From the IMG/VR virus record IMGVR_UViG_3300036795_000069, positions 1 through 51,570 of that record: a DNA stretch of 51,570 bases; one strand, 5' to 3'. Of the stretch, positions 1-51,570 are shown piece after piece. This DNA is from a virus. The position numbers and the translations under genes were made by a program. Positions within the stretch are counted from its first letter, which is position 1, and each line of letters begins with the position of its first letter. Below the pieces are notes generated by a model. That model did not search any database. It saw only the letters and a program-made list of their open reading frames with translations, and had not been told where the DNA came from.

Positions 1-127
1 TAATTATACATCAACCGAAGCGTGGTCCGCAAGACCTACAAGCTAAAGCTTTGCTAAAATCAGTCTCGCTAGTGTCTCGGAGCTGGAGTTGATGTTGGTG
101 TTGGTGTTGGTGTTGGTGTTGGTGTTG
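1..127. repeat. Terminal direct repeat, left copy
   Basis: These 127 bases are identical to 51444-51570. The repeat contains a minus-strand promoter and the start of a TTGGTG tandem array. Its length equals a common largest assembler k-mer, so I infer an overlap left when a circular contig was linearised. A genuine short terminal redundancy is the alternative. Confidence 0.9.
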
Positions 128-130
128 GTG
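95..130. repeat. TTGGTG hexamer tandem array
   Basis: Six perfect TTGGTG units are followed by a partial TTG. The array lies just downstream of the stop of the minus-strand gene 139-486 and, on the circle, between that gene and the promoter of 50888-51394. The right end of the window stops inside the same array. It encodes nothing evident. Confidence 0.9.
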
Positions 131-138
131 TTGACGCT

Positions 139-486
139 TTACCGCTCGGGAAACAGCTCGCTACCTGACTTGTTCATCAGGTAGATATCGGCGCCACCGC
201 TACCCAGGAACTCGACCAGCTCGTCCCAGAGGTAGTGCTTCGGGTTACGCGGCCCTGTCGTGTACCAGTGACCATTCGTACGGATGGCTGCGTAGTTGTA
301 CGTCGTCGTACTGTTCGGAAACACCTTGTTGAAGCCGATCACGTCACCATCGATGAACGGATCTTCCCACGGAAAGCGATCGAGCCGACGAAGCTCACGG
401 TCGATTCGAGCCTGCTCGGCCATCAGCATCTGCCTGCGGTTCATGTTGTCCTCCTGGTTGTTGTCCCAGTAGCTCATTGTTGTCAC
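139..486 (-). CDS. hypothetical protein, 115 aa
   Basis: I do not recognise this protein. It begins with a charged, probably helical stretch rich in Gln, Asn and Arg, and its second half has a run of aromatic residues (WYTTGPRNPKHYLWDELVEF). The start overlaps the stop of the upstream helicase gene by four bases, so the two are probably translationally coupled in the minus-strand operon. It is the last gene of that operon before the tandem array. Confidence 0.7.
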   Translation of the reverse strand: MTTMSYWDNNQEDNMNRRQMLMAEQARIDRELRRLDRFPWEDPFIDGDVIGFNKVFPNSTTTYNYAAIRTNGHWYTTGPRNPKHYLWDELVEFLGSGGADIYLMNKSGSELFPER

Positions 487-2024
487 TCCTCTGACATGTT
501 ACGGATTGACTCAGGATCGCCGAGCATCTTCTCGATCCACGACCACTTCTTGTCGATCCTTTGATGGCGACCTAAGTCCACTGTGTTCGGTGCAATCAGG
601 TCGATGATCTGGACGTTGTGCTTCTGTCCAATGCGGTCCACACGATCCTCTGCCTGCCTATTGACACTTGGACTCCAGTCCCTGTCAAGGAAGATGACCG
701 TCGACGATGCGTGAAGGGTGATACCCACTCCCCCCGCCTTAATAGTGCCAATGACGCAACGGGTCTTGGAGTGCTGGAAGTCCTCCACACCTTGATCACG
801 TTCACTCTGTGGTGTGTTGCCAGTAAGAGCGAAGTGCGTGATCCCTCTAGCCGCCAAGCGGGCTCCAAGGAGATCGATCGCCCCCCGGTACTGGCTGAAG
901 ATGACGAACTGTTTGTCATCAGGTGCATCCTCCAGTATCTGTAGTACAGTGTCAATCTTGCTAGATGGGTCTGTCAGTACAACCTTCTGCCGGATCTCGT
1001 ATCCACGAGGATCAGGCTTGACAAGGTTGTACTTCTCAGCCAAGGCTTTGTTCCATACCCTGATCTCTTCAATGTCACCAGGGTATGCAACGCCTAGTTG
1101 CTGTAGGCGTACGAGCTGCGCCACTACAGCTTGCGCCATCAGTGGTGTTAGTTCGTCACCCTTCGACTCCTTCTTCTTGGTACTTACCCAAGCGATGAAG
1201 TCAGACTTCATCTCGTCGTACGCACGCCTCTGCTGTGGACTCAGAGGTACATACATCCGAGTGTAGTACTTATCCGGAAGCTCCAGCGCGATCGCAGGAT
1301 CCCTCTTCAGTCGCCTGCGGTACTTACCCTCCAGAAAGGCGTGCAGCTCGTCTACGTTCTTCACGCCCTTGACCTTACGATACCCCTGTCCACCTTGGTA
1401 TGCAACTTCGTATTCCAGGTGGTGCTCGTAGAACTTCCAGTACGAGGTGTACACAGTAGGCCAAAGCCAGTTGAGTATCGACCATAGATCTTGTGGGTGG
1501 TTGTCGGCAGCTGTACCCGACATCGCCGTACGCCAGAAGCAGCGTATCCGCTTCAGTGCACGTGTCTGCTGTGCCTTACGATTCTTGGCACGGTGCACCT
1601 CATCCGCGATCACGTGGAACCACTTGGTCTCGGCGAAGGTACTGTCAGTCATCAGACCACGCAATGATTCCCAATGGCACACGAAGTACCCGTTGGGGTT
1701 CTGCTGTATGGCGTTGATGAACTTGCGCCGCAGTACTGCTGGCTGCTGTGTACCTTGTAGCGTTACCACAGGTACATCAGTGGTGGCTCTAAGAGCTCGT
1801 GCCCAAGTCTCGACCATCGAGCCAGCTGGGCACACAACTAAGGTTCTGGCGCTCCTGTTGCGACGTCGCATCTGGTCAAGGGCAATACCTTCATAGGTCT
1901 TACCCAAGCCCATATCGTCACCGACCAAGCAGCTTCGAGCAGGTGCTAGCTCGTCCACCAGTTCCTTCTGAAAGTCGTACAACGTCATACCTGATGGCGC
2001 GTGGTACGTTGGCGCTTTAGGCAT
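483..2024 (-). CDS. SNF2/SWI2-type DEAD-like helicase
   Basis: This 513-aa superfamily 2 helicase/translocase has the full motif set. Walker A GDDMGLGKT is at residues 35-43 and the Walker B box DEVH at 141-144. MSGTAADN serves as motif III, and the C-terminal lobe has AGGVGITL and a motif VI RQAEDRVDRIGQK near 456-468. The DxxGLGKT and DRxxRIGQ forms are those of the Snf2 family. Phage members of this family act on duplex DNA during replication, recombination or repair; the exact role here is inferred. It is compact, without accessory domains, and sits between small unknown genes. The start overlaps the previous gene by eight bases. Confidence 0.92.
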   Translation of the reverse strand: MPKAPTYHAPSGMTLYDFQKELVDELAPARSCLVGDDMGLGKTYEGIALDQMRRRNRSARTLVVCPAGSMVETWARALRATTDVPVVTLQGTQQPAVLRRKFINAIQQNPNGYFVCHWESLRGLMTDSTFAETKWFHVIADEVHRAKNRKAQQTRALKRIRCFWRTAMSGTAADNHPQDLWSILNWLWPTVYTSYWKFYEHHLEYEVAYQGGQGYRKVKGVKNVDELHAFLEGKYRRRLKRDPAIALELPDKYYTRMYVPLSPQQRRAYDEMKSDFIAWVSTKKKESKGDELTPLMAQAVVAQLVRLQQLGVAYPGDIEEIRVWNKALAEKYNLVKPDPRGYEIRQKVVLTDPSSKIDTVLQILEDAPDDKQFVIFSQYRGAIDLLGARLAARGITHFALTGNTPQSERDQGVEDFQHSKTRCVIGTIKAGGVGITLHASSTVIFLDRDWSPSVNRQAEDRVDRIGQKHNVQIIDLIAPNTVDLGRHQRIDKKWSWIEKMLGDPESIRNMSEE

Positions 2025-2208
2025 GTTCTGCGACCTTCACCTGTCTTGGCAGTACGCGCACAATGCGTGGCCCTGAGAACAACGGGCCTCCCTCGATGCG
2101 TACTAGCACGTGCTTGATCCCGACGAAGTTTCGCTTGTATCCGACTATCTGACCCAAGCATCCTCTGAAGGGTATGGCTGTAATCATTACAGTGGGTTCC
2201 TTGTTCAT
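2017..2208 (-). CDS. hypothetical small protein, 63 aa
   Basis: This is a 63-aa basic, beta-rich protein (GQIVGYKRNFVGIKHVLVRI) resembling a short SH3-like barrel. That resemblance is only an impression. An excellent Shine-Dalgarno sequence, GGAGGTG, lies six bases upstream of the ATG. It overlaps the helicase start by eight bases, suggesting coupling. Function unknown. Confidence 0.75.
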   Translation of the reverse strand: MNKEPTVMITAIPFRGCLGQIVGYKRNFVGIKHVLVRIEGGPLFSGPRIVRVLPRQVKVAEHA

Positions 2209-2252
2209 GTCTACACCTCCTTTACTGAGCTAACGAAAGTAACCCCCAGCGC

Positions 2253-2293
2253 TAGTACACAACACCACAGAGCGAACGCAGTGGTGTGTACTA
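2253..2293. repeat. Imperfect inverted repeat
   Basis: The arms TAGTACACA and TGTGTACTA flank inner arms CCAC and GTGG, separated by a 3-nt bulge and a 12-nt loop. It lies in the 106-bp gap between the minus-strand genes 2315 and 2208 and includes one copy of the dispersed CTCTGTGGTGTT motif on the minus strand. There is no T-tract, so it is not a classical terminator. Confidence 0.6.
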
Positions 2294-2314
2294 ACACAAC
2301 CGGGTTGCTTAAGC

Positions 2315-2689
2315 CTAAGACAGGTATTGATCTTCTCCTTCGTCTGTGGTCTGGTTGTAGGTGCGCATGTCTGTGAGGATGTCTTCGTCGATCGCACCGT
2401 TGCGTCGCTTGGCTGCATAAATGGGATTGGTTGGATCTTGCATGTAGCGGTGCAACAGAGCTAGGTGTCTTTGTTGTGTCTTGAGATATGGCTTGCAACC
2501 CAACCACACAAGTGGGAGACCAATTGGTGCGCCAATGACTGTGGCGGTGAGTGCTGAACCCAGTACGACGAGGGGGAGCCCAGCGGTGATCGCGAGGCCA
2601 CTTCTGACGGCGTAACGTAAGGCGTACTGTCGCTTGGTGTGCCTGCCGTCGATTGAGACTTGGTGCTGAACATGGCTGATATGTGACAC
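2315..2689 (-). CDS. small membrane protein
   Basis: The protein has a basic N-terminus (TKRQYALRYAVRSG), then one long or two short hydrophobic segments (LAITAGLPLVVLGSALTATV, then IGAPIGLPLVWLG), and a charged soluble tail of about 55 residues. I chose the GTG at 2689 because GGAGGA lies directly upstream; an in-frame ATG exists at 2713. The N-terminal half overlaps, in another frame, the ORF 2461-2844. No family recognised; the inner membrane is the likely location. Confidence 0.65.
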   Translation of the reverse strand: MSHISHVQHQVSIDGRHTKRQYALRYAVRSGLAITAGLPLVVLGSALTATVIGAPIGLPLVWLGCKPYLKTQQRHLALLHRYMQDPTNPIYAAKRRNGAIDEDILTDMRTYNQTTDEGEDQYLS

Positions 2690-2844
2690 AGTTCCTCCGC
2701 GTGCCGAGCACATACTGGAATGTACGCACGTTCTAGTTCTGACCAGTAGAGGTACTCAGCCACTTGTCGTTGAGTGATGTCTGATGTACACTCGGAGTGT
2801 TCGAGTGAGGATGTGTGCTGCATGGCACATAACCTGAGGCTCAT
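2461..2844 (-). CDS. possible zinc-binding protein, overlapping frame
   Basis: The first half of this 127-aa frame looks like real protein (QRQVAEYLYWSELERAYIPV, then CARHAEELCH, with several Cys and His). The second half is low-complexity and lies over the coding sequence of the membrane protein 2315-2689. It may be a shorter gene with a real overlap, a gene truncated by an indel, or the 5' part of a frameshifted fusion. The start just follows the upstream stop. Confidence 0.45.
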   Translation of the reverse strand: MSLRLCAMQHTSSLEHSECTSDITQRQVAEYLYWSELERAYIPVCARHAEELCHISAMFSTKSQSTAGTPSDSTPYVTPSEVASRSPLGSPSSYWVQHSPPQSLAHQLVSHLCGWVASHISRHNKDT

Positions 2845-2846
2845 GA

Positions 2847-3095
2847 TCAGAACCCCTTACCTTTGATCCTCATGTCGCGTCGGGGAAGGAAGTTCTGGAC
2901 CTCACAGGCGAAGAACTTGTGCCCTGCTGGACATCCCCAGATGATGGCTGCCTGAGCGGTACGATCCTGAGTGATCTTCTTGATGGGGTCTGCGTCGTGA
3001 AGACACCTCATCGTTGGACACTTTGTAGTGGCCACTGTGTGCTCGTTGGTGTGGTCTGGTCGTGCTGGACCGTTCCAGAACTTGATTGTGGTCAT
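2847..3095 (-). CDS. Cys/His-rich small protein, 82 aa
   Basis: This 82-aa basic protein has Cys/His pairs (CPTMRCLHD near residue 26, CPAGHKFFAC near residue 55) consistent with a small zinc ribbon. It is the first gene behind the leftward promoter at 3147-3176, and an AGGGGGT ribosome site precedes the ATG by five bases. Being promoter-proximal in an early operon, it could be a host-takeover or regulatory protein; that is inference. Confidence 0.75.
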   Translation of the reverse strand: MTTIKFWNGPARPDHTNEHTVATTKCPTMRCLHDADPIKKITQDRTAQAAIIWGCPAGHKFFACEVQNFLPRRDMRIKGKGF

Positions 3096-3146
3096 TGTGA
3101 CCCCCTTGTTGCAATGAATGTAGACGCTATTGGCGCCTTATGGATA

Positions 3147-3176
3147 ATTATATCACAGTAACCTGTTGCAAATCAA
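3147..3176 (-). promoter_or_regulatory. Leftward extended -10 promoter
   Basis: On the minus strand there is a -35 TTGATT (3176-3171), an 18-bp spacer and a -10 TATAAT (3152-3147) preceded by TGA, an extended -10. It points at gene 2847-3095 and, through the circle junction, at the whole left block. It is one of a family of near-identical promoters in this genome. Confidence 0.75.
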
Positions 3177-3449
3177 GCCCCAAGTTGCTGAGATATAATG
3201 GTCCATACCCTTAGACCAACCATTGCCTCTTCGGTTATTAAGAGACACACCGCCTGGTCCAGGTCGGCCCGGTAGTCCACGTCCGAGCATTGAGTTATAT
3301 ATATCATTAGGATCTTTATATATATGTATGATATGAAAGATGTTAGACGTGTGACGTAGGACTATGTTGTGTTAAGATTATAGAGACCCCCTTGATTTCC
3401 TAAGAGGGCACTTAACTGGGAAAACCTACCTAACACACACAATAAACAC
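3177..3449. other. AT-rich intergenic hub
   Basis: This stretch separates divergent transcription units and has no convincing ORF. It holds a rightward TATAAT at 3194-3199 with no good -35, a short inverted repeat TGGTC/GACCA just after it, and alternating AT runs (TATATATATC, TATATATATG). It could hold operators or an origin; I see no iterons that would support the latter. Confidence 0.5.
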
Positions 3450-3478
3450 TTGCTATTTTTAGGGCTTTATGATATAAT
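3450..3478 (+). promoter_or_regulatory. Rightward promoter, leaderless output
   Basis: A -35 TTGCTA (3450-3455), a 17-bp spacer and a -10 TATAAT (3473-3478) preceded by TGA form a near-consensus sigma-70 type promoter. The predicted start site, six to seven bases on, coincides with the ATG at 3485. Confidence 0.8.
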
Positions 3479-3484
3479 TGATGT

Positions 3485-3754
3485 ATGGTCAACTTATCTG
3501 AAGTCCCAGAGAAGTACTGGTGCGTGCGTTGTCCCAAGGTCGGCCGTACGGGCATCTGGCGGAACCTAAAAGCCGCTGGCATGAGTTACTGCCGCGTCTG
3601 TTACCGCGAATACCAGCGGGATCAGTACCAGCTGCGCAAATACCGCGAGGCCGAAATCGACGTCGAAGGTATAGAGGCTACCCTGGCGAGGGTTCGCGAA
3701 GAGGAAGAGTACTTTGACGACCTCATCGAAAAATACGAACCCCCGCCCGTCTGA
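3485..3754 (+). CDS. zinc-ribbon protein, 89 aa
   Basis: The 89-aa protein has two CxxC knuckles (CVRC at residues 13-16 and CRVC near 36-39), followed by a charged, probably coiled-coil C-terminal half. This matches small phage zinc-finger proteins that bind nucleic acid or host polymerase; function is inferred from fold only. No ribosome site is visible, which fits leaderless translation from the promoter just upstream. It is the only rightward gene before 4871, so it may be an immediate-early regulator. Confidence 0.8.
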   Translation: MVNLSEVPEKYWCVRCPKVGRTGIWRNLKAAGMSYCRVCYREYQRDQYQLRKYREAEIDVEGIEATLARVREEEEYFDDLIEKYEPPPV

Positions 3755-3821
3755 ACGCGCTCTGGAGTTGTCAAGGTTCATCTGTTCGATGGGCTTTGGT
3801 TCCCCTCTGCCCTATCTACGT

Positions 3822-3874
3822 GGGAGCTGAGGGACTCGAACCCTCATTGTTGGCCCTACGGTTTCTATACTCCC
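3822..3874 (-). ncRNA. tRNA-like minihelix A
   Basis: A canonical T-arm is present on the minus strand: stem GAGGG/CCCTC with loop TTCGAGT (3845-3829). It is followed by AGCTCCC, whose CTCCC can pair with GGGAG at 3874-3870. No D-arm or anticodon arm can be drawn in the 23-nt interval between. It may be a tRNA remnant, an RNase P-type minihelix, or a copy of a tRNA 3' end. Its 5' end overlaps the dispersed CTCCCTGTGG motif. Confidence 0.4.
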
Positions 3875-3888
3875 TGTGGTGCTGTACC

Positions 3889-3987
3889 CTACTTCGCGGG
3901 GGTTTGGGGCTGTTGGGGTTTAGCCCACCCCTCACCCTTCGGCTTCGGTTGATCCGGATTATGTGGGTGCCATTTGCAGTCGCACAT
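3889..3987 (-). CDS. mini-protein with CxC, 32 aa
   Basis: A 32-aa ORF starts ten bases after the stop of gene 3997-4206 with an AGGGGA ribosome site. It begins MCDCKWHPHN and then runs Pro/Lys/Gln-rich to the end. The CxC plus two His suggests metal binding. Position and ribosome site support a real gene; its small size limits confidence. Function unknown. Confidence 0.55.
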   Translation of the reverse strand: MCDCKWHPHNPDQPKPKGEGWAKPQQPQTPAK

Positions 3988-3996
3988 TTCGTTCCC

Positions 3997-4206
3997 CTAC
4001 TTTCCCGGTGTGACTACGTACCACGCTCCGTTGCGGTAATCTACCCTACCGCACGCGAACTGTCCGCTGTCCTCTGTCGGTGCCTTACATAGCTGGACTA
4101 CGTGGGACGTACTAGGCGTGTGGTTATCCTGTACGTAGTTACCTAGTAGACCCCCTACTCCTAGGGCTACTACCCCTACGATACCTACCGTCGTCTTGTG
4201 GTTCAT
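3997..4206 (-). CDS. small exported or membrane-anchored protein, 69 aa
   Basis: It has a short basic start (MNHKT) and a hydrophobic segment (VGIVGVVALGVGGLLG) typical of a signal peptide or anchor. A soluble region with two cysteines (LCKAP and FACGRVDYRNGAWY) follows and could form a disulphide outside the membrane. It lies between 4300-4587 and the mini-gene 3889-3987, all on the minus strand. No family recognised. Confidence 0.65.
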   Translation of the reverse strand: MNHKTTVGIVGVVALGVGGLLGNYVQDNHTPSTSHVVQLCKAPTEDSGQFACGRVDYRNGAWYVVTPGK

Positions 4207-4246
4207 GTAGACCCCTTAGGTCTAGTAGTGGTGTATCTTACTACGT

Positions 4247-4292
4247 GGGTATGGGGGGACTTGCACCCCCCTAGGGCTTGGTTACCCTACCC
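4247..4292 (-). ncRNA. tRNA-like minihelix B
   Basis: On the minus strand a T-arm-like hairpin GGGGG/CCCCC with loop TGCAAGT (4270-4254) is enclosed by GGGTA (4292-4288) and TACCC (4251-4247). No D or anticodon arm fits before the stop of 4300-4587. Like minihelix A it is followed by CCCACGTAG, so the pair may share an origin. It could also help end or stabilise the transcript. Confidence 0.35.
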
Positions 4293-4299
4293 TACCGTA

Positions 4300-4587
4300 C
4301 TACTCGGTCTCGCTGGCCACCATCTCCTCGACGCTCTTGTTGGCCTTCTCCTCCCGAGCCTCCGTGAGGCGGTCCTGCTTCGTGGTGTACTTCTCGTACC
4401 ACGTCACCAGGTTCTCCTCCGCGATCCGCCCATCGTTGTCGCACTCGATGAGGGGTGCCTTGCCCTTGGCGATCCGGGCCTTGGTGTAGTTGTAGAACAT
4501 CTGGGCCGGGAGCACCTTGTCGCGTCCCTCGCTGGCGAGCCACTCGTTGACAACCTTCGCAGCCTTGTAAGCGGTGTAGTTCGACAT
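4300..4587 (-). CDS. helix-turn-helix DNA-binding protein, 95 aa
   Basis: The 95-aa protein reads as one compact DNA-binding domain: KAAKVVNEWLASEG, then LPAQMFYNYTKARI, then GRIAEENLVTWYEKY. The same plan occurs in 48701-48997 and 50888-51394, so it is one of three paralogues, most like MerR/Xis-type winged helices. TAAGGAA precedes the ATG. A regulator of the phage transcription programme is the likely role; the target is unknown. Confidence 0.7.
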   Translation of the reverse strand: MSNYTAYKAAKVVNEWLASEGRDKVLPAQMFYNYTKARIAKGKAPLIECDNDGRIAEENLVTWYEKYTTKQDRLTEAREEKANKSVEEMVASETE

Positions 4588-4644
4588 TTCCTTACTCCTT
4601 AAAATGTTTGGTTTTTGTTTTCCTTATAACTATATTTTACAGCA

Positions 4645-4674
4645 ACCCCCCGCGGAAAAAAATCGCCGTGGGGT
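4645..4674. other. GC-rich hairpin in divergent intergenic region
   Basis: CCCCGCGG and CCGTGGGG pair around an A-rich loop (AAAAAAATCG). It lies in the 283-bp gap (4588-4870) between the divergent genes 4300-4587 and 4871-5302. It lacks a following T-run on either strand, so a regulatory or operator role is more likely than termination. Confidence 0.4.
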
Positions 4675-4744
4675 ATACACAGACAGTCATGCATTTTAAT
4701 GTTGTGCTGTCTCGTAACATTGTGTGCTATTATATAACGCCGTG

Positions 4745-4774
4745 TTGCCCTTCCGATCGGTTCACGTATACAAT
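4745..4774 (+). promoter_or_regulatory. Rightward promoter of the structural arm
   Basis: A -35 TTGCCC (4745-4750), an 18-bp spacer and a -10 TACAAT (4769-4774) lie about 97 bp upstream of the first structural-arm gene. The -10 is weaker than the early-promoter consensus, which would suit a late promoter needing help from a regulator. TATATT-like boxes near 4840 are a second candidate. Confidence 0.45.
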
Positions 4775-4870
4775 CAGGTAACGCTAGAGCGTTCAGCACA
4801 TACTACAAGTCCTAGATGGCTCGTGGTTTTGTCTGGTATATATTATTACATACGTGAGGAGCGAGTCGAC

Positions 4871-5302
4871 ATGAGCTTCGACGATGATGAGTACACGACC
4901 GCCAAGAGGAATGGTTCAGGCACTCCGGCTTCTCAGGAGTGGATCCCTGATGAGGCTCTTGCCAACCTGAACCTCGAGAAGGACGTACGTTCGTCTGATC
5001 CCACTGATCCCATCAACTCGCCCGAGGAGCTCGCCAAGTCGGTGTTCCGTGAGGGCGCTCCGATGGCTGCGATGTCAATCGTGCACATGGCGACCAACGA
5101 GCCCAACGCGAACACTCGTCTTCGGGCTGCTCAGTACGTGACTGAGCGGGCTCTAGGCTCTCTGACGAACCCTGTTGCTACCGACAAGGGCAACCCGTGG
5201 GATGAGATCCTCGGAGACATTGTCAAGGACACCACGGAGGAGGAGCTCATCCAGCAGGCTCGTGCGACTCTAAGCTCCAACTCCAAGGGCGAGGACCTCT
5301 AA
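4871..5302 (+). CDS. putative terminase small subunit
   Basis: The 143-aa acidic protein has a central helical repeat (SIVHMATNEPNANTRLRAAQ, YVTERALGSLTNP) resembling a segment often seen in phage small terminases, where an alpha-helical hairpin ends in an R.AA...L.R..G pattern. I chose the ATG at 4871 because GAGGAG lies ten bases upstream. It opens the structural arm, but the large terminase is 7 kb away, so packaging initiation is only a moderate inference. Confidence 0.5.
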   Translation: MSFDDDEYTTAKRNGSGTPASQEWIPDEALANLNLEKDVRSSDPTDPINSPEELAKSVFREGAPMAAMSIVHMATNEPNANTRLRAAQYVTERALGSLTNPVATDKGNPWDEILGDIVKDTTEEELIQQARATLSSNSKGEDL

Positions 5303-5322
5303 GCCACGTCACACACGACATA

Positions 5323-5361
5323 CTCCCTGTGGGGTTGTGATCAGGCAAGCAAGCGAGTCTC
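5323..5361 (+). repeat. Dispersed element, short copy
   Basis: CTCCCTGTGG, a 16-base spacer and GCAAGCGAGTCTC are arranged as at 13601-13638 and 21541-21577. It lies in the gap between 5302 and 5386. ACATACTCCCTGTGG (15 bases, starting at 5319) is identical to the head of the copy at 31107. Confidence 0.7.
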
Positions 5362-5385
5362 AACTAAGTCTAAAGGTTGGGTAGG

Positions 5386-5631
5386 ATGGCGGATCTAGCG
5401 AGCGTTGCTCTAGTCATCACGGCGACAGGCTCGGCTATATCCGGTATCATTCTAGCCATTGCCCAGTTTCGCGAGAGTCGTAGTGATGACGAGACGAAGG
5501 CACGAAGGCTTAGGCAGAAGGCTGATCGCCTCGATAGGCGTGCTCACAGGCATGATGACGAGGATGAGAACAGATTAAACATCGTCGAGTTTCATGGATA
5601 CGCCGATCCTCTGGAATGGTTGTACGCATGA
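5386..5631 (+). CDS. membrane protein, holin-like candidate
   Basis: The 81-aa protein has an N-terminal hydrophobic segment (ASVALVITATGSAISGIILA) and then a strongly charged helical region (TKARRLRQKADRLDRRAHRH). One membrane span plus a charged tail, two genes before a collagen-like protein and three before the endolysin, fits a class of phage lysis proteins. Start ATG 5386 was taken because GGTAGG precedes it. Holin function is inferred from position only. Confidence 0.6.
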   Translation: MADLASVALVITATGSAISGIILAIAQFRESRSDDETKARRLRQKADRLDRRAHRHDDEDENRLNIVEFHGYADPLEWLYA

Positions 5632-5870
5632 CACCTACTAGGCGTAAGGCATTGGCAATAGCTGTAGCGACCATCTTGGTTTCTGTGGCACTCATTGCCG
5701 CTGGTTGGGTCATTACGAACAACAAGGTGAATGCTAACCAGCATGAACAGAACCACAAGTTCTGCGCCTTCCTGCGTAAGATCGACTACCCTCGTCCAAG
5801 TACTGGAGCGGCTGATAAGTTTACCACGGCGCTTCGGGAGTACGAGAAGGAGATCGACTGTAATGACTAA
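5628..5870 (+). CDS. single-span membrane protein, 80 aa
   Basis: It starts at an ATG overlapping the previous stop by four bases. A basic start (MTPTRRK) leads into one membrane segment (ALAIAVATILVSVALIAAGW), then a soluble domain with two cysteines. N-in, C-out topology is expected. It is probably a lysis accessory or second holin-like component of the cluster that ends with the endolysin. Confidence 0.6.
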   Translation: MTPTRRKALAIAVATILVSVALIAAGWVITNNKVNANQHEQNHKFCAFLRKIDYPRPSTGAADKFTTALREYEKEIDCND

Positions 5871-6708
5871 ACGCCCTCCGTTGCCAACGAGGACAACGGT
5901 TCACAGGGGTGCAAGCGTTGCCTTCCCTGTGTTCATGCTCTTGTTCTTCCTCACGAGTTTGTACTTCGGCTTCGTGAAGGTACCTGAGTTGGCGTTTAGG
6001 TTGGGTCAGCAGACGATTTCCAGTAAGCAGCAGGGTGCAAAGCTCGCGGCGAATGGCCTATCTCCGGTAGGTCCTTCGCCTGAGCTGATTCAGGATGGTA
6101 AGGCGACAGCGGATCCCACGAAGCTAGCTCCGACTACACCAGCACCGACGTACATATCAGTACCGGGATCTCCGGGTACTAATGGTACGAATGGCAAGAC
6201 GCCGACTACTGCACAGTTGAAGCAGCTGATTAGTCAGTACCTTAAGGCTAACCCACCGCAGCCTAACGTAACGGCAGCTCAACTAACGCCGATCGTCAAG
6301 GCGTACGTGGTCAGTTACTTCAGGGCCAACCCGCCACCGAGTGGTGCTACTGGGAAGAAGGGCGACAAGGGTGACACTGGAGCTGTAGCGTCTCCGTTGC
6401 CACCTTTGAGTCCCAGTGATGCTCAGGTGTTTGCTCAGGTATCGGCATACCTCGCAGCTAACCCACCGGCGAGTGGTGCAGATGGTAGCCCCGGAGCTCA
6501 GGGTTCGCCTGGGGCTCAAGGTTCTCCAGGTGCACCTGGCTCGGATGCTCCAAAGGAAGTTGCCAAGGAGATCAAGAACAACGGTGACGGAACCTGTAAC
6601 GAGGTGACGACGTTGTCTGATGGAAGTAAGATTACGACGAACGCGTACAACTGTTCACCACCACCTACTCAGACATCCACGCTACCCAGTGTGGCACCGT
6701 CAACGTAA
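5863..6708 (+). CDS. membrane-anchored collagen-like protein
   Basis: The 281-aa protein starts at the ATG at 5863, overlapping the previous stop. A membrane segment (FPVFMLLFFLTSLYFGFV) near residues 20-40 is followed by a Pro/Thr-rich linker and two GXY collagen-like runs (GATGKKGDKGDTG; GADGSPGAQGSPGAQGSPG), spaced by repeated units containing ANPP (KANPPQP, RANPPPS, AANPPAS). The end has two Cys (GDGTCNE, AYNCSPP). Collagen-like runs in phages usually trimerise fibres. The N-terminal anchor instead suggests a wall-spanning factor linked to lysis; uncertain. Confidence 0.65.
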   Translation: MTKRPPLPTRTTVHRGASVAFPVFMLLFFLTSLYFGFVKVPELAFRLGQQTISSKQQGAKLAANGLSPVGPSPELIQDGKATADPTKLAPTTPAPTYISVPGSPGTNGTNGKTPTTAQLKQLISQYLKANPPQPNVTAAQLTPIVKAYVVSYFRANPPPSGATGKKGDKGDTGAVASPLPPLSPSDAQVFAQVSAYLAANPPASGADGSPGAQGSPGAQGSPGAPGSDAPKEVAKEIKNNGDGTCNEVTTLSDGSKITTNAYNCSPPPTQTSTLPSVAPST

Positions 6709-6716
6709 GGAGCATC

Positions 6717-6848
6717 ATGGACGAAGAGACCGTCGAGACGGATGAGCCAACTCTCGACACGCATGTACACGACACGGAGGCTGCAGAGCACGCTGCTCCG
6801 GAAGACCTCGACACCTCGGAGGTAGACTCGGATGAAGGCCCTAGCTAA
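6717..6848 (+). CDS. acidic mini-protein, 43 aa
   Basis: A 43-aa ORF with AAGGAG seven bases before the ATG encodes a very acidic peptide (about a third Asp/Glu, several His). It overlaps the endolysin start by 17 bases. It could be a coupling leader that exposes the endolysin ribosome site, or an inhibitor-like acidic protein. No family recognised. Confidence 0.5.
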   Translation: MDEETVETDEPTLDTHVHDTEAAEHAAPEDLDTSEVDSDEGPS

Positions 6849-7653
6849 GCTGCTGGACTACTCCAGTGGCGTGCCTAGTGCTCTAAGTGTCAAGAACGCT
6901 GGGTATGCAGGAGCGATCCGATACCTGCACAAGCGTAACCCGAGCGGTGTGCACGTACTCGGAACCACTGAGACGAAGGACTACTTCGCCAACGGTCGTC
7001 AGCTGGCTCTAGTGTACGAAGACACCTCGCCGAGTCGTGCAAGTCAAGGTACCTCGGCTGGTAACGTCGACTCTCAGTGGGCAATGGATCAGGCAGTCGC
7101 TGCTGGCATTCAGAGTCCTCGTGGCGGATACTTCGCTGTCGACTACGATGCAGTCCCCGACACGATCTATCCGTACTTCGAGGGTATTGCCAACAGGATC
7201 GGTGTATCACACTCCTGGGCTTATGGCAGCTACCGAGTGATCGAGGGTCTGTTCGCAGAGGGCCTTATCACCAAGGGTTGGCAGGCTCGAGCGTGGTCAC
7301 ACGGTCTTATGTCCACCAAGGCGTGCCTATACCAAGACATCGGTACGGTGTACGTCGGTGGCGTTGGATGTGACGTCGACTACGCACTCATGGCAGATTG
7401 GGGTCAGCACCCCTACGCTGCAGCTCCTCCCGTTACCCCTACTCCGCCTGCACCTCCTATTACAGAACAGGACGAAGAGATGACTTGGATCGCCAAGCCT
7501 ACCACGAAGGGCACCTACCTACTCGTCATGCCGTTCGCCGTTACCGTACTCGCTGACGGCACGTCGATCAGCAACCTGGAGAATGACCTTGGCATCAAGG
7601 CCACTACTCTCTCGGACGGCGACTTCGCTCGCCTCAAGGCTCTCGTCAAGTAG
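6832..7653 (+). CDS. endolysin, DUF1906 glycoside-hydrolase-like
   Basis: The 273-aa protein has a TIM-barrel lysozyme-like domain at residues 7-200. It shows DYSSGVPS near the N-terminus, YFAVDYDAVPD near 100, SHSWAYGSYRVIEGL, and GVGCDVDYALMADWGQHP near 185. These are hallmarks of the DUF1906/Rv2525c-like family found in actinophage lysins. A Pro-rich linker leads to a 50-residue C-terminal domain, probably wall binding. It should cleave host peptidoglycan. GGAGGT lies eight bases upstream of the start. Confidence 0.85.
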   Translation: MKALAKLLDYSSGVPSALSVKNAGYAGAIRYLHKRNPSGVHVLGTTETKDYFANGRQLALVYEDTSPSRASQGTSAGNVDSQWAMDQAVAAGIQSPRGGYFAVDYDAVPDTIYPYFEGIANRIGVSHSWAYGSYRVIEGLFAEGLITKGWQARAWSHGLMSTKACLYQDIGTVYVGGVGCDVDYALMADWGQHPYAAAPPVTPTPPAPPITEQDEEMTWIAKPTTKGTYLLVMPFAVTVLADGTSISNLENDLGIKATTLSDGDFARLKALVK

Positions 7654-7668
7654 TAAGGAACATACCGA

Positions 7669-9522
7669 ATGACTCTGCCAGCGAACTTGGCTGTCGCAAC
7701 AGTAACAGGTACGCTTCGTGACCAGGCGGAGCAGCCACTGAAGACCATCACGATGGTGTTCCAACCATCCATCGACATGCTTCGGGATCCTACTTCCGGA
7801 GATATCTTCCTCGACGGTACGCCGTATCCCACGTGTGTTACCGACGATACAGACGGAACGTTCTCGATTGACCTCCTACCGTGTAACGATCCTGACAGCA
7901 CACCGATCAACTGGTGGTACATCGTAACCCTAACAGGTACCGACAACGGTGGACAGCAGCTCTCCAAGACGTTCAAGGCAATCGTCATTCACGATGAGGC
8001 AGACCTGAAGTTGGCAGCCATCATCGATGATGGTCCAGACGATGGACCAATTGCAGTCGTGTCTCTCGGCATGTTGTCCGATGTGGACATCAGCACCTCA
8101 CTTCCTACAGATGGTCAGTCGCTGACGTATCACGCGGCGACCAAGAAGTGGATACCTGCGACAATTACAGGTGGAGGCGGTGACGACCTCAGCGACTACT
8201 ACACCAAAGAGGAAGTCGCCGCACTTCTTGGTGACTATGTCACCAGCGACACGCTCGAGACGTACGCACTCATCAGTGATGTCAGTACAGCACTTGCAAC
8301 GAAGCTTAGTGTTGACGATGCTGCCGACACCTACGCAACAGCTACTGCTCAGGCAGCTGATGCAACCAACATCTCCGACCTACAAGGGCGAGTTTCCTCT
8401 CTGGAAACAGGAGGCTCTACTGGTGGAGCTGGTGTAGTCCTGCTAGATGGCTTCGATGGTGCTAGTGACGACGACAAGCTCGGTGCAGCGATGACGTATG
8501 CTGCAGCTCAGACATACCACCCCACGATCCAGCTTCTGAATCGTGCCTACTCGTTCACGGTTGCAAGGACCTTGTACGATGGCTTCAGGATGCAGGGGCC
8601 TCCTGGTTACAGTAATGCTGAGAAGTCCGCGCCTAACATGGCCTGCAAGGTTGATGTCAACGTCGCTGGTGGTATTTGGCTCAATGCGACCTCGGGAAGC
8701 TTCACGTGGGACCTGTACCTCGCACACCTGTGCTTCACGGGTCACTCTACTGTACAGTTCCTCGCCACGACTAACGGTGGCCTGTACTGTGCACTGCTTC
8801 GCGACTTGACCTTCGCGAACTTCAAGTCGGTGATGGGTTCACAGGCAGCCAAGTGTCAGATGACAGCTTGTGTGTTCGATGGCTTCTGGGATGTGGACAA
8901 CTCGTACGCTGGAGCCTTCCACATTGCTGGATCCGACAACAACCTCTGGCCATCAGGCATGTTGCTCGACTCAGGTACAGCCTTCAACAGTGGCGCTGTA
9001 GGTCAGTACCACCTCTGGTGTGACTTCCTCGAGAACACGACCATTGGTCCTATCTTCATTACCTGTGAAGGTAACTGGAGCGGCATCAAGGTTTCAGGAC
9101 CTGCTTACAACTCTGGTGGATCGAACCTCGGTGGTCTGTTGGTCTTCTCGCCTGGCCTTCGTGTGCAGGGACGTAACATCGGACAGCCTTGTAACGGTGC
9201 AGTCATGAGGATCGAAGGCGGAATCGTATCTCTACGGGATGCCTCTCCAGCCTTCGGAATGGCTTCCCCATCCAGCAACACACACAGTCCAGTAGATGCT
9301 GGCATCATCCACCAGACAGCTGGCATGCTGATTGCCGACGGCATCATGTACGACCACGCTACGGGAGTTGCTGAGACCGTTCCACTGCTATACTCGGCAG
9401 GTGGAATAGCTATTATCTCCCGCGCGTTGCTCGGCTCCAAGGGTGGTGCTTGGACTGGTAAGCCAGGTACGAAGGCTTCCGGTGGCACGATCACCAACGA
9501 CAGCACCATGACAACGCTGTAG
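7669..9522 (+). CDS. tail spike/fibre protein
   Basis: The 617-aa protein begins with a carboxypeptidase-regulatory-like beta-sandwich (residues 1-110). It continues with a linker containing a DLSDYYTKEEVAALLGDYVT-type trimerisation repeat and a short coiled coil (ATNISDLQGRVSSLETGG). The last 350 residues form a beta-helix-like region rich in Gly, Asn and small residues, as in pectate-lyase-fold spikes. It is probably the receptor-binding or polysaccharide-degrading appendage; no catalytic residues can be assigned by eye. Confidence 0.75.
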   Translation: MTLPANLAVATVTGTLRDQAEQPLKTITMVFQPSIDMLRDPTSGDIFLDGTPYPTCVTDDTDGTFSIDLLPCNDPDSTPINWWYIVTLTGTDNGGQQLSKTFKAIVIHDEADLKLAAIIDDGPDDGPIAVVSLGMLSDVDISTSLPTDGQSLTYHAATKKWIPATITGGGGDDLSDYYTKEEVAALLGDYVTSDTLETYALISDVSTALATKLSVDDAADTYATATAQAADATNISDLQGRVSSLETGGSTGGAGVVLLDGFDGASDDDKLGAAMTYAAAQTYHPTIQLLNRAYSFTVARTLYDGFRMQGPPGYSNAEKSAPNMACKVDVNVAGGIWLNATSGSFTWDLYLAHLCFTGHSTVQFLATTNGGLYCALLRDLTFANFKSVMGSQAAKCQMTACVFDGFWDVDNSYAGAFHIAGSDNNLWPSGMLLDSGTAFNSGAVGQYHLWCDFLENTTIGPIFITCEGNWSGIKVSGPAYNSGGSNLGGLLVFSPGLRVQGRNIGQPCNGAVMRIEGGIVSLRDASPAFGMASPSSNTHSPVDAGIIHQTAGMLIADGIMYDHATGVAETVPLLYSAGGIAIISRALLGSKGGAWTGKPGTKASGGTITNDSTMTTL

Positions 9523-9541
9523 TCAACAACCAGGAGAGGTA

Positions 9542-9817
9542 ATGGCAGATCACCAGATCAGGAAGTGCCCGATCTGCGGGCAGACTGACGACTCACCTCG
9601 TCATGTCGACGATCGTGCAACGGGTCTTCCGTTGCCTTTCCATGTCGACTGTCACGCGAACTCGGGCTGCGGAGTCTGCGTTGCAGTCCTCGCTCGTCCA
9701 GAGGTCACTGGCAAGCAGAACGACGAGCTCCGTACCGTCCTCGAGCCACTGAGCCACTTGCAGTGGTCGCTCACTGAAGACGGTGTAGTCACCTACACAG
9801 AGAACGTGGAGGCGTAA
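9542..9817 (+). CDS. zinc-ribbon protein, 91 aa
   Basis: An N-terminal CPICGQTDDSPRH knuckle and CHANSGCGVC near residue 40 suggest a treble-clef or zinc-ribbon fold. The rest is helical. GGAGAGGT precedes the ATG. It sits between tail fibre genes, an unusual place for a zinc protein, and could be a small capsid-associated or regulatory protein. Function unknown. Confidence 0.7.
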   Translation: MADHQIRKCPICGQTDDSPRHVDDRATGLPLPFHVDCHANSGCGVCVAVLARPEVTGKQNDELRTVLEPLSHLQWSLTEDGVVTYTENVEA

Positions 9818-9820
9818 GCC

Positions 9821-10204
9821 ATGGCACCCTCTGGATTGCCTACAACGGCTGCGAACCGTGTGATCGACTGGTCTCACGGTCTCAGTGCCACAGCTCCGAC
9901 TACGCCAATGAAGGTCGCCATCACGACGACCGCTCCGACGGCTTCGGCAGCTGGTACTAAGGTTTCTGGTCCAGCTGATCAGACGCTGACTCAGGGTGCT
10001 GCGGCCTCCAACTCGTCGGCGAACACTACAGCGCTTACCTGGTCAGGTATGCCTGCTACGACAACCGTAGGCGTCGATGAATACGATGCCGTTCCCTTCC
10101 GGTGGTGGTTCGGTCAGCTAGCAACATCCCGAACTACCTCGAGCGGAGACATCCTCACCATCGCCATCGGCTCGTACACCACAGCAATCAACCCGAGCAC
10201 GTAG
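9821..10204 (+). CDS. tail fibre-associated protein
   Basis: The 127-aa Thr/Ala/Ser-rich protein (ITTTAPTASAAGTKVSG, TWSGMPATTTVGVDEY) resembles small phage tail proteins adjoining fibres, with beta-strand periodicity. It is four codon-sized units from the next fibre gene and probably cotranslated. Role in the tail tip or fibre attachment is inferred from position and composition. Confidence 0.6.
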   Translation: MAPSGLPTTAANRVIDWSHGLSATAPTTPMKVAITTTAPTASAAGTKVSGPADQTLTQGAAASNSSANTTALTWSGMPATTTVGVDEYDAVPFRWWFGQLATSRTTSSGDILTIAIGSYTTAINPST

Positions 10205-10207
10205 CCC

Positions 10208-11815
10208 ATGACAGTCGCTCTGGACGCGATTGGCCCGTCATCCACCGGGCAGGCAGCCATCTCCGCCGGCAATACCTCCACCTGGTTGCACACGGTCGGG
10301 GCCGGCGCAAACCAGGTCCTGTACGTCGGTATCGCGGTTGGATTTTTCAGCACCGACACCAGCGGCTCGACCACGGCAGCGACGTATAACGGTGTCGCGA
10401 TGACTTCGATCGGCAAAGTCAAGAGCAACAACAGCGGGAATGGTTATGTCGAGGTGTTCCGCCTCATCGCCCCCCCGCAGGGCGCGCACACAGTGTCGGT
10501 CGTCTGCTCAACATCGCCAACTTCTATGGTGGGCGGTTCGTTGTCCTACAACGGAGCTAACCAGACTACGCCCAATACTACCCCCGTTACCAACTTCGGC
10601 TCTGGTACCAACCCCAACTGCTCGGTTACCGGTGGTGCGGTCGGAGACCTGGCGCTCAACTTCGCCTGCTGTGGGTCGGCGTTCACCGCGTCGAACGGCA
10701 CGGTCGAGATTCAGAACAACTTTAGCACCCAGTCGGGGGCGGGGTGCATGTCCTGCTCACAGTTCGCGGGGAGCGCATCGGCGGTGTCGATGGGCTACAC
10801 GGCCGGGAACGACTGGTGGGGCATCGTTGGGTTCGACATCAAGGCGGCCACGGGCGGATCTACTGTCAACGCCTCGGTTGCTGCAGCCTCGACAAGTCAG
10901 ACAGCTGCGGGAGCCAAGCTAACCGAACAGGCTACTGTTGCTGAGGCTTCGACATCGCAGACAACAGTCGCTGACAAGCTTACGGAACAGGCTGCAGTTC
11001 ATGCAGCCTCGACTAGTCAAACGACAGCAACGCCTACACCAGTCGCAGGTAGTGTTGTAGAGGCTTCAACTTCACAGGCAACAGCTGGTGCAAGCCTTAC
11101 AGAGGTAGCAACTGCCGCAGCTGCCTCAATTGCATCAACTACCGTAGGCGCTGCACTAACTGAACAGGCTCAGGCATCGGCTGCTTCAACAAGCTCAGCA
11201 GTTGTGGCAGCTGATACAATTGCACCAGGCGCATCTAGTGCTGTATCCACTTCAGGTGCTAGTGTCGGGGCAACTCTTACTGAGCAGGCTACAGTACACG
11301 CCTTAAGTACGTCGCAGTTGTCAGCAGATGCATCCGGATCTGGTAACGTCGATGCGTCTGTAGCAGCTGGATCAACCAGCTCGGCTACAGTGGGTGTATC
11401 CATAAGTGAGTTCGCAGCTGTAGCGGCAGCCTCGAAGTCTAGTGCCTCAGCTGAAGTCATCATCACAGTCAATCCCAGCGTGGCTATGACTAGTGCATCT
11501 GAAGCGTCTGTGGAAGCATTGGTAACGATGCCAGCAGGTGTTGCCGCACTAAGTACGTCACAAGCTTCTGCTACGGCATTCGAGAACGCAATGCCTTCAG
11601 TGGCTGTCATAAGCACATCAGAGGCTGTAGTAGACGAAGGTCCGCGAGCAGAACGGAACATCACATTGGTAATTGGTCCAATCACTCCAGGATGGTTTGT
11701 AGAAGCCATCTCGAACAGTGACTGGGTCAATAGCATACTCAGCAACTCGGATTGGGCAAACACTGAACCTACAGCGGGCGACTGGGTCGCTGGCCCTGTA
11801 GCAGCTTTTTCATAG
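10208..11815 (+). CDS. chimeric fibre protein with Ala/Ser repeats
   Basis: This 535-aa protein has two unlike parts. Residues 1-220 form a Gly/Ser/Thr-rich beta domain with paired cysteines (NFACCGS, GCMSCSQF); its DNA is visibly more GC-rich, with CCC, GGG and GGC codons. Residues 220-480 are degenerate repeats of about 20 residues (AASTSQT.A.A.LTEQA.V) in AT-richer DNA matching the neighbours. A C-terminal tail has a WVNSILSNSDWANTEP tandem. It is probably a structural appendage. The composition break suggests the N-terminal domain was acquired from another phage. Confidence 0.65.
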   Translation: MTVALDAIGPSSTGQAAISAGNTSTWLHTVGAGANQVLYVGIAVGFFSTDTSGSTTAATYNGVAMTSIGKVKSNNSGNGYVEVFRLIAPPQGAHTVSVVCSTSPTSMVGGSLSYNGANQTTPNTTPVTNFGSGTNPNCSVTGGAVGDLALNFACCGSAFTASNGTVEIQNNFSTQSGAGCMSCSQFAGSASAVSMGYTAGNDWWGIVGFDIKAATGGSTVNASVAAASTSQTAAGAKLTEQATVAEASTSQTTVADKLTEQAAVHAASTSQTTATPTPVAGSVVEASTSQATAGASLTEVATAAAASIASTTVGAALTEQAQASAASTSSAVVAADTIAPGASSAVSTSGASVGATLTEQATVHALSTSQLSADASGSGNVDASVAAGSTSSATVGVSISEFAAVAAASKSSASAEVIITVNPSVAMTSASEASVEALVTMPAGVAALSTSQASATAFENAMPSVAVISTSEAVVDEGPRAERNITLVIGPITPGWFVEAISNSDWVNSILSNSDWANTEPTAGDWVAGPVAAFS

Positions 11816-11830
11816 GAGCGGAGACTCGCT

Positions 11831-12178
11831 GTGGCACTCGACATTACATTGGACACGGTATATATTGCCCTGGTAACGGGTGATCCAACCGATGAGGATT
11901 GGGTGGAGGTTAACTGGACTAGGGTAGCTCCGCCAACTCCTCCCGCAGGAGTTACTTCCACGGCGGCTATCTACCACCTGTCAACCGAGTTTCGGTGGTT
12001 CAAGATCACGGCCTTCGACGATGCTGGTGATACGGACTTCGCGTGGGTCAAGTTCCTGTGCGGTCCAGCATCTGGTGATGTGTCGTGGCCATCAGCTGGA
12101 TCGCCGAACCTGTACTGTAAGATCTCAGACAGTCCGGAAGTTCCGGTTCTGCCTATAGGTGCAATGAAGGTGACCTGA
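11831..12178 (+). CDS. hypothetical structural protein, 115 aa
   Basis: The 115-aa beta-rich protein (LVTGDPTDEDWVEVNWTRVA, FRWFKITAFDDAGDTDFAWV) starts at GTG 11831, with GGAG and CGGAG upstream. It lies between the fibre genes and the terminase and overlaps the terminase start by one base. It could be a virion decoration or fibre-tip protein. Not recognised. Confidence 0.65.
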   Translation: MALDITLDTVYIALVTGDPTDEDWVEVNWTRVAPPTPPAGVTSTAAIYHLSTEFRWFKITAFDDAGDTDFAWVKFLCGPASGDVSWPSAGSPNLYCKISDSPEVPVLPIGAMKVT

Positions 12179-13596
12179 TGGCTAAGACCATTGACAAGTA
12201 CGCGTACTTCAAGCGGATCGGCTATGAGCCACACTCTGCTGCACAGCACTCGTACCACACGAGTCCTGCACGGTTCCGCGTACCTTGCTGCGGTCGACGC
12301 TTTGGTAAGAGCACCATGGCAGGAACAGATCTCGAGCCTAAGCTGTTCATTCCGAAGACTCGTTACTGGATCGTCGGTCCTACGTACGACTTGGGCGAGA
12401 AGGAGTTTCGTGTCATCTGGGACCACCTGATCGTCCAGATGATGTTCGGTAAGGACAAGCGAGTCAAGAAGGCGTACAACAAGCGTTCCGGCGACATGTA
12501 CATCGAGATGCCTTGGGGTTCTCGTGTCGAAGTTCGCTCAGCTGACCACCCAGAGAACCTGGTCGGTGAGGCTCTCGATGGTGTGATCATGTCAGAGGCT
12601 GCCAAGCAGAAGAAGGAAACCTGGGAGCGTTTCATCCGACCAGCTCTGGCTGACAAGCGTGGCTTCGCAGACTTTCCCACCACACCAGAGGGATTCAATT
12701 GGCTGCACGAGCTTTGGCAGTACGGTCAGAACCCTAGCATGCCCATGTACGACTCGTGGAACTTCCCGTCCTGGGCTAACACGAAGGTGTACCCCGAGGG
12801 TCGTATTGACCCGGAGATCCAGCTACTCGAGCTGACCACTGCAGCAGAGTGGTTCCTTCAGGAGATCGCCGCCGAGTTTGCTGCCTTCGTCGGTAAGATC
12901 TTTCCTGAGTGGAACGAGGCTACACATGTTACTGACATTGAGTTCGATCCAGCACTTCCGAACTATGGCTGCTTCGACTGGGGTTATACTAATCCCTTGG
13001 CCTTCATTGAGTTCCAGGTTACGCCTCGCGATGAGATCCGTGTGTGGCGTGAGCACTACAAGCCCTACACCACCCTTGAGGACCACATCAACATTCTCAA
13101 GGGACGTGAGCAGCCAGTAGGATACCACCTAGACACAACGTTTGGTGATGCAGCAGACCCTGAAGCTGTTGCAGTCATCAACCAGAAGTTCGCACCATGC
13201 TTGGCTGATCCACTGGCGAAGGAGAACTGGCGTCAAGGCATCGACTTGATGCGGAGCTTCATGAAGCCTCGGCCGAGCATGATCGAGATCGACGAGTACG
13301 GTACACCAGCGAACGATCGTCCAGGCTACTTCATCGACAGGAAGTGCCTGAACACGATTAGGGAGCATAACAATTATCGTGCCAAGACTCCAGTACGAGG
13401 TCAGAACGTCCCAGAAATGGGTCAGAAACTTGACGATCATGCTATCGATGCTCTGCGTTACGGACTTATGCATCTGTACGTACTGGGTGCTCAGCACCAT
13501 CTGAACGAGGTATACACGTCAGGTTCAGATACGACGAATACCACCAATGGAGGATTCTTCACGATGGGCGACATGGAGAGTGGAGGTGACTTTTAA
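12178..13596 (+). CDS. terminase large subunit
   Basis: The 472-aa DNA-packaging motor has a Walker A-like CCGRRFGKSTMAG near residue 38, a Walker B-like region VIMSEAA near 137 and adenine/coupling motifs between them. The RNase H-like nuclease domain has FDWGYTNPLAF near 265 (first Asp), LDTTFGDAADPEA near 320 and DHAIDALRYGL near 420 (last Asp). It packages DNA into the prohead and makes the terminal cut. It sits directly before the portal gene (one-base overlap). Confidence 0.93.
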   Translation: MAKTIDKYAYFKRIGYEPHSAAQHSYHTSPARFRVPCCGRRFGKSTMAGTDLEPKLFIPKTRYWIVGPTYDLGEKEFRVIWDHLIVQMMFGKDKRVKKAYNKRSGDMYIEMPWGSRVEVRSADHPENLVGEALDGVIMSEAAKQKKETWERFIRPALADKRGFADFPTTPEGFNWLHELWQYGQNPSMPMYDSWNFPSWANTKVYPEGRIDPEIQLLELTTAAEWFLQEIAAEFAAFVGKIFPEWNEATHVTDIEFDPALPNYGCFDWGYTNPLAFIEFQVTPRDEIRVWREHYKPYTTLEDHINILKGREQPVGYHLDTTFGDAADPEAVAVINQKFAPCLADPLAKENWRQGIDLMRSFMKPRPSMIEIDEYGTPANDRPGYFIDRKCLNTIREHNNYRAKTPVRGQNVPEMGQKLDDHAIDALRYGLMHLYVLGAQHHLNEVYTSGSDTTNTTNGGFFTMGDMESGGDF

Positions 13597-15188
13597 TGGT
13601 CTCCCTGTGGGGCTTTGGAAAGAAGGCAAGCGGGTCTCAGGTTGCTGTCTCTACACCGGATACTCGTCATAGTGGTCAGATGACGATGACCGACGTGCTC
13701 GAGAGGTACGACATCGTCAGCGTAGACGAGATGGCGCAGTCGGTCATCGTGACTGAGAAGCCTGGCAAGCAGTTCGTCGGTAAGGTCTCCGACGTACCGA
13801 TCGGTGAGATTGGCTCGTCTTCACCCTCACCGTTCACATCGTTCACTCGCATGGAGTACAACAACAAGCTGCGGGGTCTTCAGGGCCTGCAGACGTATGA
13901 CAAGATGCGACGTGGAGACGGCACCGTACGGAGTTCACTGAGGATGCTTCGGACTCCTGTGTTGGCAGCTGAGTGGTTCGTGCAGCCGGCATCTGACTCC
14001 AAGCGTGATCAGAACGTGGCAGAGTTCATCTGGAACAACCTGAACTGCTGGATGTCCAATGCGTGGGGTCAGGTTCTCTTCGAGTCGACACTCATGCTGG
14101 ACTTTGGCTACTACATGTTCGAAAAGGTGTTCTGGGATCAGGAGCCACGGGCGAAGGGGATGGTGAGCTGGAAGAAGCTTGCGCCTCGTCACCCGATGGA
14201 TGTCGAACAGTGGCACTTCGACACCAATGGCGGTCCGGCGAGTGTCGACTTCTATCCGTGGGATCAGTTCGAGTTCGTCGACAAGAACATCAAGATCGAT
14301 AAGCTCCTCGTCATGTCGTACGACAAGGAGGCAGGTAACATCCAGGGCATTAGTGCTCTTCGGTCCGCCTACAAGCACTGGTTCTACAAGGACAACCTTC
14401 TGAAGATTGACGCCATCCAGAAGGAGCGTCACGGCATCGGTGTACCGATCATCAAGCTGCCTCCGAACTTTACTGATGCGGATCGTAAGCTCGCTGAGGA
14501 GATGGGTCGTAACCTTCGTACCAACGAACGTGCGCACATCATCCTCCCTCCGAACTGGGACATCATGTTTGCCAAGCTGGAAGGTCAGCACGTCGACGCC
14601 CTAGCTTCGGTGAACCTGCACAACCAGGAGCTCTGGGGGAACATCCTCGGTGGGTTCATGAATCCTGGTGACAAGCAGCAGGGTGCTGCGATCTCAGACC
14701 TTCAAGTGTTCTTCCTGAAGGCTTCTCAGTACGTCGCAGGCATCGTACGAGACACCTTCAACAAGCATGCCATTCCTCAGCTAGTTGACTACAACTGGAT
14801 GAGGCTCAATGGTTATCCGGAGTTAAAGGCTAGGTCGATCGCGGAGCAGGTCGACACACGTACGCTCAGCTTTGCCCTTCGTAACCTCGTTGGTTCTGGC
14901 CTTATCACTCCCGATGGCCAACTCGAGGATGTCCTACGTAACATCATGGACTTGCCTAACTTCGATGAGGCAACGGCTCGTATGGTTCCTACGCCTCAAG
15001 CGAATCCCGACGATGAAGAAGTCGGCCCTGATGGTAAGCCCATCCCTCCTGGCTCTGCGAACCCGCCAGTCCCGGGAGCACCCAAGCCGCCGGCGCCTGC
15101 TAGGGTTGGTCCTCCCAGGCAATCCCCCAAAGCAGGCGTCGGCCTTCCTCGACCCAACGCAGGACGTGACGCTAGCGGAGGCAAGTAA
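13596..15188 (+). CDS. portal protein, DUF935/Mu gp29-like
   Basis: The 530-aa portal is recognisable by FTSFTRMEYNNKLRGLQGLQ near residue 80, the long stem/wing region, and MNPGDKQQGAAISDLQVFFL near 350 followed by the helical crown. It ends with a Pro/Gly-rich tail (PGSANPPVPGAPKPPAPA). The dodecameric portal is the packaging gate and tail joint. The first codons (residues 2-14) are encoded by a copy of the dispersed repeat, which is odd for a structural protein. Confidence 0.88.
   Translation: MVSLWGFGKKASGSQVAVSTPDTRHSGQMTMTDVLERYDIVSVDEMAQSVIVTEKPGKQFVGKVSDVPIGEIGSSSPSPFTSFTRMEYNNKLRGLQGLQTYDKMRRGDGTVRSSLRMLRTPVLAAEWFVQPASDSKRDQNVAEFIWNNLNCWMSNAWGQVLFESTLMLDFGYYMFEKVFWDQEPRAKGMVSWKKLAPRHPMDVEQWHFDTNGGPASVDFYPWDQFEFVDKNIKIDKLLVMSYDKEAGNIQGISALRSAYKHWFYKDNLLKIDAIQKERHGIGVPIIKLPPNFTDADRKLAEEMGRNLRTNERAHIILPPNWDIMFAKLEGQHVDALASVNLHNQELWGNILGGFMNPGDKQQGAAISDLQVFFLKASQYVAGIVRDTFNKHAIPQLVDYNWMRLNGYPELKARSIAEQVDTRTLSFALRNLVGSGLITPDGQLEDVLRNIMDLPNFDEATARMVPTPQANPDDEEVGPDGKPIPPGSANPPVPGAPKPPAPARVGPPRQSPKAGVGLPRPNAGRDASGGK
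13601..13638 (+). repeat. Dispersed element inside the portal 5' end
   Basis: CTCCCTGTGG, 15 bases, then GCAAGCGGGTCTC matches the copies at 5323 and 21541. Here it starts two bases after the portal start codon and is translated as part of the N-terminus. Confidence 0.65.
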
Positions 15189-15233
15189 AGGAGTGTGATA
15201 TTATATACTGCCATCGTGTACTGATCGATCAGG

Positions 15234-15248
15234 CTAATTTACAATTAG
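15234..15248. promoter_or_regulatory. Small palindrome between portal and next gene
   Basis: CTAATT and AATTAG flank a 3-base centre in the 81-bp gap after the portal gene. The same gap contains ATATTATATAC, an AT-rich box that could be a -10. It is possibly an operator or an internal promoter; weak evidence. Confidence 0.3.
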
Positions 15249-15269
15249 GCAACAGGGAGAGGTAGCGAG

Positions 15270-15530
15270 ATGGCCAAAGGAAAAGCAGGCGCCACGAAGA
15301 GTGGTGGTAAGCAGCTTGGCGCCATGAAGAAAGTGGCTCCTCCGAAGGGTCCAGCAGGCAAAGGTACCGCCATGACGAAGGGTGGACCGAAGCAGGCCAA
15401 TCCGGCAGCGACCGGTAAGTCTCCCTCTCCCTTCGCCAAGGCTGTTCCCCCGAAGAAGCAAGCAGGTACCTCCCAGCGTACGAAGGCTGGTAAGGGTACG
15501 AAGGCGATGCCAAAGAAGGCCCCCAAGTGA
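15270..15530 (+). CDS. Lys/Ala/Gly/Pro-rich basic protein, 86 aa
   Basis: The 86-aa, low-complexity, highly basic protein (KKVAPPKGPAGKG, KKQAGTSQRTKAGKGTK) looks like a histone H1 tail. AGGGAGAGGT precedes the ATG, and it overlaps the protease start by four bases. Position between portal and protease suggests an internal head protein that neutralises DNA charge or a scaffold helper; inference only. Confidence 0.65.
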   Translation: MAKGKAGATKSGGKQLGAMKKVAPPKGPAGKGTAMTKGGPKQANPAATGKSPSPFAKAVPPKKQAGTSQRTKAGKGTKAMPKKAPK

Positions 15531-16690
15531 AGTTCGGATACCTGGTTGAACTCAAGGGACAGGCCTTCGCAGACGATCAGCCGCACTGGATCATGGCTGC
15601 GCCGTTCGGCAAGTACGAGCATCCAGTATACGGCGAAGTCAACATCGACGCCACCAAGGCTGCTGAGTTCGCAGCGAACGTCAAGAACAACGTTCGTGGC
15701 CAGGAACTCGACATCGACTACGATCACAAGACGCGTACCGATGAGGCTGCTGGATGGGTCAAGGACGCAGAGGTTCGCAACGACGGCTTGTACCTTGCCG
15801 TTCAGTGGACCAAGTCAGCTGCGGCCAAGATCAAGGAGAAGGCCTACAAGTACTTCTCGCCGGAGTTCTACGACGAGTGGAAGCACCCCCAGACGGGCAC
15901 CACGCACAAGAATGTCTTGTTCGGTGGAGCTCTGACCAATCGGCCTTTCCTCAAGGGGATCGCCGCCATCAACATGTCGGAGGTATTCGACAGTGCACAG
16001 AAGCCGGAAGGAGTAAGTATGGACCCGAAGAAGCTTCGCCAGCTCCTGAAGCTCAGCGAGGACGCCTCCGACGCGGAAGTTGCGGCTGCGCTCGACAAGG
16101 CAACTGCGGCCCCCACGGATCCGCCGCAGGACGACCCGGACAAGAAGGACCCGCCGGAGGGTGACAAGAAGGACCCCCCGAACGATCCTGCTCAGCTGTC
16201 CGAGGCCCAGATCAAGCAGCTGGCCGAGTCCAACCCAGTCGTCAAGCTCCTCATGGAGCAGAACGCGGCGATCCAGAAGCAGCTGACCGAGCAGGGAGCG
16301 GCGCTCAAGCTCTCCGAGGTCAATGGTCAGGTCGTCAAGCTGAACGAGACGGCCCGAGGCAACAAGCGTCTGCTTCCGCCGGCGGTGTCCGAGGAGCTCA
16401 AGAAGATCCTCCTCAAGGCTCCCAAGGAGCTGTCGGAGAACGTCTTCGATGCCTTCGACCACCTCGCCAAGACGGGCTTTGTCCAGCTCGGCGAGAAGGG
16501 TCAGACGGTCGGCGACCCGAACATCAAGTCTGCCGCGCAGAGGTTCTCCGAGGCGACCGACAAGCTCATCAAGGAGAACGGCAAGATGACCTACGCTGAC
16601 GCCGTCAGCGAGGTTGCACGTGAGGACCCGGAGCTCTTCGACGAGTACCGGATCGAGTCCACTGTGGTGGAGGGAGGTAACCGTGGCTGA
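15527..16690 (+). CDS. Mu I-like head maturation protease with scaffold
   Basis: Residues 1-155 of this 387-aa protein match the phage Mu I protease type: WIMAAPFGKYEHPVYGEVN, DIDYDHKTR near 65 and LFGGALTNRPFLKG near 137, with candidate catalytic Ser/His/Asp not assignable with certainty. Residues 165-387 are acidic, helical and Pro/Asp-rich in the linker, typical of a scaffold. The protease should cut the scaffold and trim head proteins. An in-frame internal start at 16019 would make the scaffold alone. Confidence 0.85.
   Translation: MKFGYLVELKGQAFADDQPHWIMAAPFGKYEHPVYGEVNIDATKAAEFAANVKNNVRGQELDIDYDHKTRTDEAAGWVKDAEVRNDGLYLAVQWTKSAAAKIKEKAYKYFSPEFYDEWKHPQTGTTHKNVLFGGALTNRPFLKGIAAINMSEVFDSAQKPEGVSMDPKKLRQLLKLSEDASDAEVAAALDKATAAPTDPPQDDPDKKDPPEGDKKDPPNDPAQLSEAQIKQLAESNPVVKLLMEQNAAIQKQLTEQGAALKLSEVNGQVVKLNETARGNKRLLPPAVSEELKKILLKAPKELSENVFDAFDHLAKTGFVQLGEKGQTVGDPNIKSAAQRFSEATDKLIKENGKMTYADAVSEVAREDPELFDEYRIESTVVEGGNRG
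16019..16690 (+). CDS. nested scaffold protein from internal start
   Basis: Inside the protease frame an AAGGAG ribosome site sits five bases before an in-frame ATG (codon 165), exactly where the protease domain ends and the acidic helical part begins. The product would be 223 aa. Phage Mu and relatives make scaffold this way from the 3' part of the protease gene; here it is inferred from the start signal. Confidence 0.6.
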   Translation: MDPKKLRQLLKLSEDASDAEVAAALDKATAAPTDPPQDDPDKKDPPEGDKKDPPNDPAQLSEAQIKQLAESNPVVKLLMEQNAAIQKQLTEQGAALKLSEVNGQVVKLNETARGNKRLLPPAVSEELKKILLKAPKELSENVFDAFDHLAKTGFVQLGEKGQTVGDPNIKSAAQRFSEATDKLIKENGKMTYADAVSEVAREDPELFDEYRIESTVVEGGNRG

Positions 16691-17087
16691 TCACATCCTG
16701 AGCAAGGGCTTCCTTGCGACGGGTTCAACTGCATTCGCGATGGGTGAAGCTGTTATCGTCACCACCGCGAATCGCACGGCGGCTCGTTCGACAACTGCCA
16801 GTGCTGAGGGCCTAGTCGGTATCGCCATCGAGAGTGTCGACGCCGCCAAGGTCACCACTGGCAACGTCGTCGTCGGCGTAGCCCTGATCGGTGCCGCGCG
16901 GTGCCTAGCAGGTGCCGCAGTCGCTGTGGGCGCCAGCGTTACCAACGACACCACAGCTCGTTTGGTGTCGTTGACCAAGGCGACTGCAGGCACCGTGCCC
17001 AAGAAGCAGATCGGCATCGCCATGAGCGCTGCAGGAGCTGCTGGCGACTACTTCGACGTCCTGCTCACCCCAGGAGCGGAGTTCTGA
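16683..17087 (+). CDS. head decoration protein (DUF2190-like)
   Basis: The 134-aa Ala/Gly/Thr/Val-rich beta protein has repeated small-residue strands (GLVGIAIESVDAAKVTTGNV, GAAVAVGASVTNDTTAR). Start GTG 16683 was chosen because GGGAGGT lies five bases upstream; it overlaps the protease end by eight bases. Size, composition and position just before the major capsid gene fit the DUF2190 decoration family. Confidence 0.75.
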   Translation: MADHILSKGFLATGSTAFAMGEAVIVTTANRTAARSTTASAEGLVGIAIESVDAAKVTTGNVVVGVALIGAARCLAGAAVAVGASVTNDTTARLVSLTKATAGTVPKKQIGIAMSAAGAAGDYFDVLLTPGAEF

Positions 17088-18181
17088 TGTCGACCGAAAT
17101 GATCCACCTCGAGCACGTCAGCGTCGCTCCGAAGACCCAGATCGGCGTTCGCAAGAACGGTCAGCCGATCTACCTGGTCGCCGGCGGCGCTATCTACAAC
17201 CCGACTGGCTCCGGTCAAGTCCACATCGACAAGGTCCTCACCAACATCTCCATCGGTTGGGTGAACGAGGGTCTCGTCGGTCCAGCTCTCTTCCCGGCCG
17301 TGCAGGTGCAGAAGCAGTCCGATCTGTACTACGTGTTCGGTCGCGAAGGTTGGCTGCCGGAGGACGACTACCGTGCACCAGGCACTGAGGCTACTGAGAT
17401 CCCCGGCCTTGCTGTCAGCACGGAGCCGTACTACGCCAAGGAGCACGCGCTCCAGATTGCAGTGACGGACGAAGAGCGTGAGAACGCCGACTCGCCGCTA
17501 TCGCCTGACCGCGATGGTACCGAGATGCTGACCTCCAAGGTCATGTTGTCTCGTGAGCTGGTCATCCACGACTACGCCACCAACGCTGCGAACTACAACG
17601 CGGATCTGACCGTCGACTTGTCGGCGAGCACCTACGCGCAGTCGTGGGACAAGACAGCTGCGGATCCGATCAAGCAGATCCACAAGGCTCAGCGTGATGG
17701 TCACGCCAAGCTGTTCATGTCCTACAACACGGCGATCCTGCCCTACGAGGTCATGTCGATCCTCGAAGACAACGCCGACCTGATCGAGCGGATCAAGTAC
17801 TCGGAGCGTGCAATCCTCACTCCGGAACTGGTCGCTACTCTGCTCGGTCTGTCAAACGTCATCGTCCCCGGTGCCGGTTTCAACTCGAGCGGCAACGCTG
17901 GAGCGACCGAGAACATCGAGTACATCTGGGGCACCGACGTCATCCTCGCCTACGTGCCAGGACGTCCAGGTCTCAAGATTCCGGCTTACGGTTACGAGTT
18001 CGCCTGGATGTTCTCGGGCACCGGAGCTCAGGCCGTCGACCGGTGGCGTGAGGAGCGTCGGGCTTCCGACATTCTTCGTCTACGTCGTCGCTACGACCTC
18101 AAGATGACGGCTCTCGATGAGGATGGCCTGCAAGTTGCAGGTTACCTCTTCAAGAACGCCGTCGACCCAGCAGCCCTGTAA
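17087..18181 (+). CDS. major capsid protein
   Basis: The 364-aa protein follows protease and decoration genes and has the mixed alpha/beta composition of an HK97-fold capsid protein. Features include an N-arm (residues 1-60), REGWLPEDDYRAPGTEAT near 85, a helix-rich P-domain (ILPYEVMSILEDNADLIERI) and a C-terminal DILRLRRRYDLKMTALDEDG strand pair. It shares its start base with the previous stop. It forms the icosahedral shell, probably after protease trimming. The fold assignment rests on position and pattern. Confidence 0.85.
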   Translation: MSTEMIHLEHVSVAPKTQIGVRKNGQPIYLVAGGAIYNPTGSGQVHIDKVLTNISIGWVNEGLVGPALFPAVQVQKQSDLYYVFGREGWLPEDDYRAPGTEATEIPGLAVSTEPYYAKEHALQIAVTDEERENADSPLSPDRDGTEMLTSKVMLSRELVIHDYATNAANYNADLTVDLSASTYAQSWDKTAADPIKQIHKAQRDGHAKLFMSYNTAILPYEVMSILEDNADLIERIKYSERAILTPELVATLLGLSNVIVPGAGFNSSGNAGATENIEYIWGTDVILAYVPGRPGLKIPAYGYEFAWMFSGTGAQAVDRWREERRASDILRLRRRYDLKMTALDEDGLQVAGYLFKNAVDPAAL

Positions 18182-18190
18182 GGAGGGATC

Positions 18191-18490
18191 ATGGCAAAGC
18201 TCGTATCTCGGGCTCGGATGTTCCTCGAGGGTGAATGGCGCAAGGCAGGCCACATCTTCGATGGGGACGCTGACTCCGACGAGGTGAAGCAGCAGCTCGA
18301 CCAGGGAACTGTGGTTGTCTACGACAAGGACAAGCACGGCGACATCGTCGACGAGAACAAGAAGGAAGGCGACGCTGACCCGGGCAAGAAGGTGGAAGAC
18401 CCCACCCCCGTGCCCACTACGCCAGCCGCCCAGAACGCTGACAACAAGGTGAAGGCGAACCCGCCGGAGCCGACCGGAGGCAAGCAGTAG
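18191..18490 (+). CDS. small acidic head protein, 99 aa
   Basis: The 99-aa protein has an ordered first third (LVSRARMFLEGEWRKAGHIF) and a disordered charged tail rich in Lys, Asp, Glu and Pro. AAGGAGG precedes the ATG. It lies between capsid and connector genes and may be a head-completion or accessory capsid protein. Not recognised. Confidence 0.6.
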   Translation: MAKLVSRARMFLEGEWRKAGHIFDGDADSDEVKQQLDQGTVVVYDKDKHGDIVDENKKEGDADPGKKVEDPTPVPTTPAAQNADNKVKANPPEPTGGKQ

Positions 18491-18492
18491 TC

Positions 18493-18939
18493 ATGGCACA
18501 TGTGACTCTAGAGAGTGTCAACGCGTGGTCGGAGAAGACTAAACTCGACCTGACCGAGCTTGACACTGCTCTAGAGTCACAGGTGTCGACTAATGTGCTA
18601 GGTCAGCTAGGCACCGTGTACGATGTGTCAGGGTGGACGAGTGATGCGTCCACCCCCCAGATTGTACAGGATGTCATCTCAATGTTCTACGCAGGCTACT
18701 ACTATCTGCGTACGTACAGCGAAGACGAAGACACCAGCAACTACGGTATGTTTCTTATTCGTCAGGCTCAGACATTGCTGAGTGGTCTGATTGCCGGTAC
18801 GATCGCCATCACAGAACTTCCCACCTCTGATGTAGGTCAACCAGCCTTCTACCCGACCGATGCATCATCGGCTCAGTGTCCCACTCGTGAAGACCCGAGT
18901 CTTGGTGGAGCCAAGTTCTCGATGGGGACGATCTTCTGA
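18493..18939 (+). CDS. head-tail connector protein
   Basis: The 148-aa, mostly helical N-terminal two thirds (LTELDTALESQVSTNVLGQ, DVISMFYAGYYYLRTYS) resembles small head-tail adaptor proteins (HK97 gp6 type) at this genomic place. It overlaps the next gene by one base. Function inferred from position and secondary structure. Confidence 0.6.
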   Translation: MAHVTLESVNAWSEKTKLDLTELDTALESQVSTNVLGQLGTVYDVSGWTSDASTPQIVQDVISMFYAGYYYLRTYSEDEDTSNYGMFLIRQAQTLLSGLIAGTIAITELPTSDVGQPAFYPTDASSAQCPTREDPSLGGAKFSMGTIF

Positions 18940-19520
18940 TGGCGGCGGTAAAGGGCCTTCGCGTAGACGAAGGGCTCTTGAACTTCCAGTTCACTCCCTC
19001 TATCGGAATCGTAGCCAAGAACGTAGCCAAGCTCGGTCTGGATATCCGATCGTTCCGCGAGCCTTTGAAGCGTGTCATCCAGCAAGTGATGGCTCCCTCG
19101 TTTAAGGCGAACTTCGATGCTGAAGGTCGTCCTGATCCTTGGGAGCCTCTTTCTGATGCCACCCTAGAGATCATGTCGAACATGAATGTACAGAGTCAAG
19201 GCATTCTAAATCGTACTGGTCGACTCAAGAGGACGATTCAGCAGTTCAACATCTGGACCGTTACAACCACTGCAGCCTCTATCCAGAGCCTACCACAGAG
19301 TATCTGGTACGGTTATTTGCATCAGGGTGGAGCTACCATCGACACGAGTCGTGGTGGAGGGCAGATCGGCCAGGTTGTTCACGGTGTCAAGGTAGTCGGT
19401 GATACTATCGACCTTCCTGCTCGACCGTTCGTCATGATTCAAGATCAGGACTACGACGGTATCGAAAAAGTCTTCAGCAAGTGGTTCGACGAGCGTCTCG
19501 CAGCTGCAGGTCTACTATGA
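18939..19520 (+). CDS. Mu gpG-like virion morphogenesis/tail completion protein
   Basis: The 193-aa protein contains the family signature: DPWEPLSDATLEIM near residue 66, ILNRTGRLKRTI near 88, then IWYGYLHQGGA near 125 and LPARPFVMI near 157. Members complete the head-tail interface or tail end. It keeps the Mu-like flavour of the head module (portal, protease, gpG). Confidence 0.75.
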   Translation: MAAVKGLRVDEGLLNFQFTPSIGIVAKNVAKLGLDIRSFREPLKRVIQQVMAPSFKANFDAEGRPDPWEPLSDATLEIMSNMNVQSQGILNRTGRLKRTIQQFNIWTVTTTAASIQSLPQSIWYGYLHQGGATIDTSRGGGQIGQVVHGVKVVGDTIDLPARPFVMIQDQDYDGIEKVFSKWFDERLAAAGLL

Positions 19521-19969
19521 CCTTAACCGACAGCATTGAAGCCACGACAGAGTTCACCCAGGCCAAGATTACTGCCGCTAAGGCTGACCTTGGCCTGGCT
19601 GATGTCTGGCGTGGCGACCAACAGAAGCTCCCTCGCTACCCGGCTTGTTGCGTAATCGCAGGGCCGAAGAACCGTGAGCTTAACGGTATGCCTCGTAAGA
19701 CTCTAGTCACGCTCGAGATGTACGTCCAGATCTATCATGGTGCTGTATCTGACGTTCAGCTTAACGACACCATTGCAACAACCCTGACCGAGGCTGTAGA
19801 GACGTTACTCCACGCGGACTCAACTCTCGGTGGTCTTGTCATCGACAGCATGGTGAACAACATCGAGCCAGGGTACGCGAACAAGGCGGGAACGCTCGTC
19901 AGAGCTACTCGTTTGACCTTCCTGGCAACATCACAAGTACTGTTGCCTATGAATCTAGGAGGTACGTAA
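19517..19969 (+). CDS. tail terminator-like protein
   Basis: The 150-aa protein starts at the ATG overlapping the previous stop by four bases. The alpha/beta pattern KLPRYPACCVIAGPKNREL, TLEMYVQIYHG and LNDTIATTLTEAVETLL is like minor tail proteins of the U/gp18 terminator type that cap the tail tube. It is followed by the tube gene two positions on, as in many siphophages. Family assigned from pattern and order. Confidence 0.6.
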   Translation: MTLTDSIEATTEFTQAKITAAKADLGLADVWRGDQQKLPRYPACCVIAGPKNRELNGMPRKTLVTLEMYVQIYHGAVSDVQLNDTIATTLTEAVETLLHADSTLGGLVIDSMVNNIEPGYANKAGTLVRATRLTFLATSQVLLPMNLGGT

Positions 19970-20349
19970 TGCCTTTCACAGTCACAGTCGAGCAGGCGAA
20001 CCTCGGTGAGGATGGTCACGTCACCATCACGGGGCTTGGTCGATTCCAGAACGGTGTCCCCACCGAGGTCAGTGACGAGCGTGCTCAGCGTTTCCGTGTC
20101 CAGCATCAGACGATCGAGGATGGTAAGGTTGTCCTCGGTCCAAGCATTCTGGATGCCTTTATTCCAGGTGTGCTGGTGGAAGAGAGCAAGGTAACTGCCA
20201 CCGAAGCTACGTCGGGCGACAAGCAGGCGGCACCTGAAGTCAAGACACCACAGGGAACGACAGACGTCGTGGTCAACACCGAGCCGACTGAGAACCCTCC
20301 GGTGACCGAGCAGGGCGAGAACACTACACCACAGGAGGAGGGTAAGTAA
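19969..20349 (+). CDS. hypothetical tail-region protein, 126 aa
   Basis: An N-terminal beta domain (FTVTVEQANLGEDGHVTITG) is followed by an acidic Thr/Glu/Pro-rich tail of about 45 residues (TEPTENPPVTEQGENTTPQE) that is probably disordered. It overlaps its neighbours by one base on each side. It may be a tail-tube accessory; not recognised. Confidence 0.6.
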   Translation: MPFTVTVEQANLGEDGHVTITGLGRFQNGVPTEVSDERAQRFRVQHQTIEDGKVVLGPSILDAFIPGVLVEESKVTATEATSGDKQAAPEVKTPQGTTDVVVNTEPTENPPVTEQGENTTPQEEGK

Positions 20350-21287
20350 TGGGCGTTGGCATTGGTGCCAGTGGGTTTATCGGCATCGCGCAGGAGACCG
20401 TGTACGGAACGTACGTGGCTCCAACAAAGTTTTTCCCCATCGACACTGAGAGCCTGAAGTACACGCAGGCTACTCAGTACCGCACACCCATTCGACAGAC
20501 CGCTGACGTGATTGGCGTTGTCGAAGGAGATGTGAACACTGCCGGCGACCTCTCCATGGACTTCCTCGTGGATGTGGTTCCGTACTTCTTGATGGCCTCT
20601 CGTACTACGGTTACCAAGACAGGTACTGCAGCCCCGTTCCTGTACCACTTCGAGCCGACCGATGCAGCTGTGCCTCAGAAGTCGTTGTCGATCACACTTG
20701 TTCGTAACGGCAAGGTCTTCGCTTACACTGGTTGCGTCGTCACTACGTGGACGTCTACGATCACCGACGGCGTGCTCAAGTTCAACCCCAGCATCATCGG
20801 TTCCGACGAGCTCACTGAAAGCGTTCCGACGCCAACGTGGCCAGATACTGTTCCGTTCGGTGCGGGTACGTACAACGTCTCGATTCCTACCGACACTCAG
20901 GTCTTCGACGCCGACAAGTTCGACATCAAGATCGACGACAACGGTGCAGCTGTCTTCCGTCTGAAGAACACCGGACGCGGAGCTCAGTTCATCCAGTTCG
21001 GTGAGCGTACGGTGGAGATGGACGTCGATCGTGACTTCATCGACCGTACCGAGTACGAGCTGTACAAGACTCTGACTCAGCGGAGCATCACCTTCCATGC
21101 CGAGCAGGATGCCGACACGTACTTCGAATTCGTCGCTCCTGTGTCCATCATCGACACGTACGACCTGGCCTTGGGTGGTCAGGGTGACCTTGTGAGGGCA
21201 AGTGTCACGTACCGAGGCATCATCGATGACACTGGTGTTGCTTACACCGTGGACATCAGCTGTGCTGAGGCCATCACCGTCACGTAG
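20349..21287 (+). CDS. major tail tube protein
   Basis: The 312-aa beta-sandwich protein begins with a pattern common in siphophage tube proteins (SGFIGIAQETVYGTYVAPT) and continues with alternating strands through VTYRGIIDDTGVAY. It lies between the terminator-like gene and the tail chaperones, the expected place. Hexameric rings would form the tail tube around the tape measure. Confidence 0.75.
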   Translation: MGVGIGASGFIGIAQETVYGTYVAPTKFFPIDTESLKYTQATQYRTPIRQTADVIGVVEGDVNTAGDLSMDFLVDVVPYFLMASRTTVTKTGTAAPFLYHFEPTDAAVPQKSLSITLVRNGKVFAYTGCVVTTWTSTITDGVLKFNPSIIGSDELTESVPTPTWPDTVPFGAGTYNVSIPTDTQVFDADKFDIKIDDNGAAVFRLKNTGRGAQFIQFGERTVEMDVDRDFIDRTEYELYKTLTQRSITFHAEQDADTYFEFVAPVSIIDTYDLALGGQGDLVRASVTYRGIIDDTGVAYTVDISCAEAITVT

Positions 21288-21305
21288 CAGGGGAAAGCAG
21301 GAGTC

Positions 21306-21536
21306 ATGTGGGAAAAGTTCTGGGGCAAGGTTGAGCCAGTCGTGGAGCGGAAGGTCGTTGCACAGTCAACCACTACGGCAGTCGTGGGTGCAGTGATCTG
21401 GGTTCTTCACAAGAACGGTATCAACTTCGATCAGGCCGAGCAGCTTGTTCAGTGGGTTGTCCCAGCTGTTCTCGGAGCGGTTGCTGGTTATCTGGCCAAG
21501 CACACGGTAAAGCCAGTGGACGCACCAGTAAAGTAG
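21306..21536 (+). CDS. small membrane protein, holin-like
   Basis: The 76-aa protein has an amphipathic start (MWEKFWGKVEPVVERK), one hydrophobic helix (TTTAVVGAVIWVLH), a polar turn and a second (LVQWVVPAVLGAVAGYLA), then a basic tail. Two spans and this size match a common holin class. Its site inside the tail cluster, far from the endolysin, is unusual. Confidence 0.55.
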   Translation: MWEKFWGKVEPVVERKVVAQSTTTAVVGAVIWVLHKNGINFDQAEQLVQWVVPAVLGAVAGYLAKHTVKPVDAPVK

Positions 21537-21540
21537 GTCG

Positions 21541-21611
21541 CTCTGTGGCGTTTTGAGAGCATGAGCAAGCGAGTCTCTACGATGTCTAACCTAGTGAGAT
21601 CGCATAGAGAC
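21541..21611 (+). repeat. Dispersed element with hairpin
   Basis: CTCTGTGG, 16 bases and GCAAGCGAGTCTC run into a perfect 7-bp hairpin GTCTCTA (21573-21579)/TAGAGAC (21605-21611). The loop GTCTAACC-TAG-TGAGATC is the reverse complement of the loop in the copy at 31200-31240. It fills much of the 144-bp gap before the tail chaperone gene. Confidence 0.75.
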
Positions 21612-21680
21612 GCTAATCGTCCTCGAAGCTTCACATTGTGGTAAGCAAGGTCTAATTTCGAATCTCTTTGAGGGAGAGAT

Positions 21681-22061
21681 ATGCCCAGGGCTACAGCACA
21701 GATCAGCGACTTGGTCCACAAGGACCTCAACACGTTGCCAGAAGGTTACGTCAAGCTTCGCAGGATGACCTATGGTCAGAAGCTTCAGCGGCAGCAGATG
21801 GCCATGAAGATGATGATGTCAGGCGACTCCAAGACCAAGGAGATGCAGGGCGAGATGGCCTTCGTCAATGCCTACGCTACGGCGTGGTCATTCGGCGTGT
21901 GTGTCGCGGAGCACAACCTGGAAGACGAGAACGGCAAGTCGCTGGACATGAACAACATGAAGGATGTCCAGCGACTTGATCCTCGCGTTGGTGAGGAGAT
22001 CGACACCTACATCAACGAACTGAACAACTACGAGGAGCAGCAGACCGAAGAGGGAAACTAG
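21681..22061 (+). CDS. tail assembly chaperone (gpG-like)
   Basis: The 126-aa helical, Met/Gln-rich protein (GQKLQRQQMAMKMMMSG) lies directly upstream of the tape measure. A slippery heptamer G_GGA_AAC occurs just before its stop. It matches the first of the two overlapping tail chaperones made by most long-tailed phages. It should coat the tape measure during assembly and be absent from virions. GAGGGAGAG precedes the ATG. Confidence 0.82.
   Translation: MPRATAQISDLVHKDLNTLPEGYVKLRRMTYGQKLQRQQMAMKMMMSGDSKTKEMQGEMAFVNAYATAWSFGVCVAEHNLEDENGKSLDMNNMKDVQRLDPRVGEEIDTYINELNNYEEQQTEEGN
22052..22058 (+). promoter_or_regulatory. -1 ribosomal frameshift site
   Basis: GGGAAAC is read in frame as G_GGA_AAC and fits the X_XXY_YYZ rule. 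It stands immediately before the zero-frame TAG. A -1 slip reads GGG AAA CTA and continues without a stop into the frame of 22085-22273. Confidence 0.8.
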
Positions 22062-22084
22062 AAGGCCGGGTTCGTGCAACAATA

Positions 22085-22273
22085 TTGATGAACCGTGATC
22101 CTGATGATGAAGTACGGTTTGCCATCGAGATGACGCAGCTTTGTCAGGCATTAAATTGTTTGCCAGGACCCGGCGGTCTCCTTCAGCAGGACTCGTACTA
22201 CGTTTGGATGATGCAAATCGTCCTTCACGCGGAGGCCGAGAAGGCTCAACGTGAACAGGAGAGGAAGAAGTAG
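22085..22273 (+). CDS. tail assembly chaperone, frameshift extension (gpT-like)
   Basis: This 62-residue frame (DDEVRFAIEMTQLCQALNCL, ending EKAQREQERKK) has no good independent ribosome site. It is entered in frame by a -1 shift at 22052-22058, giving a fusion running 21681-22273 of about 197 aa. The TTG at 22085 is only the first possible start. In the family the longer product recruits the tape measure. Confidence 0.75.
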   Translation: MMNRDPDDEVRFAIEMTQLCQALNCLPGPGGLLQQDSYYVWMMQIVLHAEAEKAQREQERKK

Positions 22274-25200
22274 ATGTCACTAGGGTCTCGCGAGATGCTA
22301 CTGATCATCCGTGCACGGGATGAAGCGTCCAAGGTTCTCGCGGGACTCGGTGCTAACATGGCTGTCGTCGATGCTGAGACGAAGCAAGCAGCCACATCTA
22401 CACGTGCTCACGGCGCTGCACTAACCACAATCGGCGCCGTGAGCACAGTGGTAGGTGTTAAGCTTGCCAAGTTCTATACTGACTCGGCTAATATGGCTGT
22501 CAAGTACAACAACGAGGCCGCTCGTACGTTGACTCAGGTTGATCAAGCTGGTGTGAAGGTTTCCGATCTGGCAGCCATCGCAGAACGTGTCGGCAATAAG
22601 ATTCCTGCACCGTTCGAAGAGATGCAGTCGTCACTATACGACATCTTCTCCTCTATGGACGTGAACACCAAGCAGTCAGAAGCACTCCTAACAACCTTCT
22701 CCAAGGCAGCAGTTGCTGGCCAATTCGATCTACAGGGCGCTGCTCGTGGATCGATCGGTATCATGAACGCCTTCGGCTTGAGTGTCAAGGATGCTGGACA
22801 CGTTGAAGACGTGATGTTCGAGTTGACCAAGAAGGGTGTCGGTACCTACGGCGACTTCACCAGTGCCATTGGTAGGGCTACCCCGTCAGCTGTGAAGGCT
22901 GGTCAGAGCTACGAAGAGCTCGCAGGCATGATGGCATTCTTGACTCGTAACGGTCTAAGCACTGCAAGTGCCTCTGCGTCAGCTGCTCGTGCGTTGGATG
23001 CTATGTCCAACCCAGCGACTGAGGCTCACATGAAGGACTTGGGCCTCACAGTCAAGAACGCTCAGGGCCAGTTCAAGCCAATGACGCAGATCATCCAGGA
23101 GATGTCCGACAAGCTCAAGGGTATGACTAAGCCTGAGCAGGCCGAGGCATTGAAGGACATCTTCAAGGGCTCTGGCGGTACTATTCAGGCGATGCGGTTC
23201 TTCAACGTCGCCATGACTCAGACTGGTCAGTACACCAAGCTCACATCTGACATAGTCAATAACTCTTCAGGTCAGATGGATAAGGCCTACAAGATCATGT
23301 TCAAGCAGCCGCAGACTCAAATGCAGCTCCTGAACAACCAGTGGAAGATCATGCGGACGGAGTTGGGTGAAGCTTTCATTCCGTCGGTGAATAAGCTTAT
23401 CGCAGTCGGTTCAAAGCTTCTTGGCTGGTTCAACAATCTGTCTCCGCACACCAAGAGGCTCATTGCCGAGATTGGTCTGATCACTGCTGCACTCCTGATC
23501 TTCGGTGGCATCATCATGGTCATCGTAGGAACATTCCTAATCTTCAGTGCGGCAGCTGCTACTGCAGGTATTGGTCTTGGAGCAATCGCCCTTACTATTG
23601 GTGTTGTCATTCTCGCAGTTGCTGCTCTGGGTGCTGCAGTATACTTCATCATCAAGTACTGGGGTCCGATCACAGACTTCTTCAAGGCGTTGTGGAAAGA
23701 TGTCAAGGCTATCTTCTGGGATGCTTACAATTGGGTGATGACAACTGGCTTGGCTTGGATCAAGCAGTACATTGGTATGCTCCAGACTCTCTGGGACTGG
23801 CTAGTTACCAACACCGAGGCAGCGTGGACTACTGTTGAAGGTGCATTCACAACTGCATATGACTCTGTCCTTAGCTTCACCTCCGCGTTCTGGGACGATG
23901 TTAAGAAGTACTGGAGCGACGGTGTATCGGCAGTAGAAGGTTTCTTTAGTCCCATCACTCAGTGGTTCCAGTCGCACTGGGATGAGATTAAACAAGTCTT
24001 CTGGGTCGCAGAGCAGGTTATCGCCGATGGTTTAAGGACCATGTGGGCGATCCTAGTAGCCATGTGGACGTTGGAATTCGCAGTCATCAAGGCTGGCGTT
24101 ATAGTCACATGGGACATCATCAAGACTGTATTCTCAATCGCCTGGGCAGCCATCGTCATGGTTACCAAGCAGGCCTGGGATATTATCTCGACGTACTTCA
24201 AGATCTCCTGGGCTATTATCGTTGCGGCCACTACGTTGGCTTGGGACGCTATAGTCCTCATCTTCAAGGTCAGCCTCGCTATCCTTGAAGCGGTCGTGAA
24301 GATCGCCTGGGATGCGATCATCCTGATCTGGAAGATTGCATGGGATACTGCAGTTGCCATTGTCAAGGCCGTCTGGGTTGTCATCTCGGGCGAAGTCAAG
24401 ATAGCTCTTAACCTCCTGGCACTGATCTTCGGTGTCGCTCTTGACCTCATTACAGGTCACTGGAGCAAGGCTTGGGATGACATTAAGAAGTATGGCCTTG
24501 CAATCCTTAACGACTTCATTGCCATCTTCAAGAGCCTGTGGAACATCTTCGTTAACTGGTTTGCCGGATCGCTAGCAGCTATCCTCCAGTTCTTCACGAA
24601 CTCGTTCAAGGCCATCTGGGATGCTGGTAAGACCATCTTCAAGGCCTTCATCACGTGGCTCAAGGATAACTGGACCACTCTGTGGAACACCATGAAGACT
24701 ATCCTCTCCGATGGTTGGAGTGGACTCAGCAGCTTCTTCAAGAACGGCTTCAAGGGCCTTAAGACCATCTGGGATACCTTCTGGGGTGGTCTGTCGAAGA
24801 CGTTCACTGATATGTGGACAGGCATCAAGAGTGTAGCCACTGCTGCATGGTCTGGACTGAAGGGCATCTTCACTGCAGGTGCCAACGATGTTCGGGACGT
24901 GTTGAACTGGTTTATCGACGCCGTCAACAAGATCCCTGGTGTACCGAACATCCCGAAGATTCCGAAGTTCGGTGGTGGCGGAAGTAGTAAGAACACTAAG
25001 CAGCAGCTTGGCGGAACCGTAGTAAAGAAGGGTAACACCGTCGGCGAGAACGCCATGGGTGGCGGAATTGCTGGAGGATCTTGGTCGTGGGTTGGTGAGC
25101 GTGGTCCTGAGCTTATTCACGTCACCAAGGGTCAGTCGGCGATGGTGTACAACGCCCAGAAGTCCTTGCAGATGGCTCAGCGCGTTGGTATGCCAAACAT

Positions 25201-26044
25201 TGGTAACCACGCACTCGGCGGCATCATTGGGTCGATCGGATCTACGGTCAAGAAGGGTGCAGAGAAGGCTGTAGACATTGGCAAGGCAGGTCTTCAGAAG
25301 GCTGAGTCGCTCGCCCTCAAGCCTGCTGACGCTGCTCTAAGTTGGGCACTCCACCACTTCATTCCGAAGGGTGGAATGTTCCTCGACGTTGCCAAGAACC
25401 TCGCAGGCAAGATTCGTCAGAACGCCGTCAACGCTTTGAAGGGTGTTCTAGGTGTAGGTAGTGGCTCGGGCAACGGTGGTGGCTCTGGACATGGTGACAT
25501 GTCTGCACATAGTGCCTCTGCCGCTAAGGCTCAGGCGTACGCCAAGACGTTGCTCGGATCGTTTGGCTGGGGAACCAACCAGATGTCGAGCCTCATCTCC
25601 CTGTGGAACGGGGAGTCCGGTTGGAACAACCTGGCAGCGAACCCGACCTCTACGGCGTTCGGTATCGCGCAGTTCCTGAACGGCACCTGGGCTGGGAAGA
25701 AGTTCCCGAAGACGACGAACTACATGCAACAGATCTTCGACGGCATGCAGTACATCAAGGGTTCATACGGGAACCCCTCGAATGCCTTCAGTCAATGGTC
25801 TGCACGATCGCCTCACTGGTATGACAATGGCGGTCTCTGGTACCCAGGCACGATGGGTATGAACCAGCAGTCGAAGGGTAGTAAGCCGGAGAAGGTTCTC
25901 ACAGACGAGCAGTTCGAGGACATGCACGAGTTGGCTCAGCGTGGCATGTCTGGTGGTCAGACGATCAACGTGTACACTCAGGAAATCAACCCGATCAAGC
26001 ATGCAGCCGATCTCGGATGGGAACTGCAGAGGAGGGTAGGATAA
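22274..26044 (+). CDS. tape measure protein with lytic transglycosylase domain
   Basis: At 1256 aa this is the longest gene in the window. Residues 1-400 have the phage-minor-tail pattern (KAAVAGQFDLQGAARGSIGI). Residues 400-480 are hydrophobic membrane-like helices, and residues 480-830 are Trp-rich repeats (AWDAIVLIFK, AWDAIILIWK and others). The C-terminal 130 residues hold a lysozyme-like domain: SLISLWNGESGWNNLAANP, TSTAFGIAQFLNGTW, SNAFSQWSARSPHWYDNGG, with Glu in NGESGW as the probable catalytic acid. It sets tail length and locally opens peptidoglycan at DNA entry. Confidence 0.93.
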   Translation: MSLGSREMLLIIRARDEASKVLAGLGANMAVVDAETKQAATSTRAHGAALTTIGAVSTVVGVKLAKFYTDSANMAVKYNNEAARTLTQVDQAGVKVSDLAAIAERVGNKIPAPFEEMQSSLYDIFSSMDVNTKQSEALLTTFSKAAVAGQFDLQGAARGSIGIMNAFGLSVKDAGHVEDVMFELTKKGVGTYGDFTSAIGRATPSAVKAGQSYEELAGMMAFLTRNGLSTASASASAARALDAMSNPATEAHMKDLGLTVKNAQGQFKPMTQIIQEMSDKLKGMTKPEQAEALKDIFKGSGGTIQAMRFFNVAMTQTGQYTKLTSDIVNNSSGQMDKAYKIMFKQPQTQMQLLNNQWKIMRTELGEAFIPSVNKLIAVGSKLLGWFNNLSPHTKRLIAEIGLITAALLIFGGIIMVIVGTFLIFSAAAATAGIGLGAIALTIGVVILAVAALGAAVYFIIKYWGPITDFFKALWKDVKAIFWDAYNWVMTTGLAWIKQYIGMLQTLWDWLVTNTEAAWTTVEGAFTTAYDSVLSFTSAFWDDVKKYWSDGVSAVEGFFSPITQWFQSHWDEIKQVFWVAEQVIADGLRTMWAILVAMWTLEFAVIKAGVIVTWDIIKTVFSIAWAAIVMVTKQAWDIISTYFKISWAIIVAATTLAWDAIVLIFKVSLAILEAVVKIAWDAIILIWKIAWDTAVAIVKAVWVVISGEVKIALNLLALIFGVALDLITGHWSKAWDDIKKYGLAILNDFIAIFKSLWNIFVNWFAGSLAAILQFFTNSFKAIWDAGKTIFKAFITWLKDNWTTLWNTMKTILSDGWSGLSSFFKNGFKGLKTIWDTFWGGLSKTFTDMWTGIKSVATAAWSGLKGIFTAGANDVRDVLNWFIDAVNKIPGVPNIPKIPKFGGGGSSKNTKQQLGGTVVKKGNTVGENAMGGGIAGGSWSWVGERGPELIHVTKGQSAMVYNAQKSLQMAQRVGMPNIGNHALGGIIGSIGSTVKKGAEKAVDIGKAGLQKAESLALKPADAALSWALHHFIPKGGMFLDVAKNLAGKIRQNAVNALKGVLGVGSGSGNGGGSGHGDMSAHSASAAKAQAYAKTLLGSFGWGTNQMSSLISLWNGESGWNNLAANPTSTAFGIAQFLNGTWAGKKFPKTTNYMQQIFDGMQYIKGSYGNPSNAFSQWSARSPHWYDNGGLWYPGTMGMNQQSKGSKPEKVLTDEQFEDMHELAQRGMSGGQTINVYTQEINPIKHAADLGWELQRRVG

Positions 26045-26941
26045 ATGACCGCTCCAGCTCTGGACATCTTCGCCTTTCAGTTCCGTGACGACGGCGTGCC
26101 TCTCAACGTTGACGATATCAGTATTCCGTTCGTCGACATCACAAGTGTCACTGGTCTTGACAATGCTCCATTCCGTCAGACCACTCAGGACCGTGAAGGT
26201 ATGGATGGGGGGTATGTCGATGCAGAGTTTGAGACACTTCGAACAATTGTACTCGCTGGCAACGTCTATGGGACTGACAACGTTCTTGAGACGTATCTTA
26301 ATCAGCTTAAGGCGAACTTTGCACCGAGCAGGAATGCCTACCCCTTCTACTTCCGTACAGCTGATGGAGGACAAAAAGTCCTCTACTGCAAGTCCGGAGG
26401 ATGTAAGTACGACTGGACTCAGACCAGAAGAACTAACGTAGTAGCCATCCAGTTCACGCTGATGGCAGAGGACCCAACGATCTACGATCCTGACCTTATC
26501 ACGGCAACAAAGGACCTTGCGCCGACGGTTATTACTGGTCGTGGATACGACAAGTCTTTCAACTACGGCTATGGTGGTGAGTCGACATCAGCTTCTGTCA
26601 TTATCACCAATACAGGCAACAAGCCTTCACCTGGCATCTTGTCGATCGCTGGACCTATCCACTCCGGGTTCTCCATCACAAATGATGCCGATCTGGACAA
26701 TGATGGTAATGCACGGATGATCATTATCAACCAGATCATCAATATCGGCGACGCATCAATCGACATTGACCTGCGTAAGAAGACCATCCTGCAAGGAACT
26801 ACCAACCGTCGTAATGCTATGACGCCTGACTCTCGATGGTGGATGTTTCAACCAGGAGACAACAACATCAGGTTCCTGGGCGCTTCTGGCGGAGGTACAG
26901 GTCCTCTCTTGACCATCACGACACAATCGGCTTGGAGGTAA
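26045..26941 (+). CDS. distal tail protein
   Basis: The 298-aa protein directly after the tape measure has the usual distal-tail pattern. An N-terminal beta domain includes TTQDREGMDGGYVDAEFETL; then comes TNVVAIQFTLMAEDPTIYDP, and a C-terminal galectin-like half with TSASVIITNTGNKPSPGILS. It forms the ring joining the tube to the baseplate. Confidence 0.78.
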   Translation: MTAPALDIFAFQFRDDGVPLNVDDISIPFVDITSVTGLDNAPFRQTTQDREGMDGGYVDAEFETLRTIVLAGNVYGTDNVLETYLNQLKANFAPSRNAYPFYFRTADGGQKVLYCKSGGCKYDWTQTRRTNVVAIQFTLMAEDPTIYDPDLITATKDLAPTVITGRGYDKSFNYGYGGESTSASVIITNTGNKPSPGILSIAGPIHSGFSITNDADLDNDGNARMIIINQIINIGDASIDIDLRKKTILQGTTNRRNAMTPDSRWWMFQPGDNNIRFLGASGGGTGPLLTITTQSAWR

Positions 26942-26945
26942 GTTA

Positions 26946-28022
26946 ATGGCAATTCGCAACCCAGCCGGTTGGCTGCAGCTACGTGACGACCACACGTCTG
27001 AGAACGACCGTCTGATGATCAACTCCCTCTTGCAGGGAGATGGTAGCGGTGGCGGAGGAATGAACTTCAATGCGGGAGGTGTCCGTTATGACGACGGCAA
27101 CGCCTTCTGGGTGAAGCAAACCTCCACAGCAAGTATGAATGTCCAGATCACCCCTGGCATTGCATATGTGCTTGGTACACAGGGTGGTACACAAGGTCTG
27201 TACACAGTTATCAACGATGCTATCCTCTCGCAGGCTATTAACACAGCCGACCCGACAAACCCTCGAAGCGACATCGTCTTCGTACGTGTACAGGACGGCA
27301 ACTACTCGGGGACAGTGAATGCTGCCAGCATCGGCTACTCAGCAGGTACTCCTGGTGTAGGTGCTCCACCTCCCACAGCTCCTGCGAACAGCCTGGTCCT
27401 GGCTCAGATCTCGGTGCCAGCAGGTGCGTCGACAATCACCACAGCACGTATCACTGACAAGCGTCAGGCAGTCGTTGCAGCTGGTGGTGTTCTGCCGATT
27501 AGCCCTGCGAACGGGATGTCCTACCCGGGCGCCTTCGAGGGTCGTCTTGTCTACAACATGGACACCAACAAGCTTGAGGCGTACAACGGCTCGAGCTGGC
27601 AGAGTTCCGATCCCGTTATCATCTCAGGCAAGGGTGCTCCGAACGTTGGTATGAGTCCTGGCGATGACCACGACACGACGTTCAACATCACGATTCCTCG
27701 TGCAGGTCGCTTGCTGATGCAGGCACGTATTCACTTGAGGCTGTCGCAGGCTTCTGCAGGAGCGTCTTCGCACCAGGAGATGTTCTATGCAGGCGTCAGC
27801 ATGGATGCGCAGGATGTGTCTGTACCTCAGATCAACGCTGCAGGCACTACACACTTCAGCGTCTTCCTGCAAGGTACTCGGGACGTATCAGGGCCAGGAA
27901 CAGTAGCCATTATCCTCCGAGCCAACAACAGCATGGCGGTTGGTTCAGGTGGAGGTACCGTTCTTTACGTAGACTACAGCTTCTCGGCTACGCTGGGGGC
28001 TGCTGGTGCGGCGGTCTCATGA
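26946..28022 (+). CDS. minor tail/baseplate protein
   Basis: The 358-aa N-terminal region (MAIRNPAGWLQLRDDHTSEN, ITPGIAYVLGTQGGTQGLYT) is of the tail-tip type carrying fibres. The C-terminal 130 residues form a jelly-roll-like domain (AGRLLMQARIHLRLSQA) likely to bind sugar or form trimers. It overlaps the next gene by four bases. Confidence 0.72.
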   Translation: MAIRNPAGWLQLRDDHTSENDRLMINSLLQGDGSGGGGMNFNAGGVRYDDGNAFWVKQTSTASMNVQITPGIAYVLGTQGGTQGLYTVINDAILSQAINTADPTNPRSDIVFVRVQDGNYSGTVNAASIGYSAGTPGVGAPPPTAPANSLVLAQISVPAGASTITTARITDKRQAVVAAGGVLPISPANGMSYPGAFEGRLVYNMDTNKLEAYNGSSWQSSDPVIISGKGAPNVGMSPGDDHDTTFNITIPRAGRLLMQARIHLRLSQASAGASSHQEMFYAGVSMDAQDVSVPQINAAGTTHFSVFLQGTRDVSGPGTVAIILRANNSMAVGSGGGTVLYVDYSFSATLGAAGAAVS

Positions 28023-29137
28023 GTGGCGAAGTCACGTACATCTTCGCCGACCTACTCACGAACGAGATCCTCGGCGAGATGTCTTTGTTCGGTACGTACT
28101 TTGAGAAGTACGTCAATAACACTGGCAACTGCAACTTCTCGTACAAGCTTGGTCAAGGTGGTACATTCGACAGCCAACTTGACGATCGTCTTGCTCTACA
28201 GTGCACGATCCCGGGTAGGACTGCACTGTACGTTGACCGAGATGGAGAACTCGTATGGGGTGGCATTCTCTGGTCGAGGACATACCAGTCACAAGCGAAG
28301 ACAGTGTCATGTACAGCCCAGACGTTCGAGTCCTACTTTGCTCACAGAGTCGCGCACCTGAATGCCCTGTACGTAGCTAGTGTACATTGGGACCAGCGTA
28401 ACCTAGTTGCCGATCTGATCATGAAGATGGCAGCTGAGTACAGCGACGGATCGTCTGACCTTGGCTTCATCTTGCCTGATACATTCCCTACTGAGGTGGA
28501 ACGTACACTAAATGTGTGGGCTTATAACTTTGGCCTCTACAGCGACTTCATCAGTGGTGTGTACCAGCTAGACGATGGCTTCGACTTTATGGCAGATGTT
28601 GCCTATCTGGGTGGAGCGCCACGTAGGTTCATCTACATGGGCTATCCGAACCTGGGTGACCCTACAGGTGATCCTAACATGACAACGTTCGACTACCCTG
28701 GACCGATCGCTAACTACTACTGGCCCGAGACAGCTTCTGCAGGAGCTAACAACGCCTGGTCAGTAGGTGCGGGAGATGGTACAAAGAAGATCTTCGGCAA
28801 CGCTGTTGATACTCCGTCACTTGCAGCTGGGTATCCTCGACTGGACATCGTGAACAGCTACACGGATGTTACTCGTCAGCCTACGATCGACGCACATGCC
28901 GCTTCTGACCTAGCTGCAGCGCTCGTTCCGAACTCCGTTCCTTCGATCACCCTGAACCCTCAGGACTTTGGCTTCAACGGATTACAGGTCGGTACGTACG
29001 CTCGCTTGGTCATCGAAGATGTTCGTTTCCCAGATGGTTTCGACACTGAGATCAAGGTCAATGGTTGGCAGTGGACTCCGAAGTCCTCTTCAGGGTCTGA
29101 GACAGTAAACCTTGTCATTGCAGGAGCAGACCAGTGA
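28019..29137 (+). CDS. minor tail protein (ReqiPepy6 Gp37-like)
   Basis: The 372-aa protein has the pattern of actinophage tail-hub proteins: FGTYFEKYVNNTGNCNFSYK, DDRLALQCTIPGRTALYVDR, DGELVWGGILWSRTYQSQAK, AQTFESYFAHR, and near the end FPDGFDTEIKVNGWQWTPKS. Such proteins form the tail-tip hub. Overlaps of four bases on both sides indicate a translationally coupled unit. Confidence 0.75.
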   Translation: MSGEVTYIFADLLTNEILGEMSLFGTYFEKYVNNTGNCNFSYKLGQGGTFDSQLDDRLALQCTIPGRTALYVDRDGELVWGGILWSRTYQSQAKTVSCTAQTFESYFAHRVAHLNALYVASVHWDQRNLVADLIMKMAAEYSDGSSDLGFILPDTFPTEVERTLNVWAYNFGLYSDFISGVYQLDDGFDFMADVAYLGGAPRRFIYMGYPNLGDPTGDPNMTTFDYPGPIANYYWPETASAGANNAWSVGAGDGTKKIFGNAVDTPSLAAGYPRLDIVNSYTDVTRQPTIDAHAASDLAAALVPNSVPSITLNPQDFGFNGLQVGTYARLVIEDVRFPDGFDTEIKVNGWQWTPKSSSGSETVNLVIAGADQ

Positions 29138-29337
29138 CAACTTACAACAAGCCACCAGACATTATCCAGGAGCTTATCGACCTGAAGGCCAGAGTCCGTA
29201 AGCTGGAGACAACGTCGCCGATCATCTATTCGATCGGTACAGCTGACACTGGGTCCCTCACGATCGACCTCGTCACAGGTAACCTCATCTTCACTGACAA
29301 GAACGGGCACTCGACTACGGTCGTCACTTCGACCTAG
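29134..29337 (+). CDS. small tail protein with coiled coil, 67 aa
   Basis: The first half is a short coiled coil (IIQELIDLKARVRKLETTSP) and the second a beta hairpin (GSLTIDLVTGNLIFTDKNG). It is the last gene of the plus arm and overlaps the tail-hub gene by four bases. It may be a tail-tip trimerising or fibre-linking peptide. Confidence 0.65.
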   Translation: MTTYNKPPDIIQELIDLKARVRKLETTSPIIYSIGTADTGSLTIDLVTGNLIFTDKNGHSTTVVTST

Positions 29338-29349
29338 TCTACACAGACG

Positions 29350-29416
29350 GACACCCCGGACCTCTATCGGCAACTCCTGCTCCGATAGCCCTCAGGTCCG
29401 GGGTGTCTTTTGTCTG
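29350..29416. terminator. Bidirectional terminator between convergent arms
   Basis: A perfect 14-bp outer stem, GACACCCCGGACCT (29350-29363)/AGGTCCGGGGTGTC (29394-29407), holds a second 7-bp stem CTATCGG/CCGATAG (29364-29370 and 29382-29388). TTTTGTCTG follows on the plus side. It ends the structural arm and probably also limits readthrough from the opposing arm. Confidence 0.92.
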
Positions 29417-29482
29417 CAGGTATCCTCTCCTATCGGCCGCGTAGCTCAATCATTTCGGTCCGCAGCGGGTAGGTACCTGCAG
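29414..29482. repeat. Inverted repeat beside the terminator
   Basis: CTGCAGGTA (29414-29422) and TACCTGCAG (29474-29482) are perfect 9-bp arms 51 bases apart. They lie between the terminator and the stop of 29484-30008 and may form an outer stem for minus-strand transcripts. Confidence 0.5.
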
Positions 29483-29483
29483 C

Positions 29484-30008
29484 TTAGGGGCGGAGAGCCT
29501 CGAGGATCCTCCGTCGCCAATCCGTGTTGAACCGTAGTAAGTAGTTGACCAGATGGGCAGAAGCATCCATCGCGTGAGGCCATCCAGGAAAGTACAACCC
29601 TAACTTCTTTAGCACGTCTGCTGTCACTGGGTTGCCCTTATCCTTACCGCCCTGATGAGCCGTCTGAAACACAACGGGTCTACCAGTTTGCTGCTGCCAC
29701 AACTTGACGATGCCGATGTACTCCACAGAGTCCAGAACCAGTCCTGGTCGGCTCTTGTTCCTGTATTCGAACGATTCGCAAACAACGGTGAAGTCTTGAT
29801 CCGTCTCTTGTAGTTGCAGCAGGTCGTACAGATCCTCGTGATGGGCGCCATCGAGCTGACCACAACACCACAGGGCGCCTAAGACAGCACGGGAGTTAGG
29901 ATCTCCCATGACGAGCTTACCGGAGAGGTCAACACCGATTGGCTGGGGATTGCTTGCCATGGTAGCCCAGCCAGTTGTACCGCCTGGGTCTAACGACAGG
30001 ATCTTCAC
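29484..30008 (-). CDS. RuvC-like Holliday-junction resolvase
   Basis: The 174-aa protein has an RNase H fold with the RuvC metal-binding acids: LDPGGTTGW (first Asp, residues 6-14), VVCESFEYR (Glu near 77), and AMDASAHLVNYLL near residue 148 (last Asp). It should cut branched DNA during recombination or before packaging. It is the last gene of the minus arm and overlaps the upstream P-loop gene by four bases. Confidence 0.8.
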   Translation of the reverse strand: MKILSLDPGGTTGWATMASNPQPIGVDLSGKLVMGDPNSRAVLGALWCCGQLDGAHHEDLYDLLQLQETDQDFTVVCESFEYRNKSRPGLVLDSVEYIGIVKLWQQQTGRPVVFQTAHQGGKDKGNPVTADVLKKLGLYFPGWPHAMDASAHLVNYLLRFNTDWRRRILEALRP

Positions 30009-30325
30009 GCCATGTCTCCCCAGGTAAAGAACTGCACTGTCCTACCTAGCACCTGAGCCAGAATGATGTCGAGGTTATCAATGGCGATCTCGACGTTTCT
30101 ACCTGAACCGCGGCCTCTACCTTTCCACTCGTCAAAGGTAAACACTTGGTGGTAGTCCAGAACTGAATCTGGTCCACAACGAAGACGATCGGCTTCCGAC
30201 TGGTCAATGGTTAGCAGGATACGAGTCCAGCCAGGATAGGCTTTGGTCTTCTTACCTTCCTTGACCCACTCGACCGCGGCAGTAGTCTTACCTGATCTAC
30301 GGCCTTGCTGAATGATTGTGGTCAC
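30005..30325 (-). CDS. small P-loop protein, copy 1
   Basis: The 106-aa protein has a Walker A GRRSGKTT (residues 8-15) and a Walker B-like AIDNLDIIL near 80. It is shorter than a complete RecA-like or DEAD ATPase. It is a clear paralogue of 30615-30929: shared YPGW.RILL, DYRQVF-like and AIDNLDIIL blocks. The two genes flank 30322-30615. It may be a nucleotide-dependent regulator or terminase-like fragment; function not known. Confidence 0.7.
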   Translation of the reverse strand: MTTIIQQGRRSGKTTAAVEWVKEGKKTKAYPGWTRILLTIDQSEADRLRCGPDSVLDYHQVFTFDEWKGRGRGSGRNVEIAIDNLDIILAQVLGRTVQFFTWGDMA

Positions 30326-30615
30326 GACTGCAACCTATCCACTCGGTACTGACGGATATGAGCTAGAGCGGCAGCTGCAGCGTCGTTAGGCATGCCCATC
30401 TCCTTCATGAGCCAGTCACAGAGACCTGCATCGTGCTCTGCAGCTTCGGCAGCTTCCAGAAAGGCAATGGCTGTCTCCCGAGCTGTACCAGGAGTCATCT
30501 GGGTAGCCTTCTCATCCCAACGCAAGATGACGAATGGCTTTCCGTCGAAGAGGCTAACGCCTGCTTCTAACTGGAAGGCCTTATTCTCAATCGGTTCAGG
30601 CTTCCTCTTAGCCAT
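30322..30615 (-). CDS. hypothetical protein, 97 aa
   Basis: The start ATG 30615 overlaps the upstream stop (TGATG-type junction). The first half is beta-rich (FQLEAGVSLFDGKPFVILRW) and the second helical (TAIAFLEAAEAAEHDAGLCD). It lies between the two P-loop paralogues and shares four-base overlaps, so the three genes are probably one functional unit. Not recognised. Confidence 0.65.
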   Translation of the reverse strand: MAKRKPEPIENKAFQLEAGVSLFDGKPFVILRWDEKATQMTPGTARETAIAFLEAAEAAEHDAGLCDWLMKEMGMPNDAAAAALAHIRQYRVDRLQS

Positions 30616-30929
30616 CACATGCCTCCCCAAGTGATTAGGTCGACTGGAGCGCCTACCATCTGGAACAAAATGATGTCCAGGTTGTCGATAGCGATTGCCG
30701 GGCAGGCCCTGCCTCGCCTGGCGCGCTGCCACTCCTCGATATAGAATACCTGTCGGTAGTCCAAAGGCGCAGTCGGACCATTACGCAGTCGATTTGCCTC
30801 TTCCATACTGAGCACCAGCAGGATTCGAGACCAACCAGGATATCCTGGCACCCTCTTTCCAGCCTTGACCCATTCTATGGCCTTGGTGGTTTTACCCCAC
30901 CCACGACCTTGATTGATGAACTCTGGCAT
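30615..30929 (-). CDS. small P-loop protein, copy 2
   Basis: The 104-aa paralogue of 30005-30325 has a Walker A GRGWGKTT (residues 8-15), PGYPGWSRILLVLS, DYRQVFYIEEW and AIAIDNLDIILFQM. The Walker A of this copy has Trp where copy 1 has Ser. It probably arose by tandem duplication around 30322-30615. Confidence 0.7.
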   Translation of the reverse strand: MPEFINQGRGWGKTTKAIEWVKAGKRVPGYPGWSRILLVLSMEEANRLRNGPTAPLDYRQVFYIEEWQRARRGRACPAIAIDNLDIILFQMVGAPVDLITWGGM

Positions 30930-31105
30930 CAGTCCTCCTCGTCAGGTACGATGTTGATCCAGAAGCAGTCGTTCGCTTCGTCGAAGGTGGTCATGCTCTC
31001 GATGTTGTGCGAGTCACCCTGATCGTCCAACACTTTGATGGTTTTTCCCTGCAGCTTGTCTGGAACGTGACTGCCCAACAAGTCCATCAGCTCGCCGTAG
31101 TTCAT
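30929..31105 (-). CDS. small protein, 58 aa
   Basis: This 58-aa ORF begins MNYGELMDLLGSHV and ends NIVPDEED. It overlaps the next gene by one base. The dispersed CTCCCTGTGG motif lies immediately upstream of its start. Its start and good protein-like composition support a real gene. No family recognised. Confidence 0.65.
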   Translation of the reverse strand: MNYGELMDLLGSHVPDKLQGKTIKVLDDQGDSHNIESMTTFDEANDCFWINIVPDEED

Positions 31106-31110
31106 AACAT

Positions 31111-31250
31111 ACTCCCTGTGGTGTCTTGTATCAGAACGAAGAAGCTAGACTCTAAGCGATACCTTGCTGCCTTTAGAGTAAAGGATCGATGACGATTTCA
31201 GTCTCTTAGCGATCTCACCTAGTTAGACTCTGAAGAGACTTTAGAGCTCA
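31111..31250 (+). repeat. Dispersed element, long copy 1
   Basis: It begins with the motif CTCCCTGTGGTGT and continues with GCTAGACTC and a hairpin ACTCTAA/TTTAGAGT. GGATCGATGACGATTT follows, then a perfect 8-bp hairpin AGTCTCTT (31200-31207)/AAGAGACT (31233-31240), ending GCTCACCAAA. Most of these blocks occur in the same order on the minus strand at 49310-49445. It fills the gap between 30929-31105 and 31241-31549 and runs opposite to local transcription. Confidence 0.75.
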
Positions 31251-31549
31251 CCAAACTTCTTTAAGCAGTGTGACAGCTTTGTGTCTCCACGTGTCACTTT
31301 AGTTGGCGGCATACTCTCACGAATGACTGTAAGCCAAAGGCTTATAGCCTTAGCTCCGTAGAGGCGCCATGTATATCGGTAAGGTGCTGCTGGCGGTGGC
31401 TTGTATACTGCACCACCCCATAGAGTGACGAGTTCTCTAAGAGGTTCGACGTTACTCTTAAATGCCTCTAGTGCAAACGTTCTACCGTCGCCGCAGCGGC
31501 AGAACGATCCGTGCTTCTCGAAGAAGTCTAGTGCCTCTTCAGTGGTCAT
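31241..31549 (-). CDS. LAGLIDADG-like homing endonuclease fragment (tentative)
   Basis: The 102-aa second half (GGAVYKPPP, RYTWRLYGAKAISLWLTVIR, MPPTKVTR) resembles the end of a LAGLIDADG/homing-type domain, where W.V.G..A...L....P....K is common. The catalytic motif itself is not visible, so it may be a fragment or another DNA-binding protein. It overlaps the upstream HNH-like gene by four bases, and its 3' end reaches into the dispersed element. Confidence 0.5.
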   Translation of the reverse strand: MTTEEALDFFEKHGSFCRCGDGRTFALEAFKSNVEPLRELVTLWGGAVYKPPPAAPYRYTWRLYGAKAISLWLTVIRESMPPTKVTRGDTKLSHCLKKFGEL

Positions 31550-31863
31550 TTTGGAATATCCAGCTCCTTGTTAATCTCGTCCAGTTCTGCCTGGAGCTCG
31601 TCGATGCGGGCTTCGATGACAGCCTTACGGCGCCTTAGCGATCCCGTCTTCTTAGGTACCACGACCAGATTGTGGGCAGAGAGGTCTGTTCGGGCTCCCT
31701 TGAATCTAACCATCTCGTCAGTCGCAAGTGGACGATGGAGGAGTTCCTCTTCCGCCACAATGTGATGCGTGAGCCTCCAGCCTCGGTCTTCGGTACGTGT
31801 GTAGTGATATCCGTTGGGTGAGATGCGGGTACTACCAACGGTTGCCTTCTGACCTCTTGCCAT
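31546..31863 (-). CDS. HNH-type homing endonuclease
   Basis: The 105-aa protein shows the HNH layout: GYHYTRTEDRGWRLTHHIVA (tandem His near residue 34), HRPLATDEMVRFKGARTDLS and AHNLVVV (Asn near 64), followed by a C-terminal coiled coil (ARIDELQAELDEINKELD). The middle Asn and last His positions follow the small phage HNH group. GGAGGAGG precedes the ATG. It sits directly downstream of the DNA polymerase gene, a favourite site for such elements. Confidence 0.75.
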   Translation of the reverse strand: MARGQKATVGSTRISPNGYHYTRTEDRGWRLTHHIVAEEELLHRPLATDEMVRFKGARTDLSAHNLVVVPKKTGSLRRRKAVIEARIDELQAELDEINKELDIPK

Positions 31864-32000
31864 GCCTCCTCCTCTCTCGGCTTAGTCTTAGGACGTCTTC
31901 TAGGGTCACGCGCTTGGTCTGCTGCGAGTCCGTATCGGAAGTCGCACCATTCGTCTGCGTTCCATCTTGGTCCTGTGATTCTTGTTGGTCGCCAGTCCAT
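31635..32000 (-). CDS. ORF overlapping the HNH gene
   Basis: It starts at ATG 32000 with GGAGAG seven bases upstream. Residues 1-46 (MDWRPTRITGPRWNADEWCD, GLAADQARDPRRRPKTK) look like real protein. The remaining 75 residues lie out of frame over the HNH gene and read as low-complexity. I infer a short gene whose 3' end was overrun by insertion of the endonuclease gene, or an overlapping pair. Confidence 0.4.
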   Translation of the reverse strand: MDWRPTRITGPRWNADEWCDFRYGLAADQARDPRRRPKTKPREEEAWQEVRRQPLVVPASHPTDITTHVPKTEAGGSRITLWRKRNSSIVHLRLTRWLDSREPEQTSLPTIWSWYLRRRDR

Positions 32001-32019
32001 GTTACTCTCCTCGGCGTCA

Positions 32020-34401
32020 CTAAACCTCACCCCAGCTCGCGCCGACCTTGCAGTCGACCTGGAATCTAACGTAGTCGCCAACTACAGCCTTGCCATGCTT
32101 CAGCATGACTTCGCTCATCACGGCAGTCACTTCGTCGGCATCGGCGGCATCACACTCGGCGAGGATAGAGTCGTGAACGATATTACGGAGGAAAGCCATT
32201 CCTCGAAGTCGTACGCGAAGTTCAGCCGCCGCCCCAAGGCAAATGTCGCTGGATGTAGACTGAGGCAGAAAAGCCAGGGCCTCTTTAAGTACATCGTCCT
32301 TATTGTCGTTGGTAATGAGCCAGAAGCGACGGCGTCGTCCGAAAGGAGTAACAAGATCTTCGCCCTGCAGAACACGCCGTTGAACATCCTGACGCCAGGC
32401 CACAATGCCTGGAATAACGTCAAAGAATCGTCGCATTCCATCTCGTGCTTCTCGTTCGGAGATCTTGAACTCTTGGGCAATGCTGAAGGCTTCACGACCG
32501 TAAGCGAGTCCGTATACATAAGCCTTGACTCGGATACGTAGCTCCTTCTTAGCAGCTGCATCCACGTCTCCGACGTTGGGATAGAGTACGGGTGTGAGCT
32601 CATTGAAGAGGTCTCGCGTCGGGTCATTGAAGATCTCCCGGAAGTACTCATCCTGAGCTAGGTAGCAGGCTATTCGAAGTTCAGCCTGACTGTAGTCAGG
32701 TTGGACGAAGACTCGTCCAGGTTTCGTAGGAATGAAAAGCTTTCGGATGACAGACTCTCGAGGAACGTTCTGGAGATTCGGATTTCGACAACTAAGTCGT
32801 CCTGTTGTAGTTCCGTGGACCAGGAATGTGGGGTGAACTCGACCCATGTAGAGCCGCTTTCGTGTTCCCTTGATGTATGTCCCGTAGAGCTTTGCTTCGC
32901 GTCGGTGTCGTAGTAGGATCTCACAGAAGCGGAAGAGGGCGGTGTCCATCTCACCACGTCGTGCCTTGACGTCACAGATCTCCTGGAGAACATCCTTGGC
33001 AGTAGACTCAACTTGGACTCCTAGCTCCGCCAATGCCTTCTTGACCTGAATGGGCGATCGGGGGTTGATCGGCCCCTTAGCAGGGTCGGAATACTGAAGG
33101 CTGAGTTCTTCCTCGATGTCGTCGATCCTCTTGAGGTAGGTCTCAGTCATCTCGTTCAGGAGCGGGATATCGACCTTGAGGCCATTAAGTTCCATGAACA
33201 TAAGTTGATTGGCAGCTCCAACAAGAAAGTCATGGAGCCACCGAAGATTGCGTCCCTCCGGAAGATACCATTGGGTAGGCGCAGGCTCATCTTCGAGTCG
33301 CTGACGAAAGATATGGTAAAGAGCCATCGTACATACAACGTCGTATGCGTTGTATTTGTACAGTACAGGTCGTGGCACGTTGGCATAGCTTTCACCCCCA
33401 CGAACGTAACGTCCAAGCTCGTCGTCATACTGAGGCGCTCCCAGGATCTCGACGGACATTTGCTTGAGGCCGTGAATGCCAGGACGCTCGTCGAGGACGT
33501 AGCTGGCGATCATGGTGTCGAAGAATGCTTCCAGGCTGCCCATGAGTGGGAAGAGGCCAGCCAAGTCGAACTTGAGGTTCTGTCCGATCAGCTTAGCCTT
33601 GACGAACAGTTCCCTCAGGGCTTCGATTACCACCTGCGATTTGCAGGCCTCTTCACCGAATACCACGGCCTTGCCCTGTGCATAGCAAACCCCGATACAC
33701 AGCATCTGGTACTTGTTCGGGTGGTCGAAGGAGGTGTCCTTCTCAATACCAACCTCAATATCCACCACCAGTTCCGGAAATGGTCTAAGTTCACCGCATG
33801 CCTGCATCGCTGACACTTCATCGTCGACGACTACGAACTTGGGCTCTTCCCACTTGTTGTTCGGGTCGAACTTGACCTTCCCGATATCCGTGACGAGATG
33901 CGGAAACATGTCTGCTGCACGAAGGCACGCGGCTGGATGTATGGTAGGGATGACGCGAACTCCAGGGAGCGTGCTTGTCGACTTCCCGGGCCCGACACGA
34001 AGTTTCGTGATGCCAGTGCGAGTTTGCAGAATCGTTTGTGCGGCTGCATTACCGAGAGCGACCACTGTCTCCACGTGTCGTCCCTGTAGATCGCCACGTA
34101 GCCGACCCACACAAGCTCGGAACGCTTCAGCAGGAGGCGTACTCCCATCTGGTGGTCGACAGAGTGCTGCATTGGTAAGGAGCGTATCTCCACGTCGAAT
34201 CCCATGATGCTGGAGTACGGAATCCAGGAGTTTCCCACTGGCACCGATGAACGGTTTGCCATATCTTGCTTCCTGCGCACCTGGCGCCTCCCCTACGAAA
34301 GCGATCTTGGCTTCGGCAGGTCCATCTGAGGGGACGAACTTACCAGCCTCTTGAAGAGGGCAATGATCACAGTCAGCACCCTCTGCCTTGATGATGCCCA
34401 C
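32020..34401 (-). CDS. uracil-DNA glycosylase/DNA polymerase I fusion
   Basis: This is a 793-aa two-enzyme protein. Residues 1-190 are a family 4 UDG: GEAPG at 37-41, KPFIG near 49, four cysteines (C11, C14, C81, C97) for an iron-sulphur cluster, and HPAA near 155. Next is a 3'-5' exonuclease with intact DIE (VVDIEVG), NLKFD and YNAYD motifs, and then a family A polymerase: DYSQAELRIACYLA (motif A), KAYVYGLAYGREAF (motif B) and HDSILAEC (motif C). It has no 5'-3' exonuclease domain. It is probably the replicative polymerase, with the UDG removing or sensing uracil. It shares one base with the transglycosylase gene start-stop. Confidence 0.93.
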   Translation of the reverse strand: MGIIKAEGADCDHCPLQEAGKFVPSDGPAEAKIAFVGEAPGAQEARYGKPFIGASGKLLDSVLQHHGIRRGDTLLTNAALCRPPDGSTPPAEAFRACVGRLRGDLQGRHVETVVALGNAAAQTILQTRTGITKLRVGPGKSTSTLPGVRVIPTIHPAACLRAADMFPHLVTDIGKVKFDPNNKWEEPKFVVVDDEVSAMQACGELRPFPELVVDIEVGIEKDTSFDHPNKYQMLCIGVCYAQGKAVVFGEEACKSQVVIEALRELFVKAKLIGQNLKFDLAGLFPLMGSLEAFFDTMIASYVLDERPGIHGLKQMSVEILGAPQYDDELGRYVRGGESYANVPRPVLYKYNAYDVVCTMALYHIFRQRLEDEPAPTQWYLPEGRNLRWLHDFLVGAANQLMFMELNGLKVDIPLLNEMTETYLKRIDDIEEELSLQYSDPAKGPINPRSPIQVKKALAELGVQVESTAKDVLQEICDVKARRGEMDTALFRFCEILLRHRREAKLYGTYIKGTRKRLYMGRVHPTFLVHGTTTGRLSCRNPNLQNVPRESVIRKLFIPTKPGRVFVQPDYSQAELRIACYLAQDEYFREIFNDPTRDLFNELTPVLYPNVGDVDAAAKKELRIRVKAYVYGLAYGREAFSIAQEFKISEREARDGMRRFFDVIPGIVAWRQDVQRRVLQGEDLVTPFGRRRRFWLITNDNKDDVLKEALAFLPQSTSSDICLGAAAELRVRLRGMAFLRNIVHDSILAECDAADADEVTAVMSEVMLKHGKAVVGDYVRFQVDCKVGASWGEV

Positions 34402-35171
34402 TAGTCACCTACCAGCTCGAGGAGCTCCATGATGTTCCTCTCGACGAGCCCACGATCTATCGGGTGCATATCGAAGTAGTCATCAGTCCGTGTGAGGACA
34501 TGCTTGGACGTAGCTAGCGACTGACTGCACTTGGCATACACGTAAGGCAGCGAAGTGTCTATACTACGAACACCCTTGGCAAGGTCACGATTGTACATCT
34601 CTTCCCTGGCAAACTCAGACATGCCGAGGAAGTGAATGTGGAAGCGACCAGGGTAGGCTCTTTGGATGTGAGCTGCCAACATGTGCCTGACGAGAATGCT
34701 GCTACCGTGACCGTTACTAAGGGTCGTATGCATGTGCTTCGGGATACCAATCGTACGCACCCAACGCTTCTCGACTACGCCTCTGACGGTCTCAAAGAAC
34801 TCAGAGTAGTCCAAGCCTTGAGCAACTACCATGTATCGGAAGCCTGGCAAGATCTGCTCCTGGAACTCTTGTACCTTGTCCAGCGTGCCACGAACGCTTT
34901 GCATTACGTCAGGTACCACGATCTCGGTGGGCCTAAGCTCCCTGGCGATCTTGTTCAAGGCCTCCGTGCTCCACAGAGTACCTTCGAAGGCACCGTTGTC
35001 CAAGATGACAAGGTCGCCTCGACGTACTGTTTCTGCGTACGTGTTGCGGTAGGTTACACTTCTGTCCCATAGACTGGGTAGCACAAGCTGAGTGCGAGTA
35101 TCCAACACGTCGCCGATGTGGCTGAGTGGTGGAATAAGGGCGATGTCAGTCACTGATGAAACCTGCTTCAT
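34401..35171 (-). CDS. DpdA-like deazaguanine DNA transglycosylase
   Basis: The 256-aa TGT-like TIM barrel has VILDNGAFEGTLWS near residue 55, IVVPDVMQSVRGT near 85 (Asp), a GIPKHMH loop near 145, HIHFLGMSEF near 180 and GVRSIDTSLPYVYAK near 204 (candidate nucleophile Asp). This fits the phage DpdA group, which swaps guanine in DNA for a 7-deazaguanine. It is much shorter than tRNA TGTs and lacks an obvious CXCXXC zinc site. Genes for preQ0 synthesis follow 1-4 kb upstream in the same operon. The start overlaps 35146-35367 by 26 bases; GTG 35153 is an alternative. Confidence 0.75.
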   Translation of the reverse strand: MKQVSSVTDIALIPPLSHIGDVLDTRTQLVLPSLWDRSVTYRNTYAETVRRGDLVILDNGAFEGTLWSTEALNKIARELRPTEIVVPDVMQSVRGTLDKVQEFQEQILPGFRYMVVAQGLDYSEFFETVRGVVEKRWVRTIGIPKHMHTTLSNGHGSSILVRHMLAAHIQRAYPGRFHIHFLGMSEFAREEMYNRDLAKGVRSIDTSLPYVYAKCSQSLATSKHVLTRTDDYFDMHPIDRGLVERNIMELLELVGD

Positions 35172-35367
35172 GACTCACGTTGAAGGTGGTTTCGTCCATC
35201 GAGTCGACGAGCTCCATCTCAGCGACCTCGCCGTTGTCGTATTGCTCCTGCATGAAGGTTGCAACTTGCTCCTCGGTCTTGCAACCGGGGAAGACACTCT
35301 GATCGATCTCCCCGCCCGGAAGACGAGGTGGCTCGAACGTGCCTTGAAGAGTGATACGAATTGCCAT
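35146..35367 (-). CDS. hypothetical protein, 73 aa
   Basis: A beta-strand start (MAIRITLQGTFEPP) is followed by FPGCKTEEQVATFMQEQYDN and an acidic tail. The ATG overlaps the upstream stop (TAATG junction) and so is coupled. It is positioned between the MazG-like pair and the transglycosylase. Small adaptor or nucleotide-related protein possible; not recognised. Confidence 0.65.
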   Translation of the reverse strand: MAIRITLQGTFEPPRLPGGEIDQSVFPGCKTEEQVATFMQEQYDNGEVAEMELVDSMDETTFNVSHEAGFISD

Positions 35368-35723
35368 TACTTGCCCCACATCTCTCGTAGTGGCTTGAAC
35401 TCGTCAACAGGCATCTGGCCAGTGCTGACTTCTTCACCAGCGTCGCCAATGACATACTGCTGAATGAACCAGAGCTTGATGAAGGTGTATCGGGCGTAGT
35501 TGGCCAGATCGACAACCTCCTCCATTGCCATCCGAAGAGTGTCGGTCTGCAAGAAGCCTGTCGCGCCATACTGCTCGGCGCCAGCCTCATGTCTTCCTCG
35601 ACACCACTCGTCAAAGGCGTCGCTAGCCTGTTGGAGTGTCTCCGGCGACGCCGTTTTGTACGGGGACGTCGAGTTGGGGCTTGACTCCGAATCGCCGGAT
35701 GTTCTCGGCTCGTTTGACTGCAT
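35367..35723 (-). CDS. MazG-like helical protein
   Basis: A 118-aa protein with a disordered Ser/Pro-rich start followed by a helical domain (FDEWCRGRHEAGAEQYGATG, LRMAMEEVVDLANYARYTFI). The EEVxD-type motif is that of all-alpha NTP pyrophosphohydrolases. It starts inside the 3' end of the next MazG-like gene (101-bp overlap), with GGAG seven bases before the ATG. It may clean or tune nucleotide pools for modified-DNA synthesis. Confidence 0.55.
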   Translation of the reverse strand: MQSNEPRTSGDSESSPNSTSPYKTASPETLQQASDAFDEWCRGRHEAGAEQYGATGFLQTDTLRMAMEEVVDLANYARYTFIKLWFIQQYVIGDAGEEVSTGQMPVDEFKPLREMWGK

Positions 35724-36021
35724 ATGCTTGCTCCAGGTCGATGTTGAGTAGTGCGGCAGTGTTCAACAGGTAGATGTAGACGTCGGTGACCTCCATGGCA
35801 ACGTCGAAGCGAACCTTCGCGTCCTTGAAGCTAAGAGAGCCCCGTTCGATCTTCTTGACCAGATTGGCAAGCTCTCCTACTTCCCCTGCAAGGCTCAGGA
35901 CATGGTGCGGAAGACTAGGCGCAACGTCAGGAAACCAACGCTTGCTGTCTTCCATGCATTGGATGGACAGCTTCGCCGTTGTGCTGGGCTCGCGTCCTTT
36001 TCCATTGCTGCTTTCATTCAT
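35623..36021 (-). CDS. MazG-like NTP pyrophosphohydrolase
   Basis: The 132-aa protein carries the core SLAGEVGELANLVKKIERG (residues 44-62), with the EVGE acid pair, and VRFDVAMEVTDVYIYLLNTA near 75, with ExxD ligands. That is a canonical MazG fold in which Mg-bound acids hydrolyse dNTPs or NTPs to monophosphates. The ATG at 36021 lies in the -10 box of the promoter at 36020-36049, so a downstream start (for example ATG 35955) may be used from that promoter. Confidence 0.75.
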   Translation of the reverse strand: MNESSNGKGREPSTTAKLSIQCMEDSKRWFPDVAPSLPHHVLSLAGEVGELANLVKKIERGSLSFKDAKVRFDVAMEVTDVYIYLLNTAALLNIDLEQAYAVKRAENIRRFGVKPQLDVPVQNGVAGDTPTG

Positions 36022-36049
36022 TATATCATACCGCCCTATGGAATCTCAA
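36020..36049 (-). promoter_or_regulatory. Minus-strand extended -10 promoter
   Basis: A -35 TTGAGA (36049-36044), an 18-bp spacer and TATAAT (36025-36020) preceded by TGA. It points at the MazG-like genes, transglycosylase and polymerase. It has the same design as the promoters at 3147, 45045 and 48162. Confidence 0.7.
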
Positions 36050-36053
36050 GACC

Positions 36054-36197
36054 CTATTCGGGGTCAACTTCGATGATGATGATGTACGCACGTTTGTCGC
36101 GTGCCCATTTGGTGGTGATCTTGGCGTTCTGCTTGTCGAACTCCTCATCGTCACCAGATGGGAATTCCAGTATCACACCGGAGAGTTCAACGTTCAC
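36054..36197 (-). CDS. small protein, 47 aa
   Basis: It starts at a GTG overlapping the folE stop (GTGA). The 47 residues (VNVELSGVILEFPSGDDEEF, ITTKWARDKRAYIIII) form an alternating beta pattern with an acidic loop. It ends just upstream of the promoter at 36020-36049. Not recognised; start chosen by coupling. Confidence 0.5.
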   Translation of the reverse strand: MNVELSGVILEFPSGDDEEFDKQNAKITTKWARDKRAYIIIIEVDPE

Positions 36198-37099
36198 GGC
36201 AGCATCGACATGAACTCGGCCTTCGCCGTCCGGTTGTGATCCGCGAACACTCCCCTCATGCAGCTCGTCGTGGTCAGCGCTCCCGGCATTCCCACACCGC
36301 GCATCGCCATACATAGGTGCTCACCCTTCATGACGACAGCGATACCTCTGGGAGCCAACTTCTCCTCGAGGAAGTCGGCAATGGCAACCGTGAGGTTCTC
36401 CTGCACCCACAGTCCCTTGCTGATGTTCTTCACTGCGCGGGCGAACTTGCTCAGGCCCGCAATGCGTCTTTCAGGTACATAGGCGACGTGCGCCATACCG
36501 AAGAACGGAACTACGTGGTGGTTGCACAGAGCGTAGAACGGCATGTCCTGAACGACAACCATCTCGTCGATGTGTTCGGTATTCTCGAACGTAGTGAACT
36601 TGTACTCTTCGGGTGTCGTCATCTCACGAAGCATCGTGGCGAATCGCTTAGGCGTATCCTGCCCGTGCTCAGAGTTCACATCTAGCCCTGTGGTGTTATG
36701 CAGTAGGGCCCGCGCGAGGTCTATATCGCTGTCTGACAACACGAGTCGTGGGTGAGTGCCTCGCCCCATTTCCTTCAGGTCTACCTCTCGCTGCATGGCT
36801 GGCGTCAGAGGGTTGTTGTACCAGTGAGGTCCCTGTTCGCCTACAGTTGGATATGTGTTCTTGACATAGCTGAGGCCTGCCTTGGTGTTCTCCTCCTCTT
36901 TACTGTCGAACAAGTCCTCGAACTCCTCGGCGTTGTTCTCGTCAGTAATGCTAGTATGAGGAGGCTGACAACCATCACCGACGTAGTGTGTAGCGTCTCT
37001 GACTGGTGCATTGTTCACACGATCGACAACGTCTTTGTTCTTGTCGAACCACTCGTCAACAGGCATCCCCACAGGCTTCTCGGGGTTCTGTCCGGGCAT
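36194..37099 (-). CDS. folE: GTP cyclohydrolase I
   Basis: The 301-aa catalytic domain (about 120-301) has zinc ligands and active site in ALCNHHVVPFFGMAHVAYVP (C192, H194, H195) and EHLCMAMRGVG (C263), plus GLSKFARAVKNISKGLWVQE for the allosteric/fold motif. It makes 7,8-dihydroneopterin triphosphate from GTP, the first step of preQ0 synthesis. About 115 N-terminal residues exceed the usual length and include GDGCQPPH; their role is unknown. It directly follows queE (one-base gap). Start ATG 37099 has GAGAGGAA upstream. Confidence 0.92.
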   Translation of the reverse strand: MPGQNPEKPVGMPVDEWFDKNKDVVDRVNNAPVRDATHYVGDGCQPPHTSITDENNAEEFEDLFDSKEEENTKAGLSYVKNTYPTVGEQGPHWYNNPLTPAMQREVDLKEMGRGTHPRLVLSDSDIDLARALLHNTTGLDVNSEHGQDTPKRFATMLREMTTPEEYKFTTFENTEHIDEMVVVQDMPFYALCNHHVVPFFGMAHVAYVPERRIAGLSKFARAVKNISKGLWVQENLTVAIADFLEEKLAPRGIAVVMKGEHLCMAMRGVGMPGALTTTSCMRGVFADHNRTAKAEFMSMLP

Positions 37100-37100
37100 A

Positions 37101-37784
37101 TCAGATTCCTCTCTGCGTACGATCCCAGATGTAGTTGTGTACCTGAACATTCATCTTCCAAGGCATGCCTGACTTGACAAGCCACTCGGCGAGGACCTTC
37201 TCCTCCATCTTACCCCAGACCACGCCGACATAGGTGTCGATGTTGTTATACCGTGCAATGTACTTATCGTACAGTACCTCAGCCAGTTCTAGGTCGTCTT
37301 CATTTGCAACGACGAACTTGATGGCATGACGTCCAGAGGACTTACCCAACATGTCGACATTGTGATACCGCATCTCGTTGCTGCAGTCCTCGCCGCTGGA
37401 TGGGAGCTTCCAGTCCATGCAGAAGGTGATACGGTTCACAGCCCACTCAGGGTAGGCAAGAGTGCCGTTGGAGAAGCACTCGATGTTCTTGTCGTTCCAG
37501 AGCAAGTTGGTCAGCATCTCCAGCTCGCGTGTCGACTGGAGGAATGGCTCGCCACCTGTGAAGCAGACGTTGTTCACCTGGAATGTCTGAATCTCGTCAT
37601 GAAGCTCTGCCACCGTGACCTTGCGCCATTCGTTTCGATAGATTTTCGGGTCGACAGCATAAGGGGTATCACAAGGCCAGCCAGGGCAACGCAGGTTACA
37701 GCCACCAAACCGAACGAATAAAGTAGGCGAGCCCACATTGAGGCCCTCTCCTTGTATCGAAGGGTAGAGCTCGGATAGACGCAT
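37101..37784 (-). CDS. queE: 7-carboxy-7-deazaguanine synthase
   Basis: The 227-aa radical SAM enzyme converts CPH4 to CDG in the preQ0 pathway. It begins MRLSELYPSIQGEG, the family hallmark, followed by the cluster motif GGCNLRCPGWPCDTP near residue 30. Here the cysteines are spaced CX3CX4C rather than CX3CX2C. NVCFTGGEPFLQ near 75 is the SAM-binding GGE. The start was placed at ATG 37784 behind GGAAGGAA. Its neighbours are folE, a 36-aa membrane protein and queD. Confidence 0.9.
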   Translation of the reverse strand: MRLSELYPSIQGEGLNVGSPTLFVRFGGCNLRCPGWPCDTPYAVDPKIYRNEWRKVTVAELHDEIQTFQVNNVCFTGGEPFLQSTRELEMLTNLLWNDKNIECFSNGTLAYPEWAVNRITFCMDWKLPSSGEDCSNEMRYHNVDMLGKSSGRHAIKFVVANEDDLELAEVLYDKYIARYNNIDTYVGVVWGKMEEKVLAEWLVKSGMPWKMNVQVHNYIWDRTQRGI

Positions 37785-37786
37785 AT

Positions 37787-37897
37787 CTATTCCTTCCACT
37801 TCTTCACCACAACGGAAACGCCCGCGGCGAGTACGAACAACACCACAGCAAGGATAAGGATTTGAACGATCCAAGTCCCGAATTCTGACCAAGCCAT
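37787..37897 (-). CDS. single-span membrane mini-protein, 36 aa
   Basis: A 36-aa ORF with AGGAG six bases before the ATG encodes MAWSEFGTWIVQ, then a hydrophobic helix (ILILAVVLFVLAAGVSVVV) and KKWKE. It lies in the 121-bp gap between queD and queE. It was probably co-opted in the operon rather than being part of the pathway. The hydrophobic stretch happens to contain a CTGTGGTGTT motif. Confidence 0.6.
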   Translation of the reverse strand: MAWSEFGTWIVQILILAVVLFVLAAGVSVVVKKWKE

Positions 37898-37905
37898 TAT
37901 AGCTC

Positions 37906-38376
37906 CTAGTCGTGACTGAACGAGGCTCCGTTGACTCGTGTCTCATCGACCTCGATGGAGAGACCGTAGACGAGTGGGTTCTTGTTGAAGTTGTCCCACA
38001 TCTCGGCGTAGACCCACAAGGCGATGTTCTCGGTCGTAGGATCCTGAGGCCACACGCGAAGACCGGGAAGCTTGCCACCTTCCCAAGGCTTGCCCTGTAA
38101 GGTCTCCTGAGGCTTGGCGAACACGAGATAGTCAGCCCACGGATCTAGAGCATTGAGGTGTAGGTGATGATCCCACGTGTCGTCGAGGTAGCTACGGAAC
38201 GTCTTCTTGACCGAGTGGAAGTCGAGTCCACCGAGGATGCCCTGATCGTTGAGCACTCCGGAGATCGTCAACTTCACTTGCATGCCATGTCCGTGAATCT
38301 GCTGGCACTTACCTGGCAGGTTCATCAGGCGATGAGCGATCTCGATGTTGTGTCGAAGAATGATGCTACTGGGCAT
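37906..38376 (-). CDS. queD: 6-carboxy-5,6,7,8-tetrahydropterin synthase
   Basis: The 156-aa QueD/PTPS-family enzyme has H15 in RHNIEIAHRL, C24 in GKCQQ and H28/H30 in QQIHGHG as the zinc and catalytic residues, then DFHSVK near 57, WDHHLHLN near 74, PTTENIA near 117 and a C-terminal Glu in IEVDET. It converts dihydroneopterin triphosphate to CPH4, between FolE and QueE. The start overlaps the queC stop by 11 bases. Confidence 0.92.
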   Translation of the reverse strand: MPSSIILRHNIEIAHRLMNLPGKCQQIHGHGMQVKLTISGVLNDQGILGGLDFHSVKKTFRSYLDDTWDHHLHLNALDPWADYLVFAKPQETLQGKPWEGGKLPGLRVWPQDPTTENIALWVYAEMWDNFNKNPLVYGLSIEVDETRVNGASFSHD

Positions 38377-39151
38377 TGACTGCGGTCCTCCAGTACTCGG
38401 GCGACTCATACTCGGTCGGATCTGCAACACCTGCGAGTGCGAATGCTTCGGCGCGTTCAACACATGTGCCGCATCGACCACAGTGGATAGCCGTCCCGTT
38501 GTAGCAGCTCCATGTGTTCTTGAACGGGACATTCAGCTCACGACCTTCCGAAACGATGTCGGCTTTGGTCCTATACAGGAAGGGTGTGTAGATAACGAAG
38601 TCAGGACGGATAAAGCCTTCGTTCGCCGTGATGAGCAGCTCTTGCAGGCGGTTCACGAAATCAGGACGACAGTCAGGGTAAACGAAGTGGTCACCAGCAT
38701 GAATGCCCAGAGCCAAGATGTTCGCCCCCTCGGATACCGCAAGACCCGCAGCGATATTCGACATGATAGCATTGCGATTAGGAACCACAGTTGCGGCCAT
38801 ATTGCTTGCTGCATAGTTCCCCTCCGGCACTTCGCGAGAGTGATCCGTGAGGACAGAGGCCTTCAAGAGGCTGGTGATGCTCGTGATGTCCACGATGGTG
38901 TGGGCAATGTTGAGGAGGTCGCACGTGAGTCGGGCGTACTTCAGTTCTTTCTTGTGTCGCTGTCCGTAGTCGAACGATACTGCGTGGACCTGCTTCGACG
39001 GGTCGATAATGCTGTCGTTGCTGAGCACGTCGTAGAGGAGGACAGTTGAGTCCAAGCCTCCCGACATAACGACAATGGCCTTCTGACTCTTGCGACGCTC
39101 CTCCAATGAAGGAAGACCTGCAGCAAGTTCAGCCTGGGTTGCCTGGGACAT
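38366..39151 (-). CDS. queC: 7-cyano-7-deazaguanine synthase
   Basis: The 261-aa ATP-dependent enzyme turns CDG into preQ0. The PP-loop VVMSGGLDSTVLL is near residue 28 and YGQRHKKELKYA near 62. The zinc site at the C-terminus is CYNGTAIHCGRCGTCVE (four Cys). ATG 39151 was chosen because TAGGAG lies five bases upstream; it overlaps the primase-helicase end by 23 bases. It completes the route GTP to preQ0 within the phage. Confidence 0.92.
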   Translation of the reverse strand: MSQATQAELAAGLPSLEERRKSQKAIVVMSGGLDSTVLLYDVLSNDSIIDPSKQVHAVSFDYGQRHKKELKYARLTCDLLNIAHTIVDITSITSLLKASVLTDHSREVPEGNYAASNMAATVVPNRNAIMSNIAAGLAVSEGANILALGIHAGDHFVYPDCRPDFVNRLQELLITANEGFIRPDFVIYTPFLYRTKADIVSEGRELNVPFKNTWSCYNGTAIHCGRCGTCVERAEAFALAGVADPTEYESPEYWRTAVNAQ

Positions 39152-41372
39152 GGATGCTCCTACTGAATAGTTGTTCGGTTCGGCCTGACTTCTGTCGGCT
39201 GATGAGTCCACGCTGCTCTAGTGTCAGGAAGACTTGATCTGCTTCCCGAGCCGAGAGGTGATAGGCTTGCATCAAGTACGATCGCTTGACACCGTTCTTG
39301 TTCCTGATGGCTCGGTAGATGGTGTCGAGTTGTTTCTCACCCGTCGACCTACCGAGGTTGTTCATGACATCGATCACGTAGGTGCGCCAGCCACGCATGT
39401 AGTAGATGGCATGAAGGATGTCTTGCATCTCGATGGTGATCTTCGAGTCACGTTGTCGAGATGTAGCCATGAGCAATGCTGCCTTCAGTGTCGACTTAGA
39501 GAGCCTGTCGAATGTAGGTGTCATGTGCTCAGGGTTCATACTACGCATCCCGAAGTCAAGCATGTCCGCTTCAAGCTTGTTGTAACGGTACCACGCATCG
39601 GGTGTCATTGTTGCGTTCCACTCACGTGGAGAGTTCTGTTCGATCTTCTGACCGGCAATAGTGATCGTTGCCTGTGTCTGGTAGTGAGCAACGAGGTCTT
39701 GCATCTCGTCCTTGATTGCCTTCTTATTGCCTAGGTTGATCTCTGTGGGAGGACCTAGTGGCTTGAGCTTGCTTACGTCTGACTCTGCCGTGATGAAGAT
39801 GAATCGGGGCATGAAGCCTGACGAGACTTGCTCCGACGTAAGAAGGTCTTGGATCTTGGTGCGAATACCACCCGCAAACACAATGAGACGAGGGTCGCGT
39901 ACTTCGATCGTCTCTTTCCGGAGGACCCGCTTCTGCATTTTGCCATCATACAGTTTGGTGAGGAGTTCTGGCATGCCAGCGTAATAGTCCCGCTTGGTGA
40001 TCTGTTCAAGCAGTCCGGAGAACTCATCACGCAGGAAGACAGAAGGTCGTCCAGGACGCGTTGATAGGCCGCCCAGAAGTCCTTCGATGCTGCCGTCAGT
40101 GGCGAGAACGATGTCATCATCAACCTCCATAATGAGGTCCATCGCGATGTCCATAGCTGTAGTCTTCCTGGTCAACGTTGTATCGGCCAGGATCATGAAC
40201 CACAGGTTTGGGTACACAGTTCCGAATGATGTAGGTAGGCGAACGTTGCCACAGAGAAGAGAGGCCAGGATCGTGAAAGCTCCCGCCTGATGGTACTGCT
40301 TCGCTGCGTCGCCCAGCCCGCCTGCCCACTCTATGTACCTTTCTATGAACGTCGGATTGTCCTCTACGTACTGAATTTCCTCATCGGTAAGAAGAGGGAC
40401 AGCTGAGGCAGCCATTGCTTCTGGAATGGCTACACCACTATGCAATTCGTTGATGTCAAACGCCTTACAGACGTCACGCCAGAGGAACATCTTGTCTCTA
40501 CCATCACGTCTGTACTTGTTACACTTCGCCACGTCCGCTACGACGTATACCTCTTCACGTTTCATACCTGCTTCAAAGAGGCCTAGCAACATGCCCCAGA
40601 GCTTCTTCGACCAGTCTTCATCGGGCTGAGGCTCAATCTGAAAGGCGTTCCAGGTGATAGGATGTAACCTGTTGCGCCTCAGAGCCAGCAGTTCGTCGGC
40701 ATCCATCGTCGGAAGTTCTTCCGGGAATGGGATGTCCATGTACTTGAATGCCTGGATCTGCGGGTAGACGTCAAAGTCGGTAAGTCTGAACCTTGATCGA
40801 TTGACCGTGATCATATGAACTTCAGCCGGTGAGGTCTGACCCATCACCTTGCCGTACTTATGATTGTACGTTCCAGGTACACGAAGCAGCTGGGATAGAT
40901 CCCAACCACTTCGATCAGCACCATCCTGCACATGCTTGTAGGCAATGCGTCTGCTAACGTCTTCAGCCATCTCAGGATCAATGGCTGCCTCGAAGCACCA
41001 GAACGCCTGGAATCTATTAGGCGACGACTCAACGACGATGGAAGGGTTTACGTCTAGCTGTTCTGGTTGACACTCGTCGAGATCCGCCCAAGCGTTAGCA
41101 CATGCGAACACAAAGTCCTTTGTTCGCTTCTTCCCCTTAAGAAGCTGCGGACAAAAATAAACGTCTTCAGTAATGTACCAGCGATTCACGAAGGCGATCA
41201 TGTCATCTTCTTGATCTGGCCACTTGAAGAATTCTTCCTGGAACTGGTTGTCTTCCTTGTTGATGCTACGGAGTATCCGCGCTAGGCAGACGATCCCTTC
41301 GGTTGTTCCGAAGACGGACCTGAAGAAGACACGTCGGACTTCATTCGTCTGAGGAGAGACCACCACTGACAA
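39129..41372 (-). CDS. primase-helicase (AEP primase plus DUF3987-like ATPase)
   Basis: The 747-aa N-terminal half resembles archaeo-eukaryotic primases of the RepB/PrimPol type: ANAWADLDECQPEQLDVNPS near residue 95 with DLD metal ligands, SSPNRFQAFWCF near 118, and SQLLRVPGTYNHKYG near 162. The second half is an AAA/RecA-like helicase: FMILADTTLTRKTTAMDIAM (P-loop variant) near 395 and VFLRDEFSGLL near 440. It begins with a TTG start seven bases after GGGGAG. It is expected to lay primers and unwind DNA. Confidence 0.85.
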   Translation of the reverse strand: MSVVVSPQTNEVRRVFFRSVFGTTEGIVCLARILRSINKEDNQFQEEFFKWPDQEDDMIAFVNRWYITEDVYFCPQLLKGKKRTKDFVFACANAWADLDECQPEQLDVNPSIVVESSPNRFQAFWCFEAAIDPEMAEDVSRRIAYKHVQDGADRSGWDLSQLLRVPGTYNHKYGKVMGQTSPAEVHMITVNRSRFRLTDFDVYPQIQAFKYMDIPFPEELPTMDADELLALRRNRLHPITWNAFQIEPQPDEDWSKKLWGMLLGLFEAGMKREEVYVVADVAKCNKYRRDGRDKMFLWRDVCKAFDINELHSGVAIPEAMAASAVPLLTDEEIQYVEDNPTFIERYIEWAGGLGDAAKQYHQAGAFTILASLLCGNVRLPTSFGTVYPNLWFMILADTTLTRKTTAMDIAMDLIMEVDDDIVLATDGSIEGLLGGLSTRPGRPSVFLRDEFSGLLEQITKRDYYAGMPELLTKLYDGKMQKRVLRKETIEVRDPRLIVFAGGIRTKIQDLLTSEQVSSGFMPRFIFITAESDVSKLKPLGPPTEINLGNKKAIKDEMQDLVAHYQTQATITIAGQKIEQNSPREWNATMTPDAWYRYNKLEADMLDFGMRSMNPEHMTPTFDRLSKSTLKAALLMATSRQRDSKITIEMQDILHAIYYMRGWRTYVIDVMNNLGRSTGEKQLDTIYRAIRNKNGVKRSYLMQAYHLSAREADQVFLTLEQRGLISRQKSGRTEQLFSRSIHVPGNPG

Positions 41373-41486
41373 GGCATTACTCCCCTCCCGCGTTTTGGCC
41401 TACTGATTCGTAATGGGGGCTAATCCTCGACAGGATGACTTAGCCGATGAAGGGCTTCTTTGCACATCGGTACCCCTGTGTACGAA

Positions 41487-41945
41487 CTACGGGAGGAGGC
41501 TGTTGCTGGCAACCACCGGAGCGCCAGCGGACTTCACACCGTCGATCGGGTAGTAGCTCTTGACCTCGTTCGACTCGTCGACCTCACGGCCATCGTCCAG
41601 CGTACGAGCGGGACGCTTGTTGACCTTGACAATCAGATCCTTGCCGATGAGGTCGTCGAGCTCGAACTCCATCTCGCCCTCGGCGTCGTAGCCGACGGCC
41701 TGCAGGATGCCCTTGATGCTGAACAGGGCGTGGGGAAGCAACGAAGCCATCCCGAACACCTTGCGGTTGTTGTAGTCGCCCTCCTGAACGGTGTACTCGA
41801 AGTTGATGTAGTCCGAGCCAGGGTTCTTCGAGGCAGGTCCCGACTGCTTGATCTCGGCGTCGGTGATCTTGACGTGGTACTTGCCCGTGGGAATCGGGTC
41901 GAAGTTACGGACTTCTACGTCGGTGAAATTAACCTTGAGCGGCAT
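41487..41945 (-). CDS. DUF669-like ssDNA-binding protein
   Basis: The 152-aa protein matches the DUF669 pattern: EVRNFDPIPTGKYHVKITDA, NFEYTVQEGDYNNRKVFGMA, GKDLIVKVNKRPA. These phage proteins occur next to RecA-like ATPases and probably bind single strands or help recombination. It overlaps the ATPase stop by one base; 114 bp without an evident gene separates it from the primase-helicase. Confidence 0.75.
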   Translation of the reverse strand: MPLKVNFTDVEVRNFDPIPTGKYHVKITDAEIKQSGPASKNPGSDYINFEYTVQEGDYNNRKVFGMASLLPHALFSIKGILQAVGYDAEGEMEFELDDLIGKDLIVKVNKRPARTLDDGREVDESNEVKSYYPIDGVKSAGAPVVASNSLLP

Positions 41946-42775
41946 TACTCGTCTCCTTCAGACGTTGGCGCTGACGAAGTTGCAGCGACCAGTTTGGGGA
42001 TGATCAGGTCATGCAGCATGTGCATGGTTGGATCCTCGACGACCATAGGAAGTCGACCCGAGCGATCCTTTGCGACGTTGGCTTCCGTCGCTGCGGTCAG
42101 TAGCAACCGCTTGTACTGGATGTCGTCACCATCCCGAATCTGCTTGGCGTAGGCGTACACGACGATGTCCAGGAATGCGGCAACCTCGTCTGCCAGCTTG
42201 CCACTGAGTGCAGGCTTCTTCTCCTGAACACCAGTGCGGGGATTCTTGTCGCTCTTGACCAAAGCGGTAAAGATCGTGTTCATGTCGAGATCACGAAAGC
42301 CTCGAACAAGTCGACGACACTGTTCGATGTTCTTTCCCCACTCTCGCATGCCAGGGACATCTGGATCCGCCTCTGGCTTCATACGTGCCAAGTCGGTCAT
42401 GATGTTGCCCATGGAGAACTTCTGCGTCTCGGTCAGACTGTCGATGATGACCGTCTGATAGGGATGCCTACCGCTGTGTAGCTGGTCGTATACGGACTGC
42501 AACTCCTTCCACGACTTGACACGAACTACCTTACATTCAGGGTAGCTGTGCGAGAGGGACATTGTTCCACCCTCGACATCGATGACGATGACAGGTCGCA
42601 TCTCGGGCACAGCATCTGCTGACCCAGCTAGGGTGGTCTTTCCTACTCCGCTGTCTCCGTAGATCAGGATGTTCAGGAACTCCATCTTCTCCTTGGCGGA
42701 AACAACCTTCAACCCTGCCAGGTTTTCAGGAGATATGGTTTCCGAAAACACGACAGGGTTTGTTGGAGCAACCAT
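41945..42775 (-). CDS. RecA-like/Sak4-type recombination ATPase
   Basis: The 276-aa protein has a Walker A YGDSGVGKTTLAGS near residue 40, VIVIDVEGG near 68 and a Walker B TVIIDSLTETQ near 107, with RecA-like spacing and no other domains. Phage ATPases of this size (AAA_24/Sak4 group) pair single strands with help of SSB-like partners such as the DUF669 neighbour. I placed the start at ATG 42775 because GGGAGGTG lies just upstream. Confidence 0.82.
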   Translation of the reverse strand: MVAPTNPVVFSETISPENLAGLKVVSAKEKMEFLNILIYGDSGVGKTTLAGSADAVPEMRPVIVIDVEGGTMSLSHSYPECKVVRVKSWKELQSVYDQLHSGRHPYQTVIIDSLTETQKFSMGNIMTDLARMKPEADPDVPGMREWGKNIEQCRRLVRGFRDLDMNTIFTALVKSDKNPRTGVQEKKPALSGKLADEVAAFLDIVVYAYAKQIRDGDDIQYKRLLLTAATEANVAKDRSGRLPMVVEDPTMHMLHDLIIPKLVAATSSAPTSEGDE

Positions 42776-42801
42776 TGTTTCACCTCCCATCTAAATGGTT
42801 G

Positions 42802-42894
42802 TGGACTCACCCGGAGTCGAACCGGGATCTCTACACGCTGCAAGCTGGGGGTCTAGCTGGCTGTGTAGGCTCTTCCTATCTGAGCTATGAGTCC
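42802..42894 (-). tRNA. tRNA with enlarged 26-nt anticodon loop
   Basis: The cloverleaf is complete: acceptor GGACTCA/TGAGTCC with discriminator A, D-arm GCTC/GAGC, T-arm CCCGG/CCGGG with loop TTCGACT, variable GAGAT and anticodon stem TACAC/GTGTA. The anticodon loop is 26 nt instead of 7 and can fold on itself (CAGCT..AGCTTG). Removing 19 nt would leave TTGCAGC, anticodon GCA (Cys); TGC (Ala) is another reading. No CCA is encoded. Identity is uncertain. Confidence 0.8.
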
Positions 42895-42898
42895 TAGG

Positions 42899-42941
42899 CT
42901 GAGCGGAGCCCGTACGGCATGTGGACAGGTTGTCCGCTCAG
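42899..42941. repeat. Inverted repeat upstream of the tRNA
   Basis: CTGAGCGGA (42899-42907) and TCCGCTCAG (42933-42941) form a perfect 9-bp stem. A smaller GCC/GGC hairpin can form in the loop. It lies between the secreted-protein gene and the tRNA in minus orientation. No T-run follows, so it is more likely an RNA-processing structure than a terminator. Confidence 0.55.
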
Positions 42942-42989
42942 CTCTTCCTAGGTAGGTGTCCGCACAGAGCTACCGTTCGGAAGCTTGTG

Positions 42990-43670
42990 TTACTGGATGG
43001 CGATCGGGAAGGTCGCCGTCGCCTGACCATCAGCGGTCGTCACAGTTGCAGAGACCACCGCATCCGAGTTGGAGCTGAGTGCCTTGAACACGAACGTGTC
43101 ACCCTTGTCGGTGTGAGCGAAGTCCGTGTAGTCGAAGGACGCCTCTCCCGCACCCAGCGAGCTCTGCGTGGCACTGCCATCGCCATTGCTCACCAGGCTG
43201 AAGTCGTCAGGGTTCCACGACAACGTGATGGTCCCGTTGACCTGCGGGTTCGCCTGCATCGCCGTGACGGTCAGAGGCGCGTTGTCTCCGACAGCGACCG
43301 AGGTAACTGGAACGTTGTTCGTGGAGTCCCAACCCCAGCCGCCGCTTCCGCCGTTGCCCGAAGCTCCCGGCGCACCGTCGATGGCGAGTCCCTTGACGCT
43401 GGTGCGAACGCTCTCCTGAAGCGCATCGACACCTTCGCCCCAGTAGACCTTGTTGGCCCACGCGTTGCAGCCCGGGTACGTGTTGGTGCCATCGTACTCG
43501 TAGAAGCGACCACCGACCAGACCGTTCGTCGCTGGGTTGACACAGCCCCAGACGATCGGAGAGGTGGTGCTGGCGTGGATGGACTGTGATGCGTCAGCGG
43601 AACCCGTGAGACCGAAGGCGGTCAGGAATCCAGCTGCTGCGATACTGCCAAGAATTTTCTTGCCGTGCAT
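42990..43670 (-). CDS. secreted protein with Sec signal peptide
   Basis: The 226-aa protein begins MHGKKILGSIAAAGFLTAFG, then LTGSADASQ: a basic N-region, hydrophobic core and an ADA-type signal peptidase site near residue 27. The mature part has an ordered N-terminal section with two cysteines (WGCVNPATN and YPGCNAWANK) and a C-terminal Ig/BIG-like beta domain (TAMQANPQVNGTITLSWNPD). GGGAGGG precedes the ATG. Surface exclusion, receptor masking or host manipulation are possible; function unknown. Confidence 0.75.
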   Translation of the reverse strand: MHGKKILGSIAAAGFLTAFGLTGSADASQSIHASTTSPIVWGCVNPATNGLVGGRFYEYDGTNTYPGCNAWANKVYWGEGVDALQESVRTSVKGLAIDGAPGASGNGGSGGWGWDSTNNVPVTSVAVGDNAPLTVTAMQANPQVNGTITLSWNPDDFSLVSNGDGSATQSSLGAGEASFDYTDFAHTDKGDTFVFKALSSNSDAVVSATVTTADGQATATFPIAIQ

Positions 43671-43827
43671 TGTACCCTCCCAGGTATGTTTTTAGCTTGT
43701 CGCGCCTGTGGTGTTTTGTCAGAGCGTGCCCCATGCACCTGACGTGTCTCGACCCGTAACATTCTCTGGTCCTATACTCGAGACGCCCCACGTGTCCTGG
43801 ACTAGACCCAGGTGAATCCATCACGCG
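43671..43827. other. 157-bp intergenic gap with one CTGTGG motif
   Basis: Between the secreted-protein gene and the nuclease gene. It contains CCTGTGGTGTTTTG (43707-43720, plus sense), one of the dispersed motifs, but not the second block or hairpin. I see no convincing promoter or ORF. Confidence 0.5.
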
Positions 43828-45039
43828 TCATGTTGCTACCCTCCCTCTATGTTCGGTCGATGCCACGTTGGCCTCGCGGACCCAGTAGTGGTGCTCGCGT
43901 TGGTCGTACAAAGTCTTGAGGGTGTACTGGTAATCTTCGCCCATGTTCACGCCCAGGCAGGGCTGACGGAATGCACAGAACTTGCAACTGAAGCGGCCTG
44001 GGTTCGGATAGATCGGTAGGCCAGGATCTACGATGTCCTTGGACTCTGTGTAGATGACCTTGCCGATCTCGATGAGTTCGTTCTGGTTCTTGTGAATCTG
44101 GTACCGGTGATAGAACTGAGGTCCTTCAGCCTGCAACCAGTCCAGGAAGTCGTCGTAGTATCCACCGTTGAAGCCGAGCTTGTCGTGCTCTCGTACGTGT
44201 GCCAGGTAGGTTGGATAGTCGACGTCTTGGTTCTTACTGACGCTGAACAGACATCCTAGTCGCCGTTGCTTGTTCTTCTTCGGCGGTCCCGGGAAGCCCT
44301 TCTTCTGCTCATGGTAGACGAAGCCTCTGATAGGCAGTCCGAGTACCTTGCCTAGCGCCCATGGGTATGAGCCTACTTGGTCGTCGAGCTGGAGGAACTC
44401 GTCGTCGTCGACACTGAGTCGGGCTGCTGTCTTCCAGTCGAAGATCCAGTAGTCCCCGTGGTCGTCTTCGCCGAGCATGTCAACTCGTCCTGCGAACACG
44501 ACGCCATTGTCTTCTGGACTGTGCTGACGGCAGTTAGGTAGTTGACAACGAAGCTGGATGCCTGTCTCCGGATCCACGACAGGAACCTCGAAGCTAAGCT
44601 CGACTTTGACTGGTCGAAATCCAAAGTCTGTTCCGACGACCTGCTGCGCATAGTACGCCAACATCCCTTGACCAAGCGCCAGACGTTCGTCATAGTCCGC
44701 CTGTACCTCGTCTTCCAAGTAAGGAATTGCCTCTTGGGTAAGGAAGGCCTTACGCTGCTTCTCGCAGGTCTCGACGAACGCCTTCTGGGCGAACGCGATC
44801 TTGATGTGGATTGGGAAGTCCCACCGAGCTGGGTCGTAGAACGCTTCCATCCCGTTGTGATAGGCTACACCGAACTCCAGCGGCTTGGCTGTGACCTTCG
44901 GGTACCAGTTGTCGCGGAAGATCCAATGCCAGCGACGTCTACACCCACGGAATGATTTCCGTTCGGATGTGTGAACTTCATGCGGCACGACTTGCCCCCT
45001 CACCCATGCAATAAGCTTGGTGATATGTTGTGCGATCAC
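43828..45039 (-). CDS. Cas4/RecB-like exonuclease
   Basis: The roughly 403-aa PD-(D/E)XK nuclease has SFRGCRRRWHWIF near residue 28 (first iron-sulphur Cys), a metal site in GDYWIFDWKTAARLS near 193, QLDDQVGSYPWAL (motif QxxxY), and a C-terminal FSCKFCAFRQPCLG near 365 providing the other cysteines. Phage homologues trim DNA ends for recombination. The GTG at 45039 coincides with the predicted transcript start of the promoter at 45045-45074, suggesting leaderless translation; TTG 45042 is an alternative. Confidence 0.85.
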   Translation of the reverse strand: MIAQHITKLIAWVRGQVVPHEVHTSERKSFRGCRRRWHWIFRDNWYPKVTAKPLEFGVAYHNGMEAFYDPARWDFPIHIKIAFAQKAFVETCEKQRKAFLTQEAIPYLEDEVQADYDERLALGQGMLAYYAQQVVGTDFGFRPVKVELSFEVPVVDPETGIQLRCQLPNCRQHSPEDNGVVFAGRVDMLGEDDHGDYWIFDWKTAARLSVDDDEFLQLDDQVGSYPWALGKVLGLPIRGFVYHEQKKGFPGPPKKNKQRRLGCLFSVSKNQDVDYPTYLAHVREHDKLGFNGGYYDDFLDWLQAEGPQFYHRYQIHKNQNELIEIGKVIYTESKDIVDPGLPIYPNPGRFSCKFCAFRQPCLGVNMGEDYQYTLKTLYDQREHHYWVREANVASTEHRGRVAT

Positions 45040-45044
45040 CAATA

Positions 45045-45074
45045 ATTATATCACCAGTGATCTCACTGCCACAA
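45045..45074 (-). promoter_or_regulatory. Minus-strand extended -10 promoter, leaderless
   Basis: TTGTGG (45074-45069), an 18-bp spacer and TATAAT (45050-45045) preceded by TGA. The predicted start site, six bases on, coincides with GTG 45039 of the nuclease gene. Confidence 0.75.
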
Positions 45075-45107
45075 GGTGAATTTATATACGAACGCTTTGA
45101 CGCTGGA

Positions 45108-45416
45108 TCAAGACTCCACAGGAAGTGGTTCACTAGACGTGATGTTCACGTTGCAGCCCTTACAACCTGCCTTGTCGCATAGGGTGCAGTAGAATAGGGC
45201 TACCCTGAGGCGTTCTAGATCCTCCTGGCACACCTTGTAGGTCGCGATGTGCTCGTGGACACAGCCGCCAGTGACCAGATGGGTCGCTTCTCCCATGCAG
45301 TTCATGAAGTTGAAGCAGTACTTCCCCTCCTTATCGCCTGAAGTGAACTCTAGGATGGACCTGAGATCCTGAATAGTAACTTCTTTGAAGTCCGGTATTT
45401 CACCCATCGTTGTCAT
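45108..45416 (-). CDS. Cys-rich protein, 102 aa
   Basis: It carries at least nine cysteines, including YCFNFMNCMG, GGCVHEH, KVCQED and YCTLCDKAGCKGC, which suggests two or three zinc sites. It overlaps the upstream stop. ATG 45416 has GGAAGGG directly before it, and ATG 45407 is a possible alternative. It is probably a nucleic-acid or host-protein binding factor. No family recognised. Confidence 0.65.
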   Translation of the reverse strand: MTTMGEIPDFKEVTIQDLRSILEFTSGDKEGKYCFNFMNCMGEATHLVTGGCVHEHIATYKVCQEDLERLRVALFYCTLCDKAGCKGCNVNITSSEPLPVES

Positions 45417-45726
45417 CCCTTCCGTAACGCTTGGTGTGGCGGAGGCCCTTCATTGAGTTACGTTCCGACTTCGTGAGCATGGGATACGGAGGATCCATGA
45501 TCGCCATGATGGCCTGATGAGCGTCGAGGAACACTGGACAGTCGAGACCATCCCTGGTGCAGCGTCTGTACTTGCACGTCTTCTCGGGACAGCTCTTGAC
45601 GGCCTGTTCAGCCATCTTCAGTGCTGCCTGACGGAGAGTAACAGGATCGATGTCGTGATCCCCTGCCAGAATGGAGGCATCGGGATCCTTCTCGGCCTTG
45701 CCGTTCCTCATACGCGGTGAGGTCAT
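45400..45726 (-). CDS. hypothetical protein with Cys cluster, 108 aa
   Basis: The helical protein has a central cysteine cluster (SCPEKTCKYRRCTRDGLDC), likely a zinc finger, then a hydrophobic helix (AHQAIMAIMDPPYPML) and a basic tail. Four-base overlap with 45723-46256. Function unknown. Confidence 0.65.
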   Translation of the reverse strand: MTSPRMRNGKAEKDPDASILAGDHDIDPVTLRQAALKMAEQAVKSCPEKTCKYRRCTRDGLDCPVFLDAHQAIMAIMDPPYPMLTKSERNSMKGLRHTKRYGRDDNDG

Positions 45727-46256
45727 CGCTTGAGACTCGCCGACACCGCCGAGGCGATCAGGTTGGCAGCGTTGTCTCGTACTGCGTTGATGACGTCCTG
45801 ACGAGCCTTGTTGATGAGGGGCTGAAGCTCCTTCACCATCGACTGGTTCACCTGGTCCTGAAGTAGACCGTTGAACGAGGGAGCACTGCTGCGGTTGCTA
45901 TAGCTCTCCTTGCCAGGGCGCGTAAGGAAGGCCCTGGTCTCGTCCATGATCAGCTCTCGCAAGGTCGTCTCCTTGCCCAGCTTCTGACCGTAACCAGTGG
46001 TGAGCTGGAAGGGCTCGTTCAGAGCCTCGGCGATGTGCGAGGAGATCTGACTCTGGATCGTCTCAGTGACGGTGCTGATGATCTGCTGCTTGACCTCGCG
46101 GTCCATCTGCTGCATGAGTTGGGCGACTGCACCTGCGACGATGGCCCCTCGAAGGTCGACAGAGTAGCCTGCAACGCCTACCGAATAGTCACCCTCGTCT
46201 TCGTCCAGCACGGTGCCAAGGTTGATCTTGACAACCAGGTCTTCAGACCTCGCCAT
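45723..46256 (-). CDS. hypothetical helical protein, 177 aa
   Basis: A beta start (EDLVVKINLGTVLDEDEGDY) is followed by about 110 residues of amphipathic helices (QLMQQMDREVKQQIISTVTE and others) without Cys. Length and periodicity suggest an oligomeric coiled-coil or DNA-organising protein. The CTCCCTGTGG motif lies just upstream of its start, within the end of the previous gene. Confidence 0.65.
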   Translation of the reverse strand: MARSEDLVVKINLGTVLDEDEGDYSVGVAGYSVDLRGAIVAGAVAQLMQQMDREVKQQIISTVTETIQSQISSHIAEALNEPFQLTTGYGQKLGKETTLRELIMDETRAFLTRPGKESYSNRSSAPSFNGLLQDQVNQSMVKELQPLINKARQDVINAVRDNAANLIASAVSASLKR

Positions 46257-46665
46257 TGCTTACGCTCCCTGTGGTGTTGTTCAAAGCCGTCTTAGCAGCC
46301 TCAAGTGTCGGATTACGGTAGTCACCATCGCCACGGTACTCTGGAGCGACTTCGGTCTTCGGAAGCAGGTTCTTGCCGATCGCAGCGAACCAGTGCTCCC
46401 CATCTGCCCATGCGCGAGTCGGCTTACCGCAGACTGCACATACCCACCAGCCGTACTTACGGCCTCGAGTCCAACCAGCGAGCTTACCCCGATGCTTGTC
46501 CGAGTTGTCACAGTACAGGGTTGGCTTCTTGTAGACCGCACGTACGTCGGCCTTGACGATAGCTGTGTCGCCACTGATGTGAATGTACTGCGCATCCACT
46601 ACGTACTCAGTGAAGGCGTCTGCCTCAGCATCGTTGTCGAAGGAGAGCAATACGTACTTAGCCAC
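46243..46665 (-). CDS. ferredoxin-fold plus zinc-ribbon protein, 140 aa
   Basis: It starts at GTG 46665. The N-terminus (MAKYVLLSFDNDAEADAFTE) is shared in pattern with 46658-46837 and 47266-47469, indicating a paralogue set. A zinc ribbon follows (YCDNSDKHRG and WVCAVCGKPTR). It may bind RNA or a host factor. Overlaps both neighbours. Confidence 0.65.
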   Translation of the reverse strand: MAKYVLLSFDNDAEADAFTEYVVDAQYIHISGDTAIVKADVRAVYKKPTLYCDNSDKHRGKLAGWTRGRKYGWWVCAVCGKPTRAWADGEHWFAAIGKNLLPKTEVAPEYRGDGDYRNPTLEAAKTALNNTTGSVSNGEV

Positions 46666-46837
46666 GTTCCACCATCAGCTTTCTGCCAGGCCTGACATCT
46701 TGGATGTCGTAGTACACTCGACGCACACCTTGCCTACGTGTGCTGTTGCTAGGTACTATGACATACTCTTTGATGTTGTCGATGAGGGAGTTGGCTTGGG
46801 CATCGTCATCGATCCTGATGGTGACGATCTTAGCCAT
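46658..46837 (-). CDS. paralogue small protein, 59 aa
   Basis: A 59-aa ORF begins MAKIVTIRIDDDAQANSLID, the same plan as the N-terminus of 46243-46665. It ends basic (RRVYYDIQDVRPGRKLMVE). It overlaps the next gene by eight bases and shares one base with 46837-47022. Probably a small alpha/beta domain; function unknown. Confidence 0.65.
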   Translation of the reverse strand: MAKIVTIRIDDDAQANSLIDNIKEYVIVPSNSTRRQGVRRVYYDIQDVRPGRKLMVERG

Positions 46838-47022
46838 CAGGTACTCCCCGCCGCTTCTTGTGCATGCTCCAGCGTGTTCAGGAGGTCCTTGTCCGAGTAC
46901 GGTAGGCCTCCTGGCAGCTTTAGTGCCGTGTCAGTGGCTAGCTGAAGTAGACGACGACACTCAGCGGGCGAAAGGAACAAGTGGATCACCGGCTCCTTAC
47001 GTTCCACCTCATAGGTAGCCAT
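46837..47022 (-). CDS. small helical protein, 61 aa
   Basis: The 61-aa protein (EPVIHLFLSPAECRRLLQLA, LKLPGGLPYSDKDLLNTLEH) matches the plan of the next gene 47022-47282 (strand, helix, Gly-turn, helix), so the two are likely tandem paralogues. ATG 47022 overlaps the neighbouring stop by one base. Confidence 0.65.
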   Translation of the reverse strand: MATYEVERKEPVIHLFLSPAECRRLLQLATDTALKLPGGLPYSDKDLLNTLEHAQEAAGST

Positions 47023-47282
47023 CAGTTCTCGTCCCACGGTCGTACTGCAAGTTCACCTTCGCCTCGAACACCTGGCGGGTACGTCGATGCGCTCGTTACT
47101 GTGTGTAGCTCGTCGTTGACCTTGTGCAGTACACGAAGTAGGTGGTCGTAGCCGTTGGCTTCCGCTCCTAGACCATTTGAGAGCTTGTCGTGTGACTCGT
47201 TAGCCAGGGCGTACAGCAACTCGAACTCCTCCTGCGCCAGCTCCAGAGTGACCAGGATGGTCTTCTTAACCCCGAACTGCAT
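47022..47282 (-). CDS. small helical protein, 86 aa
   Basis: The 86-aa protein (KTILVTLELAQEEFELLYAL, NESHDKLSNGLGAEANGYDH) has an acidic linker tail. It is a tandem relative of 46837-47022 by layout. Overlaps 47266-47469 by 17 bases. No family recognised. Confidence 0.65.
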   Translation of the reverse strand: MQFGVKKTILVTLELAQEEFELLYALANESHDKLSNGLGAEANGYDHLLRVLHKVNDELHTVTSASTYPPGVRGEGELAVRPWDEN

Positions 47283-47469
47283 CGGAAGTCTCCTTCTTGC
47301 GATCGGCCATGACGTCGATGCCCCTCTTGAACGAGGTGACGATCGCTGCTGGCACTACACAGTCGCCGAGCGGTCCATCGACAATGGTCTGGTTTGAATC
47401 GTTCACCGTGGCGATGAAGCGATCAGCATCCTTGTCGGTCTCGAAGTAGACCGTGACGCACTTAGCCAT
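47266..47469 (-). CDS. small protein, MAK-type paralogue, 67 aa
   Basis: The 67-aa protein begins MAKCVTVYFETDKDADRFIA, like 46243-46665 and 46658-46837, and has a short basic C-terminus. Its stop and start overlap the neighbouring genes, as throughout this block. Confidence 0.65.
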   Translation of the reverse strand: MAKCVTVYFETDKDADRFIATVNDSNQTIVDGPLGDCVVPAAIVTSFKRGIDVMADRKKETSDAVRG

Positions 47470-47789
47470 CAGTCCTTCACCGCCGACAAGTGCTCGTTGA
47501 GCCTGCGCTCCTCTTCCAGCAGCGCGTGGTACTTGCGGTTACGAACGATCTTCTCCAGCTCCTCACGGTTCTTCGGCCGCTTGATCGACATGCTGGAGAA
47601 CTCGAACGAGATGGTCAGGCCGAGTAGAGTGGCCAGTTCAGCGAACAGAGTGTGTGCTCCGTTCGGAATGTTCTCGTCACCCATCTTTCCGTTCAGGGTG
47701 GCAATGATCTCGAGCGAGTTCCACTCGTCGAGTGCGAGTGCCGCAATCTCCTCATCGGAGACCTCGATTTCGTCCTTGTTGATCGTCAT
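47469..47789 (-). CDS. hypothetical protein, 106 aa
   Basis: An acidic helical start (VSDEEIAALALDEWNSLEII) leads to a basic helical end (RPKNREELEKIVRNRKYHAL). Start ATG 47789 overlaps the upstream stop by four bases. No Cys or known motif; function unknown. Confidence 0.65.
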   Translation of the reverse strand: MTINKDEIEVSDEEIAALALDEWNSLEIIATLNGKMGDENIPNGAHTLFAELATLLGLTISFEFSSMSIKRPKNREELEKIVRNRKYHALLEEERRLNEHLSAVKD

Positions 47790-48034
47790 GCGGATGTCTC
47801 CTCGAGCTTGGGGTGGAGTGGCTTGATGTTGAGGGTGTCGTCGTTGATGTCGCACGCGGAGTCGATGAAGGCGAATACGTCGTTGACATCATCGCTGACC
47901 AGACCGTACTTCTCGTAGGCGATCCGCTGACCGTAGAAGCCGATGTTGTTGGGCGGCTCTTCGATGGGCATCGCCACGCCGTCGAACTCCTCGTGCTCGT
48001 GAGTCCGTGGCTTGAGGTTCAGGTGCAGTTTCAT
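47786..48034 (-). CDS. hypothetical protein, 82 aa
   Basis: The 82-aa protein (MKLHLNLKPRTHEHEEFDGV, then an acidic middle SDDVNDVFAFIDSACDINDD) has mixed charge and no known motif. Its ATG overlaps the mini-gene 48031-48123 stop (ATGA), so it is probably coupled to it. Confidence 0.65.
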   Translation of the reverse strand: MKLHLNLKPRTHEHEEFDGVAMPIEEPPNNIGFYGQRIAYEKYGLVSDDVNDVFAFIDSACDINDDTLNIKPLHPKLEETSA

Positions 48035-48123
48035 CGGTAGTGATTCCCCTTCTTAAGGGTTAGTCCACATCGCTTGCAGACCTTAGTTCCGAAGATCGGA
48101 TAGAACACGTGGATGCTCTTCAC
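48031..48123 (-). CDS. zinc-knuckle mini-protein, 30 aa
   Basis: It starts at a GTG with GGAGG four bases upstream. The 30 residues include KVCKRCGLTLKKGNHYR: one CxxC plus His, half a zinc ribbon. Its stop overlaps the next ATG. It is the first gene after the promoter at 48162-48191, leaving a leader of about 32 bases. Confidence 0.65.
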   Translation of the reverse strand: MKSIHVFYPIFGTKVCKRCGLTLKKGNHYR

Positions 48124-48161
48124 GTTTCCTCCGGGTTGGCAGATGTTTTCCTTCTACGACT

Positions 48162-48191
48162 ATTATATCACAGCGCCCTCTAGCCTCACAA
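48162..48191 (-). promoter_or_regulatory. Minus-strand extended -10 promoter
   Basis: TTGTGA (48191-48186), an 18-bp spacer and TATAAT (48167-48162) preceded by TGA. It serves the mini-gene 48031-48123 and the small-gene block below. Confidence 0.75.
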
Positions 48192-48194
48192 GAC

Positions 48195-48401
48195 CTAAAC
48201 GGCGGTATCCTCGAAGTTTTCTTTGAGGCTCACCGGATAGAAGTCGTGCTTGATCCCTGCACACTTCTCGCCGTGCTTGTGGTGGTGGATGATCGTCTCA
48301 CCTGCGCCGCGCTTGTCGACGAGACGCTCTTGTGCCTCTTCCTGAAGCTTGTTCAGGTTGATCGTCTTGTCGTCTCCGGCGTACGTGTTGTGTAGGCTCA
48401 T
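48195..48401 (-). CDS. His-rich small protein, 68 aa
   Basis: The 68-aa protein has a helical start (TINLNKLQEEAQERLVDKRG), then IIHHHKHGEKCAGIKHDF with clustered His and one Cys, suggesting metal binding. It lies just upstream of the promoter at 48162-48191. Not recognised. Confidence 0.6.
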   Translation of the reverse strand: MSLHNTYAGDDKTINLNKLQEEAQERLVDKRGAGETIIHHHKHGEKCAGIKHDFYPVSLKENFEDTAV

Positions 48402-48407
48402 CGTAGG

Positions 48408-48476
48408 TTAATGCCTCCAGGCATAGTATGCGGAGACGATCAAGATCATCCCCAGAAAGATCCACATGACTGTCAT
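48408..48476 (-). CDS. possible membrane micro-protein, 22 aa
   Basis: A 22-aa ORF (MTVMWIFLGMILIVSAYYAW then RH) is one membrane span with a basic end, seven bases upstream of 48195-48401. The ribosome site is weak (ACAAAG), so this is a tentative call. Confidence 0.35.
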   Translation of the reverse strand: MTVMWIFLGMILIVSAYYAWRH

Positions 48477-48482
48477 CTTTGT

Positions 48483-48701
48483 TTACCACCAGAAATCATT
48501 CCAGATACGTCTCATCAAGGACATCACCGGATTTCGGGCATATCCAGAGAATGACAAAACACTGATTGCGACGTTCGTAGGAGGTTTGGACTTTTTCGAT
48601 ACGTCCCTGGCTCTTATTGTATGGATGGCGTTGACCACAGCGCCGACAATACACGCCGACGCTGACGTCACCGATGCTAGGAGGGGCCCATCCACTGCCA
48701 T
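48483..48701 (-). CDS. small membrane-like protein, 72 aa
   Basis: ATG 48701 overlaps the upstream stop (TAATG), good evidence for coupling. The protein has a small-residue hydrophobic segment (SVTSASACIVGAVVNAIHTI) and a basic tail. Another frame over the same DNA reads YCRRCGQRHPYNKSQGRIEK and ends near 48496. It also looks like a zinc protein but has no good start, so both may be used. Confidence 0.5.
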   Translation of the reverse strand: MAVDGPLLASVTSASACIVGAVVNAIHTIRARDVSKKSKPPTNVAISVLSFSGYARNPVMSLMRRIWNDFWW

Positions 48702-48997
48702 TATGCTTCTTCCTCCTCCGCCATTTCGGGTTCCACGTATGGATCTGGGGGTTCTCTGACGGCGTCTGCCTCGGCGATGTCGATGACGGATCGTCCACAG
48801 ACACACATCTCCTTCTTGAGCTTCCCAGTCCTGATCCAGTAGTACACCATCTGTGGCTTGATGCCATGTGTCTTGGCGTACTCGATCGGCGACGCCTTGC
48901 TCTGCTCGGCGATTCGGTCCTCGAGCTCGTCCTGCTCCATCTGGGCGAAGAGCTCGTCAGTGGTCAGTGCTGGTATACCAGTGGACTTGTCGTCCAT
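48701..48997 (-). CDS. helix-turn-helix DNA-binding protein, 98 aa
   Basis: The 98-aa protein has an acidic helical start (TTDELFAQMEQDELEDRIAE) and then a MerR/Xis-like reader (SPIEYAKTHGIKPQMVYYWI, RTGKLKKEMCVCGRSVIDIA). The IKPQMVYYWIR block parallels VLPAQMFYNYTK in 4300-4587 and IRPQQVYSYIR in 50888-51394. It is probably a transcription regulator. ATG 48997 was chosen; GTG 49006 is possible. Confidence 0.75.
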   Translation of the reverse strand: MDDKSTGIPALTTDELFAQMEQDELEDRIAEQSKASPIEYAKTHGIKPQMVYYWIRTGKLKKEMCVCGRSVIDIAEADAVREPPDPYVEPEMAEEEEA

Positions 48998-49212
48998 GGC
49001 GCCCACGCTCCCACCGTGTCATCCTCATCGATCCAGAGGCTCTGAACTACTAGGCCACAGTTGATGCAGGTCGAGTTCGCCTTGTTGCCAGAGAAGGTGT
49101 ACGTGACCTGGTTGTCTTTCACCAGGTGACGATTGCCTGTCTCTGGGCACGTCTTGGCTTGGGCTCGTTGGGTCGCCCTGAACAACTGTGCGTCCGTGTA
49201 CTTGATGGTCAT
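48964..49212 (-). CDS. zinc-ribbon protein, 82 aa
   Basis: ATG 49212 with GAAAGG upstream. The 82-aa protein starts basic (TIKYTDAQLFRATQRAQAKT), with C near residue 22 (CPETGNRH) and CINCGLVVQ near 52, a loosely spaced zinc ribbon. It is the first gene after the promoter at 49245-49273 and overlaps the next gene by 34 bases. Confidence 0.7.
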   Translation of the reverse strand: MTIKYTDAQLFRATQRAQAKTCPETGNRHLVKDNQVTYTFSGNKANSTCINCGLVVQSLWIDEDDTVGAWAPWTTSPLVYQH

Positions 49213-49244
49213 GTCTATCAGCCTTTCGTTTGCCTGATAGATCA

Positions 49245-49273
49245 ATTATATAACACTAACCGTTTCATCTCAA
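49245..49273 (-). promoter_or_regulatory. Minus-strand promoter
   Basis: TTGAGA (49273-49268), a 17-bp spacer and TATAAT (49250-49245). It resembles the promoter at 3147-3176 (shared GGCTTGA and ATATAATT) but lacks the TGA extension. The leader to ATG 49212 is about 26 bases. Confidence 0.7.
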
Positions 49274-49309
49274 GCCCTTATCATAGGGTCCATTGAGAAA
49301 TTCTTTTTG

Positions 49310-49445
49310 GTGAGCGCTTAGGTCTCTAGCTCGTCTAACCGATTGAGATCCACATGAGACACAAATCGTCATCGATCTTACGTCTTACTGGGGTCGAGAT
49401 CTCTCTTTGAGTCTCGCTGCTTGGGTTCGTAGCAGAACACCACAG
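49310..49445 (-). repeat. Dispersed element, long copy 2
   Basis: Read on the minus strand from 49445: CTGTGGTGTT, GCAGCGAGACTC, GATCGATGACGATTT, then hairpin GTCTC..GAGAC enclosing GATCTCAATCGGTTAGAC, then GCTCACCAAA. The blocks and their order match 31111-31250. It fills the 207-bp gap between 49212 and 49453 except for the promoter. Confidence 0.75.
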
Positions 49446-49452
49446 CACGAAA

Positions 49453-49563
49453 CTAGCGAAAGATGGCCTTGAAGCCGCTGAACCAGAAGCGCGTGCACAT
49501 GTAGGCACGCGCGACAATGCAGCCGCGTTTGATTAGATCCGGTGGCTCTACCCATTTAGGCAT
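49453..49563 (-). CDS. small protein, 36 aa
   Basis: ATG 49563 overlaps the upstream stop (TAATG). The 36-aa product (MPKWVEPPDLIKRGCIVARA, YMCTRFWFSGFKAIFR) is basic with aromatic residues and two Cys, and may be membrane-associated. It ends just upstream of the dispersed element. Not recognised. Confidence 0.55.
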   Translation of the reverse strand: MPKWVEPPDLIKRGCIVARAYMCTRFWFSGFKAIFR

Positions 49564-49940
49564 TACATCTTACCTCCGGTCTCGTCGTGTAGCTGCCGAC
49601 GCAGGCGCGCCAGAGCTTGTTCTTTCCGTGCTGGAGAAGCTCCACGGTTCGGGTAGATCTTCTCCTCAGTACGGTTCGTCTCTTCTTTGGGAATCGAACC
49701 GTCGTCGTTTACCTGGATGAACCAGCTCGTGTCATACCAGGGGCACACTGAGTTGCGACACGTCAGTGTGTGTAGCATGGCTGGCATCCTGTTCGCGGTG
49801 AGCTGCCGTGGCACGTGCCGCTGTGCGGTCTTCTCACCTGGCTTGAAGCACTTTGGACAGCGTGCGGCGTCTTCGTACGAGACATCACCTGGTTGAAGAG
49901 CTGTTGTTGGCCGTGGCTCTGGAGCATCGTGCTTACCCAT
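49563..49940 (-). CDS. zinc-binding protein, 125 aa
   Basis: The 125-aa protein carries ARCPKCFKPGEK near residue 26 and LTCRNSVCPWYD near 60: a four-cysteine zinc ribbon. The C-terminus is basic and helical (ARKEQALARLRRQLHDETGG). ATG 49940 overlaps the upstream stop. It may bind nucleic acid; role unknown. Confidence 0.7.
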   Translation of the reverse strand: MGKHDAPEPRPTTALQPGDVSYEDAARCPKCFKPGEKTAQRHVPRQLTANRMPAMLHTLTCRNSVCPWYDTSWFIQVNDDGSIPKEETNRTEEKIYPNRGASPARKEQALARLRRQLHDETGGKM

Positions 49941-50521
49941 CACTTACTTGCCTCCTCAAGTGTCTGCATGGCCCTAATTAGCTGACCCATCGTCTTCTCA
50001 AGCGTACTGACTCTCGAGTTCAGGTCTGCGATACGCTGGTCGCGCATCTCACCGCCCATGTCGCTATTGGCTCGTGCCTCTACACCTGGGCGACGCTTGG
50101 ACTTGCCCTTGCCGTTGGAGTTGGCTTCCATGTACAGCTCGATTGTCGGCTCGGTGATGAGCTCCCACTGTGAGGGAGACCCTCCACCACCACGACGAAG
50201 CTGTCGGATGCAGTCCATGTTCTTGAGGTGCTTGGTGATCGTCGAGTAGTACGGAATGGTGAAGTGCAGCTCCTCGAACAGACGAGTCAGCATGCCCTCG
50301 TAGTACACCATCTCCGTGGAGGTGCCTGCGCCATCGGGAGTGGTTCGCTTGGCGTGCGCCATCATCTCCCGGTAGATCTGCTGGCAGTGTAGGAAGTCAG
50401 CTGGCGGAGCGTTGTTCGAATCACCTCCCTTGGGACCTGTGATGCCTTCAGGATTGTTAGCGTAGCCCCGCGATCCACGTGCAGGGTGATCGGCATCTCT
50501 GTCGAACACGGAGGATGTCAT
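49940..50521 (-). CDS. winged-helix-like protein with coiled coil, 193 aa
   Basis: The centre (MVYYEGMLTRLFEELHFTIP, YYSTITKHLKNMDCIRQLRR) reads like a winged-helix DNA-binding domain with a Gly-rich wing. The C-terminal 40 residues (RIADLNSRVSTLEKTMGQLI) are a coiled coil for dimers. It is close to the operon head and could be a regulator or replication-initiation helper. Confidence 0.6.
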   Translation of the reverse strand: MTSSVFDRDADHPARGSRGYANNPEGITGPKGGDSNNAPPADFLHCQQIYREMMAHAKRTTPDGAGTSTEMVYYEGMLTRLFEELHFTIPYYSTITKHLKNMDCIRQLRRGGGGSPSQWELITEPTIELYMEANSNGKGKSKRRPGVEARANSDMGGEMRDQRIADLNSRVSTLEKTMGQLIRAMQTLEEASK

Positions 50522-50778
50522 TACTGGCCTACCTTCGCAGCTGCAACGAACTTGTCTCGGGTGCTACGCACTTGCTGAATGTCGAAGTCGATGTCTGCCA
50601 TCAGCTCCAGCAGCTTGTCGACTGTGTCCAAGGCTACTGAGTCACCGATGTGCTCGTCCTTGGCGTCTTCCATGCACTCAACCTGGAAGGCTAGGAGCTC
50701 GCTGACGACCTTCGCCTCGAACGATGTAACACTGACTAGGAGTTCTATACGTCGTGGTTGTGGTTGTTGTCCTTGCAT
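50521..50778 (-). CDS. hypothetical protein, 85 aa
   Basis: The 85-aa helical protein (SFEAKVVSELLAFQVECMED, DTVDKLLELMADIDFDIQQV) has mixed charge and one Cys. Its stop shares a base with the next start. It is the first gene downstream of the terminator at 50827-50864. Not recognised. Confidence 0.65.
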   Translation of the reverse strand: MQGQQPQPRRIELLVSVTSFEAKVVSELLAFQVECMEDAKDEHIGDSVALDTVDKLLELMADIDFDIQQVRSTRDKFVAAAKVGQ

Positions 50779-50826
50779 TACTTACCTGCCTTATGTGTAA
50801 TTACATAATCTCACTACTAAGCGCCG

Positions 50827-50864
50827 AAAAAGTGGGAGGAGGCCATTTCGGCTACTCCTCCCAC
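50827..50864 (-). terminator. Rho-independent terminator after the first early gene
   Basis: On the minus strand GTGGGAGGAG (50864-50855) and CTCCTCCCAC (50841-50832) form a 10-bp stem followed by TTTTT (50831-50827). It directly follows 50888-51394, so it isolates or attenuates that promoter-proximal gene from the operon below. Confidence 0.85.
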
Positions 50865-50887
50865 CTTAACTTCGGTGGCCGAGCTGG

Positions 50888-51394
50888 TTACTCCGCCTCT
50901 TCCGCGGGCTCGCCCTGCTCCGTTGCAGCTTCGGTCTCGACGACCGGCTTCGCCGCAGCCTTCGCAGCGTCCTTGGCGGCCTTCTCGGTCTTCGCCGTCT
51001 CGCGATCGGTCTTCCGCTGCTCCTTGGCGTCCCACCATGCGAGGCCGTCGGCGACCTTGATCTGCGGGCGACCGTCGATCACCTCGGCGGGGAAGGGGTG
51101 CTCCTTGGAGGCGTTGCGGATGTACGAGTACACCTGCTGCGGACGGATGTCGACCTGACGCTCCTCGAGCAGCGCCTTCTGGAAGCCGATCGGGCTGACG
51201 TAGCCGTCGCTAATCGCTGGCCGAGTCGACTTGGACTCCTTGGCGGGCTTGGCAGCCACAGTGCCGTCTTCGTTGGTCACCGTGGTGCCGGCGACGTCCT
51301 CGGTCTCCGAGTCGGTCGCAGCCTGGGTGGCCAGTTCCTCTTCGGTGGTGGGCTCGACGTCGAGTTCCGCGCCGTTGCCGTGTCGTGAAGCCAT
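50888..51394 (-). CDS. helix-turn-helix protein with acidic N-tail, 168 aa
   Basis: The N-terminal 65 residues are acidic and Thr/Glu/Ala-rich, probably disordered. The core (DGYVSPIGFQKALLEERQVD, IRPQQVYSYIRNASKEHPF, DGRPQIKVADGLAWWDAKEQ) parallels 4300-4587 and 48701-48997. A basic and then Ala/Glu-rich C-tail follows. It is the first early gene, behind a strong ribosome site (AGGAGG) and its own promoter, and is followed by its own terminator. It is probably an abundant early DNA-binding protein. Confidence 0.75.
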   Translation of the reverse strand: MASRHGNGAELDVEPTTEEELATQAATDSETEDVAGTTVTNEDGTVAAKPAKESKSTRPAISDGYVSPIGFQKALLEERQVDIRPQQVYSYIRNASKEHPFPAEVIDGRPQIKVADGLAWWDAKEQRKTDRETAKTEKAAKDAAKAAAKPVVETEAATEQGEPAEEAE

Positions 51395-51443
51395 GACTTT
51401 CCTCCTGCTAGAATGAATGGGTGTAGTTTTGCTTGCCTTCGAT

Positions 51444-51570
51444 TAATTATACATCAACCGAAGCGTGGTCCGCAAGACCTACAAGCTAAAGCTTTGCTAA
51501 AATCAGTCTCGCTAGTGTCTCGGAGCTGGAGTTGATGTTGGTGTTGGTGTTGGTGTTGGTGTTGGTGTTG
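51444..51570. repeat. Terminal direct repeat, right copy
   Basis: Identical to bases 1-127. The window ends inside the TTGGTG array. See the left copy for interpretation. Confidence 0.9.
51446..51475 (-). promoter_or_regulatory. Minus-strand promoter in the terminal repeat
   Basis: TTGCGG (51475-51470), an 18-bp spacer and TATAAT (51451-51446). It points at 50888-51394 with a leader of about 45 bases. The same sequence is present at 3-32. Confidence 0.75.

What the first reader, a model, noticed from the sequence alone, without database searches (positions are those of the whole stretch)
34401..39151. Complete GTP-to-preQ0 pathway next to a DpdA-like transglycosylase
folE, queE, queD and queC are all present with intact active sites, and a short TGT-like protein lies in the same operon. 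This predicts 7-deazaguanine (preQ0 or its derivative) in phage DNA. No converting enzyme for other derivatives is evident, so preQ0 is the likeliest product.
Basis: partly seen in the sequence, partly recalled or inferred. Interest (0 to 1): 0.75.

Follow-up and report, generated by a model that had tools for sequence, protein, structure and literature searches.

The report
Phage guanine-replacement operon with short DpdA
This virus carries all the genes to make a modified guanine (preQ0) and a small base-swapping enzyme of the DpdA3 type to put it in its DNA, and the genes around that enzyme suggest the swap may happen on DNA building blocks before replication rather than on finished DNA.

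Summary
On the minus strand of a 51.6 kb virus record with 127-bp terminal repeats lie intact queC, queD, queE and folE. The 256-aa protein at 34401-35171 is a real transglycosylase-family enzyme. It matches no family by single sequence. A profile of it and its phage homologues hits a solved DNA-guanine transglycosylase (E 2.6e-4). Its AlphaFold2 model (pLDDT 83) matches tRNA-guanine transglycosylases first, with the catalytic Asp pair kept and no zinc site. It belongs to the short subfamily found in Campylobacter CP220, Cellulophaga phiST and Flavobacterium immuto; from memory this is the published DpdA3, linked to complete G replacement. It is not DpdA1 or DpdA2.

New here is a neighbourhood contrast. 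DpdA1 loci lie next to the DNA sliding clamp (21/28 clusters) and never next to a small P-loop kinase (0/28). DpdA3 loci show the reverse (0/32 and 22/32). The window's own lineage repeats the order folE-mazG-mazG2-dpdA3-polA, with a UDG domain fused to the polymerase. I favour exchange on nucleotides (dGMP to dPreQ0-MP), then incorporation by the polymerase (about 0.5). Exchange on finished DNA stays open. dPreQ0 is the likeliest product; dADG is possible.

The parts
39129..41372 (-). primase with DUF3987 and RepB-primase domains, first gene of the cassette
   Evidence: Pfam PF13148 6e-15, PF16793 9e-9; PHROG 10514 3e-98
38366..39151 (-). QueC, 7-cyano-7-deazaguanine (preQ0) synthase
   Evidence: PF06508 3e-59; TIGR00364 above cut-off; SGGLDS and CX7CX2CX2C
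37906..38376 (-). QueD, 6-carboxytetrahydropterin synthase
   Evidence: PF01242 2e-20; PHROG 2389 1e-26; CQQIHGH, PTTEN
37101..37784 (-). QueE, radical SAM 7-carboxy-7-deazaguanine synthase, cluster motif CX3CX4C
   Evidence: PHROG 2076 2e-36; TIGR03963 4e-39; motifs
36194..37099 (-). FolE, GTP cyclohydrolase I, with a long N-terminal extension
   Evidence: PF01227 4e-53; CNHH and HLC
35623..36021 (-). MazG-like nucleoside triphosphate pyrophosphohydrolase with EXXE...EXXD motif
   Evidence: PHROG 229 7e-8; conserved in the same place in L279, L269, L280, L270
35367..35723 (-). second small, probably MazG-like helical protein (MazG2; filing as MazG-like is by eye)
   Evidence: PHROG 11184 3.5e-4; homologues at the same place in L273, L270, L280, L279, L269
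35146..35379 (-). 77-aa open frame of unknown role; overlaps both neighbours
   Evidence: ORF only; no homologue found in related loci
34401..35171 (-). short TGT-family base-exchange enzyme, DpdA3-type
   Evidence: tblastn to phiST, CP220, Bacillus, Weizmannia phages; profile hit 7ui4; AF2 pLDDT 83 and Foldseek TGT; D58, D88, Q118, D205 conserved
32020..34401 (-). DNA polymerase A with N-terminal family-4 uracil-DNA glycosylase domain and 3'-5' exonuclease; stop of dpdA3 and start of the polymerase share one base (TAGTG)
   Evidence: PF03167, PF01612, PF00476; TIGR00758 at its cut-off; junction

Best explanation
The operon turns GTP into free preQ0 (FolE, QueD, QueE, QueC), and a short TGT-family enzyme of the DpdA3 type swaps guanine for it so that the phage genome carries a 7-deazaguanine, most likely dPreQ0. 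I think the swap most likely happens on nucleotides before replication. The MazG-like pyrophosphohydrolase would turn dGTP into dGMP, DpdA3 would exchange the base to give dPreQ0-MP, host kinases would raise it to the triphosphate, and the translationally coupled UDG-exo-PolA would use it in place of dGTP. Shown by sequence and structure: the four pathway enzymes, TGT homology and fold, the conserved catalytic Asp pair, the conserved operon order, and the kinase/clamp contrast between DpdA3 and DpdA1 loci. Inferred: the substrate of the exchange, the role of MazG, the polymerase's preference, the degree of replacement, and the product. I put the identity of the pathway and of the exchange enzyme at about 0.93; the figure below is for the whole statement, nucleotide level included.
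For: Pathway enzymes. TGT membership: profile hit to 7ui4; AF2 model pLDDT 82.9, pTM 0.84; the 12 best PDB fold hits are TGT at probability 1.00; best viral match phiST, TM 0.8. Relatives include CP220, where Campylobacter phage DNA is reported to carry dADG and a modified-dGTP route was proposed (PMC6884629). Neighbourhood with a matched control from the same collection: small P-loop protein within four genes on the same strand in 22/32 DpdA3 clusters vs 0/28 DpdA1 clusters; sliding clamp 0/32 vs 21/28. Enlarged set: kinase 25/46 vs 0/32. The kinases resemble deoxynucleoside, thymidylate and NadR kinases, and three or more unrelated families were recruited (CP220 adds an HD-AAA_33 protein). 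Of DpdA3 clusters next to a PolA, 13/15 have a UDG-fused polymerase vs 3/17 for DpdA1. The window's order folE-mazG-mazG2-dpdA3-polA recurs in divergent contigs L279, L269, L280, L270. Precedent: MazZ of phage S-2L makes dGMP from dGTP for base replacement (PMC8342488).
Against: From memory, the paper that named DpdA3 (Cui 2023, not held) concluded that insertion is post-replicative. The window has no nucleotide kinase, so its last steps would rest on the host. Kinase-type loci mostly form one half of the tree, and the window sits in the other half on a very long branch, so the family-wide kinase signal bears on it only indirectly. MazG is not enriched across the family (5/46 vs 1/32). No TGT-family enzyme is known to me to act on free nucleotides.
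Confidence: 0.5

Rival explanations
1. Same pathway and same product, but DpdA3 exchanges guanine in finished phage DNA, after replication, as published for DpdA1 and claimed for the whole family; the neighbouring kinases and MazG only serve dNTP supply.
For: TGT and DpdA act on polymers; phage DpdA puts preQ0 into DNA in E. coli (PMC6884629). Both DpdA1 and DpdA3 genes lie near a DNA polymerase. DpdA3 proteins are no more acidic than DpdA1.
Against: DpdA3 loci lack the clamp association that DpdA1 loci show, and have kinases instead. Complete replacement is easier before replication than after.
Confidence: 0.38
2. The product is dADG (or another 7-deazaguanine) rather than dPreQ0, because QueC forms ADG on the way to preQ0 and DpdA3 may accept it. 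This can be true under either level of exchange.
For: CP220, a homologue carrier, belongs to the Campylobacter phages reported to hold dADG (PMC6884629).
Against: The minimal set FolE, QueD, QueE, QueC, DpdA gives dPreQ0 in Rosebush and CAjan; no amidohydrolase or amidotransferase gene was recognised among the genes scanned.
Confidence: 0.22
3. The operon boosts host queuosine in tRNA instead of modifying phage DNA.
For: Suggested in PMC6884629 for phages with preQ0 genes but no DpdA.
Against: A DpdA-type gene is present and coupled to the DNA polymerase; the enzyme lacks the zinc site of tRNA-acting TGTs; relatives with the same gene carry modified DNA.
Confidence: 0.04

Closest known systems
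DpdA3 subfamily (CP220, phiST, immuto type); name and complete-replacement claim from memory of Cui et al. 2023, NAR, not held here
   Same: Homologous short TGT-family protein (256-266 aa), same catalytic Asp pair, next to que genes
   Different: About 25% identity only; longest branch in the family tree; coupled to a UDG-PolA and two MazG-like genes; no kinase
DpdA1 of phage 9g, and bacterial DpdA (7ui4)
   Same: TGT-family base exchange with preQ0, same que genes, near a polymerase
   Different: DpdA1 profile does not detect it and vice versa; DpdA1 loci carry the sliding clamp, this one does not
DpdA2 of Vibrio phage nt-1
   Same: DpdA-type protein beside queD, queE, folE, queC
   Different: 464 aa, embedded in a T4-like genome, no kinase or polymerase next to it
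Bacillus BSTP12/BSP7, Weizmannia Youna2 and Brevundimonas StAshley phages
   Same: Gene order queC-queD-queE-(folE)-dpdA3-UDG-PolA
   Different: Bacillus/Weizmannia phages add a P-loop kinase; StAshley has a dNMP kinase elsewhere
Z-cluster of phage S-2L (MazZ-PurZ-DatZ)
   Same: Would work alike: a MazG enzyme makes dGMP for a base-replacing step, then a polymerase incorporates
   Different: No PurZ or DatZ homologue recognised; base made separately and swapped rather than converted

Membership tests
GTP-to-preQ0 pathway | FolE, QueD, QueE, QueC with active-site motifs | tested here: met
TGT / DpdA superfamily | TIM-barrel TGT fold | tested here: met
   AF2 pLDDT 82.9; 12 best PDB hits are TGT
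TGT / DpdA superfamily | Asp acid/base and Asp nucleophile | tested here: met
   D58 (LDNGAFE) and D205 (SIDTS) at least 90% conserved in 46 members; they align with LDSGAF and SCDSSSW of DpdA1, but that profile alignment is weak
tRNA-guanine transglycosylase (tRNA-acting) | zinc site CXCXXC...H | tested here: not met
   P0001 has a single Cys
DpdA3 | sequence homology to CP220, phiST, immuto proteins | tested here: met
   tblastn 4e-12 to phiST and 7e-3 to CP220; immuto via Youna2; one profile finds all
DpdA3 | complete replacement of dG in virion DNA | not testable with these tools
   needs nucleoside mass spectrometry
DpdA1 | found by a DpdA1 profile; clamp-linked locus | tested here: not met
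   no protein found by both profiles; no clamp beside the gene in the window
Nucleotide-level base replacement (works-like claim) | NTP pyrophosphohydrolase or nucleotide kinase in the operon | tested here: inconclusive
   MazG with intact motif present, kinase absent
Nucleotide-level base replacement (works-like claim) | base exchange on free dGMP or dGTP | not testable with these tools
   needs enzyme assay

The most novel reading that the evidence does not exclude
DpdA3 is a transglycosylase that edits the nucleotide pool rather than DNA: MazG makes dGMP, DpdA3 swaps its base for preQ0, a kinase of phage or host raises it, and a dedicated UDG-fused PolA copies with it, giving total G replacement. 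This would be a guanine analogue of the Z-genome system, and the DpdA family would split into clamp-linked DNA editors (DpdA1) and kinase/polymerase-linked nucleotide editors (DpdA3).
Probability: 0.45. Interest if true: 0.85.

Novelty: new member of a known kind. Interest (0 to 1): 0.52.

Why it matters
How phages replace every guanine is unsettled: before or after replication. The contrast found here (clamp beside DpdA1, nucleotide kinase or UDG-polymerase beside DpdA3) predicts two different modes and names isolated phages (Bacillus BSTP12/BSP7, Weizmannia Youna2, Brevundimonas StAshley) and single enzymes in which to test it. If the nucleotide route is right, these operons are a self-contained kit for making DNA with a replaced guanine.

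Tried and rejected
Single-sequence searches of P0001 in Pfam, NCBIfam and PDB found nothing useful; the DUF1107 hit is below cut-off. The search for related loci with single proteins or small alignments found no relatives in viral contigs; motif scans worked. Low isoelectric point as a sign of not binding DNA: rejected, DpdA1 proteins are acidic too. MazG as a family-wide marker: rejected, 5/46 vs 1/32 clusters. UDG-PolA as a DpdA3-only marker: rejected, it also occurs in other phages and in three DpdA1 clusters. Profile-profile comparison of DpdA3 with DpdA1: catalytic motifs align but probability only 4%. Kinase in the window: none found. The paper naming DpdA3 could not be read.

Full report
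WHAT IS THERE. The window is a virus record of 51,570 bases with a 127-base direct terminal repeat and 55% G+C, so it is probably a complete genome. It has terminase, portal, head and tape-measure genes on the plus strand and a replication module on the minus strand. In transcription order that module ends: primase 41372-39129, QueC 39151-38366, QueD 38376-37906, QueE 37784-37101, FolE 37099-36194, MazG 36021-35623, MazG2 35723-35367, a 77-aa frame 35379-35146, the TGT-like protein 35171-34401, and a UDG-exonuclease-PolA 34401-32020. Many junctions overlap, and the TGT-like gene and the polymerase share one base, TAGTG. The four pathway enzymes score far beyond chance and keep their motifs.

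WHAT THE SHORT PROTEIN IS. On its own it matches nothing in Pfam, NCBIfam or PDB. tblastn finds relatives in Cellulophaga phiST, Chryseobacterium MA9V-3, Weizmannia Youna2, Bacillus BSTP and BSP7 phages, and Campylobacter CP220. Through Youna2 it reaches Flavobacterium immuto, annotated DNA guanine transglycosylase, and Brevundimonas StAshley. A profile of eight of these finds the solved DNA-guanine transglycosylase 7ui4 (E 2.6e-4). AlphaFold2 on 46 members gave pLDDT 82.9. Foldseek ranks tRNA-guanine transglycosylases first to twelfth in the PDB and phiST first among viral models. D58, D88, Q118 and D205 are conserved. There is one Cys only, so no zinc site. That this subfamily is the published DpdA3 is from memory: Cui 2023 was not held.

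NEIGHBOURS. In relatives the gene lies beside que genes, P-loop kinases, MazG and DNA polymerase. As a control I collected DpdA1 loci from named phages and, by the same kind of motif scan, from viral contigs, and used the same gene caller and profiles. In 60%-identity clusters with at least three genes on each side, a small P-loop protein within four genes occurs in 22/32 DpdA3 and 0/28 DpdA1 clusters, and a sliding clamp in 0/32 and 21/28. An enlarged set gives kinase 25/46 vs 0/32. Clusters are not fully independent, because most kinase-type proteins form one half of the tree, so the Fisher values in those calls overstate the evidence. But at least three unrelated kinase families are involved, and the main one resembles deoxynucleoside, thymidylate and NadR kinases.

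THE WINDOW'S OWN LINEAGE. In the tree the window protein has the longest branch and lies, weakly placed, on the side with the polymerase-linked members. A second motif scan found closer relatives: L279, L269, L280 and L270 carry MazG, MazG2, DpdA3 and PolA in the window's order, and L279 also has QueC, QueD, QueE and FolE in the same order. Where a PolA lies near DpdA3 it carries a UDG domain in 13/15 clusters, against 3/17 for DpdA1. UDG-PolA also occurs in phages with pyrimidine-replacement gene sets such as MW202455. Why a guanine-replacing phage keeps a UDG domain is unexplained.

MECHANISM. The four-gene pathway gives preQ0 (established pathway). The exchange enzyme and its chemistry follow from homology. 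The level of exchange is inferred. In S-2L, a MazG-like enzyme makes dGMP from dGTP for base replacement (PMC8342488). For Campylobacter phages a modified-dGTP route was proposed when no DpdA was recognised there (PMC6884629); CP220 does hold a member of this family, between an HD-kinase and a thymidylate kinase. The window has MazG but no kinase, so host kinases would be needed. I give nucleotide-level exchange about 0.5 for the window and exchange on DNA about 0.38.

PRODUCT. No QueF or formyltransferase was found by profile, no ArcS or amidotransferase was recognised among the genes scanned, and QueC lacks the amidotransferase domain. By the published rule this predicts dPreQ0; dADG is the main alternative.

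VERDICT. A real, complete 7-deazaguanine operon in a deep branch of a known enzyme subfamily. The new content is the conserved MazG-MazG2-DpdA3-UDG-PolA module and the clamp/kinase contrast, which makes the pre- or post-replicative question testable.

Noticed in passing
window 32020-34401: Family-4 UDG domain fused to PolA; the same fusion occurs in phages with pyrimidine-replacement gene sets (MW202455, SP-15 hit). Role in a guanine-modifying phage unexplained.
   Followed up: partly
L268 1-1401 (-): A DpdA3 gene that appears to be interrupted by an intein placed just before the catalytic LDNGAFEG motif.
   Followed up: no
L275 2401-4230; L071 2896-4576: Two tandem DpdA3 genes in one locus.
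   Followed up: no
L009-L128 (viral contigs): Recurrent cassette DpdA3 - formyltransferase - AAA_28 kinase - QueF, predicting formyl-preQ1-type DNA in many uncultured phages.
   Followed up: partly
window 35367-35723: MazG2, a small helical protein conserved beside MazG only in the window's own DpdA3 lineage.
   Followed up: partly
window 36194-37099: FolE has an N-terminal extension of more than 100 aa ahead of the cyclohydrolase domain.
   Followed up: no
window 30005-30325 and 30615-30929: Two similar short proteins with a P-loop-like N terminus, probably a duplication.
   Followed up: no
window 42801-42894: tRNA-like gene with an unreadable anticodon (ARAGORN tRNA-???).
   Followed up: no
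L262-L267: DpdA3 homologues in contigs binned as bacterial genomes (Spirochaetia, Rhodobacteraceae, Clostridiales, Winogradskyella), three with the kinase-QueF cassette; likely phage contigs.
   Followed up: no
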